Source of the DNA: an uncultured Dokdonia sp.
GTDB taxonomy: Bacteria > Bacteroidota > Bacteroidia > Flavobacteriales > Flavobacteriaceae
Length of the DNA: 64,000 nt
Reading direction: 5' to 3'
NCBI RefSeq assembly: GCF_947496725.1
Contig: NZ_CANMDS010000001.1
Coordinates: 744,001-808,000, forward strand
Shown here: piece after piece, positions 1-64,000 of the stretch
How the letters are laid out: every line of letters starts with the position of its first letter
Position numbering within the stretch: the first letter of the stretch is position 1
Notes under the pieces: model-generated
The model's database searches: none
What the model was told of the DNA's origin: nothing
What the model saw: the letters and a program-made list of their open reading frames with translations, nothing else
Position numbers and translations under genes: made by a program

Positions 1-150
1 CAATGCCTCGTTTTCTGTATCATTTATTTTCATCTTAAAATTGGCTATTTCTAAGGGATTACTTGCTGACCATAACTTTTGACCTTGCTGTAATCGCTGT
101 CCAAAAATAGACACTGAAATAAATAAAAATAGTACGGTAATATACTTCAT
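1..150 (-). CDS. Exported protein, N-terminal part only
   Basis: The reading frame starts with ATG at 150 and runs off the left edge, so only about 50 residues are visible. They begin MKYITVLFLFISVSIFGQ, a typical flavobacterial signal peptide with cleavage before the Gln, followed by a hydrophilic stretch (RLQQGQKLWSASNPLEI). The protein is therefore exported to the periplasm or beyond. Too little is visible to assign a family. It is transcribed away from dnaB's 3' end, separated from it by a bidirectional terminator. Confidence 0.6.
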   Translation of the reverse strand, partial: MKYITVLFLFISVSIFGQRLQQGQKLWSASNPLEIANFKMKINDTENEAL

Positions 151-258
151 CTAGTAGCTCATTGTATAACGTTAAAAATACAGATTTGTTATGACAAGCA
201 GCGTGCCAAAAGACATCCTAAAAAAGATGAACTCTAGATTGTGGATTGTTATAAAAAC

Positions 259-293
259 AAAAAGCCTCAATAGCAATACTATTGAGGCTTTTT
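259..293. terminator. Bidirectional terminator after dnaB
   Basis: A 15-bp perfect inverted repeat (AAAAAGCCTCAATAG and its complement) with a 5-nt loop has A- and T-runs on both ends. It lies 19 bp downstream of the dnaB stop on the minus strand. Confidence 0.85.
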
Positions 294-311
294 CTATAAT
301 TACATTATGTT

Positions 312-1868
312 CTAAAAAGGAACTCCATCATCTTCTTCTTCACTAGGTAGTCCTGGTGCTGGACCGCCAAAGGCGTCATCTGCGCTAGGTAGTGCATTAG
401 GATTAAAGGTATCATCATTTGCAGCGGCATTCATACTACTTGCAAACTCATACGGTGTTGTAAATTCATCTAGGTTATCAAATTTACCTAGGTGACCAAT
501 AAACTTAAGACGGATGTTATCTAGACCCCCGTTACGGTGTTTAGCCACGATAAACTCTCCTTGACCTTCAGTCGGGCTACGCTCTTCATCATCCCACTCC
601 TCTATCTTATAATATTCTGGACGGTAAATAAATGATACAATATCTGCATCCTGCTCGATCGCTCCAGATTCACGCAGGTCAGACAATAGTGGTCGTTTAC
701 TACCACCACGCGTCTCTACCGCACGTGATAGCTGCGATAGTGCGATTACAGGTACACTAAGTTCTTTTGCAAGCGCCTTGAGGTTACGAGAAATCATAGA
801 AATTTCCTGCTCACGGTTACCGCCTCCTTTATTTGCAGATCCTCCCGTCATAAGCTGGAGGTAATCTATCATTATGATTTTAATACCAAACTGCGATGCT
901 AGACGTCGCGCCTTTGCACGTAAGTCAAAAATAGAAAGCGACGGTGTGTCATCTATAAATAGTGGTGCTTTCTCAAGGCTCTTTACCTTTACGTTAAGCT
1001 GTTCCCACTCGTGTTTTTCTAGTTTACCAGTACGCAACTTCTCAGAAGAAAGCCCCGTCTCAGACGAGATCAAACGTGTGATGAGTTGTACAGAAGACAT
1101 CTCCAGAGAGAAGAAGGCTACGGGCACATTCTGGTCTACCGCCATATTACGAGCCATCGTAAGGGTCATAGCCGTTTTACCCATACCTGGACGAGCCGCC
1201 ACGATAATTAAATCTGATGGTTGCCATCCTGAGGTAAGTTCATCTACCTTATGAAAACCAGTAGGTATACCCGAGAGCCCCTCTTGGTTTGCTATTTCTT
1301 CAATTTTCTTTTTAGCTTGTATTACGAGACTCTGCGCACTTTCTGAACTACGCTTTACGTTACCCTGTGTTACTTCATATAGCTTAGTCTCGGCAGTGTC
1401 TAGTAGGTCAAAAACATCTGTGGTCTCATCATATGCTTCTTCTATAATCTCGTTTGAGATTTTAATAAGTGATCGCTGTATAAACTTCTGTAAGATGATA
1501 CGTGCGTGGTACTCAATGTGTGCAGAAGAGGCTACTTTTTGAGTAAGTTGTATAAGGTAATAATCACCTCCAGCCGCTTCCAGCTTTGCCATTTTCTTGA
1601 GCTGCTCAGAAACGGTTAATAAGTCTACTGGCTGCCCTTCTTCAAAGAGTACGCGTATCGCCTCAAAGATGTGTTTATGCTGTTCTTTATAAAAAACCTC
1701 TGGTGATAAGATGTCTATTACCTCATCTACACCCTTCTTATCAATCATAAGCGCACCTAGCACAACTACCTCAAGATCAAGTGCTTGTGGTGGTATTTTA
1801 CCTTTCTCAAGGCTAATTACCTGACCCTTAGAAGTATTATATGCTGGTTTTGGCTTGGTTTGTTCCAT
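312..1868 (-). CDS. dnaB: Replicative DNA helicase DnaB
   Basis: This is the hexameric helicase that unwinds DNA at the replication fork. From ATG at 1868 it is 518 residues. An N-terminal DnaB domain (DLEVVVLGALMID) is followed by a RecA-like ATPase with Walker A ARPGMGKT at about 225-232, a Walker B region ending in IDYLQLM, and SQLSRAVE plus DLRESGAIEQDAD motifs. The C-terminus is acidic and Gly/Pro-rich. The open frame extends 20 codons upstream to 1928, but that extension only reads through the chromosomal palindrome at 1903-1918. MEQTKPKPAY is the better start, with a weak promoter-like box (TACATTCG, 1874-1881) just before it. No intein is present. Confidence 0.97.
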   Translation of the reverse strand: MEQTKPKPAYNTSKGQVISLEKGKIPPQALDLEVVVLGALMIDKKGVDEVIDILSPEVFYKEQHKHIFEAIRVLFEEGQPVDLLTVSEQLKKMAKLEAAGGDYYLIQLTQKVASSAHIEYHARIILQKFIQRSLIKISNEIIEEAYDETTDVFDLLDTAETKLYEVTQGNVKRSSESAQSLVIQAKKKIEEIANQEGLSGIPTGFHKVDELTSGWQPSDLIIVAARPGMGKTAMTLTMARNMAVDQNVPVAFFSLEMSSVQLITRLISSETGLSSEKLRTGKLEKHEWEQLNVKVKSLEKAPLFIDDTPSLSIFDLRAKARRLASQFGIKIIMIDYLQLMTGGSANKGGGNREQEISMISRNLKALAKELSVPVIALSQLSRAVETRGGSKRPLLSDLRESGAIEQDADIVSFIYRPEYYKIEEWDDEERSPTEGQGEFIVAKHRNGGLDNIRLKFIGHLGKFDNLDEFTTPYEFASSMNAAANDDTFNPNALPSADDAFGGPAPGLPSEEEDDGVPF

Positions 1869-1902
1869 AGCTACGAATGTAAAAAAATAGTTGTGCGAGT
1901 TA

Positions 1903-1918
1903 CGCTTTCGCGAAAGCG
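1903..1918. repeat. Chromosomal palindrome copy 1
   Basis: Exact core CGCTTTCGCGAAAGCG flanked by TTA on the left and TA on the right. It lies upstream of dnaB and is one of three intergenic copies not close behind a stop codon. Confidence 0.95.
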
Positions 1919-1985
1919 TAGTACTCACAGGTCATTAACAATGCAACTGTTAACAACTTGAAAATATTGTTAATAAGGGTAAAAA

Positions 1986-2010
1986 AATCCGCACTTACAA
2001 AGTGCGGATT
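1986..2010 (-). terminator. Terminator of accA
   Basis: An 11-bp stem (AATCCGCACTT/AAGTGCGGATT) with a 3-nt loop is followed on the minus strand by seven T residues. It lies 26 bp past the accA stop. Confidence 0.85.
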
Positions 2011-2035
2011 ATGGCATCAAGTGAAAAAGGTCTTG

Positions 2036-2989
2036 TTAGCCCTTGAAGACTCCCATTTGAGAATACTTTTCCATACGCTGATCTACTAATTCTGTTGGTG
2101 ATAAGTTCTTAAATTCATCAAACGCTTTCAGAATTGAATCTTTTACTGTAAGGAAAGTCTCAGGACGATTTGCGTGTGCACCACCTAGTGGTTCTTTTAC
2201 AATCTCGTCTATGATTTTTTGCTTTTTCATATCTTTTGCAGTAAGCTTAAGTGCCTCTGCAGCTTGCTCTTTAAACTCCCAGCTTCTCCATAATATAGAA
2301 GAACAAGACTCTGGTGATATTACAGAGTACCACGTGTTTTCTAGCATTAATACTTTATCTCCTACACCTATACCTAGAGCTCCACCACTGGCTCCTTCAC
2401 CTATAATCACTACAATGATAGGCACTTTAAGGCGTGTCATCTCTAAGATGTTACGAGCAATTGCTTCTCCTTGACCACGCTCTTCGGCTTCAAGACCTGG
2501 GTATGCTCCTGGTGTGTCTATAATAGATACTACAGGTACTCCAAATTTTTCGGCGCTTTTCATAAGGCGTAGTGCCTTGCGGTATCCTTCTGGGTTTGCC
2601 ATACCAAAGTTTCGGTACTGGCGTGTTTTTGTGTTGTAACCTTTTTGCTGCCCTATAAACATAAACGACTGATCGTCTATTTTACCTAAGCCACCTATCA
2701 TCGCTTTGTCATCTTTTACATTACGATCTCCGTGTAGCTCTAAGAAAGTATCTCCACAGATGGCGTTTATGTAATCTAATGTATAAGGACGGTTAGGGTG
2801 TCTAGACAGCTGGACACGTTGCCAGGCTGTAAGATTTTTATAAATATCTTTTTTGGTAGCAGCTAGTTTTTTCTCTATTTGCTTGCAAGTCTGGGTAACA
2901 TCAACATCGCTTTCTTGCCCTATTAAGGCACATTTCTCCAGTTGTTCTTCAAGCTCTTTAATGGGTAATTCGAAATCTAAATATTCCAT
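2036..2989 (-). CDS. accA: Acetyl-CoA carboxylase carboxyltransferase subunit alpha
   Basis: This subunit moves the carboxyl group from biotin to acetyl-CoA to make malonyl-CoA, the first step of fatty-acid synthesis; it acts with AccD in the cytoplasm. The 317-residue length is normal. Seen are the helical N-terminus, DTPGAYPG at 158-165 and the oxyanion-hole motif [10 protein letters not shown] at 197-206. It is monocistronic here, with its own promoter at 3044-3073 and its own terminator. The promoter overlaps the 3' end of the upstream EamA gene. Confidence 0.97.
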
Positions 2990-3043
2990 CTTCAGGGTTT
3001 TATGGTGTCTTACGACACTATCTTTTCGGTTAGGATTAGTCTA

Positions 3044-3073
3044 CAAATATAATGGTTTTCTTAACAGACTCAA
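3044..3073 (-). promoter_or_regulatory. accA promoter
   Basis: The minus strand reads TTG, then 19 bp, then TATATTTG, a full match to the Bacteroidetes housekeeping consensus. The TTG falls inside the last codons of the upstream gene. The predicted transcript starts about 50 nt before the accA ATG. Confidence 0.75.
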
Positions 3074-3975
3074 GCCTCTTTAACAGCCTTGAATTTTTTA
3101 GTGTTTTTTAAGATGCCATTTGCGATTACCACGGCAAGTATAACTAAGGCTCCGTAGTAAAACTCTGTACTCATTTGCTCTGTATCGCCTAGCACCATAA
3201 AGGCTAGCAATATCCCATAAACAGGCTCTAAATTTATAGTAAGCATTATAGTGTATGGACTCAAATGCTTCATTACAGCCACAGCAGCTATAAAGGCATA
3301 AGCCGTACATATAGAGGCTAGTATGCCTATGTACACCCAGTCCATCGTAGGGAGATTAAAAAACTCCATAGAAAAAAATGTAGCTGGCTGTGCTATGACA
3401 AAATATAAAGTGATGCAAGCTGTACCTATAAGTAACTCATAAAATGAGATCTTAGTAGGGTTATGATTTGCAATAAACTTCCCATTTATCAAGGTAAATA
3501 CGGCAGATAAAAAAGCAGACAGTAAGGCTAGTAATATCCCTGTACGATATGCCGTCTCTACCTCAAAAATCATATATAAAGCAGCTATTACAATTCCTCC
3601 AAAGAGAAGCTCATACCAAATTAATTTTCGTTTATAAAAAATAGGTTCAAGCAAGGCTGTAAAGAAGGCCCCAGTACTCATCATAGCCAGTGTTATAGAT
3701 ACATTAGATGCCTTTATTGCTCCAAAGAAGGTAAGCCAGTGTATGGCAATAACCAGACCCGCAATAGAGAAACCCAGTAACGCTTTTCGCGAAAGCGCAA
3801 GAGAGATACCACGTACTTTTATATAGATAAATATAAATAAACTGGCGAGTCCCATTCTAAACCATACAAGTGGCACTGCATCTATAGTGATAAGCGCGCC
3901 AAGCACGGCCGTAAAGCCCCAGATAAAAACTATGAGATGAAAATGTAAATAGGCTTTGAGTCTATCGTTTTGCAT
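3070..3975 (-). CDS. EamA/DMT family transporter
   Basis: An inner-membrane protein with about ten hydrophobic segments in two repeats of five, the layout of drug/metabolite exporters (RhaT/YdcZ-like). The second repeat starts near AFLSAVFTLINGKFI. The substrate cannot be told from the sequence. ATG at 3975 (MQNDRLKAYL) is preferred over an upstream in-frame ATG at 4005; the gene then overlaps the end of the LptF/G permease by 14 bp, suggesting translational coupling. Copy 2 of the chromosomal palindrome is inside the gene and encodes ALSRKA in the loop between two membrane segments. Confidence 0.88.
   Translation of the reverse strand: MQNDRLKAYLHFHLIVFIWGFTAVLGALITIDAVPLVWFRMGLASLFIFIYIKVRGISLALSRKALLGFSIAGLVIAIHWLTFFGAIKASNVSITLAMMSTGAFFTALLEPIFYKRKLIWYELLFGGIVIAALYMIFEVETAYRTGILLALLSAFLSAVFTLINGKFIANHNPTKISFYELLIGTACITLYFVIAQPATFFSMEFFNLPTMDWVYIGILASICTAYAFIAAVAVMKHLSPYTIMLTINLEPVYGILLAFMVLGDTEQMSTEFYYGALVILAVVIANGILKNTKKFKAVKEA
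3781..3797. repeat. Chromosomal palindrome copy 2 (one extra T)
   Basis: CGCTTTTCGCGAAAGCG: the core with one inserted T in the left arm. It is inside the EamA gene, read on the minus strand as ALSRKA. Confidence 0.85.
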
Positions 3976-5038
3976 TTTGGAGGAGGTATGCTGCAAGTAT
4001 TGCAAATAGAATATTAGGCGTCCAGACTGCCACCAGCGGCGGGAAGTCTGACTGCTCTGCTAGAGTACCGAAAACTTTATCAAAAAATATAAATACAAAG
4101 GCTAACACAATACCAAATGCGAGGTTAATACCCATACCTCCACGACGCTTCATTGCACTAACAGCTACCGCTATAATTGTGAGTATGTATGCGGCTACAG
4201 GTAGACTGTAACGTTTTTGTAACGTTACCTCATAACGGCTTATGTATGAAGACCCTCTTGCCTTCTCTTTTGCTATAAATTCTCTAAGCTCTGGTGTGTT
4301 AAGTGTTTCTGCTATATACTCTACAGGGGTTAGGTCATCTATGTCAAACGCAAAGGTGGTGTCTATTTTTGCTTGTTTTATAAGCACATCTCCATCTTCT
4401 CCTATAATGCGTTTTTTAAAACCATAGAGTGTATAGGTCGTATCTTCTTCATTAAATCTTATTTGAGTAGCACTCATCTTATAGGTCATTTTATTACCTT
4501 CAAAATGCTCCCAAGTAAAATTACGGCCACGTTTTGTGCGCGGGTTAAAGCTACTCGCGTAGATATAATCACCAGCGTTTATCTGTCTATATACGTCTCT
4601 TGTATTTTTATCCTTCTTATTTTTTTTGAGATACTCAAAAATAAACTCGTTATAACCCTTGTTTGCTCTTGGAGCTAGATACGTACCCATTATAAAGGCT
4701 CCAGCACAAACTACTGTGGCGCCTATGAGATAAGGACGCAAGAAGCGTGTAAAAGACACCCCACTACTCAAAAAGGCTATCACCTCAGTATTGTTTGCCA
4801 GCTTAGAGGTAAACCATATTACCGAGAGAAATAAGAATAAAGGAAATAACAGATTTGCAAAGTAGATTGTAAAATTAAGGTAGTACAAGGCCACTTCTCC
4901 AAAGGGCACCTCGTTTGCCAGAATTTTATCAATCTTTTCGGCAAGGTTTACGATAATCCCTATAGGTATAAATAGCACAAGCATCGTGACAAATGTCCCG
5001 ATGTAGCGCTTTATGATATACCAATCTAATATTTTCAA
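3962..5038 (-). CDS. LptF/LptG family permease
   Basis: Inner-membrane subunit of the LptB2FG exporter, which extracts lipopolysaccharide from the inner membrane and passes it to the LptC/A bridge. The 358 residues fit the family: MKILDWYIIKRYIGTF at the start, three N-terminal membrane segments, a periplasmic beta-rich domain (about 130-270, for example QINAGDYIYASSFN), then three C-terminal segments. LptF and LptG cannot be told apart here. Its ATG directly follows the tgt stop, so it is probably co-transcribed with tgt. Confidence 0.88.
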   Translation of the reverse strand: MKILDWYIIKRYIGTFVTMLVLFIPIGIIVNLAEKIDKILANEVPFGEVALYYLNFTIYFANLLFPLFLFLSVIWFTSKLANNTEVIAFLSSGVSFTRFLRPYLIGATVVCAGAFIMGTYLAPRANKGYNEFIFEYLKKNKKDKNTRDVYRQINAGDYIYASSFNPRTKRGRNFTWEHFEGNKMTYKMSATQIRFNEEDTTYTLYGFKKRIIGEDGDVLIKQAKIDTTFAFDIDDLTPVEYIAETLNTPELREFIAKEKARGSSYISRYEVTLQKRYSLPVAAYILTIIAVAVSAMKRRGGMGINLAFGIVLAFVFIFFDKVFGTLAEQSDFPPLVAVWTPNILFAILAAYLLQNAKR

Positions 5039-6169
5039 TTATAAACGATTATCCATTTGTTTAACCATTTTCTCTTTCCAAGTTGAGAAATCTCCAGCCA
5101 AAATATGCTTTCTTGCCTCACGTACGAGCCACATATAAAATCCTAGATTATGTATAGTAGCAATTTGCATACCTAATAACTCGTGACACTTAAACAAGTG
5201 ACGTAAGTAAGCCTTACTATACTCTGTATCTACCCAAGTAATACCCATCTCATCTATAGGAGAAAAGTCATCTTCCCACTTGAGATTTTTAATATTAATA
5301 CTACCGTGAGCGGTAAATAACATACCATTACGTGCATTACGAGTAGGCATCACACAGTCAAACATATCTACACCTAACGCAATATTCTCCAAAATATTTA
5401 TAGGTGTACCTACACCCATAAGATATCTAGGTTTTTCTTCAGGTAAGATAGCTGTTACAACCTCTGTCATACCATACATCTCCTCTGCCGGTTCTCCTAC
5501 AGAAAGACCACCTATGGCATTTCCAAAAGCACCAGCATTTGCAATATACTCTGCAGACTGTGCTCTTAAATCTTTATACGTACTTCCCTGTACTATAGGA
5601 AAGAGTGCTTGCTCGTGACCATATAACGCAGGAATTTTATTAAAATGATTAATACAACGATCTAGCCATCTATGTGTCATATGCATAGAGCGTTTTGCAT
5701 ACCTATAATCACAAGGATACGGTGTGCACTCATCAAAGGCCATCATAATATCTGCCCCTATCTGGCGCTGTATTTCCATCACATTTTCTGGAGTAAAAAG
5801 GTGCATAGACCCATCTACGTGTGACTTAAAACGTACTCCTTCTTCCTTAATTTTACGTCTATTAGAAAGCGAGTATACTTGATAACCTCCACTATCTGTA
5901 AGAATAGGTCGATCCCAGTTCATAAATTTATGTAATCCTCCTGCGCGCTTTAAGATATCCATTTTGGGACGTAGGTATAGGTGATACGTATTACCCAAAA
6001 TAATGTCTGGATTTATATCTTCTCTCAACTCGCGCTGGTGCACCCCTTTTACCGAAGCAACGGTACCAACAGGCATAAAAATAGGTGTCTCAATAACACC
6101 GTGATCTGTAGTAAGTTTTCCTGCTCTCGCTTTTGAAGCAGGATCTGTAGTAAGTAAGTCAAATTGCAT
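5039..6169 (-). CDS. tgt: tRNA-guanine transglycosylase
   Basis: Exchanges guanine-34 for preQ1 in tRNAs with GUN anticodons, the key step in queuosine modification. From ATG at 6169 (MQFDLLTTD) it is 376 residues, the usual length. Visible are the DSGGYQVYSL substrate-binding region, MMAFDECTPYP, GGLSVGEP, and DCVMPTRNARNG with the catalytic Asp and Arg-rich tRNA site. In this family the zinc is bound by Cys and His near the C-terminus (HLFKCHELLGMQIATIHN). An upstream in-frame extension to 6208 is rejected, because a promoter box lies at 6176-6183, only 6 bp before this ATG. Confidence 0.97.
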   Translation of the reverse strand: MQFDLLTTDPASKARAGKLTTDHGVIETPIFMPVGTVASVKGVHQRELREDINPDIILGNTYHLYLRPKMDILKRAGGLHKFMNWDRPILTDSGGYQVYSLSNRRKIKEEGVRFKSHVDGSMHLFTPENVMEIQRQIGADIMMAFDECTPYPCDYRYAKRSMHMTHRWLDRCINHFNKIPALYGHEQALFPIVQGSTYKDLRAQSAEYIANAGAFGNAIGGLSVGEPAEEMYGMTEVVTAILPEEKPRYLMGVGTPINILENIALGVDMFDCVMPTRNARNGMLFTAHGSINIKNLKWEDDFSPIDEMGITWVDTEYSKAYLRHLFKCHELLGMQIATIHNLGFYMWLVREARKHILAGDFSTWKEKMVKQMDNRL

Positions 6170-6175
6170 AAGGGG

Positions 6176-6183
6176 CAAAGATA
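6176..6183 (-). promoter_or_regulatory. tgt -7 promoter box next to the start codon
   Basis: The minus strand reads TATCTTTG, a match to TAnnTTTG, only 6 bp before the ATG. The transcript would have little or no leader. Confidence 0.6.
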
Positions 6184-6244
6184 GTTTTAAACGAGTAAAT
6201 ACACGCACTTGAGCAATAGTTAAAATAGCAAGTTGCCCCAGCGA

Positions 6245-7480
6245 CTAAAACAGAGTAATCACGTACCAAATACTAAAACCTACTAAGGCTATAATACTCA
6301 CGATACTTAGCACCCGCATACCTAGAGATAATCTATGGGATTCAGGAATCTCTTTATCCATAAAAGAAAGGTAATTACAAATTGCATAAAACGGAGCTGT
6401 GAGAAATGAAAGTATCGTAGCCAGCTTTACCAGCACCCCCATCTCACTTATTAAGAAAAACAATATTCCGCAGGTCCCGAGTATAAGAACTAGAAGCCAG
6501 AATAGATACCCCTTCTTTTTAAAACCTATACCTAGCAGGGCTGTTGTTGCCTCAAGTGCTCTAGGCGAAGCATCTAGCGTGGTAAGTGTGGTGCTAAACA
6601 TAGTTGTAAAAGCAGCTACACCTATAAGCACCGTTGCCCAGTCACCTAGACTTGCCGTGTACATATTAATAAGCTGGCCTGCAAAAACCCCACCTTTTGA
6701 TGAAAATGTCTCGCCACTACCATACATTACAAGTGCTCCCAGTGTCATAAAACAAACACCGAGTACTACAGCACCTGCATACCCCACATTGAAATCAAAA
6801 ATAGAATTACGCACAGCCTCCTCTCCTCTATCTCCTTTTTCTAATGTCCATAAAGAATGCCATATTGAGATGTCCAGCGGTGCCGGCATCCACCCCATAA
6901 AGGCGATTAAAAAAGCGATTGCCGCACCTTCGGTGGGAAGTAGTTGAATTAAATTTGTCGTAGCGCCTGTACCTTGTGTTATTACGCTTTCGCGAAAAGC
7001 GAAAAAAACAGCAAACAATGTACTTATAGTGAGTGTGATGATGATAATTTTCATCAACTTATCTAATATCCGATATTTTCCTATTGCTAATATAGCAGCA
7101 CATAACAACGTTATTGCCACACTCCATATAGCTATATCACTAGATATACCAAATAGCTGAACAGCAATACCTGCCGTGACAATAGTCACAGCTGTTTGTA
7201 TAGTAAACATTGTTCCTAAGGTCAAAAAGAAATACACCCAGAGCACGGGTTTTCCTAGTTTTTTATACCCCACAAGTAAACTATTACCTGTAACAGAAGC
7301 ATAACGAGGTCCAAACTGAAAAAATGGATATTTTATAATATTAACGAGTATGAGCGCCCATAAAAGACCAAAACCAAAGTCTGCTCCTGCTCTCGTACTT
7401 TGTACCAAGTGAGACACACCTATGGCGGCACCGGCAAAGAGTAAACCCGGGCCCAGCTTTTTAAAAGGCACCGCTTTCAA
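6245..7480 (-). CDS. Nramp-family transporter lacking the usual metal-binding motif
   Basis: An eleven-segment inner-membrane protein of 411 residues with the Nramp/LeuT-like fold (GPGLLFAGAAIGVSHL at the start; GWMPAPLDISIW in segment 6). Classical Nramp proteins bind Mn/Fe through DPGN in segment 1 and a Met-Pro-His motif in segment 6. Here segment 1 reads AIGVSH and segment 6 MPAPLD, so the substrate is probably not a classical transition metal. Its ATG overlaps the stop of the upstream sigma-factor gene (ATGA). Copy 3 of the palindrome is inside and encodes AFRES. Family placement is solid; the substrate is unknown. Confidence 0.85.
   Translation of the reverse strand: MKAVPFKKLGPGLLFAGAAIGVSHLVQSTRAGADFGFGLLWALILVNIIKYPFFQFGPRYASVTGNSLLVGYKKLGKPVLWVYFFLTLGTMFTIQTAVTIVTAGIAVQLFGISSDIAIWSVAITLLCAAILAIGKYRILDKLMKIIIITLTISTLFAVFFAFRESVITQGTGATTNLIQLLPTEGAAIAFLIAFMGWMPAPLDISIWHSLWTLEKGDRGEEAVRNSIFDFNVGYAGAVVLGVCFMTLGALVMYGSGETFSSKGGVFAGQLINMYTASLGDWATVLIGVAAFTTMFSTTLTTLDASPRALEATTALLGIGFKKKGYLFWLLVLILGTCGILFFLISEMGVLVKLATILSFLTAPFYAICNYLSFMDKEIPESHRLSLGMRVLSIVSIIALVGFSIWYVITLF
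6985..7001. repeat. Chromosomal palindrome copy 3 (one extra A)
   Basis: CGCTTTCGCGAAAAGCG: the mirror image of the copy 2 insertion, with one extra A in the right arm. It is inside the Nramp-like gene; the minus strand reads AFRES. Confidence 0.85.
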
Positions 7481-8046
7481 TGATCTGCCTTTTTAATTAT
7501 ATCTGCTAGCAATCTCCTTGCACGTAGTAATTTTACTTTTACATTACTCATAGGTTCATCCAGATGCTCTGCCATTTCCTTATAACTCATCTCTTGAAAG
7601 TAGCGTAAATTAATCATCTCTTGATAGTGAGGCTTAAGCATCTTTACAAAACCTAAAAGTTGCGCTAGGTTTTGCTCCTTGATGAGCACATCTTCTGGTG
7701 AAGGATTAAGGTCTGCAACCTTATAAACACGCTCTTGATCACCATCATAGATTTTAGAACGTATAGAAGACTCCTTCTTTCTTATGATATCTATATGGAT
7801 GTTTTTTGAGATGGTAATTAGCCAGGTTGCAAATTTGTACTCCTCTTTAAAAGTATCAATTTTTGCAAAGGCTCTAGAAAATGTCTGTATGGTTATATCC
7901 TCTGCATCATAAGCATTTTTAGTACGCTTGAGCTGAAAACCATATACCTCACTCCAAAAGGAGTTGAGCAAGAAATTATAAGCACTTTGCTCTCCAGCTT
8001 TTGCTCTCGTAATTTCAAGTTGAATTTTTTCTGGAGTTACTTCCAC
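7477..8046 (-). CDS. Sigma-70 family RNA polymerase sigma factor
   Basis: An ECF-type sigma factor of 189 residues. Region 2 (AYDAEDITIQTFSRAFAK ... FATWLITISKNIHIDIIRK) and region 4 with its helix-turn-helix (SYKEMAEHLDEPMSNVKVKL) are both present; region 3 is absent, as expected. No anti-sigma gene is adjacent. It is sandwiched between a glycosyltransferase (10-bp overlap) and the Nramp-like transporter (4-bp overlap), so all three are translated from one mRNA. Its target genes cannot be told from the sequence. Confidence 0.92.
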   Translation of the reverse strand: MEVTPEKIQLEITRAKAGEQSAYNFLLNSFWSEVYGFQLKRTKNAYDAEDITIQTFSRAFAKIDTFKEEYKFATWLITISKNIHIDIIRKKESSIRSKIYDGDQERVYKVADLNPSPEDVLIKEQNLAQLLGFVKMLKPHYQEMINLRYFQEMSYKEMAEHLDEPMSNVKVKLLRARRLLADIIKKADH

Positions 8047-9152
8047 TTAGTGGGCTTTGAGATAAGGTTACTTATAAAGATACTCAATTGCACGCACACA
8101 AGTACTATCTCAAAAATAGGATAAAAATAAGCCACGTCTTTCTCTCTAAGCTTTCCAGCACTAAAACCTACAGCAAGCCAAGCTATAAAATAACGCACGC
8201 CCACTATAGCAAGTGCCCACTCCCACCTGTACATTAGGGCAAGTACGACTATAGCAACAATAAAAAACAACAACTGACTCGCATAGAAAAGACTCAAGAA
8301 AAATTTCTCTATAAACCTGTAATGACTAGCCGTAGTTATGTGTCTACGCTTTTGAGTAATCCAGGCACCAAAAGAGGTTTTAGGCGTACTTATCGTAAAA
8401 GACTCTGGGTGATATTGTAGGGCTGTGTTCTTTCTAGTACTTGCTTGATTTACAAATAAGTCATCATCGCCGCTTTTGATTTTCATATGGTTTATGAACC
8501 CTTTTTGCTCATAAAACATAGCTGCAGTATAAGCAAGATTACGGCCTACACCCATATAAGGTCTACCAGCCTTTGCGTAGGTAAAATACTGTATGGCAGT
8601 CATTAGAGTTTCAAAACGAATGAGTTTATTTATAAATGAACCCTTTATTTTTTGATATGCTCCGTACCCTAGTACGATCTCTTTTTTAGCAACAAAAGAG
8701 CCTGCCATATGCCTAAGCCACTGTGGAGAGGCAGGCACACAGTCTGCATCTGTAAAAACCATATGTGCGTGTGTAGCTCTTTTTATACCTAAGGTAAGTG
8801 CATATTTTTTATTACCCCAGAAGGCTTCGTTATTTACCACATTTACTTGATGTACATTTTTATGAGCGAGAGCATAGGCTTCCATCACCTCTTCTGTATC
8901 ATCACTTGAAGCGTCGTTTATGAGAATAATTTCAAATTCTGGATAGTCTTGCTCTAGAATGACCGAGACATTCTTTTGTAAATTTTGCGATTCATTTTTT
9001 GCGCAAATAATAACAGAAACTGGTGGTAATGAGGTATTAGGTTTTTGGGACGCTTTCGCGAAAGCGAACAACCAGTAGAAAACATAAAAAGCCACGTTTA
9101 CAAACGTGACTCCTATTAAAGTATAAAATAGTGCGGGATAAAATTGTTCCAA
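8037..9152 (-). CDS. Family 2 glycosyltransferase, membrane-bound
   Basis: A 371-residue GT-A fold enzyme with one N-terminal membrane segment (about 8-35) and about three C-terminal ones. Motifs for a processive or mannosyl-type GT2 are visible: SVIICAKNES, NDASSDDTEE, the metal-binding TDADCVPAS, and SGDDDLF followed by KRRH. It probably adds sugars to a lipid or surface polysaccharide at the inner membrane; the acceptor is unknown. It is first of three overlapping genes with the sigma factor and Nramp-like transporter. Copy 4 of the palindrome encodes FAFAKA exactly at the end of the first membrane segment. Confidence 0.9.
   Translation of the reverse strand: MEQFYPALFYTLIGVTFVNVAFYVFYWLFAFAKASQKPNTSLPPVSVIICAKNESQNLQKNVSVILEQDYPEFEIILINDASSDDTEEVMEAYALAHKNVHQVNVVNNEAFWGNKKYALTLGIKRATHAHMVFTDADCVPASPQWLRHMAGSFVAKKEIVLGYGAYQKIKGSFINKLIRFETLMTAIQYFTYAKAGRPYMGVGRNLAYTAAMFYEQKGFINHMKIKSGDDDLFVNQASTRKNTALQYHPESFTISTPKTSFGAWITQKRRHITTASHYRFIEKFFLSLFYASQLLFFIVAIVVLALMYRWEWALAIVGVRYFIAWLAVGFSAGKLREKDVAYFYPIFEIVLVCVQLSIFISNLISKPTKWK
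9051..9066. repeat. Chromosomal palindrome copy 4
   Basis: Exact core inside the glycosyltransferase gene, read as AFAKA at the cytoplasmic end of the N-terminal membrane segment. Confidence 0.95.
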
Positions 9153-9164
9153 TAGCTGTTATGC

Positions 9165-9362
9165 TTACTTATCTCCAGAACAATCACCCATTTCTTCGGG
9201 CATTTTACCACACATACCACAAGCTTCTCCACTCTTATTAAGAAATGGACTCTGGCTGGCACAAGTACCGGCAAACTTACCGTCTTTTTTTGCCCAAATT
9301 TTTATCGCAATTCCTGCTACCGATAGTGCTAGAAGGACTAATGTTATCAAGAGTAATTCCAT
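9165..9362 (-). CDS. Small membrane protein with Cys-rich tail
   Basis: A 65-residue protein with one N-terminal membrane helix (MELLLITLVLLALSVAGIAIKIW) followed by a short tail with four cysteines (C34, C48, C51, C60), including CGMCGKMP. The pattern CASQSPFLNKSGEACGMCG resembles small uncharacterised membrane proteins I recall from many Bacteroidetes. The tail could bind a metal or form disulfides; function is unknown. It has its own promoter (9377-9384) and lies 12 bp before the glycosyltransferase, so it may head that operon. Confidence 0.75.
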   Translation of the reverse strand: MELLLITLVLLALSVAGIAIKIWAKKDGKFAGTCASQSPFLNKSGEACGMCGKMPEEMGDCSGDK

Positions 9363-9376
9363 ACAATTATTTTGTA

Positions 9377-9384
9377 CAAAGATA
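9377..9384 (-). promoter_or_regulatory. -7 box for the small Cys-rich membrane protein and GT operon
   Basis: The minus strand reads TATCTTTG, 14 bp before the ATG. It may also drive the glycosyltransferase, sigma factor and Nramp-like genes. Confidence 0.55.
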
Positions 9385-9412
9385 CAGAAATCAAGTAGGA
9401 CGTAAAAGTTTT

Positions 9413-10198
9413 TTACGGGATAGGTATCTGCTGTTCTTGATCAAACTTAATGGTAGCAACCTCATTTGCCTTAGTTGCTTCTTTACTACCTCCCTTAGGC
9501 TCTATAGTGACATTTATGCTTGCCATACGCTCCTCATAAGGGATCTCTACGAGGTTATCTTTTGTGACTTTTAATATATCTAGAGGTACAAGTTTACCAT
9601 CTACAGAGGCCCACATCTGGTACACTTGCTCATCTGGAAGCTCTGGTAGTGTATTTACGTGTACATAAGATCTTTTTTCTAGCTCATTAATATAAGCTAC
9701 AGCCTCTAGTCTATTTGCTCTATTATTACCTTTAAGAATATATTTTTGAGTAGCTGTGTTATTAAGTATCATAAACTGCTCCTCTACAGATTGCAACATC
9801 TGCCTGTTTGAAACAATGTCATCATTAAGATTTTCTAGCAAGTTTGACGTAAACTTTCTGTCTTCTAGAAGTTCTTGATTTTGATTATAAATCATCATTG
9901 CCACAAGTCCAAAAAGAGTTGCTATGGTACAAGCTGCAATAGCTAGTAGTGGCAACGCTCTTTTAGGCTTAGCCTTTGTTTGTTTTAAAATCTTTGCTCG
10001 TAAATCACCAGGCACATCTACAGCATAAGATGCTGCATAGTTTTCTAAGTTTTCTTGTAGCTCATTATAAGTATTTTTTACCTCAGGAAACTTTGCTACA
10101 AAGTACTCAACCTCTTGAGACTCCATAGGTGATGTAGCTCCCATAAGGTAACGCTCCAACAAATCGCTTTCTAAAAATTGTGACACTCTATCACTCAT
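9413..10198 (-). CDS. Anti-sigma factor, RskA-like
   Basis: A 261-residue protein with a cytoplasmic zinc-finger-like anti-sigma part lacking the Cys/His motif (LLERYLMGATSPMESQEVEYF), one membrane helix at about 81-104, then a periplasmic RskA-type domain (YVHVNTLPELPDEQVYQMWASVDGKL is the conserved core). It should hold the sigma factor inactive at the membrane until a periplasmic signal triggers proteolysis. Its start overlaps the sigma stop by 4 bp. The divergent fasciclin gene is the likely target. Confidence 0.9.
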   Translation of the reverse strand: MSDRVSQFLESDLLERYLMGATSPMESQEVEYFVAKFPEVKNTYNELQENLENYAASYAVDVPGDLRAKILKQTKAKPKRALPLLAIAACTIATLFGLVAMMIYNQNQELLEDRKFTSNLLENLNDDIVSNRQMLQSVEEQFMILNNTATQKYILKGNNRANRLEAVAYINELEKRSYVHVNTLPELPDEQVYQMWASVDGKLVPLDILKVTKDNLVEIPYEERMASINVTIEPKGGSKEATKANEVATIKFDQEQQIPIP

Positions 10199-10749
10199 AA
10201 CACACTTATCATCAAAAATAAAACTCCAAATAATTTACGCAGTTCCCTTAAGCCTATTTTTAATCTTGACTTTACGGTTCCCAGCGGGATGTTTAACTCA
10301 TCACTTGCTTCTTGCTGGGTCATACCCTGAAAAAACAACGCATCTATCACCACACGATACTTATCTTCTAGCCCATCTGTATGCTCTTGCAAATCCATAT
10401 GTTCTATAGCCAGTGATGTAGACTGTAAATGATATACGTTAGAATCGTCTGTTTGGACTTCTTTATTCATTTTTCTTTTACGGCTACGCACTTTGTCTAT
10501 AGCCGTATTCTGGACCACCCTAAAAAGCCACGTAAATAGACGCGCTTTGTCTGCATCATACTTATGTGCGTTTTTCCAGATTTTTACAAAAGATTCTTGA
10601 AGTACATCTTGCGCAAGCTCCTCATCGTGTGTCACTTTTATAGCTACACCATAGAGCGCAGGCGCATAATGGTCATATAACAACCCTATGGCTCGCTCAT
10701 CTCCAGTTTTAAGAAGATCTACAATATGTTTTTCAACAAATGTCTTCAA
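10195..10749 (-). CDS. ECF sigma factor, SigK-like
   Basis: A 184-residue ECF sigma factor with region 2 (LYDHYAPALYGVAIKV ... DVLQESFVKIWKNA, RLFTWLFRVVQNTAIDKVR) and region 4 (GMTQQEASDELNIPLGTVKSRLKIGLREL). It uses a TTG start; no ATG is available nearby. It pairs with the overlapping RskA-like anti-sigma gene. In Mycobacterium, SigK/RskA control secreted fasciclin proteins, and here a fasciclin gene is divergently adjacent, so the pairing is probably the same. Confidence 0.92.
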   Translation of the reverse strand: MKTFVEKHIVDLLKTGDERAIGLLYDHYAPALYGVAIKVTHDEELAQDVLQESFVKIWKNAHKYDADKARLFTWLFRVVQNTAIDKVRSRKRKMNKEVQTDDSNVYHLQSTSLAIEHMDLQEHTDGLEDKYRVVIDALFFQGMTQQEASDELNIPLGTVKSRLKIGLRELRKLFGVLFLMISVL

Positions 10750-10805
10750 ATAATGTAGTTTTTAAGAATTAACGAAATTTTGGGAATACACTTTCATCCA
10801 ATGGT

Positions 10806-10813
10806 CAAAGTTA
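10806..10813 (-). promoter_or_regulatory. Housekeeping -7 box for the sigma/anti-sigma operon
   Basis: The minus strand reads TAACTTTG about 56 bp before the sigma start. The divergent fasciclin gene has no clear TAnnTTTG box, which fits control by an alternative sigma factor. Confidence 0.5.
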
Positions 10814-10872
10814 GTACGTACATCTAACATAGAAAAAGATTCTATAATAAACTCAACAAGTCCCACTTTATT

Positions 10873-11385
10873 ATGCAGTTCTTAAAAAAAATTACGCTCC
10901 TTATAATTGTCTCATTATCAATAAGTAGCTACGCACAATCTGACATTGTAGACATTATCGTAACCTCATCAGACCACACAACACTCGTTACCGCCATAAA
11001 AGCTGCAGGGCTTGTATCAACACTTAAAGAAGATGGACCATACACCATATTTGCCCCTACTAATGAAGCGTTTGATAAACTACCTCCCAAACAAATAGCC
11101 ACCCTTCTTAACCCAGAAAACAAAGCAACGCTCGCATCTATTCTGTCATATCACGTAATAGCCGGATCACTAACCGAGACAGAAATAATAAATAAAATAA
11201 ATGTAGAAAATGGCAGTTTTATAGTACAGACAGTAAATGGCCAGCAACTCGTGGCTACCCTAAAGGATAATAAAATAGTAATCACAGATACAACGGGTCA
11301 CACTTCTCTTCTCACTAAGACCGATATAAATGGGAAAAATGGCATCATACACGTGATAGATACAGTGCTAAAACCTAGCAACTAA
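10873..11385 (+). CDS. Secreted fasciclin (FAS1) domain protein
   Basis: A 170-residue protein with a signal peptide cleaved after SISSYA, then a single FAS1 domain. The H1 motif (YTIFAPTNEAFDKLP) and H2/YH motif (ILSYHVIAG), plus a C-terminal GIIHVIDTVLKP, are clear. FAS1 domains usually mediate adhesion or ligand binding outside the cell. It is divergent from the sigma/anti-sigma pair that probably regulates it, and ends in a strong terminator. Confidence 0.95.
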   Translation: MQFLKKITLLIIVSLSISSYAQSDIVDIIVTSSDHTTLVTAIKAAGLVSTLKEDGPYTIFAPTNEAFDKLPPKQIATLLNPENKATLASILSYHVIAGSLTETEIINKINVENGSFIVQTVNGQQLVATLKDNKIVITDTTGHTSLLTKTDINGKNGIIHVIDTVLKPSN

Positions 11386-11402
11386 AGTTTAGTTTAGTTG
11401 GA

Positions 11403-11428
11403 GGCCTCACGCGAGTGGGGCTTTTTTT
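11403..11428 (+). terminator. Terminator of the fasciclin gene
   Basis: An 8-bp GC-rich stem (GGCCTCAC/GTGGGGCT) closed by a GCGA tetraloop is followed by seven T residues. The chromosomal palindrome at 11430 begins 2 bp later. Confidence 0.85.
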
Positions 11429-11429
11429 A

Positions 11430-11445
11430 CGCTTTCGCGAAAGCG
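11430..11445. repeat. Chromosomal palindrome copy 5
   Basis: Exact core with TTA/TAA flanks in the convergent gap between the fasciclin gene and murB, 3 bp past the murB stop. Confidence 0.95.
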
Positions 11446-11448
11446 TAA

Positions 11449-12468
11449 TTATATCACATTCACCTCTGGAACAATCTTTATCCCAAACTTGTCCTCTACG
11501 GCCGCTTGTACTTTCATTGCAACTGCCCACACTTCTTGACCTGTAGCATTACCGTGATTTACGAGTACTAGAGCCTGCCTATCGTGTATACCAGCATCGC
11601 CAAAACGTTTCCCCTTAAAGCCTGCTTGCTCGATAAGCCACCCAGCGGGCACCTTAATTTGCTCATTGCCTATGGGATAATAAGGGATTTCTGTATGCAC
11701 TTTTCTAAGTTGAGTAAACTGCGCTTGTGAGATCACTGGATTCTTAAAGAAGGAACCGCTATTCCCTATTTTCTTAGGATCTGGAAGCTTAGACTGCCTG
11801 ATGGCTATAACAGCATCTGACACGTCTTTTAATGTAGGCGCTGTGATTTCTTTCGCTTTAAGCGTGTCAAAAATAGCACCGTAGTCAGTATTTATATTAT
11901 GATTACTCTTTGTGAGTTTAAAGGTGACAGAGGTGATAACATAGGCATCTTTAAGCTCATTTTTAAACACCGAATCACGATAGCCAAAAGCACAATCTTC
12001 TAGCGTAAACACCCTCACCTCTTGAGTGTCTCTATGCACAGCCTCGCACTCATAAAAAGTATCTTTAAGCTCTACACCGTAGGCACCTATATTTTGCACT
12101 GGTGATGTACCTACATTACCAGGGATAAGCGATAGGTTTTCTACGCCACCTAGGTTATGTGCTACACAATAGAGTACAAACTCGTGCCAGTTTTCGCCAC
12201 CAGCAACTTTGAGAAGTACTTCATTTTTTGAAAACGAATCATCTATAAGTGATACCCCTTTAATATCGAGATGTATCACAAGTCTATTTACATCTTGTGT
12301 GAGTAACATATTACTCCCTCCGCCTATAACAAAAGGATTAGGATATCTAGCATCTCCCAGCAACTCTTGCAATTGCTGTACAGAAGAAACGCTCGCAAAA
12401 AAGCGAGCGTTTACATCTATACCAAAGGTATTGTATGCCTTAAGCGATACGTTTTCTTGTACTGTCAT
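11449..12468 (-). CDS. murB: UDP-N-acetylenolpyruvoylglucosamine reductase
   Basis: Reduces the enolpyruvyl group to make UDP-MurNAc in peptidoglycan synthesis, using FAD and NADPH in the cytoplasm. At 339 residues it is the E. coli-type (type I) enzyme. Seen are NTFGIDV near the start, the FAD-binding FVIGGGSNML, NLSLIPGNVGTSPVQNIGAYG, and the catalytic region IGNSGSFFKNPV; AGWLIEQAGFKGKR follows. It overlaps the upstream aminotransferase gene by one base (TAATG). An unusual 10-bp perfect inverted repeat lies within its 5' coding region at 12387-12412. Confidence 0.97.
   Translation of the reverse strand: MTVQENVSLKAYNTFGIDVNARFFASVSSVQQLQELLGDARYPNPFVIGGGSNMLLTQDVNRLVIHLDIKGVSLIDDSFSKNEVLLKVAGGENWHEFVLYCVAHNLGGVENLSLIPGNVGTSPVQNIGAYGVELKDTFYECEAVHRDTQEVRVFTLEDCAFGYRDSVFKNELKDAYVITSVTFKLTKSNHNINTDYGAIFDTLKAKEITAPTLKDVSDAVIAIRQSKLPDPKKIGNSGSFFKNPVISQAQFTQLRKVHTEIPYYPIGNEQIKVPAGWLIEQAGFKGKRFGDAGIHDRQALVLVNHGNATGQEVWAVAMKVQAAVEDKFGIKIVPEVNVI
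12387..12412. repeat. Inverted repeat inside murB
   Basis: A perfect 10-bp inverted repeat (AAACGCTCGC/GCGAGCGTTT) with a 6-nt A-only loop on the plus strand. It encodes part of NARFFAS near the MurB N-terminus. It could form an mRNA hairpin about 60-80 nt into the message. Confidence 0.6.
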
Positions 12469-13658
12469 TAATCTTGGTATTGTTCTAAAGCAGCTTTAAG
12501 AATAGTAACTGCCTCTTTAAGATGGTTTTCTTCTAGCACATAAGCAATTCTCACTTGATTAAGACCTACATTATCACTGCTGTAAAAACCTGCTGCTGGT
12601 GCAACCATAATGGTTTTTCCATCTAGATCATAAGACTCTAGTAACCACTGTGCAAAGGCATCTGCATTTTTTATAGGCAACTCTGCAATACAGTAAAAGG
12701 CACCTTTAGGTTTTGCCACTTTTACTCCAGGTATTGCTTCTAGTCCTGCTACAAGTGTATTTCTTCGTGATACATACTCTTCTATTACATCGTCAAAGTA
12801 TGATTGAGGTGTGTCTAATGCCGCCTCAGATGCGATTTGTGCAAATGTAGGAGGACTTAAACGTGCTTGTGCAAACTTCATCGCTGTGCTCATAAGTTCT
12901 TTATTGCGACTTACGATACATCCTATACGAGCGCCACACATCGAGAAACGTTTTGACACAGAGTCTATCATAATAGTATGAGCATCTATATCACGCTGCT
13001 TCATCACTGAGTGATGCTTGTGACCATCGTAAGCAAACTCACGATATACCTCATCTGCAATAAGGAATAGGTCGTGTTTCTTTACAAGCTCTGCAAGCTG
13101 GCGTATCTCATCTTCTGAGTATAAATATCCAGTAGGGTTACCTGGGTTACAGATAACGATAGCCTTTGTTTTATCTGAGATTAACTTCTCAAAGTCTGAT
13201 ATAGGAGGCAAAGCAAATCCCTCTTCTAGTGTAGATATTACAGGTACAACCTTAACACCACTCGCCGTTGCAAAACCGTTGTAGTTTGCATAAAAAGGCT
13301 CTGGTATTATAATCTCATCTCCTGGGTCTGTAACAGATCCCATTGCAAATAATAAGGCTTCAGATCCTCCGGTAGATATGATAATATCTTCAGACGAGAC
13401 ATCTATACCGTGGTTGCTATAATAGCTAGCTAGCTTATCTCTATAAGACTGAAATCCTGCACTGTGACTATATGCTAAAACTTCAAGATCATTATTCTTT
13501 ACGGCATCTAGCGCTACTTGTGGCGTCTTGATATCTGGCTGGCCGATGTTAAGTTGGTGAATTTTAATTCCTCTAGCCTTTGCTCCTTCTGCAAAAGGTA
13601 CGAGTTTACGTATAGGCGATTGAGGCATTGCGAGCCCCTTCTTTGATATTGCTGGCAT
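12468..13658 (-). CDS. Class I/II PLP-dependent aminotransferase
   Basis: A 396-residue fold-type I aminotransferase of the aspartate-aminotransferase group. Visible are the substrate region HQLNIGQPDIKTP, NPGNPTGYLYSEDE, DEVYREFAYDG, and the PLP-lysine motif SVSKRFSMCGARIGC. The exact amino acid cannot be fixed. It is upstream of and translationally coupled to murB by a one-base overlap, an arrangement with no obvious metabolic link. Confidence 0.92.
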   Translation of the reverse strand: MPAISKKGLAMPQSPIRKLVPFAEGAKARGIKIHQLNIGQPDIKTPQVALDAVKNNDLEVLAYSHSAGFQSYRDKLASYYSNHGIDVSSEDIIISTGGSEALLFAMGSVTDPGDEIIIPEPFYANYNGFATASGVKVVPVISTLEEGFALPPISDFEKLISDKTKAIVICNPGNPTGYLYSEDEIRQLAELVKKHDLFLIADEVYREFAYDGHKHHSVMKQRDIDAHTIMIDSVSKRFSMCGARIGCIVSRNKELMSTAMKFAQARLSPPTFAQIASEAALDTPQSYFDDVIEEYVSRRNTLVAGLEAIPGVKVAKPKGAFYCIAELPIKNADAFAQWLLESYDLDGKTIMVAPAAGFYSSDNVGLNQVRIAYVLEENHLKEAVTILKAALEQYQD

Positions 13659-13724
13659 TGAATATTTTTTTTATACAAAAATGAGGAAATTATTGTGGTT
13701 TTTAAAACTAGAAGGAGGGTATTT

Positions 13725-13740
13725 TGCTTTCGCGAAAGCG
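13725..13740. repeat. Chromosomal palindrome copy 6 (one mismatch)
   Basis: TGCTTTCGCGAAAGCG, with the first base C changed to T. It lies between the aminotransferase start and the terminator of the DUF1573 gene. Confidence 0.9.
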
Positions 13741-13743
13741 CAT

Positions 13744-13771
13744 AAAAAAAGACCGCTATAAAACGGTCTTT
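13744..13771 (-). terminator. Terminator of the DUF1573 gene
   Basis: The stem AAAGACCG/CGGTCTTT with an 8-nt loop is followed on the minus strand by a T-run, 22 bp past the stop. Confidence 0.75.
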
Positions 13772-13793
13772 AGTTCCTTTGTTTAAAGTAATG

Positions 13794-14180
13794 TTACTCT
13801 CCAGCTTCTGGCTTTACTGTTCCTTTAATCTTAAGACTTTGTGGAACCTCAGATGCATTAGAATATATTGTTATAGTTCTTCTAATAGGCCCTTCTCGTT
13901 TTGTGTCATACTTTACTTCTATCTCACCTTTTTCTCCTGGCTGAATAGGACTTTCAGGTTTTTTAGGTATTGTACAACCGCAAGTAGAATATACTCTTGC
14001 TACGATAAGTACATCATCTCCTGTATTTGTAAACGTAAACTTACGCACACCGTCTGCACCATAGTCTATTTCACCATAATCTATAACTTCTGAATCAAAA
14101 GTGATTTCAGCTCTTTTCTCTTGTGCTTGAACGCTTACTACTAGAAGCATAGCGACAAATAAAAATAGTACCTTTTTCAT
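13794..14180 (-). CDS. Secreted DUF1573 (ASPM-like Ig fold) protein
   Basis: A 128-residue exported protein: signal peptide MKKVLFLFVAMLLVVSVQA, then one DUF1573 domain with its marks IDYGEIDYGADGVRKFTFTNTGDDVLIV, STCGCTIP and IQPGEKGEIEVKYDT. Such Ig-like domains are very common in Bacteroidetes; the molecular role is unknown. The open frame runs upstream to 14234, but ATG at 14180 gives a proper signal peptide. Confidence 0.92.
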   Translation of the reverse strand: MKKVLFLFVAMLLVVSVQAQEKRAEITFDSEVIDYGEIDYGADGVRKFTFTNTGDDVLIVARVYSTCGCTIPKKPESPIQPGEKGEIEVKYDTKREGPIRRTITIYSNASEVPQSLKIKGTVKPEAGE

Positions 14181-14322
14181 AATTTTAAATATTTGAGGGA
14201 ATTCAAATGTAGTCACAAAATACCTGCCTGCCAAAAAATGATATTAACATTAACACGTGACGATAACGTACATATGTGCCAAAAATAGCACGTAGACTAT
14301 ATATTAATCCTACTGTTATCCC

Positions 14323-14330
14323 TACTTTTG
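14323..14330 (+). promoter_or_regulatory. valS -7 box
   Basis: TACTTTTG matches TAnnTTTG, 30 bp before the valS ATG. Confidence 0.5.
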
Positions 14331-14360
14331 CTATCTATAAGACAATAATCAGACCAAACT

Positions 14361-16994
14361 ATGAGCATAGCGTCAAAATATGATTCTACACAGGTAGAAG
14401 ATAAGTGGTACAGCTACTGGATGGAGCATAATTATTTCCATTCTATACCAGATGATAGAGAACCATACACCATTGTAATCCCACCTCCTAACGTGACAGG
14501 TGTCTTACATATGGGACATATGCTTAACAACACGATACAAGACGTATTAATACGTCGTGCAAGATTACTAGGTAAAAATGCGTGCTGGGTACCTGGTACA
14601 GACCACGCATCTATTGCTACAGAGGCAAAGGTAGTTGCAAGACTTAAAGAGCAAGGCATCAAAAAATCTGACCTTACTCGGGAGGAATTTCTTGCCCACG
14701 CCTGGGAGTGGAAAGAAGAATATGGTGGCGTTATACTTGACCAACTTAAAAAACTAGGAGCCTCTTGCGACTGGGAGCGCACAGCCTTTACTATGGACCC
14801 AGCAATGTCTGAGTCTGTTATAAAAACATTTGTAGATCTTTATAATAAAGGATTGATATATCGCGGTTACCGTATGGTAAACTGGGATCCAGAAGCAAAA
14901 ACCACGCTTTCTGACGAGGAGGTAATACACGAAGAGCGACAAGGCTTACTCTATTACATAAATTATAAACTAGAAGGATCTGAGGAGTTATTAACAATAG
15001 CAACTACAAGACCAGAGACTATTTTTGGCGATACAGCGATTTGTATTAACCCAAATGACGAGCGATTCACACATCTTAAAGGGAAGAAAGCCATTGTACC
15101 TATAAGTGGTCGCGTGATTCCTATTATAGAAGATGAGTATGTAGATCTTGAGTTTGGTACAGGTTGCCTTAAGGTAACACCAGCACACGATGAGAATGAC
15201 AAGATGCTTGGTGACAAGCATAAGCTAGAAGTGATAGACATCTTTAATGATGACGCTTCTCTTAACAGTTTTGGGCTTCACTATGAAGGTCAAGATCGTT
15301 TTGTAGTGCGCAAGGCTATAAAAAAAGAACTTGAAGAACTGGGTGCTCTAGTAAAGACAGAAAACCACATTAATAAAGTAGGAACATCTGAGCGTACAAA
15401 GGCAGTAATAGAGCCTAGACTATCTGACCAGTGGTTCCTTAAAATGGAAGAGCTTGTAAAGCCTGCCATAAAAGCCGTACTTGAGACAGGAGATGTAAAG
15501 TTATTTCCTAAGAAGTTTGAAAACACCTACCGTCACTGGATGGAAAACATACGTGACTGGAACATTTCTCGCCAGTTATGGTGGGGACAGCAAATTCCTG
15601 CTTACTTCTATGGAGAAGGAAAGGAAGATTTTGTAGTTGCCGAATCTATTGAGGATGCTGTTACGCTTTCGCGAAAGCGTACCGGAAACGATTCCCTCAC
15701 TGCCGAAGATTTACGCCAAGACGAAGATGCTATGGACACTTGGTTCAGCTCTTGGTTATGGCCTATGAGTGTTTTTGACGGAGTGCGTAATCCAGATAAC
15801 GAGGAGTTTAACTACTACTACCCTACTAATGATCTTGTGACGGGACCAGATATTTTATTCTTCTGGGTAGCGCGTATGATCATAGCGGGATATGAGTACA
15901 CAGATAAAAGACCTTTCCAAAATGTTTACCTCACAGGTTTAGTACGTGACAAGCAGCGTCGCAAGATGTCTAAGTCACTAGGTAACTCACCAGATGCACT
16001 AGAACTCATTAAAGAATATGGAGCAGATGGTGTGCGCGTAGGACTATTATTAAGTAGTGCTGCCGGTAACGACCTTATGTTTGACGAAGATCTTCTTAAA
16101 CAAGGAAAAGGATTTATCAAGAAAAACTTGAGCGCCTTTAGCCTCATACAAGGATGGGAGATAGACGAGACTATCCCACAACCAGCACATAGTGCGCAAG
16201 GTATTGAGTGGTATACAAACCGTTTTAACCAAACACTTCTAGAGATAGAAGATCACTTCTCAAAGTACCGTATCTCAGACGCGCTTATGGCGAGTTACAA
16301 AGTGGTATGGAACGACTTCTGCGGGTGGTTACTAGAGATTATAAAACCAGCATACCAGCAACCTATAGATCGTAAGACCTACGATGCGGTAATTGCAGCT
16401 TTTGAAAATAACCTACGCATACTTCACCCATTTATCCCATTTGCATCTGAAGAGATCTGGCAGACGATTGCTACGCGTACTCCAGAAGAGGCTTTGATTA
16501 TCAATAAATGGCCAGAAGGTGGTGCGGTAAATGAAAAAATTATTGCAGATTTTGACTACGCCTCACAAGTGATTTCAGGTATACGAACTATTAGAAAAAG
16601 TAAAAACATCGCTTTTAAAGACGCTATAGAAGTGCACGTTCTAAGCAATGAAGAAGTTTCTAGTGATTACAATAGTATCATCTCAAAACTAGGTAATGTG
16701 AGTGAGATCGCTTTCGCGAAAGCGCCACTAGACGGAGCACTATCTTTTAGAGTAAAATCTAATGAGTACTTCATACCTCTTGCGGGAGCTATTGACGTAG
16801 AAGCCGAAGTTGCAAAAATTGAGGAAGAACTTAAATACACAAAAGGATTCTTAATGTCAGTTTCAAAAAAGCTATCTAATGAGCGCTTTGTAAGCAACGC
16901 ACCAGAGAAGGTGGTCGCTATCGAAAAACAAAAGATGGCAGATGCCGAAGCAAAAATAGAAGCGCTAGAAAAGCGACTGGCTAGTTTGTCTTAA
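14361..16994 (+). CDS. valS: Valyl-tRNA synthetase
   Basis: Charges tRNA-Val with valine. At 877 residues it is the usual bacterial length. The class I signatures PNVTGVLHMGHML (HIGH) and KMSKSLGNSPD (KMSKS) are intact; between them are the editing domain and WNISRQLWWGQQIPAY. A C-terminal coiled-coil arm (VEAEVAKIEEELKYTKGF onward) contacts the tRNA. Two chromosomal palindromes fall inside, read as TLSRKR (about residue 435) and AFAKA (about residue 783, before the coiled coil), both in variable positions. It is a single gene with its own promoter and terminator. Confidence 0.98.
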   Translation: MSIASKYDSTQVEDKWYSYWMEHNYFHSIPDDREPYTIVIPPPNVTGVLHMGHMLNNTIQDVLIRRARLLGKNACWVPGTDHASIATEAKVVARLKEQGIKKSDLTREEFLAHAWEWKEEYGGVILDQLKKLGASCDWERTAFTMDPAMSESVIKTFVDLYNKGLIYRGYRMVNWDPEAKTTLSDEEVIHEERQGLLYYINYKLEGSEELLTIATTRPETIFGDTAICINPNDERFTHLKGKKAIVPISGRVIPIIEDEYVDLEFGTGCLKVTPAHDENDKMLGDKHKLEVIDIFNDDASLNSFGLHYEGQDRFVVRKAIKKELEELGALVKTENHINKVGTSERTKAVIEPRLSDQWFLKMEELVKPAIKAVLETGDVKLFPKKFENTYRHWMENIRDWNISRQLWWGQQIPAYFYGEGKEDFVVAESIEDAVTLSRKRTGNDSLTAEDLRQDEDAMDTWFSSWLWPMSVFDGVRNPDNEEFNYYYPTNDLVTGPDILFFWVARMIIAGYEYTDKRPFQNVYLTGLVRDKQRRKMSKSLGNSPDALELIKEYGADGVRVGLLLSSAAGNDLMFDEDLLKQGKGFIKKNLSAFSLIQGWEIDETIPQPAHSAQGIEWYTNRFNQTLLEIEDHFSKYRISDALMASYKVVWNDFCGWLLEIIKPAYQQPIDRKTYDAVIAAFENNLRILHPFIPFASEEIWQTIATRTPEEALIINKWPEGGAVNEKIIADFDYASQVISGIRTIRKSKNIAFKDAIEVHVLSNEEVSSDYNSIISKLGNVSEIAFAKAPLDGALSFRVKSNEYFIPLAGAIDVEAEVAKIEEELKYTKGFLMSVSKKLSNERFVSNAPEKVVAIEKQKMADAEAKIEALEKRLASLS
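15664..15679. repeat. Chromosomal palindrome copy 7
   Basis: Exact core with a TTA left flank inside valS; the frame reads TLSRKR. Confidence 0.95.
16709..16724. repeat. Chromosomal palindrome copy 8
   Basis: Exact core, the second inside valS, 1,045 bp after copy 7 and read in a different frame (AFAKA). Confidence 0.95.
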
Positions 16995-17015
16995 TAGACT
17001 TACATATATCACATA

Positions 17016-17049
17016 AAAAAGGCGTCTAAAATTATTTAGACGCCTTTTT
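17016..17049. terminator. Bidirectional terminator between valS and the acyl-CoA-binding gene
   Basis: A 15-bp stem (AAAAAGGCGTCTAAA and its complement) with a 4-nt loop in the convergent gap; both strands end in T-runs. Confidence 0.88.
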
Positions 17050-17068
17050 ATTTATGTTATTTTTCTTG

Positions 17069-17329
17069 TTAAAGATACTTCTTTGCCGCTTCTACATAAG
17101 CCTCCATTGCCTCATCTTCCGTCATACCCTTTACCTGAAGTAGTGCGTTGATTTTAAAAGCACTCACAAGCTCGTGTTCACCTTCATTATGACTAAAGGT
17201 GTTCTTTTGCGTAGCTTGTTTGTAAAGCGCATAAAACTGCAGCAATACATCTGGCGGAAATTCTTGAGAAGAATTACTCACCCTACGGAAGGCATCTTCA
17301 AACTCTTTATGAAGTACCTTCTTATCCAT
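17069..17329 (-). CDS. Acyl-CoA-binding protein
   Basis: An 86-residue ACBP-fold protein: EFEDAFRRVSNSSQEFPPDVLLQFYALYKQAT and a C-terminal MTEDEAMEAYVEAAKKYL match the four-helix ACBP family that binds long-chain acyl-CoA in the cytoplasm. The usual internal motif (K-x-W-x-AW) is altered to SAFKINALLQVKGM. ACBPs are uncommon in bacteria. Its start overlaps the stop of psd by one base (TAATG), which ties it to phospholipid synthesis. Confidence 0.88.
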   Translation of the reverse strand: MDKKVLHKEFEDAFRRVSNSSQEFPPDVLLQFYALYKQATQKNTFSHNEGEHELVSAFKINALLQVKGMTEDEAMEAYVEAAKKYL

Positions 17330-17979
17330 TATATTGATGCTATTACCGATTGCGCTCCTTTTACTACTTGATTAAGCTCTACGTCTAATTTTGTCCCAAT
17401 AGGTAAATATAGATCTACACGAGAGCCAAAACGTATAAACCCACTATCTTCACCTTGCTGTACCATTTGCCCTTCTTCTGCATAATTAATAATACGCTTT
17501 GCTAGCGCACCAGCAATCTGACGATAAAGAACATCACCAAACTTTTCTGTACTTACCACCACGGTTGTACGCTCATTTTCTGTACTAGATTTAGGGTGCC
17601 AGGCTACAAGATATTTTCCTGGGTGGTATTTACTATATGCAATCTTTCCTCCAGATGGGTATCGTGTAACGTGCACATTAAGCGGCGACATAAACACAGA
17701 GACTTGAAGACGTTTATCCTTGAAGTATTCTGCTTCATACACCTCTTCTATTACAACCACCTTACCATCTACTGGTGATGTGATTACATTAGAATCTAAA
17801 GGCGCTGTACGATCTGGATTTCTAAAAAACTGAAGTATAAGATATAACAATACTCCGAGCACTAAAGCTATTATATAAAATAACCAGTTCTTCTCAAGAA
17901 ACTTATTTGCAAGCAAGATAAGGCCTGTAAAAATCACTAATGCTATTACAATAATCTTATATCCTTCTTTATGGAACAT
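17329..17979 (-). CDS. psd: Phosphatidylserine decarboxylase (short form)
   Basis: Converts phosphatidylserine to phosphatidylethanolamine using a self-made pyruvoyl group. The 216-residue protein has two N-terminal membrane segments, FRNPDRTAP, SPVDGKVVVIEE, FMSPLNVHVTRYP, and the cleavage site RFGSRVDLYLP, where the Ser becomes the pyruvoyl group. This is the short PSD-A type. ATG at 17979 is preferred; it overlaps the cdsA end by 11 bp. Confidence 0.95.
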   Translation of the reverse strand: MFHKEGYKIIVIALVIFTGLILLANKFLEKNWLFYIIALVLGVLLYLILQFFRNPDRTAPLDSNVITSPVDGKVVVIEEVYEAEYFKDKRLQVSVFMSPLNVHVTRYPSGGKIAYSKYHPGKYLVAWHPKSSTENERTTVVVSTEKFGDVLYRQIAGALAKRIINYAEEGQMVQQGEDSGFIRFGSRVDLYLPIGTKLDVELNQVVKGAQSVIASI

Positions 17980-18772
17980 AATCAAGTACAATTAAAAATA
18001 AGTATAAAAATGGTGCTGCAAATATGATACTATCTAACCTATCATATAATCCTCCGTGGCCAGGCATAATACGACCACTATCCTTCACTCCAGCCTGACG
18101 CTTAAGCTGTGATTGTATCAAATCTCCTAAGGTTCCAAAAACCGAAGTCACTAGAGCAATAGTAATCCACAACTTTAAACTTAGTAAGTCTGTAAAATAA
18201 TAAAATAACAAACTCGCTAAGCAGCAAAACACAAGACCACCTACAAATCCCTCTATAGTCTTTTTAGGTGATATGCGCTCTAAGAGTTTGTGCTTACCAA
18301 TACTCTTACCCACAATAAATGCAAAGGTATCGTTTATCCAGATTAAAGCAAAAACGCTTGCCACAAGAAGTGACGTATACTCTCCTCTATACGACGGTAA
18401 TAATATGGTAAAAACCACACCACCCACGATATAAAATATAGTGTAAGCATACTTCTGAGAAACCGTAATATAACGCTCTGATGGGCGTATAAGGTTTTTA
18501 ATGAGGTATAAGTTAACTGTGATAGTAAGCGCTAAAAATATAAGTGTTGCGAGCCTATCTAGTTTGAAATAACAAAAGACAGCTACACAAGCAAAAAGAA
18601 AAACATATGACAACAATGACTTAATACCCACAAGTTTTAAAAACTCAAATAGCACCACTACACCCAAACCTAAAAATACTAGGAGATAGGTGGTTTCTAA
18701 TGAAAAAATAGCTAACAGTAACAGGGTGACATAAAGTAGCCCTGAGAGCGCTCGGATTAAAACTTCTCGCAT
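17969..18772 (-). CDS. cdsA: Phosphatidate cytidylyltransferase
   Basis: Makes CDP-diacylglycerol, the common precursor of phospholipids, in the inner membrane. The 267-residue protein has about eight membrane segments and the full family signature near its C-terminus (SQLKRQAGVKDSGRIMPGHG, then GLYDRLD). It sits between the LUD-domain gene and psd, so two steps of phosphatidylethanolamine synthesis share one operon. Confidence 0.96.
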   Translation of the reverse strand: MREVLIRALSGLLYVTLLLLAIFSLETTYLLVFLGLGVVVLFEFLKLVGIKSLLSYVFLFACVAVFCYFKLDRLATLIFLALTITVNLYLIKNLIRPSERYITVSQKYAYTIFYIVGGVVFTILLPSYRGEYTSLLVASVFALIWINDTFAFIVGKSIGKHKLLERISPKKTIEGFVGGLVFCCLASLLFYYFTDLLSLKLWITIALVTSVFGTLGDLIQSQLKRQAGVKDSGRIMPGHGGLYDRLDSIIFAAPFLYLFLIVLDYVP

Positions 18773-18773
18773 A

Positions 18774-19388
18774 CTAAAGATCTTCTAGCAAGAGTAGATA
18801 TACATTTTTTGTACTACTACCATAGGTCATAAAATTCTTATCATTTCCTTTACTCTGAAAGTTTTTGATAGTAGTGATATTAGTAGGTATACCTCCTGCA
18901 TTTCTGTTTTTTATGAGGCGTAATCCTTCACCTATAGTATTTACAATCTGGCTAGTTGTTCCAAAGACGATTACATCTTTTGGCAAATCGTGGAGTTTAA
19001 GTTCTTTAAGTTGTTTTGAACAAACTAATAAAGAACCATCATTTGCCACTAAACTCTCGCAAGTGGTCAAGAAGAATGAAGCCTCTCTATCTGTACCAAA
19101 ATCCAAATTATAACCACCAAAAGCTTTCTTTAAATTACTATCTGTACAAAAGACATTACTTTCATACCAATCGTTTTCTAAAAGAATATTGTCAAAATTA
19201 TCATTAATCTCCTCTCTATTAAGTGCATACAAAAATCGCCCTCCGTTAAGAATAAAGTTTTTTGTAAAACGCTCGTCTGCAGGAGTGTCTATGTCTGGCA
19301 TATACTTACTGCGCGCTTCCTCTTCTTTATTCTGACGGGGGTTGTCAACGTTTGATGTACTTCCGAAGATTTTTCTAAATAGACTCAT
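18774..19388 (-). CDS. LUD-domain protein (LutC/YkgG-like)
   Basis: A 204-residue cytoplasmic protein with an LUD fold: NYDLDFGTDREASFF-like region, LVCSKQLKELKLHDLPKDVIVFG, and GIPTNITTIKNFQ. In other bacteria LutC acts in lactate oxidation with LutA and LutB, but neither partner is here, and Flavobacteria often have such a stand-alone gene beside ftsH and cdsA. The role is unknown. It ends one base before the cdsA start. Confidence 0.75.
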   Translation of the reverse strand: MSLFRKIFGSTSNVDNPRQNKEEEARSKYMPDIDTPADERFTKNFILNGGRFLYALNREEINDNFDNILLENDWYESNVFCTDSNLKKAFGGYNLDFGTDREASFFLTTCESLVANDGSLLVCSKQLKELKLHDLPKDVIVFGTTSQIVNTIGEGLRLIKNRNAGGIPTNITTIKNFQSKGNDKNFMTYGSSTKNVYLLLLEDL

Positions 19389-19430
19389 CTATAGGTTTTC
19401 TCAACTCTTTTGGTGTAATAGTCAAATATA

Positions 19431-19470
19431 AAAAATCTTGACTGAACCTTTGGCGCAATCAAGATTTTTT
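19431..19470 (-). terminator. Terminator of ftsH
   Basis: An 11-bp stem (AAAAATCTTGA/TCAAGATTTTT) with a 17-nt loop lies 33 bp past the ftsH stop; the minus strand ends in T residues. Confidence 0.7.
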
Positions 19471-19502
19471 GACTTTTATAGTTAAAGAACGTGTCTAGCT
19501 CT

Positions 19503-21458
19503 TTAAACTACAGGTTCTACTTCGTCTTCTATTTTCCCGAAAGGGCGTTCTCCAAAAATATCTTCAAGATTATCCTTAAAGATTACCTCTTTTTCTAGCA
19601 ATAACTCTGCTAATTGAGTGAGTTTGTCCTTTTCATTTGTAAGCAGGTCTATAGCGCGTTGATATTGTTCCTCTATAATATTTGAGATTTCTTTATCAAT
19701 AAGCTCTGCTGTTTGCTCACTATATGGTTTTGTAAACCCATTATCAGACTGCCCAGTAGAATCGTAATAAGTAAGGTTACCTACTTTATCATTAAGACCG
19801 TAAACTGTCACCATCATTCTGGCTTGCTTTGTAACTTTTTCAAGATCACTAAGAGCACCAGTAGATATTTTATTAAAAATCACTTTTTCTGCTGCACGAC
19901 CACCTAAAGCTGCACACATCTCATCTAGCATTTGCTCTGGACGTACGATTAAGCGCTCTTCTGGAAGATACCAAGCTGCTCCAAGAGATTGCCCTCTAGG
20001 GACAATTGTCACTTTTACAAGCGGCGCTGCGTGCTCAAGCATCCAGCTCACTGTTGCGTGTCCAGCTTCGTGAAATGCAATAGCACGTTTCTCATCTGGA
20101 GTGATTATTTTATTTTTCTTCTCGAGACCACCTACAATACGATCTACTGCATCTAAGAAGTCTTGTTTACCTACTGCCTTCTTGCTTTTACGAGCAGCGA
20201 TAAGTGCTGCCTCGTTACACATATTTGCAATATCTGCACCAGAGAAACCTGGTGTTTGCTTTGCAAGAAAATCTACATCAAGCTCTTCATCAACCTTTTT
20301 GAGTGGACGAAGGTGTACTTCAAAAATTTCTTTACGCTCACGTACATCTGGAAGATCTACATAAATCTGTCTATCAAAACGACCTGCACGCATAAGTGCT
20401 TTATCTAATACATCCGCCCTGTTTGTTGCAGCGAGTACAATCACATTTGTGTTTGTACCAAAACCGTCCATCTCAGTAAGAAGTTGGTTAAGTGTGTTCT
20501 CACGCTCATCATTACCTCCAGAAAAATTATTCTTTCCACGAGCACGACCTATTGCATCTATCTCATCTATAAAAATAATAGCTGGTGATTTTTCTTTGGC
20601 TTGTTTAAAGAGATCACGTACACGTGATGCCCCTACACCTACAAACATCTCTACAAAGTCAGAACCTGATAGTGAGAAAAATGGCACTTTTGCCTCTCCT
20701 GCTACTGCTTTTGCCAGCAAAGTCTTACCAGTACCTGGTTGCCCTACAAGCAATGCTCCTTTAGGAATTTTACCACCTAAGCTTGTATACTTTTCTGGAT
20801 TTTTTAAGAAATCTACAATCTCTTGTATTTCTTCTTTTGCACCTTCAAGACCTGCTACATCCTTAAATGTAGTTTTAATATCTGTTTTCTCATCAAAGAG
20901 TTTTGCCTTAGACTTCCCTATGTTAAAGATTTGACCTCCTGGGCCTCCTCCTCCTCCAGAAGACATACGACGCATAATGAAAATCCACAACCCAATGATT
21001 AAGATAAATGGTAAGAAGCTAGCAAGTAAACCCCACATATCTCCCTCAGTCTCGTATGACACACGTGTATCAAGACTGTTTGTATCTATAATCTCATTTA
21101 TATCATTTTCAAAGTTTTGAAGATCCCCTATCTCAAAGCGATAGTCTGGCGCTCCTGCTGCTGGCTTAAAGAATCCAGTACCACGCCCTTTGTTATGAAC
21201 TTCTTTAGACTCTGCTTCCTTAGTTAAATAAACTTTTACAGAATTTTTATTTACAATTTCTACACGCTCTACATCACCATCTTGTAGGTATTGCTCAAAT
21301 TGATATAAAGATGTCTTTTTTGCCTCACCTATACCAGTGCTACCTGTAAGCATACTTATAGCAATAAAAATCACTACGATAAGACCATAAATCCAGTATG
21401 AACTAAATTTAGGTTTATTTGGCGGCGTGCCGCTATTTTTCTTTTCTTCTTTAGCCAT
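19503..21458 (-). CDS. ftsH: ATP-dependent zinc metalloprotease FtsH
   Basis: A membrane-anchored AAA+ protease that degrades misfolded and regulatory proteins, including LPS-synthesis enzymes in other bacteria. Its 651 residues show two N-terminal membrane segments, Walker A GQPGTGKT at 239-246, Walker [12 protein letters not shown], the second region of homology, and the zinc site HEAGH at 463-467. The periplasmic domain contains a stretch ([20 protein letters not shown]) of the kind seen in Bacteroidetes FtsH. It follows rsfS by 10 bp and is probably co-transcribed with it. Confidence 0.98.
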
Positions 21459-21468
21459 TTAATAATTT

Positions 21469-21840
21469 TTAGTAATTGGATGGGATTGAAGTAATCTTTG
21501 CATCTCCCCAGAGGCTTTCTATATCATAAAACTCACGAATGTGTTTTTGAAATACGTGCACAACTACGTTTACGTAATCCATAAGTACCCACTCTTGGTT
21601 TTCTGTACCCTCTATGTGCCACGCTTTTTCTTGCAGGGCTTTACTTGCAGTTTTTTGTATAGAGCTTACTATCGCCCCTACTTGCGTGTTTGAAGTACCG
21701 TCACAAATGATAAAATAATCACAAACCGTATTTTCTATCTCTCTAAGATCTAGTATATCAATATTTTGACCTTTCACATCTTCAATTCCCTCAACAATTT
21801 TCGCTATCAATTGATCTGTGTTCTTTTCCTTATTTGCCAT
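21469..21840 (-). CDS. rsfS: Ribosomal silencing factor RsfS
   Basis: Binds L14 on the large ribosomal subunit and blocks subunit joining when nutrients are low. The 123 residues contain the family core DILDLREIENTVCDYFIICDGTSNTQVGAI and the WHIEGTENQEWVLMDYVNVVVHVF motif. ATG at 21840 (MANKEKNTDQ) is chosen over an upstream in-frame start at 21861, because two promoter boxes lie at 21859-21877. Confidence 0.95.
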   Translation of the reverse strand: MANKEKNTDQLIAKIVEGIEDVKGQNIDILDLREIENTVCDYFIICDGTSNTQVGAIVSSIQKTASKALQEKAWHIEGTENQEWVLMDYVNVVVHVFQKHIREFYDIESLWGDAKITSIPSNY

Positions 21841-21858
21841 TAAATTCTTTAATTTACA

Positions 21859-21877
21859 CAAAGTTATTACAAATTTA
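21859..21877 (-). promoter_or_regulatory. Two tandem -7 boxes for rsfS-ftsH
   Basis: The minus strand carries TAAATTTG (21870-21877) and TAACTTTG (21859-21866), both matches to TAnnTTTG, 18 and 29 bp before the rsfS ATG. The operon may have two start sites. Confidence 0.55.
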
Positions 21878-21923
21878 CATTACTCTGCGGTCTTAACACA
21901 AGTTTAGACTAGGTGTTTTCCAT

Positions 21924-22655
21924 ATGCGCATAGACAAACTCCATACCATCGACTCTACAAACAGTTACCTCAAACGTATTTCTAAAGAAGAAGATGCGCA
22001 AGAAGACATCGTGGTATGGGCGCTTGAGCAAACTGCCGGAAGAGGCCAAATGGGCACCACCTGGAGCGCAGAAAGCGGTAAAAACCTAACCTTCAGCGTT
22101 TTTAGAAAAGTAAAGCGCATTACAATAAGTGAGCAATTTTATGCACTTATGGCAGCTTCACTAGCTGTAAAAGATGTGCTTTCAAAACTTTTGATTAAAA
22201 ATGTACGTGTCAAGTGGCCTAACGACATATTGACAGATAACGACAAAATATGTGGTATTCTCATAGAGAGTGTCATAAAAAGAGGAAAACTAGATGCTAT
22301 GATTCTAGGTGTGGGTCTTAATGTAAATCAAACCGAATGGAAAGACACGCCTAGAGCAACCAGCATAAAAGCAAGAACTGGGATACACTTTGATCTAGAA
22401 GAAATCTTATCTATGCTCCTCACCCAGTTTCACCATTATGTAGATTTACTCATAAAAGGAGAATTTGAAACTATAAAAAGGGACTACGAGGCACATCTCT
22501 TCAAAAAAGACAAACCTGCTACATTTATAGCTTCAGATGGCACACAATTTGTCGGTATCATAAAAGGAGTTTCTGAGACCGGTAAGTTAATTTTACTCCA
22601 AGAAGATGAAGTTGTAAATGAGTATGATTTAAAAGAAATACAGTTACTGTATTAG
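21924..22655 (+). CDS. birA: Biotin-[acetyl-CoA carboxylase] ligase
   Basis: Attaches biotin to the AccB carrier protein. The 243-residue protein is the short form without the DNA-binding repressor domain. It shows STNSYLK, the biotinyl-AMP loop QTAGRGQMGTTW, KWPNDI and the C-terminal SH3-like domain. Copy 9 of the palindrome starts 5 bp after its stop. Confidence 0.95.
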   Translation: MRIDKLHTIDSTNSYLKRISKEEDAQEDIVVWALEQTAGRGQMGTTWSAESGKNLTFSVFRKVKRITISEQFYALMAASLAVKDVLSKLLIKNVRVKWPNDILTDNDKICGILIESVIKRGKLDAMILGVGLNVNQTEWKDTPRATSIKARTGIHFDLEEILSMLLTQFHHYVDLLIKGEFETIKRDYEAHLFKKDKPATFIASDGTQFVGIIKGVSETGKLILLQEDEVVNEYDLKEIQLLY

Positions 22656-22660
22656 TATTG

Positions 22661-22676
22661 CGCTTTCGCGAAAGCG
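22661..22676. repeat. Chromosomal palindrome copy 9
   Basis: Exact core, 5 bp after the birA stop and upstream of the lipA promoter. Confidence 0.95.
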
Positions 22677-22701
22677 TAACACCTCTCATTTCTTTATTTA
22701 C

Positions 22702-22709
22702 TATCTTTG
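22702..22709 (+). promoter_or_regulatory. lipA -7 box
   Basis: TATCTTTG, 19 bp before the lipA ATG. Confidence 0.6.
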
Positions 22710-22728
22710 TAACGCTTGAAAAAATGCT

Positions 22729-23604
22729 ATGCAAGAAGAACTAACAATTAGAAAACCAGAGCGAGTTGCAAAGCCAAAATGGCTACGAGTAAAACTCCCT
22801 ACAGGTAAGAAATATACAGATCTACGTAGTCTTGTAGATAAATACAGTCTTAATACCATTTGTACATCTGGAAGCTGCCCAAATATGGGTGAGTGCTGGA
22901 GTGAGGGTACCGCGACCTTTATGATTTTAGGTAATGTATGTACACGCTCTTGTGGTTTTTGTGGTGTAAAAACTGGAAGACCAGAGCAAGTAGATTGGGA
23001 AGAGCCAGAAAAAGTGGCTCGTTCTATAAAACTTATGGACATCAAACACGCGGTAATTACGTCTGTAGACCGTGATGATATAAAAGATATGGGTACCATA
23101 ATCTGGGCAGAAACTGTGCAGGCTATAAGACGTATGAACCCTAACACAACACTTGAGACTTTAATTCCAGATTTTCAAGGAAGAGAAGATTTACTTGACA
23201 GAATTGTGCAAGTAGCTCCAGAGGTGGTGTCACATAATATGGAGACGGTAAAACGTCTTACACGTGAGGTACGTATACAGGCCAAATATGAGCGCAGTCT
23301 AGGTGTATTAAAATATCTTAAAGATAGTGGCATAAAAAGAACTAAGTCTGGTATTATGCTAGGCCTAGGAGAAACTGAAGAAGAGGTGATACAAACACTC
23401 AAAGACCTGCGTGCTGTAAATCTTGATATTGTAACCATAGGTCAATATCTTCAACCTTCAAAAAAACACCTCCCAGTAAAGCAATTTATTACTCCAGACC
23501 AGTTTCAGAAATACGAAAAAATAGGTCTAGAGATGGGATTCCGTCACGTAGAGAGTGGTGCTTTAGTGCGCTCATCATACAAGGCTCAGAAACACCTTAC
23601 CTAG
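22729..23604 (+). CDS. lipA: Lipoyl synthase
   Basis: A radical-SAM enzyme that inserts two sulfurs into octanoyl groups on lipoyl domains. The 291-residue protein has both clusters: the auxiliary C45, C50, C56 (CX4CX5C) and the SAM C71, C75, C78 (CX3CX2C). The C-terminal RSSYKAQ contains the conserved Ser. It has its own promoter and is followed after 4 bp by gap. Confidence 0.97.
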
Positions 23605-23608
23605 ATTT

Positions 23609-24610
23609 ATGTCAAAGCTTAAAATTGCTATAAACGGTTTTGGACGTATAGGAAGAACTGTTTTTAGACTCATAGAGCAACATCCAGATATGGAAGTAGT
23701 TGCAATAAATGATATTGCAGATGCAAAAACGCTTTCTCACTTACTCAAATACGATAGCATACACGGTGTACTACATAAAGAGATAAGTGCTGGACAAAGC
23801 TCTATACATATAGACAGTAAGGAAATACCATTATATAACGAGAGAGATATAAGCAATATACCCTGGAGAAACACCTCGCCAGACATTGTTATTGAAAGTA
23901 CTGGAAAATTTAAAGAAAGAGAGGACCTACAGAAACACATTACCGCGGGTGCTACTCGTGTTATATTGAGTGTTCCTCCTGTAGATGAAGATATACCTAT
24001 GATAGTGATGGGAGTAAACCATCAAGATATAAAAACAACAGACACCATAATATCTAACGCCTCTTGCACAACAAATAATGCTGCTCCTATGGTGCAGATT
24101 ATAGATGACTTATGTGGTGTCGAGCAGGCTTACATTACCACAATACACTCTTACACAACAGATCAAAGCTTACACGACCAACCGCATAGAGATTTAAGGA
24201 GAGCTCGCGCAGCAGGACAGAGCATTGTACCTACCACAACAGGAGCTGCAAAGGCACTTACAAGCATCTTCCCTCATCTATCTGACGTAATAGGCGGTTG
24301 TGGTATACGTGTACCTGTACCTAATGGGTCACTTACAGATATCACTTTTAATGTAAAAAAAGATACCACTATTAAAGAAGTTAATGATGCTATGAAGACA
24401 GCTGCAAACGGCAGACTTAAAGGCATTTTATCATATACAGAAGATCCCATAGTATCTATTGATATCGTAGGAAACAAAAGCTCCTGCACTTTTGACTCTC
24501 AGATGACCTCTGTGATAGGAAAGATGGTTAAAATAATAGGCTGGTATGATAATGAAATGGGATATTCGAGCAGATTAGTTGACTTAATACTTTACATTTC
24601 TACAAAATAA
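23609..24610 (+). CDS. gap: Glyceraldehyde-3-phosphate dehydrogenase, type I
   Basis: Oxidises glyceraldehyde-3-phosphate to 1,3-bisphosphoglycerate in glycolysis or the reverse in gluconeogenesis. The 333-residue protein has the NAD-binding INGFGRIGR, catalytic Cys153 in SNASCTTN, His180, and the PHRDLRRARAAGQSIVPT loop. It is 4 bp downstream of lipA. The genome could hold a second copy with the opposite direction; this cannot be judged here. Confidence 0.96.
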   Translation: MSKLKIAINGFGRIGRTVFRLIEQHPDMEVVAINDIADAKTLSHLLKYDSIHGVLHKEISAGQSSIHIDSKEIPLYNERDISNIPWRNTSPDIVIESTGKFKEREDLQKHITAGATRVILSVPPVDEDIPMIVMGVNHQDIKTTDTIISNASCTTNNAAPMVQIIDDLCGVEQAYITTIHSYTTDQSLHDQPHRDLRRARAAGQSIVPTTTGAAKALTSIFPHLSDVIGGCGIRVPVPNGSLTDITFNVKKDTTIKEVNDAMKTAANGRLKGILSYTEDPIVSIDIVGNKSSCTFDSQMTSVIGKMVKIIGWYDNEMGYSSRLVDLILYISTK

Positions 24611-24643
24611 TTTATCTTGCAGAAAGATTTTTAGAATAAAACT

Positions 24644-26869
24644 ATGAATGTAAATGTACTCTTAGTACGTTTCTTTTTTGCATTACTCCTTACTTATCCT
24701 TCGATAAGCGTGGCCCAAAAACGGGAAACTATTAAGGAAACACTTGTAAACAATAAGATAGACTCGCTTCTTAACAGGGCGGTAATTGCTGTTTCTGAAA
24801 GTGATTATGAAGAAGCCATAAATATTCTAAACTATTCTAGAGACCTTGCTATAGATATAGACCATACAAAAAGAGTAGGACTCACATCTGGAACCCTTGC
24901 AAAATTATATTTTGAGCTTGATGATTATGAAAGTGCTCAAAAAGAAAATGAAAGAGCCCTTAAGGCCCAAACAGAAGCAAACAGTCCAGACTTATTAGGG
25001 CAGAGTTATGTCACAGCAACTCAACTATCCTTAGTAAATGGAAATAAGCAACAGGCTAATCTCAATATTAACAAAGGACTTAACGCTTTAGAAAATAGTA
25101 AGAGAGATGATCTTAAATCTCAACTATATAATCTCAAAGGCGACATTTTACAATCTAGCGGCAACCACATAGATGCTATTCAAGAATACGACCAGAGCAT
25201 AGCATTTGCAATAGATGCAGATAATGAATACTTAAAAATACAATCCTTAAGCAATAAGTCTGTAAGTCTAGCTAGTATAGGAAGACTTGAAGAAGCAGAT
25301 GAAGCTTTACTTGAGGTAGAAAACTTTGCAAGCGGAAAGGATCTACCTAACATTACAAACACTTTATATAAGACTAAACATCTTATTGCACAGGCAAGAG
25401 GAAATTACAAGGAAGCAAATGACTACCTTACGATGTACTATTCTTCTATAAATGAGACCGCAAATGCGACTTCTAAGCAAGGGCTTCCTAAAGGACCTAC
25501 TAAGCAGCTAGACGCAATGGTATCTCAACTAGAAAAAGATATTCTTATTGAGAAAGATCGCAACTCTAAAGCAATGCGATTAACACTAGTGCTGAGTATT
25601 GCGCTATGTTCTATTCTAGCACTTCTCACATTATCACTTTATAAAAACAACAACTTAAGAGCAAAAGCAAATGAGTTGCTCCAAGCAAAAAATGTCGAGC
25701 TTGTTATTGCTAGAGATAATGCCGAAAAAGCATCTACAGTAAAAGCTCAATTTTTATCTACCATTACTCACGAGCTACGTACACCTATGTATGCGGTAAC
25801 AGGTCTCACCCACCTATTACTATCAGAAAACCCTACAGAAGAGCAGAAAAAACACCTTGACTCACTCAAGTTTTCTGGAGAGTATTTATTATCATTAATA
25901 AACAACATACTCGACCTTAACAAACTAGAAGCAAACAAAGTAGAAGTAGAAGAAACGAGCTTTAATCTTAAGAAGCGCATAGAAGACGTACTTTTTGCAT
26001 TAGGGAAGTCTGCTAGAGATAAAGGAAACAAACTCCACCTTGAAATAGATAATGATATTCCTCTAGAAGTACTAGGCGACCCTCTTATGATCTCGCAAAT
26101 ACTGATAAACCTAGTAGGTAATGCCATAAAATTTACACGCGATGGAGACGTATGGATACGAGTACAAAAGATAACACAGGGAGACTCAGACATACAGTTG
26201 CATTTTGAGATAGAAGATAATGGTGAAGGTATTTCTAAAAAGAAACAAAAAACCATTTTCCAGAACTTCACTCAAGGATCTGTTGCCATAAACAGAAAAT
26301 TTGGAGGTACAGGTTTAGGGCTATCTATTGTAAAAAATCTACTAGACTTACTTAACAGTAAAATATCACTAGACAGTACGCTCGGAAAAGGAACAACTTT
26401 TAAATTTGACCTTAAGTATAACTTAACGCAGGCTCTTCCTGGTGAAGACAACCCGCACAATATCATTTATGATATAGATTATGTTGCTTTAGAAAACCGT
26501 CATATTCTTGTGGTTGAAGACAACAAGATTAACCAGATGATTACTCGTAAGATTCTTGAAAAAAACAAGATGTCTTGTGACACTGCAGATAATGGAGAAA
26601 TAGCAGTAGAAAAAGCGAGAACAGAGAAATATGACCTTATACTTATGGACATCCATATGCCAGGTATAAGCGGTATGGAAGCTACAGAACAAATACGCAG
26701 TTTTAACAAAGACATTCCTATACTTGCACTTACTGCAGTGACAATAGATGAAAATATTGATGATTTTTATGCGGTAGGATTTAATGATATTATTCCTAAA
26801 CCGTATAAGGTTGAAGAATTCTTTCAGAAAATTCATAATGGCCTTAGAAACAGTAAAGTTTTAAACTAG
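24644..26869 (+). CDS. TPR-containing hybrid histidine kinase/response regulator
   Basis: A 741-residue sensor: signal peptide (MNVNVLLVRFFFALLLTYPS), about six tetratricopeptide-like helical repeats in the periplasm (about 40-290), one membrane helix (about 310-335), a coiled coil, a HisKA domain with His376 in THELRTP, a HATPase domain (NLVGNAIKFT, DNGEGI, GTGLGLSIVKN), and a C-terminal receiver with phospho-acceptor Asp669. There is no adjacent DNA-binding regulator, so the output is probably via a separate phosphotransfer partner. The ligand is unknown. It is 33 bp after gap. Confidence 0.93.
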   Translation: MNVNVLLVRFFFALLLTYPSISVAQKRETIKETLVNNKIDSLLNRAVIAVSESDYEEAINILNYSRDLAIDIDHTKRVGLTSGTLAKLYFELDDYESAQKENERALKAQTEANSPDLLGQSYVTATQLSLVNGNKQQANLNINKGLNALENSKRDDLKSQLYNLKGDILQSSGNHIDAIQEYDQSIAFAIDADNEYLKIQSLSNKSVSLASIGRLEEADEALLEVENFASGKDLPNITNTLYKTKHLIAQARGNYKEANDYLTMYYSSINETANATSKQGLPKGPTKQLDAMVSQLEKDILIEKDRNSKAMRLTLVLSIALCSILALLTLSLYKNNNLRAKANELLQAKNVELVIARDNAEKASTVKAQFLSTITHELRTPMYAVTGLTHLLLSENPTEEQKKHLDSLKFSGEYLLSLINNILDLNKLEANKVEVEETSFNLKKRIEDVLFALGKSARDKGNKLHLEIDNDIPLEVLGDPLMISQILINLVGNAIKFTRDGDVWIRVQKITQGDSDIQLHFEIEDNGEGISKKKQKTIFQNFTQGSVAINRKFGGTGLGLSIVKNLLDLLNSKISLDSTLGKGTTFKFDLKYNLTQALPGEDNPHNIIYDIDYVALENRHILVVEDNKINQMITRKILEKNKMSCDTADNGEIAVEKARTEKYDLILMDIHMPGISGMEATEQIRSFNKDIPILALTAVTIDENIDDFYAVGFNDIIPKPYKVEEFFQKIHNGLRNSKVLN

Positions 26870-26878
26870 ACTATTGTA

Positions 26879-26894
26879 CGCTTTCGCGAAAGCG
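26879..26894. repeat. Chromosomal palindrome copy 10
   Basis: Exact core in the convergent gap, 9 bp past the kinase stop and 12 bp past the lpxK stop. Confidence 0.95.
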
Positions 26895-26906
26895 TGACTA
26901 CCCCTC

Positions 26907-27926
26907 TTATTCCTCTTTAAAAGAAGCCACATAATCTAGAAGCTTCTTATCAAACACTTGAGCATCTGACAGAAACTCGACTTTTATGGGTAAGTAATAC
27001 AAATGCTTCATCTTAAGTTGTGGGCGCAACCTTACGTAATCCTTCTCTGTAGTTAATATACAATCCAGCTTTTCTAACTCTGCAATCTCTGAGGAAGAAA
27101 AGTTGTGATGATCACCATATGGCTTATGCTCAAAAGACAAACCGTCGCTAGAGAGATAATCTGCTAGCGGTTTTGGGTTTGCAATACCAGTTATGAGTGT
27201 CACATTATGCACTTTTAAACTATGTAACTGAGCGCTGCCGCTATCACTATAAACGCAATCATCATATGCGATTTTTGCAAAGAAGACTTGTTGTCTTTCA
27301 GTAGGCTGGAGATTACTCTTTATTTTATGTTGCTCTTCCTTACTTAAAAATACAGGGCATTTTGTAACTATAATTACATCTGCTCTTTGAGAACCAGATC
27401 TAGGCTCTCTAAGATTACCCGCAGGCAGTAAATAGTCGTTGCTATATAAATCGTTGTAAGCCGTAAGCAATACTGTAAAACCTGGCGTAACCTTTCTGTG
27501 CTGGTATGCATCATCAAGAATTATCACCTCTGGAGTCTGTTTTTTATTTAATAAAGTAGCAATGCCCACTTGCCTGTTTTCACAAACAGCTACGTCAATA
27601 TCAGTAAATTTTTGAGCAAACTGAAGCGGCTCATCCCCTACCTCTGCAGCTAGACTCGTTGCTGCTACATCTTTATAGCCTTTTGTGGTACGACCATAGC
27701 CACGACTAAGGGTCGCTATCTTATAATTATTTTTGAGAAGTCTCGTGACATACTCGGTCATTGGAGATTTTCCTGTACCACCCACGCTTAAATTTCCGAT
27801 GCAAATTACCGGAACATCATACTGCTTTGAAGCTAAAATTCCAGCATCAAAGAGTTTATTTCGCGTAAGCGTAACCAAATAATATACTCCCGCAAAGGGA
27901 AACAACAAGAGACGCAGTTTTCTCAT
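26907..27926 (-). CDS. lpxK: Tetraacyldisaccharide 4'-kinase
   Basis: Phosphorylates the 4' position of the lipid A disaccharide at the inner membrane. The 339-residue protein begins with an amphipathic/membrane segment (LRLLLFPFAGVYYLV), then the Walker A-like GNLSVGGTGKSP at 44-55, SRGYGR, and DDAYQHRKV. At 27857 a decayed half of the chromosomal palindrome (TTTCGCGTAAGCGTAAC) lies in the LTRNK codons. It is divergent from the Nif3-like gene. Confidence 0.95.
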   Translation of the reverse strand: MRKLRLLLFPFAGVYYLVTLTRNKLFDAGILASKQYDVPVICIGNLSVGGTGKSPMTEYVTRLLKNNYKIATLSRGYGRTTKGYKDVAATSLAAEVGDEPLQFAQKFTDIDVAVCENRQVGIATLLNKKQTPEVIILDDAYQHRKVTPGFTVLLTAYNDLYSNDYLLPAGNLREPRSGSQRADVIIVTKCPVFLSKEEQHKIKSNLQPTERQQVFFAKIAYDDCVYSDSGSAQLHSLKVHNVTLITGIANPKPLADYLSSDGLSFEHKPYGDHHNFSSSEIAELEKLDCILTTEKDYVRLRPQLKMKHLYYLPIKVEFLSDAQVFDKKLLDYVASFKEE

Positions 27927-27946
27927 AAAACGAAGGTATCATTTTT

Positions 27947-27954
27947 TATCTTTA
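27947..27954 (+). promoter_or_regulatory. Possible -7 box of the Nif3-like gene
   Basis: TATCTTTA, one mismatch to TAnnTTTG, 5 bp before the ATG at 27960. Confidence 0.35.
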
Positions 27955-27959
27955 CGCTT

Positions 27960-29054
27960 ATGACAGTACAAGAGGTAAGTAATTTATTAAATGAGTGGGC
28001 TCCCCTAGCCTATGCCGAAGATTTTGACAATGTAGGTTTGCTTGTGGGCGATTATAACGAGCAAGTGACTAATATACTAGTCTCACACGACGCATTAGAA
28101 AATGTGGTAGATGAAGCTATCACAAAAGAGTGTAATCTTATTGTGTGTTTTCATCCCATTATATTTTCTGGCTTAAAACAACTCACAGGTAAGAACTACG
28201 TGCAACGCGTAGTGCAAAAGGCGATTAAGAATGATATTGCAATTTTTGCTATTCACACGGCTCTTGATAATGTGGCTCACGGTGTGAATTATGGTATGTG
28301 CAAAGCACTAGGCTTACAAAATGTCAAAATACTAAGCCCTAAAAAGAATCACATTTTAAAACTAACCACTTATGTGCCTCATAAAAATGCACAAGCACTC
28401 GCTGAAACTTTATTTAGCACTGGTGCGGGTAGCATAGGCCATTATGAGGAGTGTAATTTTCAACTAGAAGGGAAAGGAACTTTTAAGGGCAATGACAAGT
28501 CTAACCCTGTTATAGGAACGGCTGGTATGCGCCATACAGAAGCAGAGACACAAATAAATATTACGTTTGAAAAGCATTTACAATCTAAGGTGCTTAAAAC
28601 CCTATTTACAAATCACCCGTATGAGGAAGTGGCCTATGAGATTACACAACTAGAAAACAAACTACAAAATGTGGGAATGGGTATGATAGGAGAACTAGAA
28701 ACTCCAATGCCTGAAGGTGATTTTCTTTCTTATACAAAAACCATTTTTAAAACGGGAGGTATACGCCATTCTGCACTAAAAGGATCCAGCATAAAGAAAA
28801 TTGCTGTTTTAGGTGGTAGTGGCGCATTTGCCATAGGTGCAGCAAAAGCTCAAGGGGCAGATGCACTTATCACTGCAGATCTAAAATACCACGACTATTA
28901 TCAAGCCGAAAATAAGATATTGCTATGTGATGTGGGACATTATGAGAGTGAACGCTTTACGAAAAACTTAATTGCAGACTATCTTACAGAAAAAATTAGT
29001 ACTTTTGCAATCATTTTATCTGAGGAAAATACCAATCCTATCAACTATTTTTAA
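27960..29054 (+). CDS. Nif3-like dinuclear metal-centre protein
   Basis: A 364-residue protein of the NIF3/YqfO (DUF34) family, which forms hexameric rings with two metals per subunit. Metal-binding motifs are visible: CFHPIIFSG, HTALDNV and CDVGHYESE. A central PII-like insert (about 130-230, IGHYEECNFQLEGKGTFKG) is present, as in the long form. The biological role of the family is not settled. It is followed by the coiled-coil gene after 3 bp, an arrangement seen throughout Bacteroidetes. Confidence 0.92.
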   Translation: MTVQEVSNLLNEWAPLAYAEDFDNVGLLVGDYNEQVTNILVSHDALENVVDEAITKECNLIVCFHPIIFSGLKQLTGKNYVQRVVQKAIKNDIAIFAIHTALDNVAHGVNYGMCKALGLQNVKILSPKKNHILKLTTYVPHKNAQALAETLFSTGAGSIGHYEECNFQLEGKGTFKGNDKSNPVIGTAGMRHTEAETQINITFEKHLQSKVLKTLFTNHPYEEVAYEITQLENKLQNVGMGMIGELETPMPEGDFLSYTKTIFKTGGIRHSALKGSSIKKIAVLGGSGAFAIGAAKAQGADALITADLKYHDYYQAENKILLCDVGHYESERFTKNLIADYLTEKISTFAIILSEENTNPINYF

Positions 29055-29057
29055 CGT

Positions 29058-29837
29058 ATGGCAAAGAAGAAAGAAGCAACAGTAGAAGAGAAACTACGCT
29101 CGCTTTACGATTTACAACTTATTGACTCACGTGTGGACGAGATCCGCAATGTACGTGGAGAACTTCCTTTGGAAGTAGAAGACCTTGAAGATGAAGTAGC
29201 TGGTCTTAACAAGCGCATCGAGAAGTTGGAGAACGATTTAAAACTGGTAGATGACTCTATCAAGGCTAAAAAAATACAAATAGATGACTCTAAGGCAGCT
29301 ATTAAAAAGTATTCTGAACAGCAAAAGAACGTACGTAACAACCGCGAGTTTAACGCACTAAGCAAAGAGGTAGAGTTTCAAGAACTAGAAATCCAACTTG
29401 CAGAGAAGAACATACGCGAGTTTAAAGCTCAAATAGAGCAAAAAGGTGAAGTGATTACTCAGACTAAAGACCGTCTAAGTGAACGCAAAGCACACCTTAA
29501 GCACAAAAAGAGTGAGCTAGACGCTATCCTTTCTGAGACAGAAAAAGAAGAAAAAGCACTTCTAGCAAAAAGCGAAGAGTACGAAAACAACATAGAAGAG
29601 CGCCTTGTAAAAGCTTACAAAAGAATACGATCTAGCGTACGTAATGGTCTTGCCATTGTGCCTATAGAGCGTGGAGCTTCTGGAGGATCTTATTTTACAA
29701 TACCACCACAGGTACAAGTAGAGATTGCAGGTCGCAAGAAAATAATTACAGATGAGCATTCTGGTCGTATCTTAATAGATAGCGAACTAGCAAGTGAGCA
29801 AACTGAAAAAATGAATGCACTTTTCAGTAAGTTGTAA
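29058..29837 (+). CDS. Coiled-coil protein with a zinc-ribbon fold lacking cysteines
   Basis: A 259-residue protein with a long helical hairpin/coiled coil (about 10-180) and a C-terminal region that aligns with the C4 zinc ribbon of the CT398/YbgI-partner family. The ribbon keeps the scaffold (GASGGSYFTIPPQVQVEI, then GRILID) but every zinc cysteine is replaced, so it cannot bind zinc there. Function is unknown; homologues of the intact form have been linked to RpoN or flagellar export in other phyla. It is probably co-transcribed with the Nif3-like gene and ends at a strong terminator. Confidence 0.85.
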   Translation: MAKKKEATVEEKLRSLYDLQLIDSRVDEIRNVRGELPLEVEDLEDEVAGLNKRIEKLENDLKLVDDSIKAKKIQIDDSKAAIKKYSEQQKNVRNNREFNALSKEVEFQELEIQLAEKNIREFKAQIEQKGEVITQTKDRLSERKAHLKHKKSELDAILSETEKEEKALLAKSEEYENNIEERLVKAYKRIRSSVRNGLAIVPIERGASGGSYFTIPPQVQVEIAGRKKIITDEHSGRILIDSELASEQTEKMNALFSKL

Positions 29838-29856
29838 TCATCTTTTATACATTATT

Positions 29857-29887
29857 AAAAAAGCCTTCTTAACAGAAGGCTTTTTTT
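29857..29887 (+). terminator. Terminator of the Nif3-like/coiled-coil operon
   Basis: A stem of AAAAAAGCCTTCT with its complement, 4-nt loop and seven T residues, 20 bp past the stop. Confidence 0.88.
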
Positions 29888-29959
29888 GTGCAATAACTTT
29901 TACAAAACAAGCACATACTGATTAACATAACCCTAACAACACTGCATAAGGTTATAGTA

Positions 29960-29967
29960 TAGCTTTG
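29960..29967 (+). promoter_or_regulatory. msrA -7 box
   Basis: TAGCTTTG, 16 bp before the ATG. Confidence 0.55.
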
Positions 29968-29983
29968 CAGTAAAAGTATTATT

Positions 29984-30640
29984 ATGAAAATTATTGCAGC
30001 AATCACAGCTCTTATCACCCTAATGAGTTGTAATTATGACACAAAACCTATGGCAGAGCCTACTGCTATGCTTGAGCCGGTACAAGTTGCTCCTCAAGAC
30101 GGAATGCGCAAAGCATACTTTGCAAGTGGTTGCTTCTGGTGTGTAGAAGCCGTTTTTGAAAGTGTAGAAGGTGTAGATGAGGCTATAAGTGGCTATAGTG
30201 GCGGCTCTGAAGACAACCCTACATACAAGCAAGTAAGCTACGGAAGAACAACACACGCAGAGGCCGTAGAGGTTATTTACAACCCAGAAGTTATAAGCTT
30301 TGAGCAGCTAGTAGATGTGTTTTTTGGCTCACAAGACCCTACGACCAAAAATAGACAAGGACCAGATGCTGGACCGCAATACAGATCTATAGCTTTTTAC
30401 CAAAACGAAGAAGAAAAGAAAATTATTGAAAATACTATCGCAGCTTTAAATAAGTCTACTTATGACGGCCGTATTGTAACGCAAGTACTTCCTTTTCAGA
30501 AATTCTGGATTGCAGAGGCATATCACCAAGATTATGAAAAGAACAACCCAAACAATCCATACATTCAAAACATATCTGTGCCTAGATATAAGAGGTTTGC
30601 AGCTAAGTTTCCTGAGTTACTAAAGGATGATGCTTACTAA
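29984..30640 (+). CDS. msrA: Peptide-methionine (S)-S-oxide reductase, lipoprotein form
   Basis: Repairs oxidised methionine in proteins. The 218-residue protein begins with a lipoprotein signal (MKIIAAITALITLMSC, lipid-modified Cys16), so it acts in the envelope rather than the cytoplasm. The catalytic Cys50 is in GCFWC; GYSGG, THAEAVEV and YHQDY are intact. No MsrB domain is fused. Its last 4 bp overlap the end of the convergent methyltransferase gene. Confidence 0.96.
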   Translation: MKIIAAITALITLMSCNYDTKPMAEPTAMLEPVQVAPQDGMRKAYFASGCFWCVEAVFESVEGVDEAISGYSGGSEDNPTYKQVSYGRTTHAEAVEVIYNPEVISFEQLVDVFFGSQDPTTKNRQGPDAGPQYRSIAFYQNEEEKKIIENTIAALNKSTYDGRIVTQVLPFQKFWIAEAYHQDYEKNNPNNPYIQNISVPRYKRFAAKFPELLKDDAY

Positions 30641-31440
30641 ATTTTTACAGCTTTAATTTCAAAAATTAAAGGATACAAACGGTCTTTACTCACGTAGAGA
30701 CCGTTTTCATTTTTTACCAGATCTGGCAACACATCATATGGAGCGCCATCGTGCTCCCGCATATATTGTATCTGCAAGCCAGCCCCTGCTAGTGCAGTCA
30801 CAACCTCGCCTAGACCGTGATTCCAGCCATATTCTTTACTTACAATCTGGGCATCTTCTTGCGCATAGGTACCCTCGTACTCCTCATAAATCACTTCTTC
30901 TTGTGCATAACCATAACGCATCACAGGTTGCTCTTTTGTATAATCAAACATCCAGACTATGGGATGAAATTCTACCATATAAAACTCACCTCCCACCTCA
31001 AGACGATCTGCGATAACTTGCGCCCACGGTTTTAAATCTGGGAGCCAGCCTATCACCCCATAACTTGAAAATACAATATCAAATTTTTCTTGTACGTAGC
31101 TATTTGTATCAAGTACATTACAGCACACAAATTTTGCAGATAGATTGAGTTCTTTATTTAGCTTTCGCGAAAGCGTAATCGCCTCATCACTTATATCTAC
31201 ACCCGTACACAGGGCTCCCATCCTTGCCCAGCTCAATGTATCTTGTCCAAAATGACACTGCAAATGCAAGAGTGATTTACCAGTAACATCCCCTAGTGCA
31301 TCAAGCTCATATGAGTTAAGCGAACTCTTACCAGACATAAATCCTTTCATATCATAAAAGTCACTTGCTGCGTGTATAGCTACCTTTTTATTCCAGGTTT
31401 CTTTATTAGTAGAGAAGTAATTTTGATGGTCTTTTGACAT
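30637..31440 (-). CDS. Class I SAM-dependent methyltransferase
   Basis: A 267-residue cytoplasmic methyltransferase with motif I LLHLQCHFGQDTLSWAR, GVDISDEAI, and a FDIVFSSYGVIGWLPD motif. The pattern is of small-molecule methyltransferases; the substrate is unknown. ATG at 31440 (MSKDHQNYF) is preferred over an upstream in-frame ATG at 31494, which would run into the divergent flavin-reductase gene. Copy 11 of the palindrome encodes TLSRKL right after motif II. Confidence 0.85.
   Translation of the reverse strand: MSKDHQNYFSTNKETWNKKVAIHAASDFYDMKGFMSGKSSLNSYELDALGDVTGKSLLHLQCHFGQDTLSWARMGALCTGVDISDEAITLSRKLNKELNLSAKFVCCNVLDTNSYVQEKFDIVFSSYGVIGWLPDLKPWAQVIADRLEVGGEFYMVEFHPIVWMFDYTKEQPVMRYGYAQEEVIYEEYEGTYAQEDAQIVSKEYGWNHGLGEVVTALAGAGLQIQYMREHDGAPYDVLPDLVKNENGLYVSKDRLYPLIFEIKAVKI
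31160..31175. repeat. Chromosomal palindrome copy 11 (one mismatch)
   Basis: AGCTTTCGCGAAAGCG inside the methyltransferase gene, read as LSRKL. Confidence 0.9.
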
Positions 31441-31446
31441 ATTCCG

Positions 31447-31454
31447 TATTTTTG
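31447..31454 (+). promoter_or_regulatory. -7 box abutting the flavin-reductase start
   Basis: TATTTTTG matches TAnnTTTG and ends 2 bp before ATG at 31457. The transcript would start at or within the first two Met codons. Confidence 0.5.
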
Positions 31455-31456
31455 AA

Positions 31457-32110
31457 ATGATGAAAAAGATACTACATTTTAATAAAGAAGCCATTAATAC
31501 AATGCCCTCTCGTTACAGAGCAAATTTTATTAATAGCATAACAGGTTTTAAGAGTGCAAACCTTATAGGCACCATCTCTCCAGAGGGAATAGAAAACCTA
31601 GCAGTTATAAGTAGTATCACCCATATAGGGAGCAACCCGCCACTACTAAGCTATATCACAAGACCCACCACAGTAGCTCGACATACGTATAGCAATATAA
31701 AAGAAACGGGAGTCTTTACCGTAAATCACATACATAGCAATATCATAAACCAGTCACACCAGACGGCTGCAGCTTATGACAGCAACATATCTGAGTATAA
31801 CGCCGTGGGGCTTACCGCAGCATATCGCGATGACTTTAAAGCTCCTTTTGTAAAAGAAGCAAACATACAGCTTGCGTGTGAGTACGTAAACGAGTACGAG
31901 ATTAAAGAAAATGGCACCATACTCGTCATAGGTGCAATTACAAATATTACCATTCCTGAAGATACTTTATATGAAGATGGCTGGGTGCATTTACAAAAGG
32001 CAGACGGCGTGGCCATAAATGGGCTAGATGGGTATACTTCTCCTCAAATAATAGACAGATTTACCTACGCAAAGCCAGATAAAAAAGCGACATCTATTTT
32101 AGACAAATAG
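31457..32110 (+). CDS. Flavin reductase-like domain protein
   Basis: A 217-residue FMN-binding split-barrel protein. YRANFINSITGFKSANLIGT and ISSITHIGSNPPLLSYITRP match flavin-reductase-like proteins that bind FMN and sometimes NAD(P)H. The reaction is unknown. The first two codons are both ATG, so the start may be 31457 or 31460; the adjacent promoter box favours a leaderless mRNA. Confidence 0.85.
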   Translation: MMKKILHFNKEAINTMPSRYRANFINSITGFKSANLIGTISPEGIENLAVISSITHIGSNPPLLSYITRPTTVARHTYSNIKETGVFTVNHIHSNIINQSHQTAAAYDSNISEYNAVGLTAAYRDDFKAPFVKEANIQLACEYVNEYEIKENGTILVIGAITNITIPEDTLYEDGWVHLQKADGVAINGLDGYTSPQIIDRFTYAKPDKKATSILDK

Positions 32111-32131
32111 AAGTAACTAGGCTGTATAGAG

Positions 32132-32139
32132 TATCTTTG
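32132..32139 (+). promoter_or_regulatory. kdsA -7 box
   Basis: TATCTTTG, 33 bp before the ATG. The predicted start site falls inside palindrome copy 12, so the kdsA leader would begin with palindrome sequence. Confidence 0.6.
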
Positions 32140-32142
32140 TTA

Positions 32143-32158
32143 CGCTTTCGCGAAAGCA
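32143..32158. repeat. Chromosomal palindrome copy 12 (one mismatch)
   Basis: Core with the last G changed to A, in the kdsA leader, 32 bp past the flavin-reductase stop. Confidence 0.9.
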
Positions 32159-32172
32159 TAAAAATTCACATT

Positions 32173-32991
32173 ATGAAACTATCAAGCATTCCTAAAATAA
32201 AACACACAGAAGCAAATAACTTCTTCTTACTCTGCGGCCCTTGTGCTATTGAGGGAGAAGATATGGCTATGCGCATTGCCGAAAAGGTGGTAACCATTAC
32301 AGATAAGTTATCTATTCCTTACGTTTTTAAAGGAAGTTTTAGAAAAGCAAATCGTAGTCGCATAGACAGTTTTACGGGCATAGGTGATGAGAAGGCGCTT
32401 GAGATTCTTGCAAAGGTTTCTTCTGCATTTGATATTCCTACGGTCACAGACATTCACGAAAGCTCTGATGCTGCACTCGCTGCACAGTATGTAGATGTAC
32501 TTCAGATCCCTGCATTTTTAGTTCGCCAGACATCGCTAGTCGTTGCCGCGGCAGAAACAGGTAAAGTAGTAAACCTTAAAAAAGGGCAGTTTATGTCTCC
32601 AGAGGCTATGCAACACGCCGTGCGCAAGGTGCACGATAGCGGTAATGAAAACGCCTGGATTACAGATAGAGGTACAATGTTTGGCTATCAAGATATGATT
32701 GTAGACTTTAGAGGCATCCCTACGATGCGCTCATTTGCTCCTACCGTGCTAGATGTGACACACTCATTACAGCAACCTAACCAGTCTAGTGGCGTTACGG
32801 GAGGAAGACCAGATATGATAGAAACTATTGCCAGAGCAGGTATTGTAAATAATGTAGACGGATTATTTATAGAAACTCATTTTGACCCGGCAAATGCAAA
32901 GAGTGATGGGGCAAATATGCTTGATCTCGCTCACTTAGAGCGATTGCTTTCTAACCTTGTCGTGATTAGAAAAACAATCACGAGCTTATAA
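32173..32991 (+). CDS. kdsA: 3-deoxy-8-phosphooctulonate synthase
   Basis: Joins arabinose-5-phosphate and phosphoenolpyruvate to make KDO-8-phosphate for lipopolysaccharide. The 272-residue protein shows LLCGPCAIEG, FKGSFRKANRSR, DIHESSDA, and CGVTG-like region SSGVTGGRPDMIE. Cys, His, Glu and Asp residues at the metal site suggest the metal-dependent class, but I cannot confirm this. ATG at 32173 is chosen; the open frame upstream only reads palindrome copy 12 (MLRFRES). Confidence 0.96.
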   Translation: MKLSSIPKIKHTEANNFFLLCGPCAIEGEDMAMRIAEKVVTITDKLSIPYVFKGSFRKANRSRIDSFTGIGDEKALEILAKVSSAFDIPTVTDIHESSDAALAAQYVDVLQIPAFLVRQTSLVVAAAETGKVVNLKKGQFMSPEAMQHAVRKVHDSGNENAWITDRGTMFGYQDMIVDFRGIPTMRSFAPTVLDVTHSLQQPNQSSGVTGGRPDMIETIARAGIVNNVDGLFIETHFDPANAKSDGANMLDLAHLERLLSNLVVIRKTITSL

Positions 32992-33095
32992 TTATAAGAC
33001 ATAAATTTAGATTGCTATAAACAATAAAGGGCACGTATCTTGCTTAACAAATATTTCGCAACTACATCTACTCCTTTTTTGTAACTTCGTTTCAT

Positions 33096-34541
33096 ATGCT
33101 AAAACAACAGCTCAACTTTAAACTTTCTCAAAAGCTATCTCCACAGCAAATACAGCTTATGAAGCTCATCCAGCTTCCTACGCAAGCGTTTGAGCAAAAG
33201 ATAAAGCAAGAGCTAGAAGAAAACCCTGCCTTAGATAGCGGTAAAGAAGAGGTTCAAGATGACTTTGAAGAGTTTGACAACACAGATGATTTTGACGAAG
33301 CACCAGAGGTAGAAATTAATGTAGATGATTATCTCAGTGATGATGAGATACCAGAGTATCGCCTAAGCGCAAATAATTACAGTGCAGATGATGAGGATAA
33401 ACAAGTACCCTATGCCTCAGGAACATCATTTAACCAATACCTAAAAACCCAACTCAACACGATGCGTATCTCACCAGAAGAGCGTAGCGTTGCAGAGTTT
33501 ATTATAGGCTCACTAGATGAAGCTGGATATTTAAGACGTCCCATATTAGATCTTATGGATGATCTAGCATTTACCCAAAACATCTACACCACTGAGGAGA
33601 CTATAGAAAAAATGCTTTTTAAAGTACAAGATCTTGACCCTGCAGGCGTAGGAGCGCGCAATCTTCAAGAGTGCCTTGTACTACAACTGGACAGAAAGAC
33701 AGAAACAAAGGCTATTGCACTTGCGATAGAGATACTTGAGAAGTCTTTTGACCACTTTAGTAAGAAGCATTATAAAAAGTTAATGGCTAAGTTTCATATC
33801 ACAGAAGAAGAACTTAAAGACGCCATACACGAGATAGAACACCTTAACCCAAGACCAGGCGGATCTTACTCTAGCAACACAAAAATAGTAGAGCACGTAG
33901 TACCAGATTTCACCATAAGAATTGTAGACGGAGAATTAGAGTTATCTCTCAATGGCCGTAATGCTCCAGAGCTTAAAATCTCTAGAGATTATAGCAATAT
34001 GCTCAAAGGCTACAAAGAATCTAAAGAGCGCACAAAAGCACAAAAAGACGCCGTACTTTTTATAAAGCAAAAACTTGATGCTGCAAAGTGGTTTATAGAA
34101 GCCATTATACAACGCCAGCAGACCTTATTTGTGACAATGAGTTCTATAATGAACTACCAGAAAAAATACTTTTTAACTGGTGATGAGCGCAATCTACGCC
34201 CTATGATTCTCAAGGACATAGCCACAGAGATTGGTATGGACGTCTCTACGGTATCACGTGTAGCAAACAGTAAGTATGTAGACACACCTTACGGAACAAA
34301 ACTCATTAAAAACTTCTTTTCTGAAAGTATGACTAATGATCAAGGTGAAGAAGTATCTACACGCGAAATCAAAAAAATACTTGAAACAGTTATCGAAGAG
34401 GAAGATAAGCGTAAGCCACTTACAGATGATAAGCTTGCCGGCATTCTTAAAGAAAAAGGTTACCCTATAGCCCGCAGAACGGTTGCCAAATATAGAGAAC
34501 AGCTAGAACTACCAGTAGCAAGACTTCGAAAGCAAATTTAA
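33096..34541 (+). CDS. rpoN: RNA polymerase sigma-54 factor
   Basis: Alternative sigma factor needing AAA+ activators for open-complex formation. The 481-residue protein has region I rich in Gln/Leu (QLNFKLSQKLSPQQIQLMKLIQLP), an acidic region II (about 45-100), the core-binding domain and the C-terminal RpoN box ARRTVAKYRE at 459-468. Its stop overlaps the start of the next gene by one base (TAATG). Confidence 0.97.
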   Translation: MLKQQLNFKLSQKLSPQQIQLMKLIQLPTQAFEQKIKQELEENPALDSGKEEVQDDFEEFDNTDDFDEAPEVEINVDDYLSDDEIPEYRLSANNYSADDEDKQVPYASGTSFNQYLKTQLNTMRISPEERSVAEFIIGSLDEAGYLRRPILDLMDDLAFTQNIYTTEETIEKMLFKVQDLDPAGVGARNLQECLVLQLDRKTETKAIALAIEILEKSFDHFSKKHYKKLMAKFHITEEELKDAIHEIEHLNPRPGGSYSSNTKIVEHVVPDFTIRIVDGELELSLNGRNAPELKISRDYSNMLKGYKESKERTKAQKDAVLFIKQKLDAAKWFIEAIIQRQQTLFVTMSSIMNYQKKYFLTGDERNLRPMILKDIATEIGMDVSTVSRVANSKYVDTPYGTKLIKNFFSESMTNDQGEEVSTREIKKILETVIEEEDKRKPLTDDKLAGILKEKGYPIARRTVAKYREQLELPVARLRKQI

Positions 34542-35146
34542 TGAAGTTTTTCATACGTAGCTTTTCGTATATTTTTCATCCGCTTTTTATGCCATTAGTA
34601 GGGGTATTGCTCTACTTCTATATTTCGCCGCGATACTTTAATCCAGAGTTTTTGTATTCAAAAGTTTTCGCTACGGTTATAATGACTACTGTCATTCCTA
34701 TTTTAAGCTTTTATATGCTTAAAAACCTACAGCTAGTTACAACCATTCACCTTAAAGAAGTAAAAGAGCGCAGGTGGCCTTTACTACTCCAGATGCTTTT
34801 TACCTTTATCTTAATAAGACTCATCTTTGACGGCTACGAGATACCAGAATTATATTACTTCTTTGTAGGCATACTAGGCGCAAGTACTGGAGCTTTTTTG
34901 CTAGCATTACTTAAATTTAAGGCAAGCCTTCATATGATAGCGCTATCTGGAGTCCTATTTTTTGTAGTAGGTCTTAGCTTACATTTTGGCATCAACCTCT
35001 TGCTTCTTATAGCTGGCTTTATTTTTGCCTGTGGCGCAACTGCTACTTCTAGATTAGATATGCGAGCACACACTCCTGCAGAGCTTGTAGTAGGGTTTAT
35101 TGTAGGCGCAGTATCGCAGTTTATGGTGTATAGTTACTGGATATAG
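34541..35146 (+). CDS. Membrane protein with a PAP2-like motif
   Basis: A 201-residue inner-membrane protein with about six membrane segments. Its C-terminal SRLDMRAHTPAE matches the third phosphatase motif (SRX5HX3D, with Glu in place of Asp) of type 2 phosphatidic-acid phosphatases, and KEVKERRWP resembles motif 1, but motif 2 (PSGH) is not recognisable. It may be a degenerate PAP2 relative acting on lipid phosphates. It is translationally coupled to rpoN. Function is uncertain. Confidence 0.7.
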   Translation: MKFFIRSFSYIFHPLFMPLVGVLLYFYISPRYFNPEFLYSKVFATVIMTTVIPILSFYMLKNLQLVTTIHLKEVKERRWPLLLQMLFTFILIRLIFDGYEIPELYYFFVGILGASTGAFLLALLKFKASLHMIALSGVLFFVVGLSLHFGINLLLLIAGFIFACGATATSRLDMRAHTPAELVVGFIVGAVSQFMVYSYWI

Positions 35147-35153
35147 AAAATTA

Positions 35154-35169
35154 CGCTTTCGCGAAAGCG
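35154..35169. repeat. Chromosomal palindrome copy 13
   Basis: Exact core with TTA/TAA flanks in the convergent gap, 7 bp past the PAP2-like stop and 5 bp past the PorT-like stop. Confidence 0.95.
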
Positions 35170-35174
35170 TAACA

Positions 35175-35876
35175 TTATAAGAAGTAAAAAACTAACCCTA
35201 AACGCATCACTTGAATACCTACATCCTCTGTATTGAGCAATGCATCATCATTAAAAAGGGTATTTAAACCATAATATCCTTGAAAATTAAACGCTCCATA
35301 GCCGAAAGAAAATGAAGGCCCATATTGAAACTTATTAATTTCAAGTATATCTGAACTTGTGATATCTGACACATCATCTTGATAGGTAGATTTAAATCTA
35401 AGCACATAGCCCAGCTTCATCCCGACGTGTATACGCCAAAAACTATACTTTGTTGCAGTAGATGTTCTCCACCTATACTCTAGAGGCATTTCTAATGTGT
35501 AACTAGTAAATCTATTTGTAACATTCTCCACGCTCTCGTCTACAATGTCAAATGTAGAGGTCTCGCTTCCAGCTTGAGTCGCGATGAGAAGATTTTGATT
35601 ATAGGTATCTAAGGCCATTCCAACACCTATACCTATAGCCTTATTACGTCTTTTATTTATCGGAAAATCTCTTATAACACCAGCTTGTATACCAGCACTC
35701 AGACCATTCTGCTCAAAACCAGAGGGCTTATCACCTAGCAGGTTAAAGGTGATACCTACATACACTTGGTCTTCCCTATATAAAGAATCTACAACTGGAG
35801 TGTCTGGCACATCAATATCTTGTGCAAGGGTTGCAATTGTACTTAGACCTATAAAAATGTAAAGGAGATACTTCAA
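35175..35876 (-). CDS. PorT-like outer-membrane beta-barrel protein
   Basis: A 233-residue exported protein from a TTG start at 35876: signal peptide LKYLLYIFIGLSTIATLA, then a barrel-like sequence rich in alternating aromatic residues (YVGITFNLLG, GIQAGVIRDFP, QYGPSFSFGYGAFNFQGYYG) ending in Phe-Tyr-Phe-Leu. It resembles the PorT family linked to type IX secretion and outer-membrane barrel proteins in general. The frame continues upstream to 35927, but a perfect promoter box at 35893-35900 shows that translation begins after it. Confidence 0.78.
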   Translation of the reverse strand: MKYLLYIFIGLSTIATLAQDIDVPDTPVVDSLYREDQVYVGITFNLLGDKPSGFEQNGLSAGIQAGVIRDFPINKRRNKAIGIGVGMALDTYNQNLLIATQAGSETSTFDIVDESVENVTNRFTSYTLEMPLEYRWRTSTATKYSFWRIHVGMKLGYVLRFKSTYQDDVSDITSSDILEINKFQYGPSFSFGYGAFNFQGYYGLNTLFNDDALLNTEDVGIQVMRLGLVFYFL

Positions 35877-35892
35877 GAATAATAGTTTATTA

Positions 35893-35900
35893 CAAATATA
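35893..35900 (-). promoter_or_regulatory. -7 box of the PorT-like gene
   Basis: The minus strand reads TATATTTG, 16 bp before the TTG start. A TTG lies 16 bp upstream of the box. Confidence 0.6.
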
Positions 35901-35927
35901 ACAGAATTGCCGCTGGCAATATTGCAT

Positions 35928-35963
35928 AAAAAAACACCTTAAGTTACCTCAAGGTGTTTTTTT
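35928..35963 (-). terminator. Terminator of the exbB-exbD operon
   Basis: The stem ACACCTT/AAGGTGT with A- and T-runs lies 18 bp past the last exbD stop; on the minus strand it ends in seven T residues. Confidence 0.8.
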
Positions 35964-35980
35964 ACTAATTTAACTATCGA

Positions 35981-36454
35981 CTACTGAGTTACAGCGTCTT
36001 CAGTTTGAGTAGTGATGTAAATCACTTTTAACATATTAGCTTGTCTTAGTTCTTGCTTTACGTCATATACAAGACCAGAGTTAGTTTCCTTATCTACTTT
36101 AAAGGCTACCATTACTCTATCTTTAAGCTCATCTCTAAGCTTCTCACGTTCTTCAAGAATAGCAGGCTGTACTTCGTTTATATTTACGAATTTGTCTCCT
36201 ATTTGAATTTTACCTTCTGTACCGAACTGCTTATACCCTTCTCCAGGTTTCCCTCCAAAGATGTATACACTTCTGTCCTTCTGTAGCTTCTCTGTTTGAT
36301 CTGCCGCTGGTAAAATTTGCGCCACTTTTACGTCGTTTTTACGTAAAACTGTTGCCACCATAAAGAAGAATAATAACATAAATACAATATCTGGTAGGGA
36401 AGCCGTGTTTACCGCTGGTAACTCTTTAGACCCGCCTTTTCTAAATTTTGACAT
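35981..36454 (-). CDS. exbD: ExbD/TolR family protein (second copy)
   Basis: A 157-residue component of the proton-driven motor that energises TonB-dependent transport or gliding. One N-terminal membrane helix carries the proton-path Asp in LPDIVFMLLFFFMV, followed by a periplasmic domain. It is the last gene of exbB, small membrane protein, exbD, exbD. The gap to the first exbD is 24 bp. Confidence 0.9.
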   Translation of the reverse strand: MSKFRKGGSKELPAVNTASLPDIVFMLLFFFMVATVLRKNDVKVAQILPAADQTEKLQKDRSVYIFGGKPGEGYKQFGTEGKIQIGDKFVNINEVQPAILEEREKLRDELKDRVMVAFKVDKETNSGLVYDVKQELRQANMLKVIYITTQTEDAVTQ

Positions 36455-36478
36455 AATATTTTTATTTTATAATTCTAC

Positions 36479-37093
36479 TTATGATTGAGGATCTATTTCA
36501 GAAAGTTTCTGAGGGTACATTTTCTTGATAACATCAAGTTTTTCTTTTGCACTCTCTTCGTTTCCTTTATAAACTCCTTCGTCTATAGCTTTCTTTACTT
36601 CTGTGAATTTCCAACCGTATAAACGTTGTGACTCTCTATCACGTAAAGAATTGTATGCTCCTACAAGCTCATTTTGAACTGTAATGTATGTATCGTAAGA
36701 TGTCTCACGGTCATTTTTTACAGTTACAATAGCCTTGTCTGGAAAGTCTGACGAACTAGGGTCACGCTCTCCTTGACAGTAATCACAATACCCTTCTTGC
36801 CCTTTTGGTACACCTCCATTATCTAAGAAGGCGATAGCTGCCTCTTGAAGATCTTTCATCTCCATAGGCTTATCTTCAACCAAAAGTTCATCGTTTTTAT
36901 TTACGATAACTACAAAAAGGTTCTTTTCTTTAATGATAGGAGGCTCCACATTTTCAGGCTGCTCTGGCGGTAGCGCTCTTACAAGTCCTCTATCTTTCTC
37001 AATGGTAGTTGTTACCAAGAAGAAGATAAGTAGTAAGAATGCGATGTCTGCCATAGACCCTGCATTAATTTCTGGTGCATTTCTCCTAGCCAT
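36479..37093 (-). CDS. exbD: ExbD/TolR family protein with CXXC insert
   Basis: A 204-residue ExbD-type protein. Its membrane helix contains the proton-path Asp (MADIAFLLLIFFLV). The periplasmic domain is longer than usual, with an inserted YCDYCQGERD segment carrying a CXXC pair and an extra C-terminal 50 residues (YKGNEESAKEKLDVIKKMYP). The cysteines might form a redox-active or structural disulfide. Two bases separate it from the 144-residue membrane protein upstream. Confidence 0.9.
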   Translation of the reverse strand: MARRNAPEINAGSMADIAFLLLIFFLVTTTIEKDRGLVRALPPEQPENVEPPIIKEKNLFVVIVNKNDELLVEDKPMEMKDLQEAAIAFLDNGGVPKGQEGYCDYCQGERDPSSSDFPDKAIVTVKNDRETSYDTYITVQNELVGAYNSLRDRESQRLYGWKFTEVKKAIDEGVYKGNEESAKEKLDVIKKMYPQKLSEIDPQS

Positions 37094-37095
37094 AA

Positions 37096-37530
37096 TTATT
37101 TATTTACAAGTTTCTTAGCTCCTGATACTAGCATAAGTATTATTGCAATTGCTGCAAGAATAAAGAATGCGTTTATACCAGCGCTTACCCACTGTGAACC
37201 ACTAGCAGAAAGAACTTCTCCGTCTTTCATTGGTACTTCTTCTGCTCCGCTTGCAGCGAAGTAAGAAATAGCAACAATAAGTAAGAAAGATCCAGCTCCT
37301 ACAAGTGTGTTTTTTGCATTACCCGAAAATAGACCTTTGAGAACAAAGACTACTACGAGTACTAAAGCGATACCTATAACCGCCCAAGCAAGGAGGATCA
37401 TTATATCGACAAGGTTCTGTGAATCACCACCTACGATGGCATCATTGTTTGCCCATACCATACCTGCTACAACTAATGCTGCAACACCTACGATAGCCAC
37501 AATGAATTTTAAAATTTTATGTAATCCCAT
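37096..37530 (-). CDS. Small three-to-four-helix membrane protein
   Basis: A 144-residue protein with four hydrophobic segments (IVAIVGVAALVVAGMVW; MILLAWAVIGIALVLVVVFV; VGAGSFLLIVAISYFAAS; AFFILAAIAIILMLVSGA). It is always between exbB and the first exbD in the flavobacterial operons I recall, which suggests a structural role in the same motor. Function is unknown. Confidence 0.75.
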   Translation of the reverse strand: MGLHKILKFIVAIVGVAALVVAGMVWANNDAIVGGDSQNLVDIMILLAWAVIGIALVLVVVFVLKGLFSGNAKNTLVGAGSFLLIVAISYFAASGAEEVPMKDGEVLSASGSQWVSAGINAFFILAAIAIILMLVSGAKKLVNK

Positions 37531-37561
37531 AATATGTATGAATTTTTAAGATTACTATATA

Positions 37562-38356
37562 TTACTTCTTGTAACGTACAAGCATATCCATCAATGTGAT
37601 AGATGCATCTTCCATATCGTTTACGATACTGTCAATTTTTGCAATAATATAGTTATAGAATATTTGAAGAATAATAGCCACAATCAGTCCAAATACTGTT
37701 GTAAGAAGTGCTACTTTAATACCTCCGGCAACTAGTGCAGGGTTCATATCTCCAGCTGCTTCAATTCTATCGAAGGCTTGGATCATCCCGATTACCGTAC
37801 CCATAAACCCAAGCATAGGTGCAAGAGCGATAAATAATGATACCCAAGATACGTTTTTCTCAAGTTGTCCCATTTGAACACCTCCGTAAGCTACAACAGC
37901 TTTCTCTGCAGAGTCAAGACCTTCGTCTACTCTATCAAGACCTTGGTAGTATATAGATGCTACTGGTCCTTTTGTGTTACGACAAACTTCTTTTGCTGCT
38001 TCTACACCACCACTGTTAAGTGCATCTTCAACATCCTGCTGAAGCTTCTTTGTGTTAGTAGAGGCTAAGTTTAAGTATATAATACGCTCAATTGCAATTG
38101 CAAGACCTAATATTAGACATAAAAGTACAATTCCCATAAATCCAGGACCTCCTTCTATAAATCGTTTTTTCAAATCTTGTGTAAAAGAAAGCTCCTCTGC
38201 TGCTGCATCATCTTGAAATGAAGTACCAGCGTCTACATTTGCAACTATTTGTTGAATCTGTACTGGAAGTGTTGTTTGTGCGTTGCTTGCGTTAGCGGTA
38301 AATGTGCTTAACACTACTACAGCGGCAACTGCCATGATAGAGAATAATTTTTTCAT
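37562..38356 (-). CDS. exbB: MotA/TolQ/ExbB proton-channel protein
   Basis: A 264-residue inner-membrane protein with a cleaved signal-like N-terminus (MKKLFSIMAVAAVVVLSTFTANA), which is unusual for E. coli ExbB but common in Bacteroidetes, then three membrane segments. The core motif WVSLFIALAPMLGFMGTVIGMI and GIKVALLTTVFGLIVAI are clear. It leads the exbB-exbD operon; a promoter-like pair (TTTG near 38423, TATATTTA at 38392-38399) lies upstream. Confidence 0.93.
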   Translation of the reverse strand: MKKLFSIMAVAAVVVLSTFTANASNAQTTLPVQIQQIVANVDAGTSFQDDAAAEELSFTQDLKKRFIEGGPGFMGIVLLCLILGLAIAIERIIYLNLASTNTKKLQQDVEDALNSGGVEAAKEVCRNTKGPVASIYYQGLDRVDEGLDSAEKAVVAYGGVQMGQLEKNVSWVSLFIALAPMLGFMGTVIGMIQAFDRIEAAGDMNPALVAGGIKVALLTTVFGLIVAIILQIFYNYIIAKIDSIVNDMEDASITLMDMLVRYKK

Positions 38357-38391
38357 TGCTCTTGATCTTAAAGTTTAAATTAGTAAAGGGT

Positions 38392-38426
38392 TAAATATAG
38401 TAATTAATTAGATTATGTGTAACAAA
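38392..38426 (-). promoter_or_regulatory. Probable exbB promoter
   Basis: The minus strand reads TTTG, then 23 bp, then TATATTTA (one mismatch to TAnnTTTG), about 35 bp before the exbB ATG. Confidence 0.4.
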
Positions 38427-38720
38427 TATTGAAAAGCATCGTCTTATTTTATTTACAATTAATTTAGTATGTAACTACTAAATTATACAGTAAATGTGTA
38501 AAACAGATACTAAATATTTACTTCACAAAGCTTAGTACAAGTAATATCCCAAGTATTTTACTCGTAGAATCAGCAAGTATAGCAAAGTAAAAGGGGAATA
38601 ACAGCATCACAGGGCACTTTTTTACAACAAGGCATCAATATATTAACATACACCATTTGTATTACTTTATTATTTAACAGTTTAGTAATGTGATAATAGT
38701 GCCAACCATTAACCTATCAT

Positions 38721-38861
38721 ATGCTGTACTCCAGAAACAACAGTATCTTATTAGACAAATTTGAGGAGGCAAACATAAAACTTAATTACAATGCGGAGAT
38801 TTCAAGAAGATGTATCCTAATTGCATTTATGCGGGCGCTGAATAAAAACACCATTATATAA
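38721..38861 (+). CDS. Possible 46-residue small protein
   Basis: ATG at 38721 opens a 46-residue frame, charged and helix-like (SILLDKFEEANIKLNYNAEI, then SRRCILIAFMRALNKN). No family is recognised and no strong promoter or terminator is seen. It could be a small protein, a remnant of a larger gene, or chance; the odds favour a remnant or chance. Confidence 0.25.
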   Translation: MLYSRNNSILLDKFEEANIKLNYNAEISRRCILIAFMRALNKNTII

Positions 38862-39059
38862 GATGATGTAATTGCGCTTTCATTATCACGCAATCTACTT
38901 CCTAGATGAAATTTTAAAGCTGAGAAAAAAGAAAGAGCTTTTGACATCTAATTTAATCAAGCTAGTCTTCTTCAAGTTGCAAGTCAAGTTTTTTTATGTC
39001 CCTTTTTATGCCCCTGAAATCAAGAATCTCTATAAACAATGGGATTCAAGAGTTTATCG

Positions 39060-39144
39060 CAGAAAGGAAGGGATTCGAACCCTCGATACGTTTCCGTATA
39101 CACGCTTTCCAAGCGTGCGCCTTAAGCCACTCGGCCACCTTTCT
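39060..39144 (-). tRNA. tRNA-Ser (anticodon GGA)
   Basis: An 85-nt cloverleaf on the minus strand: acceptor AGAAAGG/CCTTTCT, D arm GTGGCCGAGTGGCTTAAGGC, anticodon loop CTTGGAAA with GGA, the long variable arm expected for serine, and GGTTCGAATCC. The discriminator base is G; CCA is not encoded. Confidence 0.95.
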
Positions 39145-39150
39145 ATTATT

Positions 39151-39166
39151 AATTTTCGCGAAAGCG
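39151..39166. repeat. Chromosomal palindrome copy 14 (left arm decayed)
   Basis: AATTTTCGCGAAAGCG: only the first three bases differ from the core. It is 6 bp upstream of tRNA-Ser. Confidence 0.75.
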
Positions 39167-39207
39167 TACTAAAAACGATCGCTATATATTAAGGAGTGCG
39201 AATTAAC

Positions 39208-39235
39208 AAAAAAAACCTCGGAGCACTCAAGGTTT
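39208..39235 (-). terminator. Probable terminator of ansA
   Basis: An imperfect stem (AAACCT/AGGTTT plus GAG/CTC) followed on the minus strand by a run of eight T residues, 10 bp past the ansA stop. Confidence 0.6.
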
Positions 39236-39244
39236 AGTTCATAA

Positions 39245-40267
39245 TTATGACATCTCCCCACGCAGTGATGTTTCAAAAACTGTTTTGAAAACTTTTGGCC
39301 CTAAATTTTGTCCTAAGAGGTACATCATTTTTGCTATTGCGGCTTCAGAGGTGATATCGCCTCCGTTAATAACTCCCATTTTTTTAAGGGCTACGCTGGT
39401 TTCATAATTACCCATATGAACACTGCCTGAGATACATTGTGTCACATTTACTACAGGCACTCCCCTCTTTATAGTTGCCTTAAGTGCATCTATAAACCAC
39501 TGCTCTGTTGTAGTATTTCCAGCTCCAAAAGTTTCTAACACCACACCTCGCACGCAAGGCACATTGAGCATTGCTTCTACAAGGCACTGTGAGATACCTG
39601 GATATATCTTAAGTAGTAAGACTTCTGTAACTAGCTTTTTATGAACCTTGAGTTGCTTTTTATTAGGTTTCCAGAGAGCGTCTTCATTAATTGTGAGATG
39701 CACACCTGAGGTTAAAAGCTCTGGATGGTTAGGCGAAGTGAAGGCCTCAAAATTTTCTGCACTTATTTTTGATGTGCGGTTTGCCCTGTAAAGCTTATAC
39801 TCAAAATACAAACATACTTCGGTTATGAGCGGCCTATTCCTTTTTCTTAAGGCAGCTACTTGTACGGCTGTTATAAGATTCTCTTTTGCATCTGTGCGTA
39901 GGTCTCCTATAGGTAACTGCGATCCTGTAAATACAACAGGCTTACTTAAATTCTCTAGCATAAAACTCACTGCAGACGCGCTATAACTCATCGTGTCACT
40001 GCCGTGCAAGACTACAAAACCATCATATGCATCATAACCTTGCTCTATAAAATCACATAATTGATTCCAGTATGCGGGATTCATATTAGACGAGTCTATT
40101 ACGGTCTCAAAAGAGGCGGTGCTTATCTCACAATCCAGCAAACGTAGCTCTGGTATTTTATCTAGTAGCTCATCAAAATCAAAGGCTTTGAGCGCTCCCG
40201 TCTCATAGTCTTTAATCATACCTATGGTACCACCAGTGTATATTAAAAGGATTTTTGCTTTACTCAT
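39245..40267 (-). CDS. ansA: Type I (cytoplasmic) L-asparaginase
   Basis: Hydrolyses asparagine to aspartate and ammonia. The 340-residue protein has no signal peptide. The first catalytic Thr is in IYTGGTIG (residues 9-16) and the second in VVLHGSDTM; FTGSQLPIGDLRTDAKEN is conserved. Its ATG overlaps the upstream acyltransferase stop by 4 bp (ATGA). Confidence 0.93.
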   Translation of the reverse strand: MSKAKILLIYTGGTIGMIKDYETGALKAFDFDELLDKIPELRLLDCEISTASFETVIDSSNMNPAYWNQLCDFIEQGYDAYDGFVVLHGSDTMSYSASAVSFMLENLSKPVVFTGSQLPIGDLRTDAKENLITAVQVAALRKRNRPLITEVCLYFEYKLYRANRTSKISAENFEAFTSPNHPELLTSGVHLTINEDALWKPNKKQLKVHKKLVTEVLLLKIYPGISQCLVEAMLNVPCVRGVVLETFGAGNTTTEQWFIDALKATIKRGVPVVNVTQCISGSVHMGNYETSVALKKMGVINGGDITSEAAIAKMMYLLGQNLGPKVFKTVFETSLRGEMS

Positions 40268-41409
40268 AACTTTTCGGCTTGCAACACGGGGTTTGCATAC
40301 ATTAATAAGAAGCTGTCTACTTCCATTTGCTTTGATAAATCAACACGTACTTCTAGTCTACGCTCAAAATGACGTAGTTCCTTCGTATCATATTTGTCCT
40401 TATACTTATCTGTTTTATGATAGAGATCATAAGCAATGTAGTTTGTAGGCCAGAGCTTATAATTCTTCCAGATTACTTTATCTAATTCACCAGCAAAGGC
40501 TTGTAACTTCTCATTGTCACTATCATACTTATCTTCAATATCATCATATACCTTTTCTGGTAACGGTGATGCGGCGATATGAATGTTACGTTTATTACCT
40601 AGCGCTCCTTTAAGTATGCTATTAAAATCTTCATTTGCTGTTTTTATATAGGGCAGGTTCTCTCTTTTGGCAACAATTTCTGGCACTTTTAATATATCTG
40701 TAGGATCATACTCATAAGATATCGCCACACCTATGACGCTCAACTCTCGTAGGTAAGCCATAAGTGGCGTCTTACCACGAGCCATAGTAATCATTTTAAG
40801 AACACCCTGCTGCGTTTTATCAAGACCATCTTTTGTTCTTCCCTCTCGCTGCGCTACCCATACAGATCTATCGGACTGTAGTAAAAATTTAATATAACTA
40901 GAAAGCAGCTTAGAACTCATAAGTAACTCCCTAGGCGACTGATCTCTTAAGACCAAAAAGTTTCTATTAAGCTTAGACAACTCCATTAAGAAATCTTTTT
41001 GCACCAGATTATCACCTATAGCAGAGGCTGTGGTGATAAGTTTATGATCTATAAGCGTCATATTGAGTAACGACGTATCTAATACGATATCACGATGATT
41101 TGATAAATAGAGGTAAGATTGCTTTCGCGAAAGCGCACTAAAACCACTTTGCGTAAACCCTTCTGAGCTTTTGTCAAGTAGGTTACTCACAGACTTATAA
41201 ATCACCTTCTCTTGAAAATCTGCAATAGAGTGACACGTTTTAAGGACTTCTAGAATTTGCTCTTGCGAAAAATCTGGAAATGTAAATTGTAATAACACTC
41301 TAAACATAGGGTGTCTGGCTGCTCTTAAAAGTGCCTCATTTACCTCCTGGTCGTGGTATGGGCGTATATGGTCGTAGTTGTTCAATTGGGTATATATTGG
41401 TCTCCACAA
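40264..41409 (-). CDS. Glycerol-phosphate-type acyltransferase
   Basis: A 381-residue PlsC-superfamily protein. The motif SNHRDIVLD carries the catalytic His and Asp with five residues between them rather than the usual four, and VWVAQREGRTKDG resembles the motif III EGTR region. The substrate is probably an acyl donor plus lysophospholipid or glycerol-3-phosphate, as for similar Bacteroidetes proteins; this is inferred. Copy 15 of the palindrome, encoding ALSRKQ, lies just before the motif. Overlaps ansA by 4 bp. Confidence 0.82.
   Translation of the reverse strand: MWRPIYTQLNNYDHIRPYHDQEVNEALLRAARHPMFRVLLQFTFPDFSQEQILEVLKTCHSIADFQEKVIYKSVSNLLDKSSEGFTQSGFSALSRKQSYLYLSNHRDIVLDTSLLNMTLIDHKLITTASAIGDNLVQKDFLMELSKLNRNFLVLRDQSPRELLMSSKLLSSYIKFLLQSDRSVWVAQREGRTKDGLDKTQQGVLKMITMARGKTPLMAYLRELSVIGVAISYEYDPTDILKVPEIVAKRENLPYIKTANEDFNSILKGALGNKRNIHIAASPLPEKVYDDIEDKYDSDNEKLQAFAGELDKVIWKNYKLWPTNYIAYDLYHKTDKYKDKYDTKELRHFERRLEVRVDLSKQMEVDSFLLMYANPVLQAEKL
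41120..41135. repeat. Chromosomal palindrome copy 15 (one mismatch)
   Basis: TGCTTTCGCGAAAGCG inside the acyltransferase gene, read as ALSRKQ. Confidence 0.9.
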
Positions 41410-41455
41410 AAGAACAAAATATTTTATGTCTGAGTTACCTATTTACAATAAGATA

Positions 41456-42232
41456 CTATGCGCGCTTTGTAAAAAAAACGTTATCTGCATTTTTACTGGT
41501 AATAGCAGCAATCTCGTCTAGCGATTTTTGATAAATGGTCGCTAGTTTTTCTGCCACGAGCACTAGGTAGCTACTCTCATTTCTCTTACCGCGATATGGC
41601 ACGGGGCTTAAGTAGGGAGCGTCTGTCTCTAGCACTATATGCTCCAGCGGTATTTCTGCAAGAAACTGATCTATCTTACCATTTTTAAAGGTCGCCACAC
41701 CTCCTATACCCAACTTCATATTATAGCTTATCGCTTTTTCGGCTTGTTCTTTTGTGCCCGTAAAACAATGAAAAATCCCAAAGAGATCATCACCCTTCTC
41801 ACTTTCTAATATTTCAAAAACCTCGTCAAAAGCCTCACGACAGTGTATCACTATGGGTTTCTTATATTTTTTTGCTAGTTGGATCTGTCTAGTAAATGCA
41901 TCTTGCTGTATCGCTAGAGTAGACTTATCCCAGTACAAATCAATCCCTATCTCCCCTACCGCATAAAAGTCACGTGTTGCAAACTGCGCTTCTATGTGAG
42001 CAAGTTCTTCTTCATAGTTTTCTTTTACGTGTGTGGGATGTAATCCCATCATAAGGTACACGGTATCTGGATGTGCCTTTTCTAGCGCATACATACGCTC
42101 TGTATATGCCGAGTCTATTGCTGGTATAAAAAAACGAGTCACGCCAGCATCTATTGCGCGCTGTATCATTTCTGCTTGATCTTCGTCAAAAGACTCACTG
42201 TATAAATGGGTATGTGTATCTGTAAAAGTCAT
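41456..42232 (-). CDS. TatD-family metal-dependent hydrolase
   Basis: A 258-residue TIM-barrel nuclease-type hydrolase. Metal ligands are visible in DTHTHL (residues 5-10), VGEIGIDLYWD, VIHCREAFDE and HCFTGT, and LETDAPYLSP at the end. TatD proteins act as DNases or deoxyribonucleases. ATG at 42232 (MTFTDTHTHL) is chosen over an upstream in-frame ATG. Confidence 0.92.
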   Translation of the reverse strand: MTFTDTHTHLYSESFDEDQAEMIQRAIDAGVTRFFIPAIDSAYTERMYALEKAHPDTVYLMMGLHPTHVKENYEEELAHIEAQFATRDFYAVGEIGIDLYWDKSTLAIQQDAFTRQIQLAKKYKKPIVIHCREAFDEVFEILESEKGDDLFGIFHCFTGTKEQAEKAISYNMKLGIGGVATFKNGKIDQFLAEIPLEHIVLETDAPYLSPVPYRGKRNESSYLVLVAEKLATIYQKSLDEIAAITSKNADNVFFTKRA

Positions 42233-42330
42233 AGACGACAAAAATACTTTGCCACGAGAAGGAAGTAAAATGATTTTGCCTCTTTTTTCAAAAATCATTT
42301 AGTTGCCACACGGTGTATAAACGATTGTAT

Positions 42331-42338
42331 TATTTTTG
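42331..42338 (+). promoter_or_regulatory. -7 box of the retropepsin-like gene
   Basis: TATTTTTG, 18 bp before ATG 42357. A TTG codon inside this box has been considered as a start and is rejected. Confidence 0.5.
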
Positions 42339-42356
42339 ATAGAAATCACACACCAT

Positions 42357-42794
42357 ATGCCCTCACTACGCCAGTTCTTATTATCAAAAGGTTATTGCCG
42401 CTCACGCCTGTTTCCTACCGTTACAAATCACCTCGAGATGAAGGCAAAAATTAATGGTGTAGAAGGGTCATTTATACTAGACACTGGCGCTTCTAGTTCT
42501 TGTATAGATTTTAGCCACGCAGATCTTTTTAGTTTATTACAAGAAGATAGTGAGGTGCTAGCCGCAGGCGCGGGAGCAACCGGTATGGAGACTAAACTCT
42601 CTCGCAATAATTCTCTAAAAATCCAGAAGTGGCAGTATAAAAAACTTGATATCGTTCTCTTTGATATGTCACACGTAAACACTGCACTAATTGCTCACAA
42701 TGCAGCGCCAGTACACGGTATTCTGGGTGCAGATGTTTTAAACGCAGGCAAAGGTATTATAGATTATCAATACAACTGCTTATACCTCAAGTAA
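42357..42794 (+). CDS. Retropepsin-like aspartic protease
   Basis: A 145-residue single-domain protein with the active-site motif LDTGASSSCID (DTGAS at 42-46) and a second flap region ending in VHGILGADVLNAGKGIIDY, the Ile-Leu-Gly-Ala-Asp hydrophobic motif of clan AA. Such proteins act as homodimers. No signal peptide is seen. The substrate is unknown. Confidence 0.85.
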   Translation: MPSLRQFLLSKGYCRSRLFPTVTNHLEMKAKINGVEGSFILDTGASSSCIDFSHADLFSLLQEDSEVLAAGAGATGMETKLSRNNSLKIQKWQYKKLDIVLFDMSHVNTALIAHNAAPVHGILGADVLNAGKGIIDYQYNCLYLK

Positions 42795-42821
42795 GATATA
42801 AGTGTGAGATGGTTTTTTTTA

Positions 42822-42837
42822 CGCTTTCGCGAAAGCG
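42822..42837. repeat. Chromosomal palindrome copy 16
   Basis: Exact core with TTA/TAA flanks, 27 bp past the protease stop. A run of eight T residues precedes it. Confidence 0.95.
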
Positions 42838-42948
42838 TAATTACCCCTACCTAAAGCTCCTATATTTTTCACAATTGTTCCTTAAGATTGGGTTAAAGAC
42901 AATAAGTTAAGTGGGTTTATTTAACATATTTGTAAAAAACCAACTCAT

Positions 42949-44469
42949 ATGGCTATTCTAGGTTCTATAATAAAAGGTGCAATTGATCTTAAAGACACAC
43001 TCACCACCAGCTCAAACCCAGTTGAAGAGCAAGAGAACGTGTTACGTACAATGCTCGACACAGCAAAGGATACATCCTTTGGAATCTATTACGGATTTTC
43101 AAAAATTCTAGAAGAAGATAATGTGGGCGAGGCTTACAAAAAAGCAATACCCTACCACGATTATAATCAAATGAATGATATGTGGTGGAAACGCATCAAG
43201 GAAGGCCTAGAAAACATCACCTGGCCTGGTAAGCCACATTATTTTGCATTATCAAGTGGGACTACAGGTAAAACTAGTAAACGCATACCTGTGACCGAAG
43301 ATATGGTAGCAGCTATAAGAACGACTAGTATTGCACAAGTATCTGCGCTGGCACATTATGATTTACCTACAGACTTTTTTGACAAAGAAGTTATGGCGCT
43401 AGGAAGCTCTACAGATCTCGCCGAAAATGACGAATTTCTTGAGGGAGAAATAAGCGGTATCACAGCTAGCAATATCCCCTTCTGGTTTAAAGGTTTTTAT
43501 AAACCTGGAGAAGAAATAGCAAAAATAGACAACTGGGATGAGCGTGTTAAAACCATCGCAGAAAACGCAAAGTCCTGGGATATAGGAGCCTTAAGCGGTA
43601 TCCCATCTTGGATGGAGCTTATGCTCAAAGAAGTAATAGCCTACCATAATGTAGATAACATACACGACATCTGGCCTAACCTACAGGTCTTTACTAGTGG
43701 TGGTGTAGCTTTTCAACCCTATGAAAAAAGTTTTAGACAGTTACTAGGTCGAGACATTACCATTATAGACACCTACCTAGCGTCAGAAGGTTTTATGGCA
43801 TACCAGAGCAGGCCAGAAACAGCATCTATGAAGCTTAGCACAGATGCCGGCGTTTATTTTGAATTTGTACCATTTAAACCTGAATATATTAATGAAGATG
43901 GCTCGCTCTCACAAGATGCACCTGCGCTTACACTTAACGAAGTAGAGACGGGAGTAGACTATGTACTCATCATAAGTACTGTCTCTGGTGCGTGGAGATA
44001 TCTCATAGGCGATACCATAGCATTTACAGATGTGGAGAGAGCCGAAATTAAAATCACCGGACGAACGAAATTCTTCCTTAACGTTGTAGGCTCACAACTT
44101 TCTGTAAATAAAATGGAAGATGCTCTAAGAGATCTAGAAGAAAAGTTTGACATTAAAATACCGGAGTTTACACTGAGTGCAAAAAAAATAGATGGTGAGT
44201 TTTACCACTGTTGGTATTTAGGAACAACAGCCACTACTAGCGAGACAGAGCTTGCTAAGGCTCTTGATGAATCTCTTAAAAATGCCAATAAAAACTACGG
44301 TGTGGCCAGAGGCAAATCCCTAAAAGGTGTAAAAGTAACTACCATAGACCCAAATATCTTTCACGAGTGGAGTGGCGCAAATAAGAAGAAAGGTGGCCAG
44401 GTAAAAATGGAAAAAGTAATGGATGAAGAAAAGTTTGCCCAGTTTGAAGTTTTTATAAATGAGCAATAA
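42949..44469 (+). CDS. GH3-family acyl-acid-amido synthetase-like protein
   Basis: A 506-residue member of the ANL/GH3 superfamily, in plants known for joining auxin or jasmonate to amino acids. The P-loop-like LSSGTTGKTSKRIPVT, FTSGGVAFQPYEKSF, ITIIDTYLASEGFMAY and the hinge region ITGRTKFFLNVVGSQLS are intact, so it should adenylate a carboxylic acid. The acid and the acceptor are unknown in bacteria. It is monocistronic. Confidence 0.88.
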   Translation: MAILGSIIKGAIDLKDTLTTSSNPVEEQENVLRTMLDTAKDTSFGIYYGFSKILEEDNVGEAYKKAIPYHDYNQMNDMWWKRIKEGLENITWPGKPHYFALSSGTTGKTSKRIPVTEDMVAAIRTTSIAQVSALAHYDLPTDFFDKEVMALGSSTDLAENDEFLEGEISGITASNIPFWFKGFYKPGEEIAKIDNWDERVKTIAENAKSWDIGALSGIPSWMELMLKEVIAYHNVDNIHDIWPNLQVFTSGGVAFQPYEKSFRQLLGRDITIIDTYLASEGFMAYQSRPETASMKLSTDAGVYFEFVPFKPEYINEDGSLSQDAPALTLNEVETGVDYVLIISTVSGAWRYLIGDTIAFTDVERAEIKITGRTKFFLNVVGSQLSVNKMEDALRDLEEKFDIKIPEFTLSAKKIDGEFYHCWYLGTTATTSETELAKALDESLKNANKNYGVARGKSLKGVKVTTIDPNIFHEWSGANKKKGGQVKMEKVMDEEKFAQFEVFINEQ

Positions 44470-44483
44470 ATTCACTCTATAAT

Positions 44484-45068
44484 TTAATCGTTCTCAAGCA
44501 GGTGCATCACCTCCTCTGGCGACATATATAAACTACGCAAGCGCTGCTTATACTTCTCAGAGATATGAGCGTGATCTAGTATAAAATTCTTTGTTTTTAA
44601 AATATATGACCCCATACCGTGGGTAATTGCATATACATCTGCAGTGCGCTCTACTTCTTTTATATGTGCACCAGAGTATAAATATTTAGCACCAAAAACC
44701 AGCATCCCGAAGGCAGAGCGCTCCCTATAATCCATCACGTGACCCAGCTCGTGACCAAGCCATCCTATTACCACATCGCTGGGCACTTCAGAAAAGTTAA
44801 GCTCCTCTTGATCTATTTGTATCTTTCTTGAGATTAAAATAATGTAAGATCTGTTTTTTCTAGATTTAAAAAAGCTAGCCCACCTGGGCTGGGCCTGCAT
44901 AGTAGACTTTCTTATATTGTCCTTAAATTGAAAAGTAATATCTGCATCCCACAATTCTGGATAGTGCTCTAAGGCAATAATTGCCTCATCATAAATCTCT
45001 TTTGGGATCTGCTTATTTTCTAGATTGAGCATTCCATCCTCAAGCGCTACTTCTACTTTTTCTTCCAT
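44484..45068 (-). CDS. M48-like metallopeptidase domain protein
   Basis: A 194-residue cytoplasmic protein with the zinc motif HELGH at 106-110 and a downstream EVERTADVYAI that supplies the third ligand. ATG at 45068 (MEEKVEVALE) is chosen; the longer open frame would overlap the divergent exported-protein gene. No membrane segment is seen. Its target is unknown. Confidence 0.8.
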   Translation of the reverse strand: MEEKVEVALEDGMLNLENKQIPKEIYDEAIIALEHYPELWDADITFQFKDNIRKSTMQAQPRWASFFKSRKNRSYIILISRKIQIDQEELNFSEVPSDVVIGWLGHELGHVMDYRERSAFGMLVFGAKYLYSGAHIKEVERTADVYAITHGMGSYILKTKNFILDHAHISEKYKQRLRSLYMSPEEVMHLLEND

Positions 45069-45173
45069 ATATTTAAGATACAATTTATCACTTTGTACAG
45101 CTGTTAAGACGATACTAAAGTTAGTTATGGTTATCAAAAAGCAATGTGTATCTTCATAGCTCAAACTTTCACA

Positions 45174-45878
45174 ATGAAAAACTATACGCTTATTGCTGTT
45201 TTATTTTGTTGCGCTTTCGCGAAAGCGTACTCACAACAATTATCTGGACCAGAGCTCGTGGCAAAATCTATAACCTATCACGACCCAAATAGCAACTGGG
45301 AGACCTTTACTGGAGAATTTACACTCGTACTTGATATGCCAGATAAACCAGATCGCAAAAGTGTAATTACACTAGATTTACCTAGAGAGTACTTCAATGT
45401 AACTACAACACAAGATGGCAAGACCAGCTTTAGAGAACTTCTAGGCACTGCTTGCAAATACACAAACGAAGCTGGAGAGGTCGTAACAAGCACCACTGCA
45501 GATGAGGATTGTGAACGCACTGTAATGTTTAGAAATTATTACTCATACCTCTATGGTTTACCTATGAAGCTCACAGATAAGGGAACTATTATCGAGAAGG
45601 ATGTTAAAAAGGACACCTTTAAAGGAAAAGAATACCTAGTAGCACGTGTGCGCTATGATAAAAATGTAGGCACAGATGTGTGGCAGTTTTATTTTGACCC
45701 AGAGACATATGCAATGGAGGTATATCAATTTTTTAAGGGTGATGATGAGACTACGGGTGAGTACATATTGCTTACTGATCTTGCTACTATAGGAGGTATA
45801 AAAATGCCTAAAGATCGAGCTTGGTATTACAATAAAAATGATGGCTATCTAGGTACAGATAAAATCAAGATAAACTAA
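45174..45878 (+). CDS. Exported DUF6503-like protein
   Basis: A 234-residue exported protein. The signal peptide MKNYTLIAVLFCCAFAKA is cleaved before YSQQ; copy 17 of the palindrome encodes the AFAKA just at the cleavage site. The mature part has a LolA-like beta-rich pattern (ETFTGEFTLVLDMPDKPDRKSVITLDLP, FDPETYAMEVYQFFKGD). I recall similar flavobacterial proteins as DUF6503. Function is unknown. Confidence 0.78.
   Translation: MKNYTLIAVLFCCAFAKAYSQQLSGPELVAKSITYHDPNSNWETFTGEFTLVLDMPDKPDRKSVITLDLPREYFNVTTTQDGKTSFRELLGTACKYTNEAGEVVTSTTADEDCERTVMFRNYYSYLYGLPMKLTDKGTIIEKDVKKDTFKGKEYLVARVRYDKNVGTDVWQFYFDPETYAMEVYQFFKGDDETTGEYILLTDLATIGGIKMPKDRAWYYNKNDGYLGTDKIKIN
45212..45227. repeat. Chromosomal palindrome copy 17
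   Basis: Exact core inside a gene, encoding AFAKA at a signal-peptidase site. Confidence 0.95.
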
Positions 45879-45879
45879 G

Positions 45880-46431
45880 CTAGTTATGCTCCACTGTAAA
45901 TGCGGCTTGCTTATAGTTACTCATACTATAGTACTCTTTATGTAGAGAAGCTGCAAATTGCCTTATATCCTTATAATGTTTATAATCTGGATGCAAGGCG
46001 TCGTTAAAATCTTCATCTGTTATAAGTAATGCGATATACCAGGTATCACCATAATCCCTCAAAGGATCATCATTAAAGACGGGCGGCGCACCATTTTCTT
46101 CAAGCAACTTATTTGCTAGTGGTCTCAATAAATTGACCGTTTGCGTCTTCTTTCCCACTTCATAGAATGAGATATAATAGGCTTGGTTACTTATAAGTAC
46201 GCGCACATTATCTTCTACATAGTTATGATTGAGATCATATTTAGTATTTACATACGCATAAAACTCATTTGCATCCTTAGGGTCTGTAAATAGATATGCA
46301 TATCTATTAGGTAGTTTTCTATTAAACTTCTTTGCTTTTTTAACCTTACCCTCACTCAGGTTAGGCGCCACTGCTACAGGAAAGCAAGATTGCAATAAAA
46401 AGGCACAACAAAACGCTAGTAATATTCTCAT
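45880..46431 (-). CDS. Lipoprotein of unknown function
   Basis: A 182-residue protein with a lipoprotein signal (MRILLAFCCAFLLQSC, lipid-modified Cys16) and a mature domain without recognisable family (FTDPKDANEFYAYVNTKY, DYGDTWYIALLITDEDF). Convergent with the DUF6503-like gene, only one base between the stop codons. ATG at 46431 gives the lipobox; an upstream in-frame ATG is rejected. Confidence 0.75.
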   Translation of the reverse strand: MRILLAFCCAFLLQSCFPVAVAPNLSEGKVKKAKKFNRKLPNRYAYLFTDPKDANEFYAYVNTKYDLNHNYVEDNVRVLISNQAYYISFYEVGKKTQTVNLLRPLANKLLEENGAPPVFNDDPLRDYGDTWYIALLITDEDFNDALHPDYKHYKDIRQFAASLHKEYYSMSNYKQAAFTVEHN

Positions 46432-46503
46432 AAGGAGTGTTTTGTGTCTTGCATCAAACAACATACCAAACACTTAAAGCTCAATCAAGTATGTATAACC
46501 ATA

Positions 46504-46534
46504 AAAACCCTTACCGCATTGCGGTAAGGGTTTT
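46504..46534 (-). terminator. Terminator of rplU-rpmA
   Basis: A 15-bp near-perfect inverted repeat (AAAACCCTTACCGCA and complement), 31 bp past the rpmA stop. Confidence 0.85.
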
Positions 46535-46564
46535 ATATAATGAGATAGCAATTATCTTAGTTGC

Positions 46565-46825
46565 TTATGCCTCAAAAGGCACTACAGAAACGTAAGATTT
46601 ATTGTCTCTTTTCTTTTGGAATTTTACAACACCATCCACTTTTGCGTGAAGTGTGTGATCTTTTCCTCCGTACACGTTTTCACCTGGGTGATGCGTGTTA
46701 CCTCTTTGACGTACGATGATGTTCCCTGCGATTGCAGCCTGTCCTCCAAAGATCTTAACACCTAAGCGTTTCGATTCTGATTCACGACCGTTTTTAGAAC
46801 TACCAACTCCTTTTTTGTGAGCCAT
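46565..46825 (-). CDS. rpmA: 50S ribosomal protein L27
   Basis: An 86-residue ribosomal protein near the peptidyl-transferase centre. [20 protein letters not shown] and [20 protein letters not shown] are typical. It has no N-terminal cleavable extension as in Firmicutes. It follows rplU by 40 bp in the usual operon order. Confidence 0.98.
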
Positions 46826-46865
46826 CTTGTTTCGGTTTTATAAGTTATACTTGATGGTATTGCAA

Positions 46866-47540
46866 TTATGCTTTACCACCGTCTAATTCGTCTTGCCATT
46901 TTTTAAGCTCATCCCACTTACCATCTGCAGCCATTTGTGCTTGTGCTGGCCAAGTGTCTGTTACGTGGTTTCCACGTACACCTGCGATGATTTCAGAAAT
47001 CTTAGCAGCGTCAGTTTTTGCAAGTTTTGCAAATGTATCAACACCAGCTTCAACAAGAGTTGATGCGATTTTTGGTCCGATACCTTCCACTTTTTTAAGA
47101 TCGTCAGCTTTGGCAGCTTTTTTAGGAGCAGCCTTTTTTGCTTCTGCCTTTGGTGCAGCTTCCTTTGCAGGAGCAGCAGCTTTAGGTTCAGCTTTTGCTT
47201 CTTTTTTTGGAGCAGCTTTCTTAGCTCCAGAAGTAGCGATACTTTCAATTACGATTTCAGTAAGTGACTGGCGGTGTCCGTTCTTAACACGGTATCCTTT
47301 ACGTCTCTTCTTTTTGAAAACGATTACTTTGTCACCTTTAAGGTGTCTTAAGACTTTAGCTCCTACTAGAGCTCCGTCTATAGCTGGGGCGCCTAAAGTG
47401 ATGTTAGACCCGTCTCCTACTAAAAGTACTTTGTCGAAATCGACTTTTTTTCCTTCTTCAGTAGATAGGCGGTTAACAAAGACTTTTTGGTCTTTTGCAA
47501 CTTTAAATTGCTGCCCTGCTATCTCTACAATTGCGTACAT
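46866..47540 (-). CDS. rplU: 50S ribosomal protein L21 with a helix-hairpin-helix tail
   Basis: The first about 100 residues are normal L21 (MYAIVEIAGQQFKVAKDQKV, KKKRRKGYRVKNGHRQSLTE). A Lys/Ala/Pro-rich linker (about 108-150) and a C-terminal helix-hairpin-helix domain (LKKVEGIGPKIASTLVEAGV, then DTFAKLAKTDAAKI and a Trp-rich end) follow, giving 224 residues instead of about 103. The extension is known in other Bacteroidetes L21 and may bind nucleic acid. Promoter at 47604-47633. Confidence 0.97.
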   Translation of the reverse strand: MYAIVEIAGQQFKVAKDQKVFVNRLSTEEGKKVDFDKVLLVGDGSNITLGAPAIDGALVGAKVLRHLKGDKVIVFKKKRRKGYRVKNGHRQSLTEIVIESIATSGAKKAAPKKEAKAEPKAAAPAKEAAPKAEAKKAAPKKAAKADDLKKVEGIGPKIASTLVEAGVDTFAKLAKTDAAKISEIIAGVRGNHVTDTWPAQAQMAADGKWDELKKWQDELDGGKA

Positions 47541-47603
47541 AGCGATTAATTAAATATTGTTATTACACTAATAAAAGCCTAAACCTCTCAGTTTAAGCGG
47601 GTG

Positions 47604-47633
47604 CAAATATACTATTTATCTTGTGATTTACAA
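47604..47633 (-). promoter_or_regulatory. rplU promoter
   Basis: The minus strand reads TTG, 19 bp, TATATTTG, a perfect match to the consensus. The 60-nt leader that follows contains a small hairpin (TAAAC/GTTTA at about 47580-47595). Confidence 0.75.
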
Positions 47634-47736
47634 TCGCTAATTGTGTTTTTTTAAGCTCAAAAATGAAAAACGCATTTAAAAATAAATAACTTAGAACTCA
47701 CCCTACTAACATTACTTAGAAAACATCAAAATAAAA

Positions 47737-48387
47737 GTGAATTCCTACAAAAAATTGTTTTTAAGTATTTTAAAAAGTAGATTCGCCTTCATATTAATAA
47801 TCAATCAAAAAGCAATTAAACATTTTAAATCAATCATTACACTCGTCATTCTTACAATTATATTTACATCTTGCTCAACAGATGATGAAATAAACGACGT
47901 AAACACAACCCTTATAGTGGGAGAATGGGAGATTACCTCTTTAGAAAATAACACCACACTAGATCTTACAGTCGAAGGTCAGACTGCCACATCAACTTCT
48001 TACGGTACAGGTTCAAACTTTAACTATACTATTACTTTTAATGACGACAGCTCACTTATAGCAAATGGCTCTTATGATTACACAGTCACATCATCTACGA
48101 ATGGCTCAGAAATAACTCAGACTACAAGTTTTGAAGATATTAATACTACTGGAAACTGGAGTGTAAATGGCGATCAAATGAGTTTTACAGGATTCATTAC
48201 TTTTCAAACGGATAATCAGATCATTTCAGATGATATCAACCCTGGCACTTCTACGATAACAGTTTTAAACGAAACAACTTTAGTACTTACAACAGATCTT
48301 GGAAATAGTGAAATTTCAGGTTTCCCAGAAGGAGTTGATTATAATTTTGAAGGAGAAAGTATCGTTATTCTTACAAGAGTAAACTAA
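47737..48387 (+). CDS. Lipoprotein with a lipocalin-like domain
   Basis: An exported protein with the lipobox TIIFTSC and a mature lipocalin-like start IVGEWEITSLENNTT. The mature domain is rich in Thr, Ser and Asn and beta-prone. The first start is GTG at 47737, leaving 45 residues before the Cys, which is long; a TTG at 47755 is an alternative. It has its own terminator at 48412-48437. Function is unknown. Confidence 0.7.
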   Translation: MNSYKKLFLSILKSRFAFILIINQKAIKHFKSIITLVILTIIFTSCSTDDEINDVNTTLIVGEWEITSLENNTTLDLTVEGQTATSTSYGTGSNFNYTITFNDDSSLIANGSYDYTVTSSTNGSEITQTTSFEDINTTGNWSVNGDQMSFTGFITFQTDNQIISDDINPGTSTITVLNETTLVLTTDLGNSEISGFPEGVDYNFEGESIVILTRVN

Positions 48388-48411
48388 AACTTCTCTTGAG
48401 CATTATAAATT

Positions 48412-48437
48412 AAAAAACCGCCAGATGGCGGTTTTTT
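48412..48437. terminator. Bidirectional terminator between the lipocalin-like gene and the DUF4199 gene
   Basis: An 11-bp perfect stem (AAAAAACCGCC/GGCGGTTTTTT) with a 4-nt loop in the convergent gap. Confidence 0.88.
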
Positions 48438-48461
48438 AATTTATTTTTTTCCAAGTGAGGA

Positions 48462-48947
48462 CTATCTAATAACCGGTCCTCTCTCCCGTAATACCTTCTT
48501 AGTTCCTTCAGTATTCCAGCTAGGTTTAAAAAGCTGCATAAAACAAAGCGATAAACATATTGCGGTAGAAAACCCTCCTATTGCGACTGTAAATATTACA
48601 GAGCCTATACTTGTATTATACGTCTTCTCCCAAGGCCCTATAAGACCGTCTAGAAAATCTGGGTTTATATTACCTGCATATAGTGCAAAGAATCCCGTAA
48701 ATAATATAGTAGCAATAAATCCAGACACCACTCCATTAGTAAGTCCGTCTGTGTAGCTAAAAGCTGGTCCGTTCTTAATCTTTGTGTACTTAATCACCTC
48801 ATAAATACCAAAACCTACAATCACGCCATTAAAGAGCGAGAACATAACATTAGTATGAAGGTTAAATAATGCGAGTACTAAAAAATATGCGATGAGCCCG
48901 CCTGCCATTGCGATGGCAAAACGTATGGGCATTGTGAATTTTGACAT
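48462..48947 (-). CDS. DUF4199-like membrane protein
   Basis: A 161-residue inner-membrane protein with four hydrophobic segments (FAIAMAGGLIAYFLVLAL; MFSLFNGVIVGFGIYEVI; GVVSGFIATILFTGFFALY; VIFTVAIGGFSTAICLSLC). The layout is that of the DUF4199 family, which is common in Bacteroidetes and of unknown function. The family call is moderate. Confidence 0.65.
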   Translation of the reverse strand: MSKFTMPIRFAIAMAGGLIAYFLVLALFNLHTNVMFSLFNGVIVGFGIYEVIKYTKIKNGPAFSYTDGLTNGVVSGFIATILFTGFFALYAGNINPDFLDGLIGPWEKTYNTSIGSVIFTVAIGGFSTAICLSLCFMQLFKPSWNTEGTKKVLRERGPVIR

Positions 48948-49031
48948 AATGTTTATCTTTTTTCTTTTAAAGATAAACAAAATAATGAGTAAAAATCATA
49001 AGTGACTGTTAAATAACACTTTAACAACCCA

Positions 49032-49571
49032 TTAAGAAACGCCTAACTTACTAAAGATGTCCCATATAACCACTCCTGCACTTACAGAAATGTTAAGAGA
49101 ATGCTTAGTACCCACCTGCGGAATCTCAAGTACCGTATCACTTAAAGACACAATCTCTTGCTGCACTCCTTTTACTTCATTACCAAAAACAACAGCATAC
49201 CTCTCCCCTTTTACAGGAGTAAACTTGTCTAGCATTACAGCATCTTCTGCTTGCTCTATAGCACAAAGCTTCACACCTTGTTCTTTTAATTTTTGAGAAA
49301 GCGCGATTGAGTCTTCCACATACTCCCACGCTACAGCATCTGTTGCACCTAGTGCTGTTTTTTGAATATCACGATGCGGCGGTGTAGCAGTGATACCACA
49401 CAAATACACTTTTTCAACAAGGAAGGCATCTGCCGTACGAAAAACTGAACCTACATTGTTGAGACTCCTTATGTTATCCAGCACGATAATAAGTGGCGTT
49501 TTTTCTGCCTCCTTAAAATCTGCAACCGTTTTTCTGTTGAGTTCGCTATTCTTAAGCTTTCTATTATTCAC
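49032..49571 (-). CDS. TrmH/SpoU-family RNA methyltransferase
   Basis: A 179-residue SPOUT-fold 2'-O-ribose methyltransferase: ILDNIRSLNNVGSVFRTADA-like start, VFGNEVKGV and LEIPQVGTKHSLNISVSAGV form the knot. Target RNA is unknown. No ATG is available near the conserved start; GTG at 49571 (VNNRKLKNSELNRK) is preferred, and the open frame further upstream only reads the palindrome (MRFRES at 49637). Confidence 0.9.
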   Translation of the reverse strand: MNNRKLKNSELNRKTVADFKEAEKTPLIIVLDNIRSLNNVGSVFRTADAFLVEKVYLCGITATPPHRDIQKTALGATDAVAWEYVEDSIALSQKLKEQGVKLCAIEQAEDAVMLDKFTPVKGERYAVVFGNEVKGVQQEIVSLSDTVLEIPQVGTKHSLNISVSAGVVIWDIFSKLGVS

Positions 49572-49618
49572 GATGATAAAATATCTAGTATGGAGATTGT
49601 GTGAAAGATGGTGATTTA

Positions 49619-49634
49619 CGCTTTCGCGAAAGCG
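49619..49634. repeat. Chromosomal palindrome copy 18
   Basis: Exact core with a TTA left flank, 8 bp past the era stop. Confidence 0.95.
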
Positions 49635-49642
49635 CATCTATA

Positions 49643-50527
49643 CTACTTCTGGTTATACCCAAAACGCTTGAGCTGTCGCTCGCTGCTTCTCCAGTTCTTA
49701 TTTACTTTTACATATAGTTCAAGATGCACTTGCTTACCAAAGAATTTTTCTAAATCCTTACGAGCCTCTACTCCTACTCGCTTAAGTGCAGTTCCTTTAT
49801 GACCTATAATGATACCCTTCTGGCTATCACGCTCTACCATAATCACAGAACGCATACGTATGATCTCATCTTCTTCAAAAAAGTCTTCTGTATCAATCTC
49901 TACTGCATAAGGGATTTCTTTCTTGTAGTGCATCAAGATTTTCTCACGTATGATCTCATTTACAAAAAAGCGCTCAGGCTTATCTGTAAGTTGGTCTTTA
50001 GGATAAAATGCTGGAGACTCTGGTAGTAGCTCTATAATTCTATTAAACACTTGTGGTACGCCAAAGTTTTCAAGTGCAGAGATTGCAAACACCTCAGCAT
50101 TTGGCACTTTTTCTGACCAAAGCTTTAACGCCTCGCCCAGCATCTCTTCATTACCTTTGTCTATTTTATTAATGAGTAATAAAACGGGAATTTTTGCGCC
50201 ACGTATTTTATTAAAAAACGCTTCGTCTTTGAGCTCCTTTTCTCCTAGCTCTACTATGTAAAGTAGCACATCTGCATCTTCAAATGCGCTTTTTACAAAG
50301 TCCATCATAGATGCTTGTAGCTCGTATGCCGGCTTTATGATACCTGGCGTGTCGCTCAAAATCATCTGGAAGTCTTCTCCGTTTACAATACCTAGTATAC
50401 GGTGACGTGTAGTTTGTGCTTTTGAGGTAATAATACTGAGTCGCTCACCCACAAAGGCATTCATAAGCGTACTTTTACCCACATTAGGGTTTCCTATAAT
50501 ATTTACAAATCCGGCTTTGTGCGACAT
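49643..50527 (-). CDS. era: GTPase Era
   Basis: An essential GTPase in 16S rRNA maturation and small-subunit assembly. The 294-residue protein has G1 GNPNVGKST, G3 DTPG, G4 NKID, and a C-terminal KH domain (GHKGTALKRVGVEARKDLEKFFGKQVHLELYVKV, in two parts). ATG at 50527. It is flanked on both sides by SpoU-type methyltransferase genes on the same strand. Confidence 0.97.
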   Translation of the reverse strand: MSHKAGFVNIIGNPNVGKSTLMNAFVGERLSIITSKAQTTRHRILGIVNGEDFQMILSDTPGIIKPAYELQASMMDFVKSAFEDADVLLYIVELGEKELKDEAFFNKIRGAKIPVLLLINKIDKGNEEMLGEALKLWSEKVPNAEVFAISALENFGVPQVFNRIIELLPESPAFYPKDQLTDKPERFFVNEIIREKILMHYKKEIPYAVEIDTEDFFEEDEIIRMRSVIMVERDSQKGIIIGHKGTALKRVGVEARKDLEKFFGKQVHLELYVKVNKNWRSSERQLKRFGYNQK

Positions 50528-50542
50528 AGTGTTTCTTTTAGG

Positions 50543-50550
50543 CAAAGATA
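50543..50550 (-). promoter_or_regulatory. era -7 box
   Basis: The minus strand reads TATCTTTG, 15 bp before the ATG. Confidence 0.6.
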
Positions 50551-50628
50551 CTTTAAATAGTACGTTTGCCTTTATGGATATAAAGAGTTATTAATTATGT
50601 AAATGATGTGTGGTTATGGGAGGTATTA

Positions 50629-50644
50629 CGCTTTCGCAAAAGCG
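50629..50644. repeat. Chromosomal palindrome copy 19 (one mismatch)
   Basis: CGCTTTCGCAAAAGCG, with one G changed to A; TTA left flank. It is 6 bp past the stop of the second SpoU gene. Confidence 0.88.
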
Positions 50645-50650
50645 CAATAA

Positions 50651-51112
50651 TTACGATCTAGATTTTGCCAGCGCTCTGTCATACAGCACGATGCTCCCAG
50701 CTACAGCCACATTAAGGCTTAGGGTAGAAGAGAATTTTACAAGAAAGTGAGATCTATCTATCGCCTCACGTGTAAGACCGTGATCTTCTGCTCCTAGTAA
50801 ATAAACACAGCGCCTAGGATGCTCAAAAGTCTCTAGCGATTGTGCACGCTCATCTAGCTCTACACCTACAATGCGAGCTCCTTTAGGTAAGTGGTTAAAA
50901 AAGTCATCAAAATTATCATAGTGATAATAAGGCATCGCACTTACAGCATTGTGTGTATCACTAGCTTGCTTTGCATAGCGGTTGCCTATGGTAAAAATAA
51001 AACTAGCACCAAGGTTTTGAGCAGAACGCCAGAGCACTCCTAAATTTTCTGGAGTTTTTCCATTCTGGATTCCTATCCCAAAAAACTCGTTTGTAAAATT
51101 ATCTGGCTGCAT
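50651..51112 (-). CDS. SpoU-family RNA methyltransferase (small)
   Basis: A 153-residue SPOUT methyltransferase without an N-terminal substrate domain: GIQNGKTPENLGVLWRSAQNLGA, YLLGAEDHGLTREAID and LSLNVAVAGSIVLYDR are the three knot motifs. It is about the length of TrmL, the tRNA wobble methyltransferase, but also fits other SpoU members. Target is unknown. Confidence 0.88.
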   Translation of the reverse strand: MQPDNFTNEFFGIGIQNGKTPENLGVLWRSAQNLGASFIFTIGNRYAKQASDTHNAVSAMPYYHYDNFDDFFNHLPKGARIVGVELDERAQSLETFEHPRRCVYLLGAEDHGLTREAIDRSHFLVKFSSTLSLNVAVAGSIVLYDRALAKSRS

Positions 51113-51137
51113 ATATATATGACTATGGTATAAATAA

Positions 51138-51168
51138 AAAAGAGACCGTCACAAGTGAGGTCTCTTTT
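51138..51168 (-). terminator. Terminator of the 78-residue gene
   Basis: A 10-bp stem (AAAAGAGACC/GGTCTCTTTT) with an 11-nt loop, 3 bp past the stop at 51172. Confidence 0.7.
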
Positions 51169-51171
51169 ATT

Positions 51172-51408
51172 TTACATACTATCAGGTCTACCCTTCAAGC
51201 GTTTTTCAATCTTCTTTTTCTTTTCTGTGAGACGCTTCATTGTATCCATTATTTCAGAATCCTTTGTCTCTTTAAAAATCTCATTCAGTGCAAGAATGAG
51301 GCGTTTTGCTTCTCTTGAAGCTGCAACGCGATCACTGGTGGACATATTGCTCATTGAAGCATTCTCAAAAGCCACCGCTTCTTCCATTAATTTCATACAG
51401 TATTTCAA
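51172..51408 (-). CDS. Small helical protein of unknown function
   Basis: A 78-residue protein, highly charged and helical (DRVAASREAKRLILALNEIF, then DTMKRLTEKKKKIEKRLKGR). An M at residue 5 is an alternative start (51396). No family is recognised. The terminator directly behind its stop supports it as a real gene. Confidence 0.6.
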   Translation of the reverse strand: MKYCMKLMEEAVAFENASMSNMSTSDRVAASREAKRLILALNEIFKETKDSEIMDTMKRLTEKKKKIEKRLKGRPDSM

Positions 51409-51530
51409 ATTTTGGCGAATGTAATGTAACTCACCATATTATACAAGATTTACCCATAAATACTTGCACTACACAAGTATAAAATATTGATAATCAAGTC
51501 TAAAAGGAGAGAAAACTCCTACTCAACCCC

Positions 51531-51755
51531 TTAATTTACATTCTTTTTTATAAAAAGATAGTATGCATTTATTAGTAATATCGCAACATTAGTTACGATT
51601 ACCGGTATACTTGACAACAATACTCCATACACCACAAAAAATGCACAACCCACTGAGTTTACAATACGTAGTGTACGTATATCTTTAAATAAAAATGACA
51701 ACAGCACAAATAAACTGGCTAGATAACCGATAATTTCGGTAGGATTAATTTCCAT
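51531..51755 (-). CDS. YgjV-like small membrane protein
   Basis: A 74-residue inner-membrane protein with about three hydrophobic segments. Sequence EIIGYLASLFVLLSFLFKD and IRTLRIVNSVGCAFFVVYGV matches the YgjV family (a membrane protein of unknown function, sometimes mislabelled as an enzyme). It lies just downstream of rimK on the same strand. Confidence 0.75.
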   Translation of the reverse strand: MEINPTEIIGYLASLFVLLSFLFKDIRTLRIVNSVGCAFFVVYGVLLSSIPVIVTNVAILLINAYYLFIKKNVN

Positions 51756-51805
51756 AAATAAACACTTTAATTTTAATATTATAATTTTAAATCAAGAGCA
51801 GTAGC

Positions 51806-52678
51806 CTAGGCATTTCTCTCTACATACTTAATAATGTGGGTTGCAATATCTGTTCCCGTAGCTCTTTCTATACCTTCTAATCCTGGTGATGAGTTTACCT
51901 CGAGAATTAAAGGTCCTCTAGATGACTGCAATAAATCAACCCCGGCGATACCTAGCCCCATTGCTTTTGCGGCCTTTAAGGCTGCATTTTCTTCTTCGTC
52001 TGTAAGCTCTATTACATTTGCACTACCACCACGGTGTAAGTTAGACCTAAACTCACCTTCTTTTCCTTGCCTTTTCATTGCGCCTACCACAGCACCATCT
52101 ACTACAAAAACACGTATATCTGCACCTCCAGCTTCTTCTATAAACTCTTGAGCAATCACTCTAGCCTGTAACCCGTTAAAAGCTTCTAAGATGGACTCTG
52201 CACTATTTTTATTATCTGCCAGCACAACACCAAGCCCTTGAGTACCTTCAAGTAATTTTATAACAAGTGGCGCACCTCCTACCCCATCTACAACCTGACT
52301 CACATCTTTTGAGTAGTTTGTAAACACTGTTTTAGGCAAGCCAAGACCAGCTCTAGAAAGAATTTGCAAGCTTCTTAATTTATCTCTAGATCTCACAAGG
52401 GCTTGTGACTCTGTGGCAGAAAACACCTTCATCATCTCAAACTGTCTCACAACAGCAGTCCCAAAAAATGTTACAGAAGCACCTATTCTAGGTATGATCC
52501 CATCTATATCCCTAATCTCTTCTCCTTTGTATACTATAGTCGGATTCTTTTTTTCAATCACGAGATTACACTTAGTGTGATCTATAATAATCATCTCGTG
52601 ACCTTTTTTTTGACCAGCTTCTACAATTCGTTTTGTAGAGTACAAATTAGGGTTTTGAGATAGTACAACAATTTTCAT
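51806..52678 (-). CDS. rimK: Ribosomal protein S6 modification enzyme RimK-like ATP-grasp ligase
   Basis: An ATP-grasp ligase that in E. coli adds glutamate residues to ribosomal protein S6. The 290-residue protein has [30 protein letters not shown], and [13 protein letters not shown], the ATP- and Mg-binding region. It is close to E. coli RimK in length. It may act on S6 here too; the C-terminal target tail would have to be checked. Confidence 0.93.
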
Positions 52679-52706
52679 ATAGTATAATTTATAGGGACAT
52701 TAGACA

Positions 52707-52714
52707 CAAAATTA
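52707..52714 (-). promoter_or_regulatory. rimK -7 box
   Basis: The minus strand reads TAATTTTG, 28 bp before the rimK ATG. Confidence 0.45.
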
Positions 52715-52722
52715 GTGCATAA

Positions 52723-52753
52723 AAAAAGTCTCAACTTGTGATTGAGACTTTTT
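52723..52753 (-). terminator. Terminator of initiator tRNA
   Basis: A 12-bp stem (AAAAAGTCTCAA and complement) with a 7-nt loop, 6 bp past the tRNA 3' end. Confidence 0.85.
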
Positions 52754-52759
52754 ACTTAG

Positions 52760-52832
52760 TAGCGGGAACTGGACTCGAACCAGTGACCTTCGGGTTATGA
52801 GCCCGACGAGCTGCCTACTGCTCTATCCCGCG
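52760..52832 (-). tRNA. Initiator tRNA-fMet (anticodon CAT)
   Basis: A 73-nt cloverleaf on the minus strand. The anticodon stem has three consecutive G-C pairs next to the loop (GGG/CCC) and positions 1 and 72 (C and T) are unpaired; both are marks of the initiator tRNA. CCA is not encoded. It has its own promoter at 52892-52899. Confidence 0.93.
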
Positions 52833-53069
52833 ATGTATGTTCCAGTAACACGTTTCTTGATTAGGCCATCAGTACTGCGTTAATTGGAGTGCAAATATAC
52901 AACCGTTTTTGTCATATATAAAAGGAAAATGTAGGATATTTTTTTAATTATTTGCAACCCCCACATAGACAGGCATATCTGTAACAATATATTTAATTGA
53001 GAGTAGGTAATAGTGTATTTAAATCTCAAATACTACCTCAAGATGTACAAAATAGAGACCAGAAACGGC
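52833..53069. other. Non-coding stretch
   Basis: Apart from the tRNA promoter I see nothing here; short open frames are not supported. Confidence 0.5.
52892..52899 (-). promoter_or_regulatory. -7 box of initiator tRNA
   Basis: The minus strand reads TATATTTG, about 60 bp before the tRNA. Confidence 0.55.
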
Positions 53070-53249
53070 TTATTGTTCAATATCACGAGCCTCAAAACCT
53101 ACAAGTTCTTGCTCTTCAAAAGTGGTGCGTACCTCTATAGGATTACAACACACTTCACAATCTTCTACATAAACCGTACTCACAGATGGGTCTAAAAGCA
53201 TAGACACCTCTTCCCAACAGTATGGACATTGAAAAAAATGTTCAAACAT
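53070..53249 (-). CDS. CPXCG-motif Cys-rich small protein
   Basis: A 59-residue protein, too short for many gene callers. The CPYCWEEVSMLLDPS motif with cysteines at 8 and 11, and CEVCCNPIEV with cysteines at 31, 34 and 35, identify the small CPXCG family, which probably binds zinc. The motif is usually CPXCG; here a Trp replaces the Gly. Function is unknown. It lies downstream of the efflux operon on the same strand. Confidence 0.82.
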   Translation of the reverse strand: MFEHFFQCPYCWEEVSMLLDPSVSTVYVEDCEVCCNPIEVRTTFEEQELVGFEARDIEQ

Positions 53250-53265
53250 AGTGTAGTTTTTATTG

Positions 53266-53281
53266 CGCTTTCGCGAAAGCG
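53266..53281. repeat. Chromosomal palindrome copy 20
   Basis: Exact core, 10 bp past the TolC-like stop, upstream of the CPXCG gene. Confidence 0.95.
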
Positions 53282-53291
53282 GAATTACCTC

Positions 53292-54629
53292 CTACAACTT
53301 CACATTAAGGAGTTGCCCCGTGAGCTGTAGTAACTGTATTTCTGCCAGCTTTGCCGTATACTTTGCGGCATTCTTAGTGGTTTGTGCATTGAGCAAGTTA
53401 AGTTGTGCCTGTCTAAACTCTACGCTACTTACCTGCCCTAGTTTAAATCGCTCTTCTGATCGATCAAAGTTAGCCTGACTTGTACTTACATTTTGCTCTT
53501 GAAGCTCATAGATTTTAAGGGCATTGAGATAATCTCCCTTTGCATTTGCAATGTCTCCCAGTACCTGCTGCCTTAGTTGCTCTTGGGTATACTTTTGATT
53601 TTCTAAAAAGATTTTTGCATTCTTTACTCCTATGATAGAGCTGCCGCCATCAAATAAATTCCACTGCAGGGTTGCACCTGTTTGAAAACCTGTAGAGGTG
53701 CTTGAGGCAAGAAAATTTGTAGCAGGAAAATTACCCTCTGTCCAGCCGTAACTACCTGTAAGACCTATGGTAGGTAAAAGCAAAGATTTAGCTTGTTTAA
53801 TTTGATAATCACTTATCGTAATATTTTGCTCTGCTTGAAGAATAGATACATTATTTGTGATACCCTCACTTATAAAGCGCTCTACTTCTAGCGGGTTTAT
53901 AAAAGTAACGGTAGTATCTGCACTTTTTAAGTCTTCCAGCTCTCTAGCGAGGACTACGTTAAGATCTCGCTGTGCGTTACGTAACTGCTGTCTGGTAGTA
54001 AGAATGTTTGTACTATCCGTCACAATATCTACTTGTGCATTGAGCACCTCTAACTTATTTACTTGTCCATAATCAAATTGATATTGCGCACGTACCTCTC
54101 TTGCTTTTGAAATATCTAAAGCGGTTTCTAAAACAGCTAAGTTTTCTTCAATACGAGCCACTTCATAATACACAGAAAATAGCTGCAACATTACATTCTC
54201 TATGGTCTCTCGTGCTTGCAGCTGTGATAAGCCATACTGCTCTTTTAATGTTTTATAATTATAGTACCTACCTAACCCATCAAACAAGGTATAGTTAAGA
54301 TTAATAGAAGCATTATATCTTGTGGTCTCTGCCCCATCTACAGCGCTTACATTACCATCTTGAAAGGTAGCCTCTTGATCATCTATACTATAATTTACAC
54401 CTGCATTACCTGTGAGGGATGGCAAGTAGCCACTATTTAAGATACTTTTATTGTTTTCAGCTATGGCGACTTGATTATTTGCGAGTAGTATCCCAAAGTT
54501 ATTCTCAAGCATTATCTGCACGGCCTCTTCTTTTGTGAGTAATTGTGCTGGGAGGTCTTGTGCATACGCTTTCGCGAAAGCGAATAACAACACCATAGCA
54601 ACTATACTTTTTATAAAAGATTGTATCAT
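53292..54629 (-). CDS. TolC-family outer-membrane efflux protein
   Basis: A 445-residue outer-membrane channel of the RND system. The signal peptide ends FAFAKAYAQ, where AFAKA comes from palindrome copy 21. Two OEP repeats follow with the typical helical barrel (YEVARIEENLAVLETALDIS; KLGQVSSVEFRQAQLNLLNAQ). It overlaps the 226-residue gene before it by 4 bp (ATGA), so it is the last gene of the operon. Confidence 0.94.
   Translation of the reverse strand: MIQSFIKSIVAMVLLFAFAKAYAQDLPAQLLTKEEAVQIMLENNFGILLANNQVAIAENNKSILNSGYLPSLTGNAGVNYSIDDQEATFQDGNVSAVDGAETTRYNASINLNYTLFDGLGRYYNYKTLKEQYGLSQLQARETIENVMLQLFSVYYEVARIEENLAVLETALDISKAREVRAQYQFDYGQVNKLEVLNAQVDIVTDSTNILTTRQQLRNAQRDLNVVLARELEDLKSADTTVTFINPLEVERFISEGITNNVSILQAEQNITISDYQIKQAKSLLLPTIGLTGSYGWTEGNFPATNFLASSTSTGFQTGATLQWNLFDGGSSIIGVKNAKIFLENQKYTQEQLRQQVLGDIANAKGDYLNALKIYELQEQNVSTSQANFDRSEERFKLGQVSSVEFRQAQLNLLNAQTTKNAAKYTAKLAEIQLLQLTGQLLNVKL
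54567..54582. repeat. Chromosomal palindrome copy 21
   Basis: Exact core encoding AFAKA at the signal-peptide end of the TolC-like gene. Confidence 0.95.
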
Positions 54630-55306
54630 CTGTTTGCAGTCATTTTAAGTAATAATGTTTCTAGTGTACGTCTTTGCACTAGGTTGTCTTGATTTGCTCT
54701 TATGAACTCAATATCATTTATATGAAAAACGAGTTCTCCTTCTTCTTCTTCAATCCCGAGCTGGCTACTAAGGTAAGTTTGAGCTCCAGATAGTCCTCCT
54801 TTTTTTATAGTTACTTCACCTCCAGATTTAGTAAGCAAAAAGCTATTAAAATCTAAAAAACGCTCTATACCTGATAGCATTTTAAAACCTACAAGTCCAG
54901 CAGTAATCATTAACACATATATAAACAACTTATCAAGTCCAAACTCGTTATCGCCTGTAAAAATTGCAACGAGCAGCCAGAAAGCTATAAGCCCTACAAG
55001 TGACAGTAACACACCTAGTACTATGGATATGATATCCATAATTTTTGCTTTGGAGGTGCGCTTTACTACAATCTCTCCTGTGGTTGTGTTTTCTTCATAA
55101 TGAAAGCCTAGTTCTTCTAGGTTTTCAAGATTTGCGATGGCCGTTTCTTTATGGGCAATTTGCTCTTCCAGCTTTTCTGTAGAAACATCTATAGATTGCT
55201 TTCTAATAGTATCTAGCAAGTTGAGTTTTGCTTCATAAGTAAGCTTGTCGCTATGCTCTAGCACGGCAACAATTTCTCGCGGTGTATGATTTTTATACAA
55301 ATTCAT
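54626..55306 (-). CDS. Uncharacterised membrane protein in the RND operon
   Basis: A 226-residue protein: helical cytoplasmic N-terminus (about 1-85, with YEAKLNLLDTIRKQSI), two membrane segments (about 88-118 and 128-150), then a C-terminal cytoplasmic or periplasmic domain (KSGGEVTIKKGGLSG, FHINDIEFIRANQDNLV). No family is recognised. It is between the RND pump and TolC genes, overlapping the latter and separated by one base from the former, so a role in efflux is likely but unproven. Confidence 0.75.
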   Translation of the reverse strand: MNLYKNHTPREIVAVLEHSDKLTYEAKLNLLDTIRKQSIDVSTEKLEEQIAHKETAIANLENLEELGFHYEENTTTGEIVVKRTSKAKIMDIISIVLGVLLSLVGLIAFWLLVAIFTGDNEFGLDKLFIYVLMITAGLVGFKMLSGIERFLDFNSFLLTKSGGEVTIKKGGLSGAQTYLSSQLGIEEEEGELVFHINDIEFIRANQDNLVQRRTLETLLLKMTANR

Positions 55307-55307
55307 T

Positions 55308-58300
55308 TTACGCTATATCTGTTTTAGGCTTAAAGGGAACTTGAAGCTCTTGGTTGTCATTCTCGTGCTCTTCTTCCATTTCCTTTACGGCTCTCTCTTG
55401 ATTTTCTCTAGCTGTCTTTCTTCCCTTCTGTAACATATCTGTAGTGGTCTTTACCCAGTTGCTAAATGATAAAAAGATAGGAAGCATTACAAGCGTAAGT
55501 ACCGTTGCAAAGCCTATCCCGTATGCAATAGATATTGCCATTGGGATTAAGAACTGTGCTTGTCTACTCTCTTCAAAAATAAGCGGTGCAAGACCAGCAA
55601 TAGTTGTGATTGAGGTAAGAAAGATAGCTCTAAATCTAGAACGACCAGCATCAAAAATAGCATCCTCAAAGGTCATACCTTCTCTTAGGTTAGTATTAAA
55701 CTTACCTATAAGCACCAAGCCATCATTTACCATAATCCCTATCAAGGCTATAATACCAAGCATAGATAATATGTTAAGCGGGAAGTCGTGTATCCAGTGC
55801 CCCCAGGCTACTGCTGGCAAACTCAATGGTATAAGAAGCAATAACATCAACGGCTGACTATAACTTCTAAAGGTAAATGCAATCACTATGTAAATAAGTA
55901 ATAGCACCGTAAGGCCTACAGGTATAAGTGAGTCTGTAAGTTTACCTGCCTCTCTGTTTTGACCTTCGTATGATGGTGTTACTGTAGGATACTTAGATAG
56001 TATCTCTGGCATCACGTTAGTACGCAAATCTGTCATTACATCTGTGGCACTTACTTCTTTTGGGTTTTTGAGATCTGCAAGTATTTGTATCTCCCTTCTA
56101 CCCTCAAGGTGGTTTACTGCCACATCACCACGCTCAATAGTGTAAGATGCTATCTCATTGAGAGGCACCTTTGCTCCAGATGGCGTAGTGATACGCATAT
56201 CATCTAGATTAGATATAGATGATCTATTATCCCGATCATAACGCACCCATACTCTTATCTCATCTTGACCTCTCTGAAAGCGCTGCGCTTGTGCCCCAAA
56301 GAATCCTGCTCGTACCTGTGCCATTACAGTTTGCAAATTGAGTCCCAGTGAGTATGCAGACTCGTTGAGCTCTAATCTAATTTCTTTAATACCCGCAGGG
56401 TCATTATCTGTTATATCTTTTAATACAGGGTTGGTCTCTAGTGATTGCTTAAGCTCAGCCTTTGCTGCTTTAAGTTCGGCTATATTATTTCCTAATAAAG
56501 AAACTGCAACTGGGCTTCCTCCAAAGTTACCTCCGCCTCCATACACAAGGCTTTCTTTACCTATTACAGGACCTACCTTCTCTTGTATCATATTACCTAC
56601 TATGATAGAAGTAACCTCGTTAGGTCTTTCTTCTCCCGGAAGCATATTTATGCTTAAAGAAGCTGTAGATGTCCCTGGCCCAATGTTTTTGATAATATTC
56701 TCAAACATAGGTCCATCTATCTCATTTTTATACTTTTCAGTTAGCTCTTTATTTGTCTCTACAACCTTTTCTTCTATCATAGAGATAATACTGTCTGTGA
56801 TAGCCGCATTTGTACCATTAGGCATCTCAAGACTTATTCTCACATTATCACTTGCAACACGCGGGAAAAACGCTCCACGTATAATACCCGCCTCAAAACT
56901 CCCAGAGGTGAGTAAAATAAATGCAATAAAAAATGAAAACATCAAGAACTTGTAGTCGAGTGCAAATCTCAGTACTGGGCTATACACGCGATCACGCAAC
57001 CAGACCATAATACGATCTCCAAACTCATTTATATAGCGCAGTTTTGAGAATAGCTTTGCCATTCCCTTTTTAGGCTTATTGCTTTGTGCTCGCAATGCCT
57101 TAGAATGTGCAAGGTGAGCTGGCAGTATAATGAGGGCTTCTACAAGAGAAACAAGCAGCGTAAGCATTACTATAACCGAAACCTCTCCGAAAAATTCACC
57201 TATTCTTCCATCTAAAAACAAGAAAATACCAAAAGCGAGAATCGTTGTAGTTATTGCCGAAAGAATAGGAGGCAACACCTCCATTGTACCATCTACGGCA
57301 GCTTGTATAGGGGTTTTACCACGTTCATAATGTTGATAGATGTTTTCTGCTATGACAATACCGTCATCTACCAGAATACCTATCACGATAATCATCCCAA
57401 ATAATGATAATACATTAATCGTCACATTAAAATAACCTGCAAGCATAAACATCCCTAAGAATGCCACGGGAAGCCCAAAGGCTACCCAGAATGCTAGTCG
57501 TGTATTTAAAAATACTGATAGAAACAATAGCACCAAGAGCATCCCTACAACGGCATTTTCTGTAAGTAATGCTGTACGTTGTACAAGCGTTATAGATAAG
57601 TCACTTACAACAGCTAGCTGTACATTGTTATACTTTGCATTAAAGTCTTCTATATATTCTTTTGCCTTTTCTGCGGCACCTATAAGGTCTTCTGTATTTG
57701 TAGATGTTATGGTCACATTTACAGCAAGATTTCCATTAAAGTAATTTGCATTAGGTGTTTCAGAAAAACGGTCTCTTACCTCTGCAACATCTTTGAGACG
57801 TATGGTTCTTCCATTAGCATTTGATCTCACAATGACATTAGACAGCTCGTCACCGTAGTAAGCTCTATTATTTGCTCTTATAAGATACTCTTCTGCCTCT
57901 GTTTTTATAGACCCTCCTGTTGTTAATATGTTTGAAGAGCTCACTGCCTGAGATACATCTGCAAAAGACAAGTCGTAAGCCAGCAAACTGTTTTCATTTA
58001 CAGCTATCTCAATTTCTTCTTCAGGATATCCAGATACTGCTATTTGAGAAATACCATCTATGCCACGCAGGTCATTTTCTACCTGGCGTCCTATTTGTTT
58101 TAAAGTCTCAAGCGATACGTTTTCTCCGCTTATAGAAAAAGATATAGTTTGCCTTATTGCTTCAACCTTTGCCACTACAAGAGGCTCCATACCAGAAGGA
58201 AATGAAGGCACACGATCTACAGCATTCTTTACTTCAAGAAGCATAAAATCAATATCCTTCCCTTTTTCTATCTCTACATTAATGCTACCACTGTTTTCTC

Positions 58301-58556
58301 TAGAAGTAGATGTTACGCGCTCAACTCCATCTAATCCTTTAAGGTTATCTTCTATTTTAAGCACAATACCTTCTTCTACTTCTTGTGGAGAAGCTCCTGG
58401 GTATATAACACTTATACTTATATTCTTAGAGTCTACAAGTGGAAAAAATGATGAGTTGAGTGATAATGCTCCGTAAATTCCAAAGACTACAAACATTAAT
58501 ACAATCACGTTTACAGCTACGTGATATTTGATAAAATATTCTATTACTTTACGCAT
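55308..58556 (-). CDS. RND-family efflux permease (AcrB/CusA-like)
   Basis: A 1,082-residue inner-membrane proton-driven pump with twelve membrane segments and two large periplasmic loops. The early motif NSSFFPLVDSKNISISVIYPGASPQEVEE-type region, SLFGMIIVIGILVDDGIVIAENI (with the proton-relay Asp pair), and LGIIALIGIMVNDGLVLIGKFN are visible. Substrate could be a drug, bile-like compound or metal; the relay motif DD rather than a metal-type motif suggests drugs or lipids. Second gene of the operon. Confidence 0.95.
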   Translation of the reverse strand: MRKVIEYFIKYHVAVNVIVLMFVVFGIYGALSLNSSFFPLVDSKNISISVIYPGASPQEVEEGIVLKIEDNLKGLDGVERVTSTSRENSGSINVEIEKGKDIDFMLLEVKNAVDRVPSFPSGMEPLVVAKVEAIRQTISFSISGENVSLETLKQIGRQVENDLRGIDGISQIAVSGYPEEEIEIAVNENSLLAYDLSFADVSQAVSSSNILTTGGSIKTEAEEYLIRANNRAYYGDELSNVIVRSNANGRTIRLKDVAEVRDRFSETPNANYFNGNLAVNVTITSTNTEDLIGAAEKAKEYIEDFNAKYNNVQLAVVSDLSITLVQRTALLTENAVVGMLLVLLFLSVFLNTRLAFWVAFGLPVAFLGMFMLAGYFNVTINVLSLFGMIIVIGILVDDGIVIAENIYQHYERGKTPIQAAVDGTMEVLPPILSAITTTILAFGIFLFLDGRIGEFFGEVSVIVMLTLLVSLVEALIILPAHLAHSKALRAQSNKPKKGMAKLFSKLRYINEFGDRIMVWLRDRVYSPVLRFALDYKFLMFSFFIAFILLTSGSFEAGIIRGAFFPRVASDNVRISLEMPNGTNAAITDSIISMIEEKVVETNKELTEKYKNEIDGPMFENIIKNIGPGTSTASLSINMLPGEERPNEVTSIIVGNMIQEKVGPVIGKESLVYGGGGNFGGSPVAVSLLGNNIAELKAAKAELKQSLETNPVLKDITDNDPAGIKEIRLELNESAYSLGLNLQTVMAQVRAGFFGAQAQRFQRGQDEIRVWVRYDRDNRSSISNLDDMRITTPSGAKVPLNEIASYTIERGDVAVNHLEGRREIQILADLKNPKEVSATDVMTDLRTNVMPEILSKYPTVTPSYEGQNREAGKLTDSLIPVGLTVLLLIYIVIAFTFRSYSQPLMLLLLIPLSLPAVAWGHWIHDFPLNILSMLGIIALIGIMVNDGLVLIGKFNTNLREGMTFEDAIFDAGRSRFRAIFLTSITTIAGLAPLIFEESRQAQFLIPMAISIAYGIGFATVLTLVMLPIFLSFSNWVKTTTDMLQKGRKTARENQERAVKEMEEEHENDNQELQVPFKPKTDIA

Positions 58557-58557
58557 C

Positions 58558-59694
58558 CTACTCTGCTTCTTCTTGTGATGATTCCTTATCTGAATAGATC
58601 TTTACAAGCATTCCAGCATATGCGCCAGGTACTGGCTTACTTACAATCTTTGTTCCTTCTGGTATTCCCTTTACAATCACCTCCTTATCAGAAAAATATA
58701 CGGGATTTACCTTTATAACATCGAGAATTGAATCACGCACCATAAAAAGCTCGTTATTGGGTTGCAACAACCCTCTAGGTAAAGCTATCGCCTCTTGCTC
58801 TTCTTTAGCTTGAAGCACAGCTTCAAGATACACGCCTTCTCTCAAACCTTCTCCTTTAACTTCTATATAAGCATTTATGGTCTGTGACGCTTGATCTATA
58901 TTCCCATTTACTCGAGTTACTTTACCTGTGTAAGTTTCTTCACCGTCTATAGTAGAGAGCGCTACTTCATTATTGACTTTTAACAAGTCTGCATAGTTCT
59001 TGCTTATCGCAACTTCAAGCTCGTACAAGTTTGTATCTATAAACTCACCTAGCTTTTGACCAGATCTTACAAGTGTTCCTTCTGTTACTAAAGCTTCTGT
59101 AAGTACTCCAGTAAATGGCGCTGTAATTCTATACTTACCTAGACGTTGCTCTAAGTTTTTTACATTAAAATAAGCCGTTTGGATATTTCTCCCAGAAATA
59201 AAATAACCTTCTTTTTCTGATGTGATTTCTGGTAAAGGTGGAGTAGCTTTACTTACGTCAAAGTTATTGAGATAGGCTTGCCATTTTGGGTAGGCTTCTG
59301 GGTAGTCAAGACGCAAGTCGGGCATTATAGAAGTGATTTGATCATACAGTGCACTTTTCTGTGACTGTACACTTGCGTAGTACTCAGAGCTATTAAGACT
59401 AAGTAAGGTTTGTCCTTTTCTATACTCTTGACCTGGTTTAAAAAGCTTACTTCCTTTTTGAAGCACGCCCTGCACTTCAGAAAATATTTCTAGCCTTCTT
59501 TGAGCAACGAGATTTCCGTTTGCCGAAATTTCTATAGGTACGACCCCATTTACAGCATCTTCTACAAAGACGGTTTTAATTACTTTTTTAGGCTTAGGCC
59601 TTGTACGTTGATTACTTGCTACAATTGCTTTTGAAGCAAAAAAAGCTCCAATTATGAGCAGGACTCCTAACAGAGAGAGGATGATTTTACGCAT
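58558..59694 (-). CDS. RND efflux periplasmic adaptor (HlyD/MFP)
   Basis: A 378-residue membrane-fusion protein: N-terminal membrane anchor (IILSLLGVLLIIGAFFASKAI), then a lipoyl/barrel-sandwich half (GNLVAQRRLEIFSEVQGVLQ), a helical hairpin, and its matching half (ITAPFTGVLTEALVTEGTLV) with a beta-barrel. It bridges the RND pump and TolC. It is the first gene; one base separates it from the pump. Promoter box at 59738-59745. Confidence 0.94.
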   Translation of the reverse strand: MRKIILSLLGVLLIIGAFFASKAIVASNQRTRPKPKKVIKTVFVEDAVNGVVPIEISANGNLVAQRRLEIFSEVQGVLQKGSKLFKPGQEYRKGQTLLSLNSSEYYASVQSQKSALYDQITSIMPDLRLDYPEAYPKWQAYLNNFDVSKATPPLPEITSEKEGYFISGRNIQTAYFNVKNLEQRLGKYRITAPFTGVLTEALVTEGTLVRSGQKLGEFIDTNLYELEVAISKNYADLLKVNNEVALSTIDGEETYTGKVTRVNGNIDQASQTINAYIEVKGEGLREGVYLEAVLQAKEEQEAIALPRGLLQPNNELFMVRDSILDVIKVNPVYFSDKEVIVKGIPEGTKIVSKPVPGAYAGMLVKIYSDKESSQEEAE

Positions 59695-59737
59695 CTATAC
59701 TATTTTGGTTGTTTTGATGGCTTGAGTACCAGTAGTG

Positions 59738-59745
59738 CAAATCTA
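59738..59745 (-). promoter_or_regulatory. -7 box of the RND efflux operon
   Basis: The minus strand reads TAGATTTG, 43 bp before the adaptor ATG. No regulator gene is adjacent. Confidence 0.5.
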
Positions 59746-59841
59746 ACCACAGAGCCCGACCACCGCTGTTAAGGATGTCTTAAATTAAAAGCCTGAGCGT
59801 CCGGTATTACCTACAAAACAACACATTGCTTGTGTTAAAAA

Positions 59842-59870
59842 GAAAAAACCAACTTGTACAGTTGGTTTCT
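59842..59870 (-). terminator. Terminator downstream of the ABC-F gene
   Basis: A 9-bp stem (AAACCAACT/AGTTGGTTT) with a 5-nt loop and flanking T-run on the minus strand, 46 bp past the ABC-F stop. Confidence 0.7.
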
Positions 59871-59892
59871 TAATTATTGTTGAGTGGTATTA

Positions 59893-59908
59893 CGCTTTCG
59901 CGAAAGCG
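59893..59908. repeat. Chromosomal palindrome copy 22
   Basis: Exact core with TTA/TAA flanks, 8 bp past the ABC-F stop. Confidence 0.95.
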
Positions 59909-59916
59909 TAAAAATA

Positions 59917-61827
59917 CTAGTTTAACGCATCGAGTTCTTCTGTGATTTTCTCCCAGTCTTCCATAAAGCCGTCTAGCTTCTTTTTCTTGCCATTATAGTT
60001 GTCAAAAAACGCTGGATCTGCAACCGTCTCATCATAGTTAGTCGCGAGGGCGACATCTAGCTCTTTGATCTCGCGTTCTATTTTATTAATATTAGACTCT
60101 ACTTTACTGAGTCTATTATTAAGAGATTTGAGCTTTTTTTGGTCTTCGTAAGATTTTTTTGTACTCTTTACAGGCGCTTCTTTTTTTACAACATCACGCT
60201 TTTCTACCTCTCTCAAGTTTGCCACTTCTCGCTGCTCTAGGTAGTAATCTATGTCTCCCAGATACTCTCTTATACGATGATCTTTAAACTCATAAACCCT
60301 ATCTGTAAGACCTTGTAGAAAATCACGGTCGTGAGATACGACTATAAGAGTCCCTTCAAACTGCTTGAGACTATCTTTAAGTACATTTTTTGACTTAATG
60401 TCTAGGTGGTTTGTAGGTTCATCCATCACAAGCACGTTAAAAGGTTGCAACATAAGCTTAGCAAGTGCTAGCCTGTTGCGCTCACCTCCAGAGAGTACGC
60501 GCACATACTTATCTACCTCCTCTCCCCTAAAGAGAAAAGAGCCTAATATATCTCGCACACGTGGTCTTGTTTTCTCATCTGCAGCATCTATCATCGTGTC
60601 CTCTACAGTTTTTGAACCGTCAAGATATTCTGCTTGGTTTTGAGCAAAGTACCCTATCTGTACATTATGCCCTAGCTTTACCTTCCCTTGATGCTCAAGC
60701 TCACCCACTATAATTTTTGCCAGTGTAGATTTACCTTGGCCATTTTGCCCTACAAAGGCGGTCTTAGTATCACGCTCTACCAGCAAGTCTATACCTTGCA
60801 AAACGTTTTTATCTCCATAACTTTTTGCAACCTCCTCTGCCTCTACCACAACCTTACCAGGCGTTACAGATACAGGAAATTTAAGCGTCATCACACTATT
60901 ATCATCTTCATCTACCTCAATGCGATCTATCTTATCTAACTTTTTTATGAGCGACTGCGCCATTGTGGCCTTAGAAGCTTTTGCTCTAAACTTCTCAATA
61001 AGCTTTTCTGTCTGCTCAATTTGTTTCTGCTGGTTTTTTTGTGAAGCCAGTTGCTGCTCTCTTATTTCCGAACGAAGCACGAGATACTGTGTGTACGGCT
61101 TCGGATAATCATAAATGCGACCTAGCGAAATCTCAATAGTACGGTTAGTCACGTTATCTAAAAACATCTTATCGTGAGATACAATCACCACAGCCCCAGT
61201 ATACCCACGCAAGAAGCTCTCAAGCCAGATAATAGATTCTATATCTAAGTGGTTTGTAGGCTCATCTAGCAGTAATATATCGTGATTTTGTAGTAAAAGC
61301 TTAGCCAGCTCTATACGCATACGCCACCCTCCAGAAAAGGTGTCTGTAAGCTTATCAAAATCCTCGCGCTTAAAACCTAGACCTTGCAATATACGCTCTG
61401 TCTCACCTTTATAACTATACCCGCCGTGCACTTCATACTGGTGTTGTACGTCGTTTATATCTATCATAAGCTGGTTATAGCTCTCGCTCTCGTAGTCTGT
61501 GCGTGTCGCTAGTTGCTCATTAATATGTGCAAGTTGACTCTCTAGTTTTTTTATTTCTTTAAAAGCCTCATAAGACTCCTCAAGCACGGTACGTCCTTCT
61601 ATAAAATCTATGTCTTGCTTTAAGAAACCTATGCTTATCTCCTTCTCTATAGCTATAGATCCCGTATCATATTGCTGCTCGCCAGAAATGATACGTAGCA
61701 TTGTAGACTTACCAGCACCGTTTTTACCTACCAGTCCTACCCGATCACCATTATTAAGTCTAAAGGTGATTTCTTCAAACAAATATTCGCCTTGAAAAGA
61801 GACAGAAAGGTTGTGAATATTGAGCAT
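59917..61827 (-). CDS. ABC-F ATPase (translation factor or resistance type)
   Basis: A 636-residue cytoplasmic protein with two ABC domains and no membrane part. Walker A GLVGKNGAGKST and VGQNGQGKST, signatures FSGGWRMRIELAK and LSGGERNRLALAK, and an arm/linker rich in Arg/Lys between them are clear, followed by a C-terminal coiled coil. The length and coiled-coil tail point to the Uup/YheS group acting on the ribosome. ATG at 61827; an upstream open frame is rejected because it overlaps the divergent promoter region. Confidence 0.92.
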   Translation of the reverse strand: MLNIHNLSVSFQGEYLFEEITFRLNNGDRVGLVGKNGAGKSTMLRIISGEQQYDTGSIAIEKEISIGFLKQDIDFIEGRTVLEESYEAFKEIKKLESQLAHINEQLATRTDYESESYNQLMIDINDVQHQYEVHGGYSYKGETERILQGLGFKREDFDKLTDTFSGGWRMRIELAKLLLQNHDILLLDEPTNHLDIESIIWLESFLRGYTGAVVIVSHDKMFLDNVTNRTIEISLGRIYDYPKPYTQYLVLRSEIREQQLASQKNQQKQIEQTEKLIEKFRAKASKATMAQSLIKKLDKIDRIEVDEDDNSVMTLKFPVSVTPGKVVVEAEEVAKSYGDKNVLQGIDLLVERDTKTAFVGQNGQGKSTLAKIIVGELEHQGKVKLGHNVQIGYFAQNQAEYLDGSKTVEDTMIDAADEKTRPRVRDILGSFLFRGEEVDKYVRVLSGGERNRLALAKLMLQPFNVLVMDEPTNHLDIKSKNVLKDSLKQFEGTLIVVSHDRDFLQGLTDRVYEFKDHRIREYLGDIDYYLEQREVANLREVEKRDVVKKEAPVKSTKKSYEDQKKLKSLNNRLSKVESNINKIEREIKELDVALATNYDETVADPAFFDNYNGKKKKLDGFMEDWEKITEELDALN

Positions 61828-61880
61828 AGAGTAATAAGTAAAAGTTATTATTTGGTATGTACTAACCGTGCAAAGATGCT

Positions 61881-61888
61881 TAAATTTG
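61881..61888 (+). promoter_or_regulatory. -7 box of the DUF983 gene
   Basis: TAAATTTG, 21 bp before the ATG; AAGGAG 7 bp before the ATG is one of few Shine-Dalgarno-like sequences in the window. Confidence 0.55.
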
Positions 61889-61909
61889 TAGTTAAAAACT
61901 AAGGAGATT

Positions 61910-62305
61910 ATGGGAATTCTAAAAGGCAGTAAACTCAACAGTATTCTTACAGGAAAGTGCCCTGTGTGTCAAAACGAGTCTATGTACAAAAACTCAAATC
62001 CTTATATCTTATCTGAGACGCTCAAAATGCACGAGCGCTGCTCTCACTGTGACACAAAATATAAGATAGAACCTTCTTTCTTTTATGGTGCTATGTATGT
62101 GAGTTATCCCGTAGGGATTGCTTTTGCAACAGCAGCTTTTGTGATTACCTATTTCTTTTTTGAGGCTAATCTGGTTAATACATTTATTGCCATTGTAGGT
62201 ACAATGATTGTATTTATGCCTGTGATTATGCGACTTTCTCGTAATATATGGATCAATTTCTTTATGAAATATGACCCTAGTAAAGATCAACTAGTAAGTA
62301 AGTAA
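61910..62305 (+). CDS. DUF983 membrane protein
   Basis: A 131-residue protein with an N-terminal zinc ribbon (CPVC at 17-20 and CSHC downstream) and two membrane segments. The sequence KIEPSFFYGAMYVSYPVGIA matches DUF983. Function is unknown. Copy 23 of the palindrome starts 5 bp after its stop. Confidence 0.9.
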   Translation: MGILKGSKLNSILTGKCPVCQNESMYKNSNPYILSETLKMHERCSHCDTKYKIEPSFFYGAMYVSYPVGIAFATAAFVITYFFFEANLVNTFIAIVGTMIVFMPVIMRLSRNIWINFFMKYDPSKDQLVSK

Positions 62306-62310
62306 GATTA

Positions 62311-62326
62311 CGCTTTCGCGAAAGCG
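62311..62326. repeat. Chromosomal palindrome copy 23
   Basis: Exact core with a TTA left flank in a convergent gap, 5 bp past the DUF983 stop and 14 bp past the FAD oxidoreductase stop. Confidence 0.95.
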
Positions 62327-62340
62327 TACTAAACTACTAC

Positions 62341-63396
62341 CTATATCTCCAGCTTTTTTGGAAATCTCATTATATCTACCTCCTCTGGAAGTGGAATATT
62401 GTTTTCTATAAATTCAAATAAATAGTGTGCCAGCAGAGGTCCCGCCATTATGCCGCGAGTACCTAGCCCGTTAAGTACCGCAAGCTGCTTGAACTTAGGG
62501 TGGGGTCCTAAAAGCGGCCTTCTATCTCCTGTAGTGGGGCGCACACCTGCTTGTTCACTCACTACCTCGTAGGGCACAGTGACAAGAGTTTTAAATTTAT
62601 CTTCGAGCTCTTCACGAGCTTCTTTTGTGCTCTCCCAGTCCTTATCTGTCCAGTTATAAGTTGCTCCTACTTTGTATAAATCCTCACCTAGCGGCACTAC
62701 AAAAAATGATGTTTTGATAGCGGCAGTCAGCTTTAATTTTGGAGCTTTTATGATGATGTACTCTCCTTTGTTTCCTACTAAAGGTAATCTGTTAAAATAA
62801 GGGTTCTGCTTGATACCATATCCTTCGGCAAAGACTATGTGATTTGCTTCATAATCTTTATACTGTACTCCGGCATCTGTAAGTGTGAGCTGTGTGTAGT
62901 TGAATTCCGCTTTCGCGAAAGCGGACATCTCTTCTAGATATTTTTCATAGTGCTCTTGTAATGTGGTAATGGCTATACGCCCAGTCTCTGCAACTTCTCC
63001 ATAGTTATATGGTGCATCTATAAACTCACTGTCTGCCTTTACAAGAGGCGTTTTTACAAAACGCTCAAGCCCCTGCTTATCACTTGCAGCAAACCAATTA
63101 TTTTGATCTTCTACCGAGTGAAACACTTTTCTTACAGCCATAGGGTACATAAACTGCGCATCAAGCTTTGCTTCAAGATTCTGAAAATAGGGAATAGCAA
63201 TATCAAACTGCTCTACCGCTTTCCAAGGGAGGGAGTATCGTTTTAAAATAACAGGATTATATAAGCCAGCAGCTACCCTGCTTGCTCCTTCTACACCTTT
63301 ATCAAAAACCATAAACGTTTTTCCAGCCTTTATACATTGCTCACAAAAAGCAATACCAGCTAGACCTAGTCCCACAATTATATAATCTACTTTCAT
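62341..63396 (-). CDS. FAD-dependent oxidoreductase (DAO/ThiO-like)
   Basis: A 351-residue protein with the FAD-binding DYIIVGLGLAGIAFCEQCI, SRVAAGLYNPVILKR, and a C-terminal LLGPHPKFKQLAVLNGLGTRG that matches D-amino-acid oxidase-like enzymes. The substrate is unknown. ATG at 63396 lies 7 bp behind a -7 box (63404-63411). Palindrome copy 24 encodes SAFAKAEF inside. It follows gldN on the same strand, separated by a terminator. Confidence 0.88.
   Translation of the reverse strand: MKVDYIIVGLGLAGIAFCEQCIKAGKTFMVFDKGVEGASRVAAGLYNPVILKRYSLPWKAVEQFDIAIPYFQNLEAKLDAQFMYPMAVRKVFHSVEDQNNWFAASDKQGLERFVKTPLVKADSEFIDAPYNYGEVAETGRIAITTLQEHYEKYLEEMSAFAKAEFNYTQLTLTDAGVQYKDYEANHIVFAEGYGIKQNPYFNRLPLVGNKGEYIIIKAPKLKLTAAIKTSFFVVPLGEDLYKVGATYNWTDKDWESTKEAREELEDKFKTLVTVPYEVVSEQAGVRPTTGDRRPLLGPHPKFKQLAVLNGLGTRGIMAGPLLAHYLFEFIENNIPLPEEVDIMRFPKKLEI
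62908..62923. repeat. Chromosomal palindrome copy 24
   Basis: Exact core extended to 18 bp by C/G flanks, inside the FAD oxidoreductase gene, read as AFAKA. Confidence 0.95.
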
Positions 63397-63403
63397 CACA
63401 TTG

Positions 63404-63411
63404 CAAAAATA
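63404..63411 (-). promoter_or_regulatory. -7 box abutting the FAD oxidoreductase start
   Basis: The minus strand reads TATTTTTG, 7 bp before the ATG, so the leader would be very short. Confidence 0.5.
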
Positions 63412-63452
63412 CAGCAATAGATGATGAGAATAGTGTTAATAGACACTCATAA

Positions 63453-63489
63453 AAAAAGGCCATCAAAACAATGTTTTGATGGCCTTTTT
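63453..63489 (-). terminator. Terminator of gldN
   Basis: An 18-bp perfect inverted repeat (AAAAAGGCCATCAAAACA and complement) 20 bp past the gldN stop, flanked by T-runs. Confidence 0.88.
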
Positions 63490-63509
63490 AAGCTTATTTA
63501 AGAACAACG

Positions 63510-64000
63510 CTAGTAATTCCAGAGATCCTGCTCTATATCACGTATGCCTTCTTTAATACGATTAGACTCAAGTAACTGCATCATTGCATTGTCACTTATG
63601 TACTCTTTAACCTTACGATCTCCTTGTACATTGTCTTCTTTATAAATTGTAGCATTAAATCGTCTACTATTGAGTAGATGGTCAAATGATATGGGTAATG
63701 AGGTATTCTTGCGGTTAAAGGCTTTTGCATTATGCAATACCTCTCTTGCTCCTGGAAACCATATCCAGAAGAGCTCAATATCTGCCGCACTAGAATCATC
63801 TAAAAAGTTTACATCACCAGATACTGGTGCGATACCTAATAGACGGTACTTTAACTCACCTTGACGCTTATCTATATACCAGTACCCACGTACGTGATAT
63901 GCATTAATGTCATAAGATGTAATCTCTGTACGCTCAATGTTATAATCTGAAATAGACTCTCCTGCGTTAAACTGATCATACCCCTCATCTGAAGTATCGA
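63510..64000 (-). CDS. gldN: Gliding motility/type IX secretion protein GldN (C-terminal part)
   Basis: The frame is open to the right edge; about 163 residues are visible. The end includes YHVRGYWYIDKRQGELKYRL, GIAPVSGDVNF, LFWIWFPGAREVLHNAKAFN and IEQDLWNY, which match the C-terminal domain of GldN/PorN, a periplasmic ring component of the type IX secretion motor. gldK, gldL and gldM are expected just beyond the edge. A strong terminator follows, so gldN ends the operon. Confidence 0.85.
   Translation of the reverse strand, partial: DTSDEGYDQFNAGESISDYNIERTEITSYDINAYHVRGYWYIDKRQGELKYRLLGIAPVSGDVNFLDDSSAADIELFWIWFPGAREVLHNAKAFNRKNTSLPISFDHLLNSRRFNATIYKEDNVQGDRKVKEYISDNAMMQLLESNRIKEGIRDIEQDLWNY

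Follow-up and report, generated by a model that had tools for sequence, protein, structure and literature searches.

The window, a 64,000-nucleotide stretch of the genome of an uncultured Dokdonia sp., carries on its minus strand an operon that encodes, in this order, a periplasmic adaptor (MFP), an RND permease, a protein that we denote X226, and a TolC-family outer-membrane channel (Table 1). The X226 gene starts with ATG, is separated by a single base from the end of the RND gene at 55308, and overlaps the TolC gene, which starts at 54629, by 4 bp (54626-54629). The first-pass annotation of this DNA described a gene locked between the pump and TolC genes of an RND efflux operon, and both parts of this description hold, given the spacing and the matches of the neighbors to TIGR01730 (adaptor), PF00873 (permease) and PF02321 (channel). 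An Rfam scan of the region detected only one tRNA, and promoter-like sites (24 vs 20.3 in shuffled sequences) and terminator-like sites (6 vs 4.4) were little more numerous than in the shuffles.

Table 1. Genes of the RND efflux operon and predicted features of X226 and the RND permease; positions are those in the window
Feature	Position	Strand	Basis
Periplasmic adaptor (MFP), 378 aa	58558..59694	-	TIGR01730 above cut-off
RND permease, 1082 aa	55308..58556	-	PF00873, 1.1e-161
RND tail segment covarying with X, residues 1040-1059 (including 1041, 1044 and 1053)	55380..55439	-	Column scan of 123 RND sequences
X226, 226 aa	54626..55306	-	ORF, spacing, homologues, dN/dS
Helical N-terminal domain of X226, residues 9-66, predicted cytosolic	55109..55282	-	AlphaFold model
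Strands 1 and 2 of the PH-like barrel, residues 68-83	55058..55105	-	AlphaFold models
Membrane hairpin, residues 85-143, loop predicted periplasmic	54878..55054	-	AlphaFold models; hydropathy and charge in 40 homologues
Barrel strands 3-8 and closing helix, residues 157-223, predicted cytosolic	54638..54838	-	AlphaFold models
TolC-family outer-membrane channel, 445 aa	53292..54629	-	PF02321, 9.6e-61

X226, its family and predicted architecture

X226 is a real gene that is subject to selection and evolves faster than the pump, given that dN/dS is 0.09-0.17 for X226 and 0.009-0.065 for the three neighbors in the same six genome pairs, one of which is saturated at synonymous sites. Among 15 X226 sequences, with identity down to 23%, 19 alignment columns are invariant. 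As stated in the first-pass annotation, the protein fits no known family: there is no Pfam match at E<=1, the only two NCBIfam matches (E 0.12 and 0.19) are far under their cut-offs, and nothing related was found in the PDB by single-sequence and profile searches. Viral contigs contained no X226 relative either. Scans with the members of the X family yielded matches to DUF308, HdeD, MbnM, SecE, AcrZ and other families at E 0.0007-0.5, each for one to three members and scattered among them, which we read as probable generic similarity between membrane helices. No published report of this gene was recognized in the open-access literature, as represented chiefly by titles and the openings of abstracts.

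The AlphaFold models of X226 (15 sequences; mean pLDDT 89.9, pTM 0.76) and of an orphan relative from genome G102 that is 23% identical to it (25 sequences; mean pLDDT 94.5, pTM 0.83) both begin with a helical N-terminal domain and two strands, which are followed by a long membrane hairpin, a further six strands and a closing helix; in both, the two membrane helices split a PH-like barrel after its second strand. Hydropathy and the model agree with the helical N-terminus, two membrane helices and C-terminal domain that had been noted from the sequence. In 40 homologues, the flank preceding the first membrane helix contains, on average, 2.2 K/R and 0.1 D/E residues, and the hairpin loop has 0 K/R and 2.5 D/E residues, from which the positive-inside rule predicts a cytosolic location for the two soluble parts of X226.

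Comparison of the models with known structures using Foldseek and VIA-align retrieved many PH, EVH1 and PTB domains. Because these alignments cover about 65-90 residues but span model residues ~60-226, they seem to join the two halves of the predicted barrel across the hairpin. A Tetrahymena complex IV subunit (PDB chains 8gym_B, 7w5z_B and 8b6h_DO) matches the models over the hairpin and barrel together; for 8gym_B, the comparison with the X226 model gave Z 6.7 and rmsd 3.8 over 135 aligned residues, and that with the G102 model gave Z 6.0 and rmsd 4.7 over 133 (Foldseek probability 0.99, E 2.5e-3). The chain 8kei_D, which we take to be EROS, aligned with both models, likewise across hairpin and barrel, over 134 residues with Z 5.9 and rmsd 5.7 (X226) and 5.3 (G102). 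Unrelated long-helix proteins scored higher than EROS and the Tetrahymena chains (with Z values as high as 7.9 and 8.1), and none of the Foldseek matches to the models reached E 0.001 or better, so the structural match of X226 to the EROS chain is weak.

The order of structural elements appears to be a stronger argument for a likeness to EROS than the Z scores. EROS is a PH domain in which strands 1-2 and 3-8 are parted by two membrane helices, and PIGH is predicted to share this split arrangement (PMC9767466). Compared with that description, the AlphaFold model of X226 has its elements in the same succession, from PH strands 1-2 through the two membrane helices to strands 3-8 and a closing helix, and differs from EROS in having the extra helical N-domain. 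The resemblance is, then, one of predicted architecture. EROS, also known as CYBC1, stabilizes NOX2, and Ycf4 has been called its plant ortholog (PMC5379978, PMC13296129). Homology of X226 to Ycf4 received no sequence support: the PF02392 (Ycf4) profile had no match at E<=10 in the genome from which the window comes, and hhalign of X against a single Ycf4 sequence gave a probability of 0.6%.

Occurrence and gene order

Eleven of the 18 Dokdonia genomes, including the source genome, have the X226 gene between RND and TolC (contig ends remove the adaptor and part of TolC in G159, and part of the adaptor is missing in G161). In the remaining seven, the pump is present, TolC adjoins RND, and X226 is absent. 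A twelfth match, in G163, was dropped as spurious (E 4.4e-5); it covers residues 42-142 alone and lies within an unrelated 359-aa ORF. In Maribacter, the genus of G075, X226 is present in 35 of the 36 genomes, and TolC is located directly upstream of it in all 30 loci examined. The complete order MFP-RND-TolC-X was read in 10 of these loci (L031, L062, L063, L179-L183, L184 and L185; L063 and L183 come from one genome, and the RND gene of L184 is broken) and is found also in G632, which belongs to another genus. Thus, in both Dokdonia and Maribacter, an extra membrane gene is part of one MFP/RND/TolC operon. The arrangement is not peculiar to a single strain, an outcome that would have counted against the idea put forward in the first-pass annotation, and the order does recur in other Bacteroidetes, unchanged within Dokdonia and as TolC followed by X in Maribacter and one further genus.

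Beyond these genera, the family is rare. In a sample of the Flavobacteriaceae, X226 was identified in 8 of 397 genomes and 6 of 237 genera; nine matches in seven genera were reduced to this number by dropping G018, which, like a second short match in G068, contained stops; the ORFs in these two regions did not match the profile. The order and phylum samples, loose first looks in which very distant relatives may be missed, yielded a single genome each, that of the window (1/296 and 1/395, respectively). In the stretches read from G068, G143 and G102, the relatives of X are located away from any pump gene, and the pumps of these genomes lack X. The pump itself is widespread, being present in 76 of 149 genera at E<=1e-200, and a profile search of 40 fetched pump loci outside Dokdonia and Maribacter found TolC after RND and no X in every one. 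X is, therefore, no general component of the operon, and the original suggestion of an accessory subunit or regulator is supported in part.

Because the family is so rare and yet occupies two different slots within one operon, its presence there by chance is unlikely, and the two slots suggest functional coupling. The distribution could also be read otherwise, namely, that X is a general envelope protein that resides in the operon for expression only and makes no contact with the pump. The three relatives away from pumps, the many pumps without X in the 40 other loci, and the seven Dokdonia genomes that have the pump alone would all fit. We nevertheless consider this explanation unlikely, given that X is found in two different slots of the operon and that the RND tail covaries with X, whereas the adaptor and TolC do not (see below).

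In the phylogenetic tree of X, ten Dokdonia sequences form one group (support 100/99) and the Maribacter sequences another (96/99); the placement of L028 is unsure. Two captures of X, or one capture followed by a move, are both compatible with this tree, in which the deep forks are weak and long-branched.

Covariation of the RND cytosolic tail with X

A difference in the RND C-termini was first spotted by eye and was followed by a scan of all columns in 123 RND sequences. Of these, 45 come from operons with X (11 from Dokdonia, 33 from Maribacter and the one from G632) and 78 from operons without it (7 from Dokdonia, 68 others and 3 from genomes with X elsewhere). Left out of the scan were G474 (contig edge), G477 (RND in two pieces) and L062 (same genome as G483), and 34 of the 36 pumps of the TolC-X order are represented; a second, distant pump of G165 (L056) was likewise left out. 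A column was considered conserved if at least 85% of the 78 X-less pumps agreed, which is the case for 543 columns, and losses were counted in four X lineages (ten Dokdonia, L028, Maribacter and G632) that were defined after the tree was seen.

Every X lineage retains 505 of the 543 conserved columns; a further 29 were lost in one lineage, 6 in two, 2 in three and 1 in all four. The only columns lost in at least three lineages, 1041, 1044 and 1053, all belong to the tail that follows directly on the last membrane helix, as do two of the six columns lost in two lineages (1040 and 1057). The X-less pumps share a juxtamembrane motif, in outline KWLxTGxxVTKEEVERAIKEQ, that is altered where X is present: Trp1041 is kept in 76 of the 78 pumps without X in the operon vs 1 of the 45 with X, and Thr1044 in 68 vs 0. 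Val1053, kept in 75 of the 78, is lost in three of the four X lineages, with Maribacter retaining it. The sister pumps L028, with X, and L048, without it (support 100), differ in Trp1041, a residue that is retained in the three genomes whose X lies apart from the pump.

Three such tail columns appeared in 2 of 20000 random draws of four X-less pumps and in 0 of 20000 draws limited to 63 pumps with at most 30 losses each, and at least three such columns anywhere in RND in 370 of 20000 (1.9%) and 127 of 20000 draws, respectively; these draws are of single pumps, which are not equivalent to clades. In the control proteins, which offer fewer conserved columns than RND, no column was lost in two or more lineages either in TolC (153 conserved columns) or in the adaptor (158 conserved columns), where the control covers three lineages, with L028 missing and only six Maribacter adaptors long enough. 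On the tree, parsimony implies 4 changes of X, 5 losses of the tryptophan and 10 of the threonine, and, of the independent pairs, 3 agree, none oppose and 1 is tied (median p 0.25). There are exceptions: G632 has X and yet keeps Trp1041, G064 and G033 have lost the tryptophan without X, and Thr1044 is missing also in five of the seven X-less Dokdonia pumps. The length of the RND tail was rejected as a marker of X, given that the lengths overlap.

With few lineages involved, the covariation could be a coincidence at a fast-changing end of RND, in which case X might still be an accessory protein that acts through another contact. There are just three agreeing independent pairs, Thr1044 varies also among X-less pumps (10 of 78), and the last RND residues are variable in both length and sequence. 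However, the near-constancy of Trp1041 and Val1053 in X-less pumps and the fixation of the neighboring N1033, E1051, E1054 and R1055 in all 45 X-bearing pumps speak against this reading, and we regard such a coincidence as rather improbable. A by-product of gene insertion is also unlikely because Trp1041 lies ~41 residues before the stop codon and X is not the gene after RND in Maribacter.

The two X-less pumps that lack the tryptophan were inspected for an extra gene. At the G033 pump, we found only a MarR-like gene (our assignment) before the adaptor, and no extra gene was seen inside the G064 operon, in a contig that begins in the adaptor region. On the other strand beside the G033 pump, there are two adjacent small proteins (L242:9697-10137 and 10436-10927), each of which, by eye, has a membrane hairpin and, after it, a possible PH-like stretch.

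In one Dokdonia genome, G152, the pump (L055, G152:C1:1918700-1927700) seems to have been replaced by that of another genus. The upstream ABC-F gene falls within the X-bearing group L021-L023, RND is the sister of another genus's pump (support 100), the adaptor groups outside Dokdonia (99), TolC groups with the TolC of X-less Dokdonia (98), and X is absent. Judging from these groupings, the replacement is a mosaic because TolC is of the Dokdonia X-less type and RND and the adaptor come from outside the genus. The swap fits the notion that X goes with its pump but is weak evidence, given that the swapped stretch includes the X slot.

Proposed role of X226 and comparison with other RND partners

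We propose, with moderate confidence, that X226 is a dedicated inner-membrane accessory or assembly factor of one RND pump of the Flavobacteriaceae, with its hairpin beside the RND protomer and its cytosolic part holding the RND tail. With the RND tail covarying and the gene order shared among genomes, the accessory subunit or regulator of efflux envisaged in the first-pass annotation is now the best-supported reading. Under this proposal, the N-domain and the PH-like barrel would reside in the cytosol, with the hairpin crossing the membrane between strands 2 and 3 and packing beside the RND protomer. In AcrB, both ends of the protomer are cytosolic. The barrel or the N-domain of X226 would hold the C-terminal juxtamembrane tail of RND, taking the place of an arrangement in which, elsewhere, the tail is probably held at the membrane face by the conserved tryptophan, and would thereby stabilize or assemble the transporter, or else tune its cycle. 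We infer the X226-RND contact, the cytosolic placement and the stabilizing or regulating effect from the comparisons described above. Assembly or stabilization might be slightly preferable to gating because of the analogy with EROS. The small number of independent events, the lack of X in most orthologous pumps and the three relatives away from pumps would count against this role.

A more specific version of the proposal, which we offer as a speculation with the odds against it, is that X226 is a bacterial chaperone with an EROS-like split-PH hairpin and an exchangeable RND subunit that was recruited at least twice into one operon, where it would replace the tryptophan-anchored tail as a stabilizing or gating element. 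If so, RND efflux would have a cytosolic control point that is absent from the AcrB model, and bacteria would offer a case of the split-PH membrane hairpin known from human EROS.

It is highly doubtful that X is instead a membrane-stress sensor or signaling protein that recognizes lipids or a protein partner through its PH-like domain and acts on the pump indirectly, for example, on its expression: PH-like folds often bind lipids or peptides, and the predicted hairpin anchor with cytosolic domains would suit a sensor, but no DNA-binding, kinase or protease domain could be recognized in family scans of X226, and the pump protein itself is implicated by the covariation of its tail.

As a pump-dedicated accessory factor, X226 would work like several known partners in kind. 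RND pumps have few known extra components in the inner membrane, and these are not well understood. The four-component RND systems on record include those with MexG, CusF and AcrZ (PMC4338810). AcrZ is a non-essential inner-membrane partner of the RND protomer AcrB (PMC7267776, PMC13095208), a role of the sort envisaged here for X226. AcrZ, however, consists of 49 aa with one helix, whereas X226 is a 226-aa protein with a hairpin and two cytosolic parts and, accordingly, lacks the features of the AcrZ family (PF10766), namely, a length of ~50 aa and a single membrane helix. One member of the X family matched the Pfam AcrZ profile at E 0.046, which we take as chance. MexG of MexGHI-OpmD is an extra inner-membrane protein of an RND operon (16.2 kDa; PMC4338810); it has four membrane helices, unlike X226 with its two, and, by the order of the name, is encoded first, whereas the X gene follows RND or TolC. 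The available text of PMC8277102 mentions MexG, and no fourth component of Flavobacteriaceae pumps was found in it. YbjP, a recently found extra component of an E. coli tripartite RND pump, is a lipoprotein that sits on TolC in the outer membrane (PMC13095208), whereas X226 is predicted to be an inner-membrane protein, and TolC does not covary with it. X226 makes for a natural comparison, given that there are close pumps with and without the partner, two gene orders, and three RND positions (1041, 1044 and 1053) predicted to be at or near the contact. If the proposed role is correct, it would provide a cytosolic handle on a class of pumps studied mostly from the periplasmic side.

Other features of the pump loci

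In most of the fully read loci of the Maribacter type, X is followed by a 60-aa Cys-rich gene (CPYCW...CEVCC; L179:9949-10131, L174:5525-5707 and others) that, presumably, belongs to the CPXCG family. Roughly half of the pump loci without X also have a 60-aa ORF after TolC, so that X probably entered between TolC and this gene; the sequence of the small gene was read in the Maribacter-type loci only. Some pump operons contain a MarR-like gene of ~154 aa (again, our assignment) before the adaptor (L183:12106-12570, L185:1836-2294 and L242:9056-9523), which the Dokdonia operons lack. In the Maribacter genome G477 (64% completeness), RND is split into two ORFs (L184:431-3700), perhaps through an assembly error. 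The single G149 contig carries the same stretch, with an identical X, near each end (L018 and L019), probably as an assembly overlap; the Era-like gene is one ORF in L019 and falls into three shorter ones in L018.
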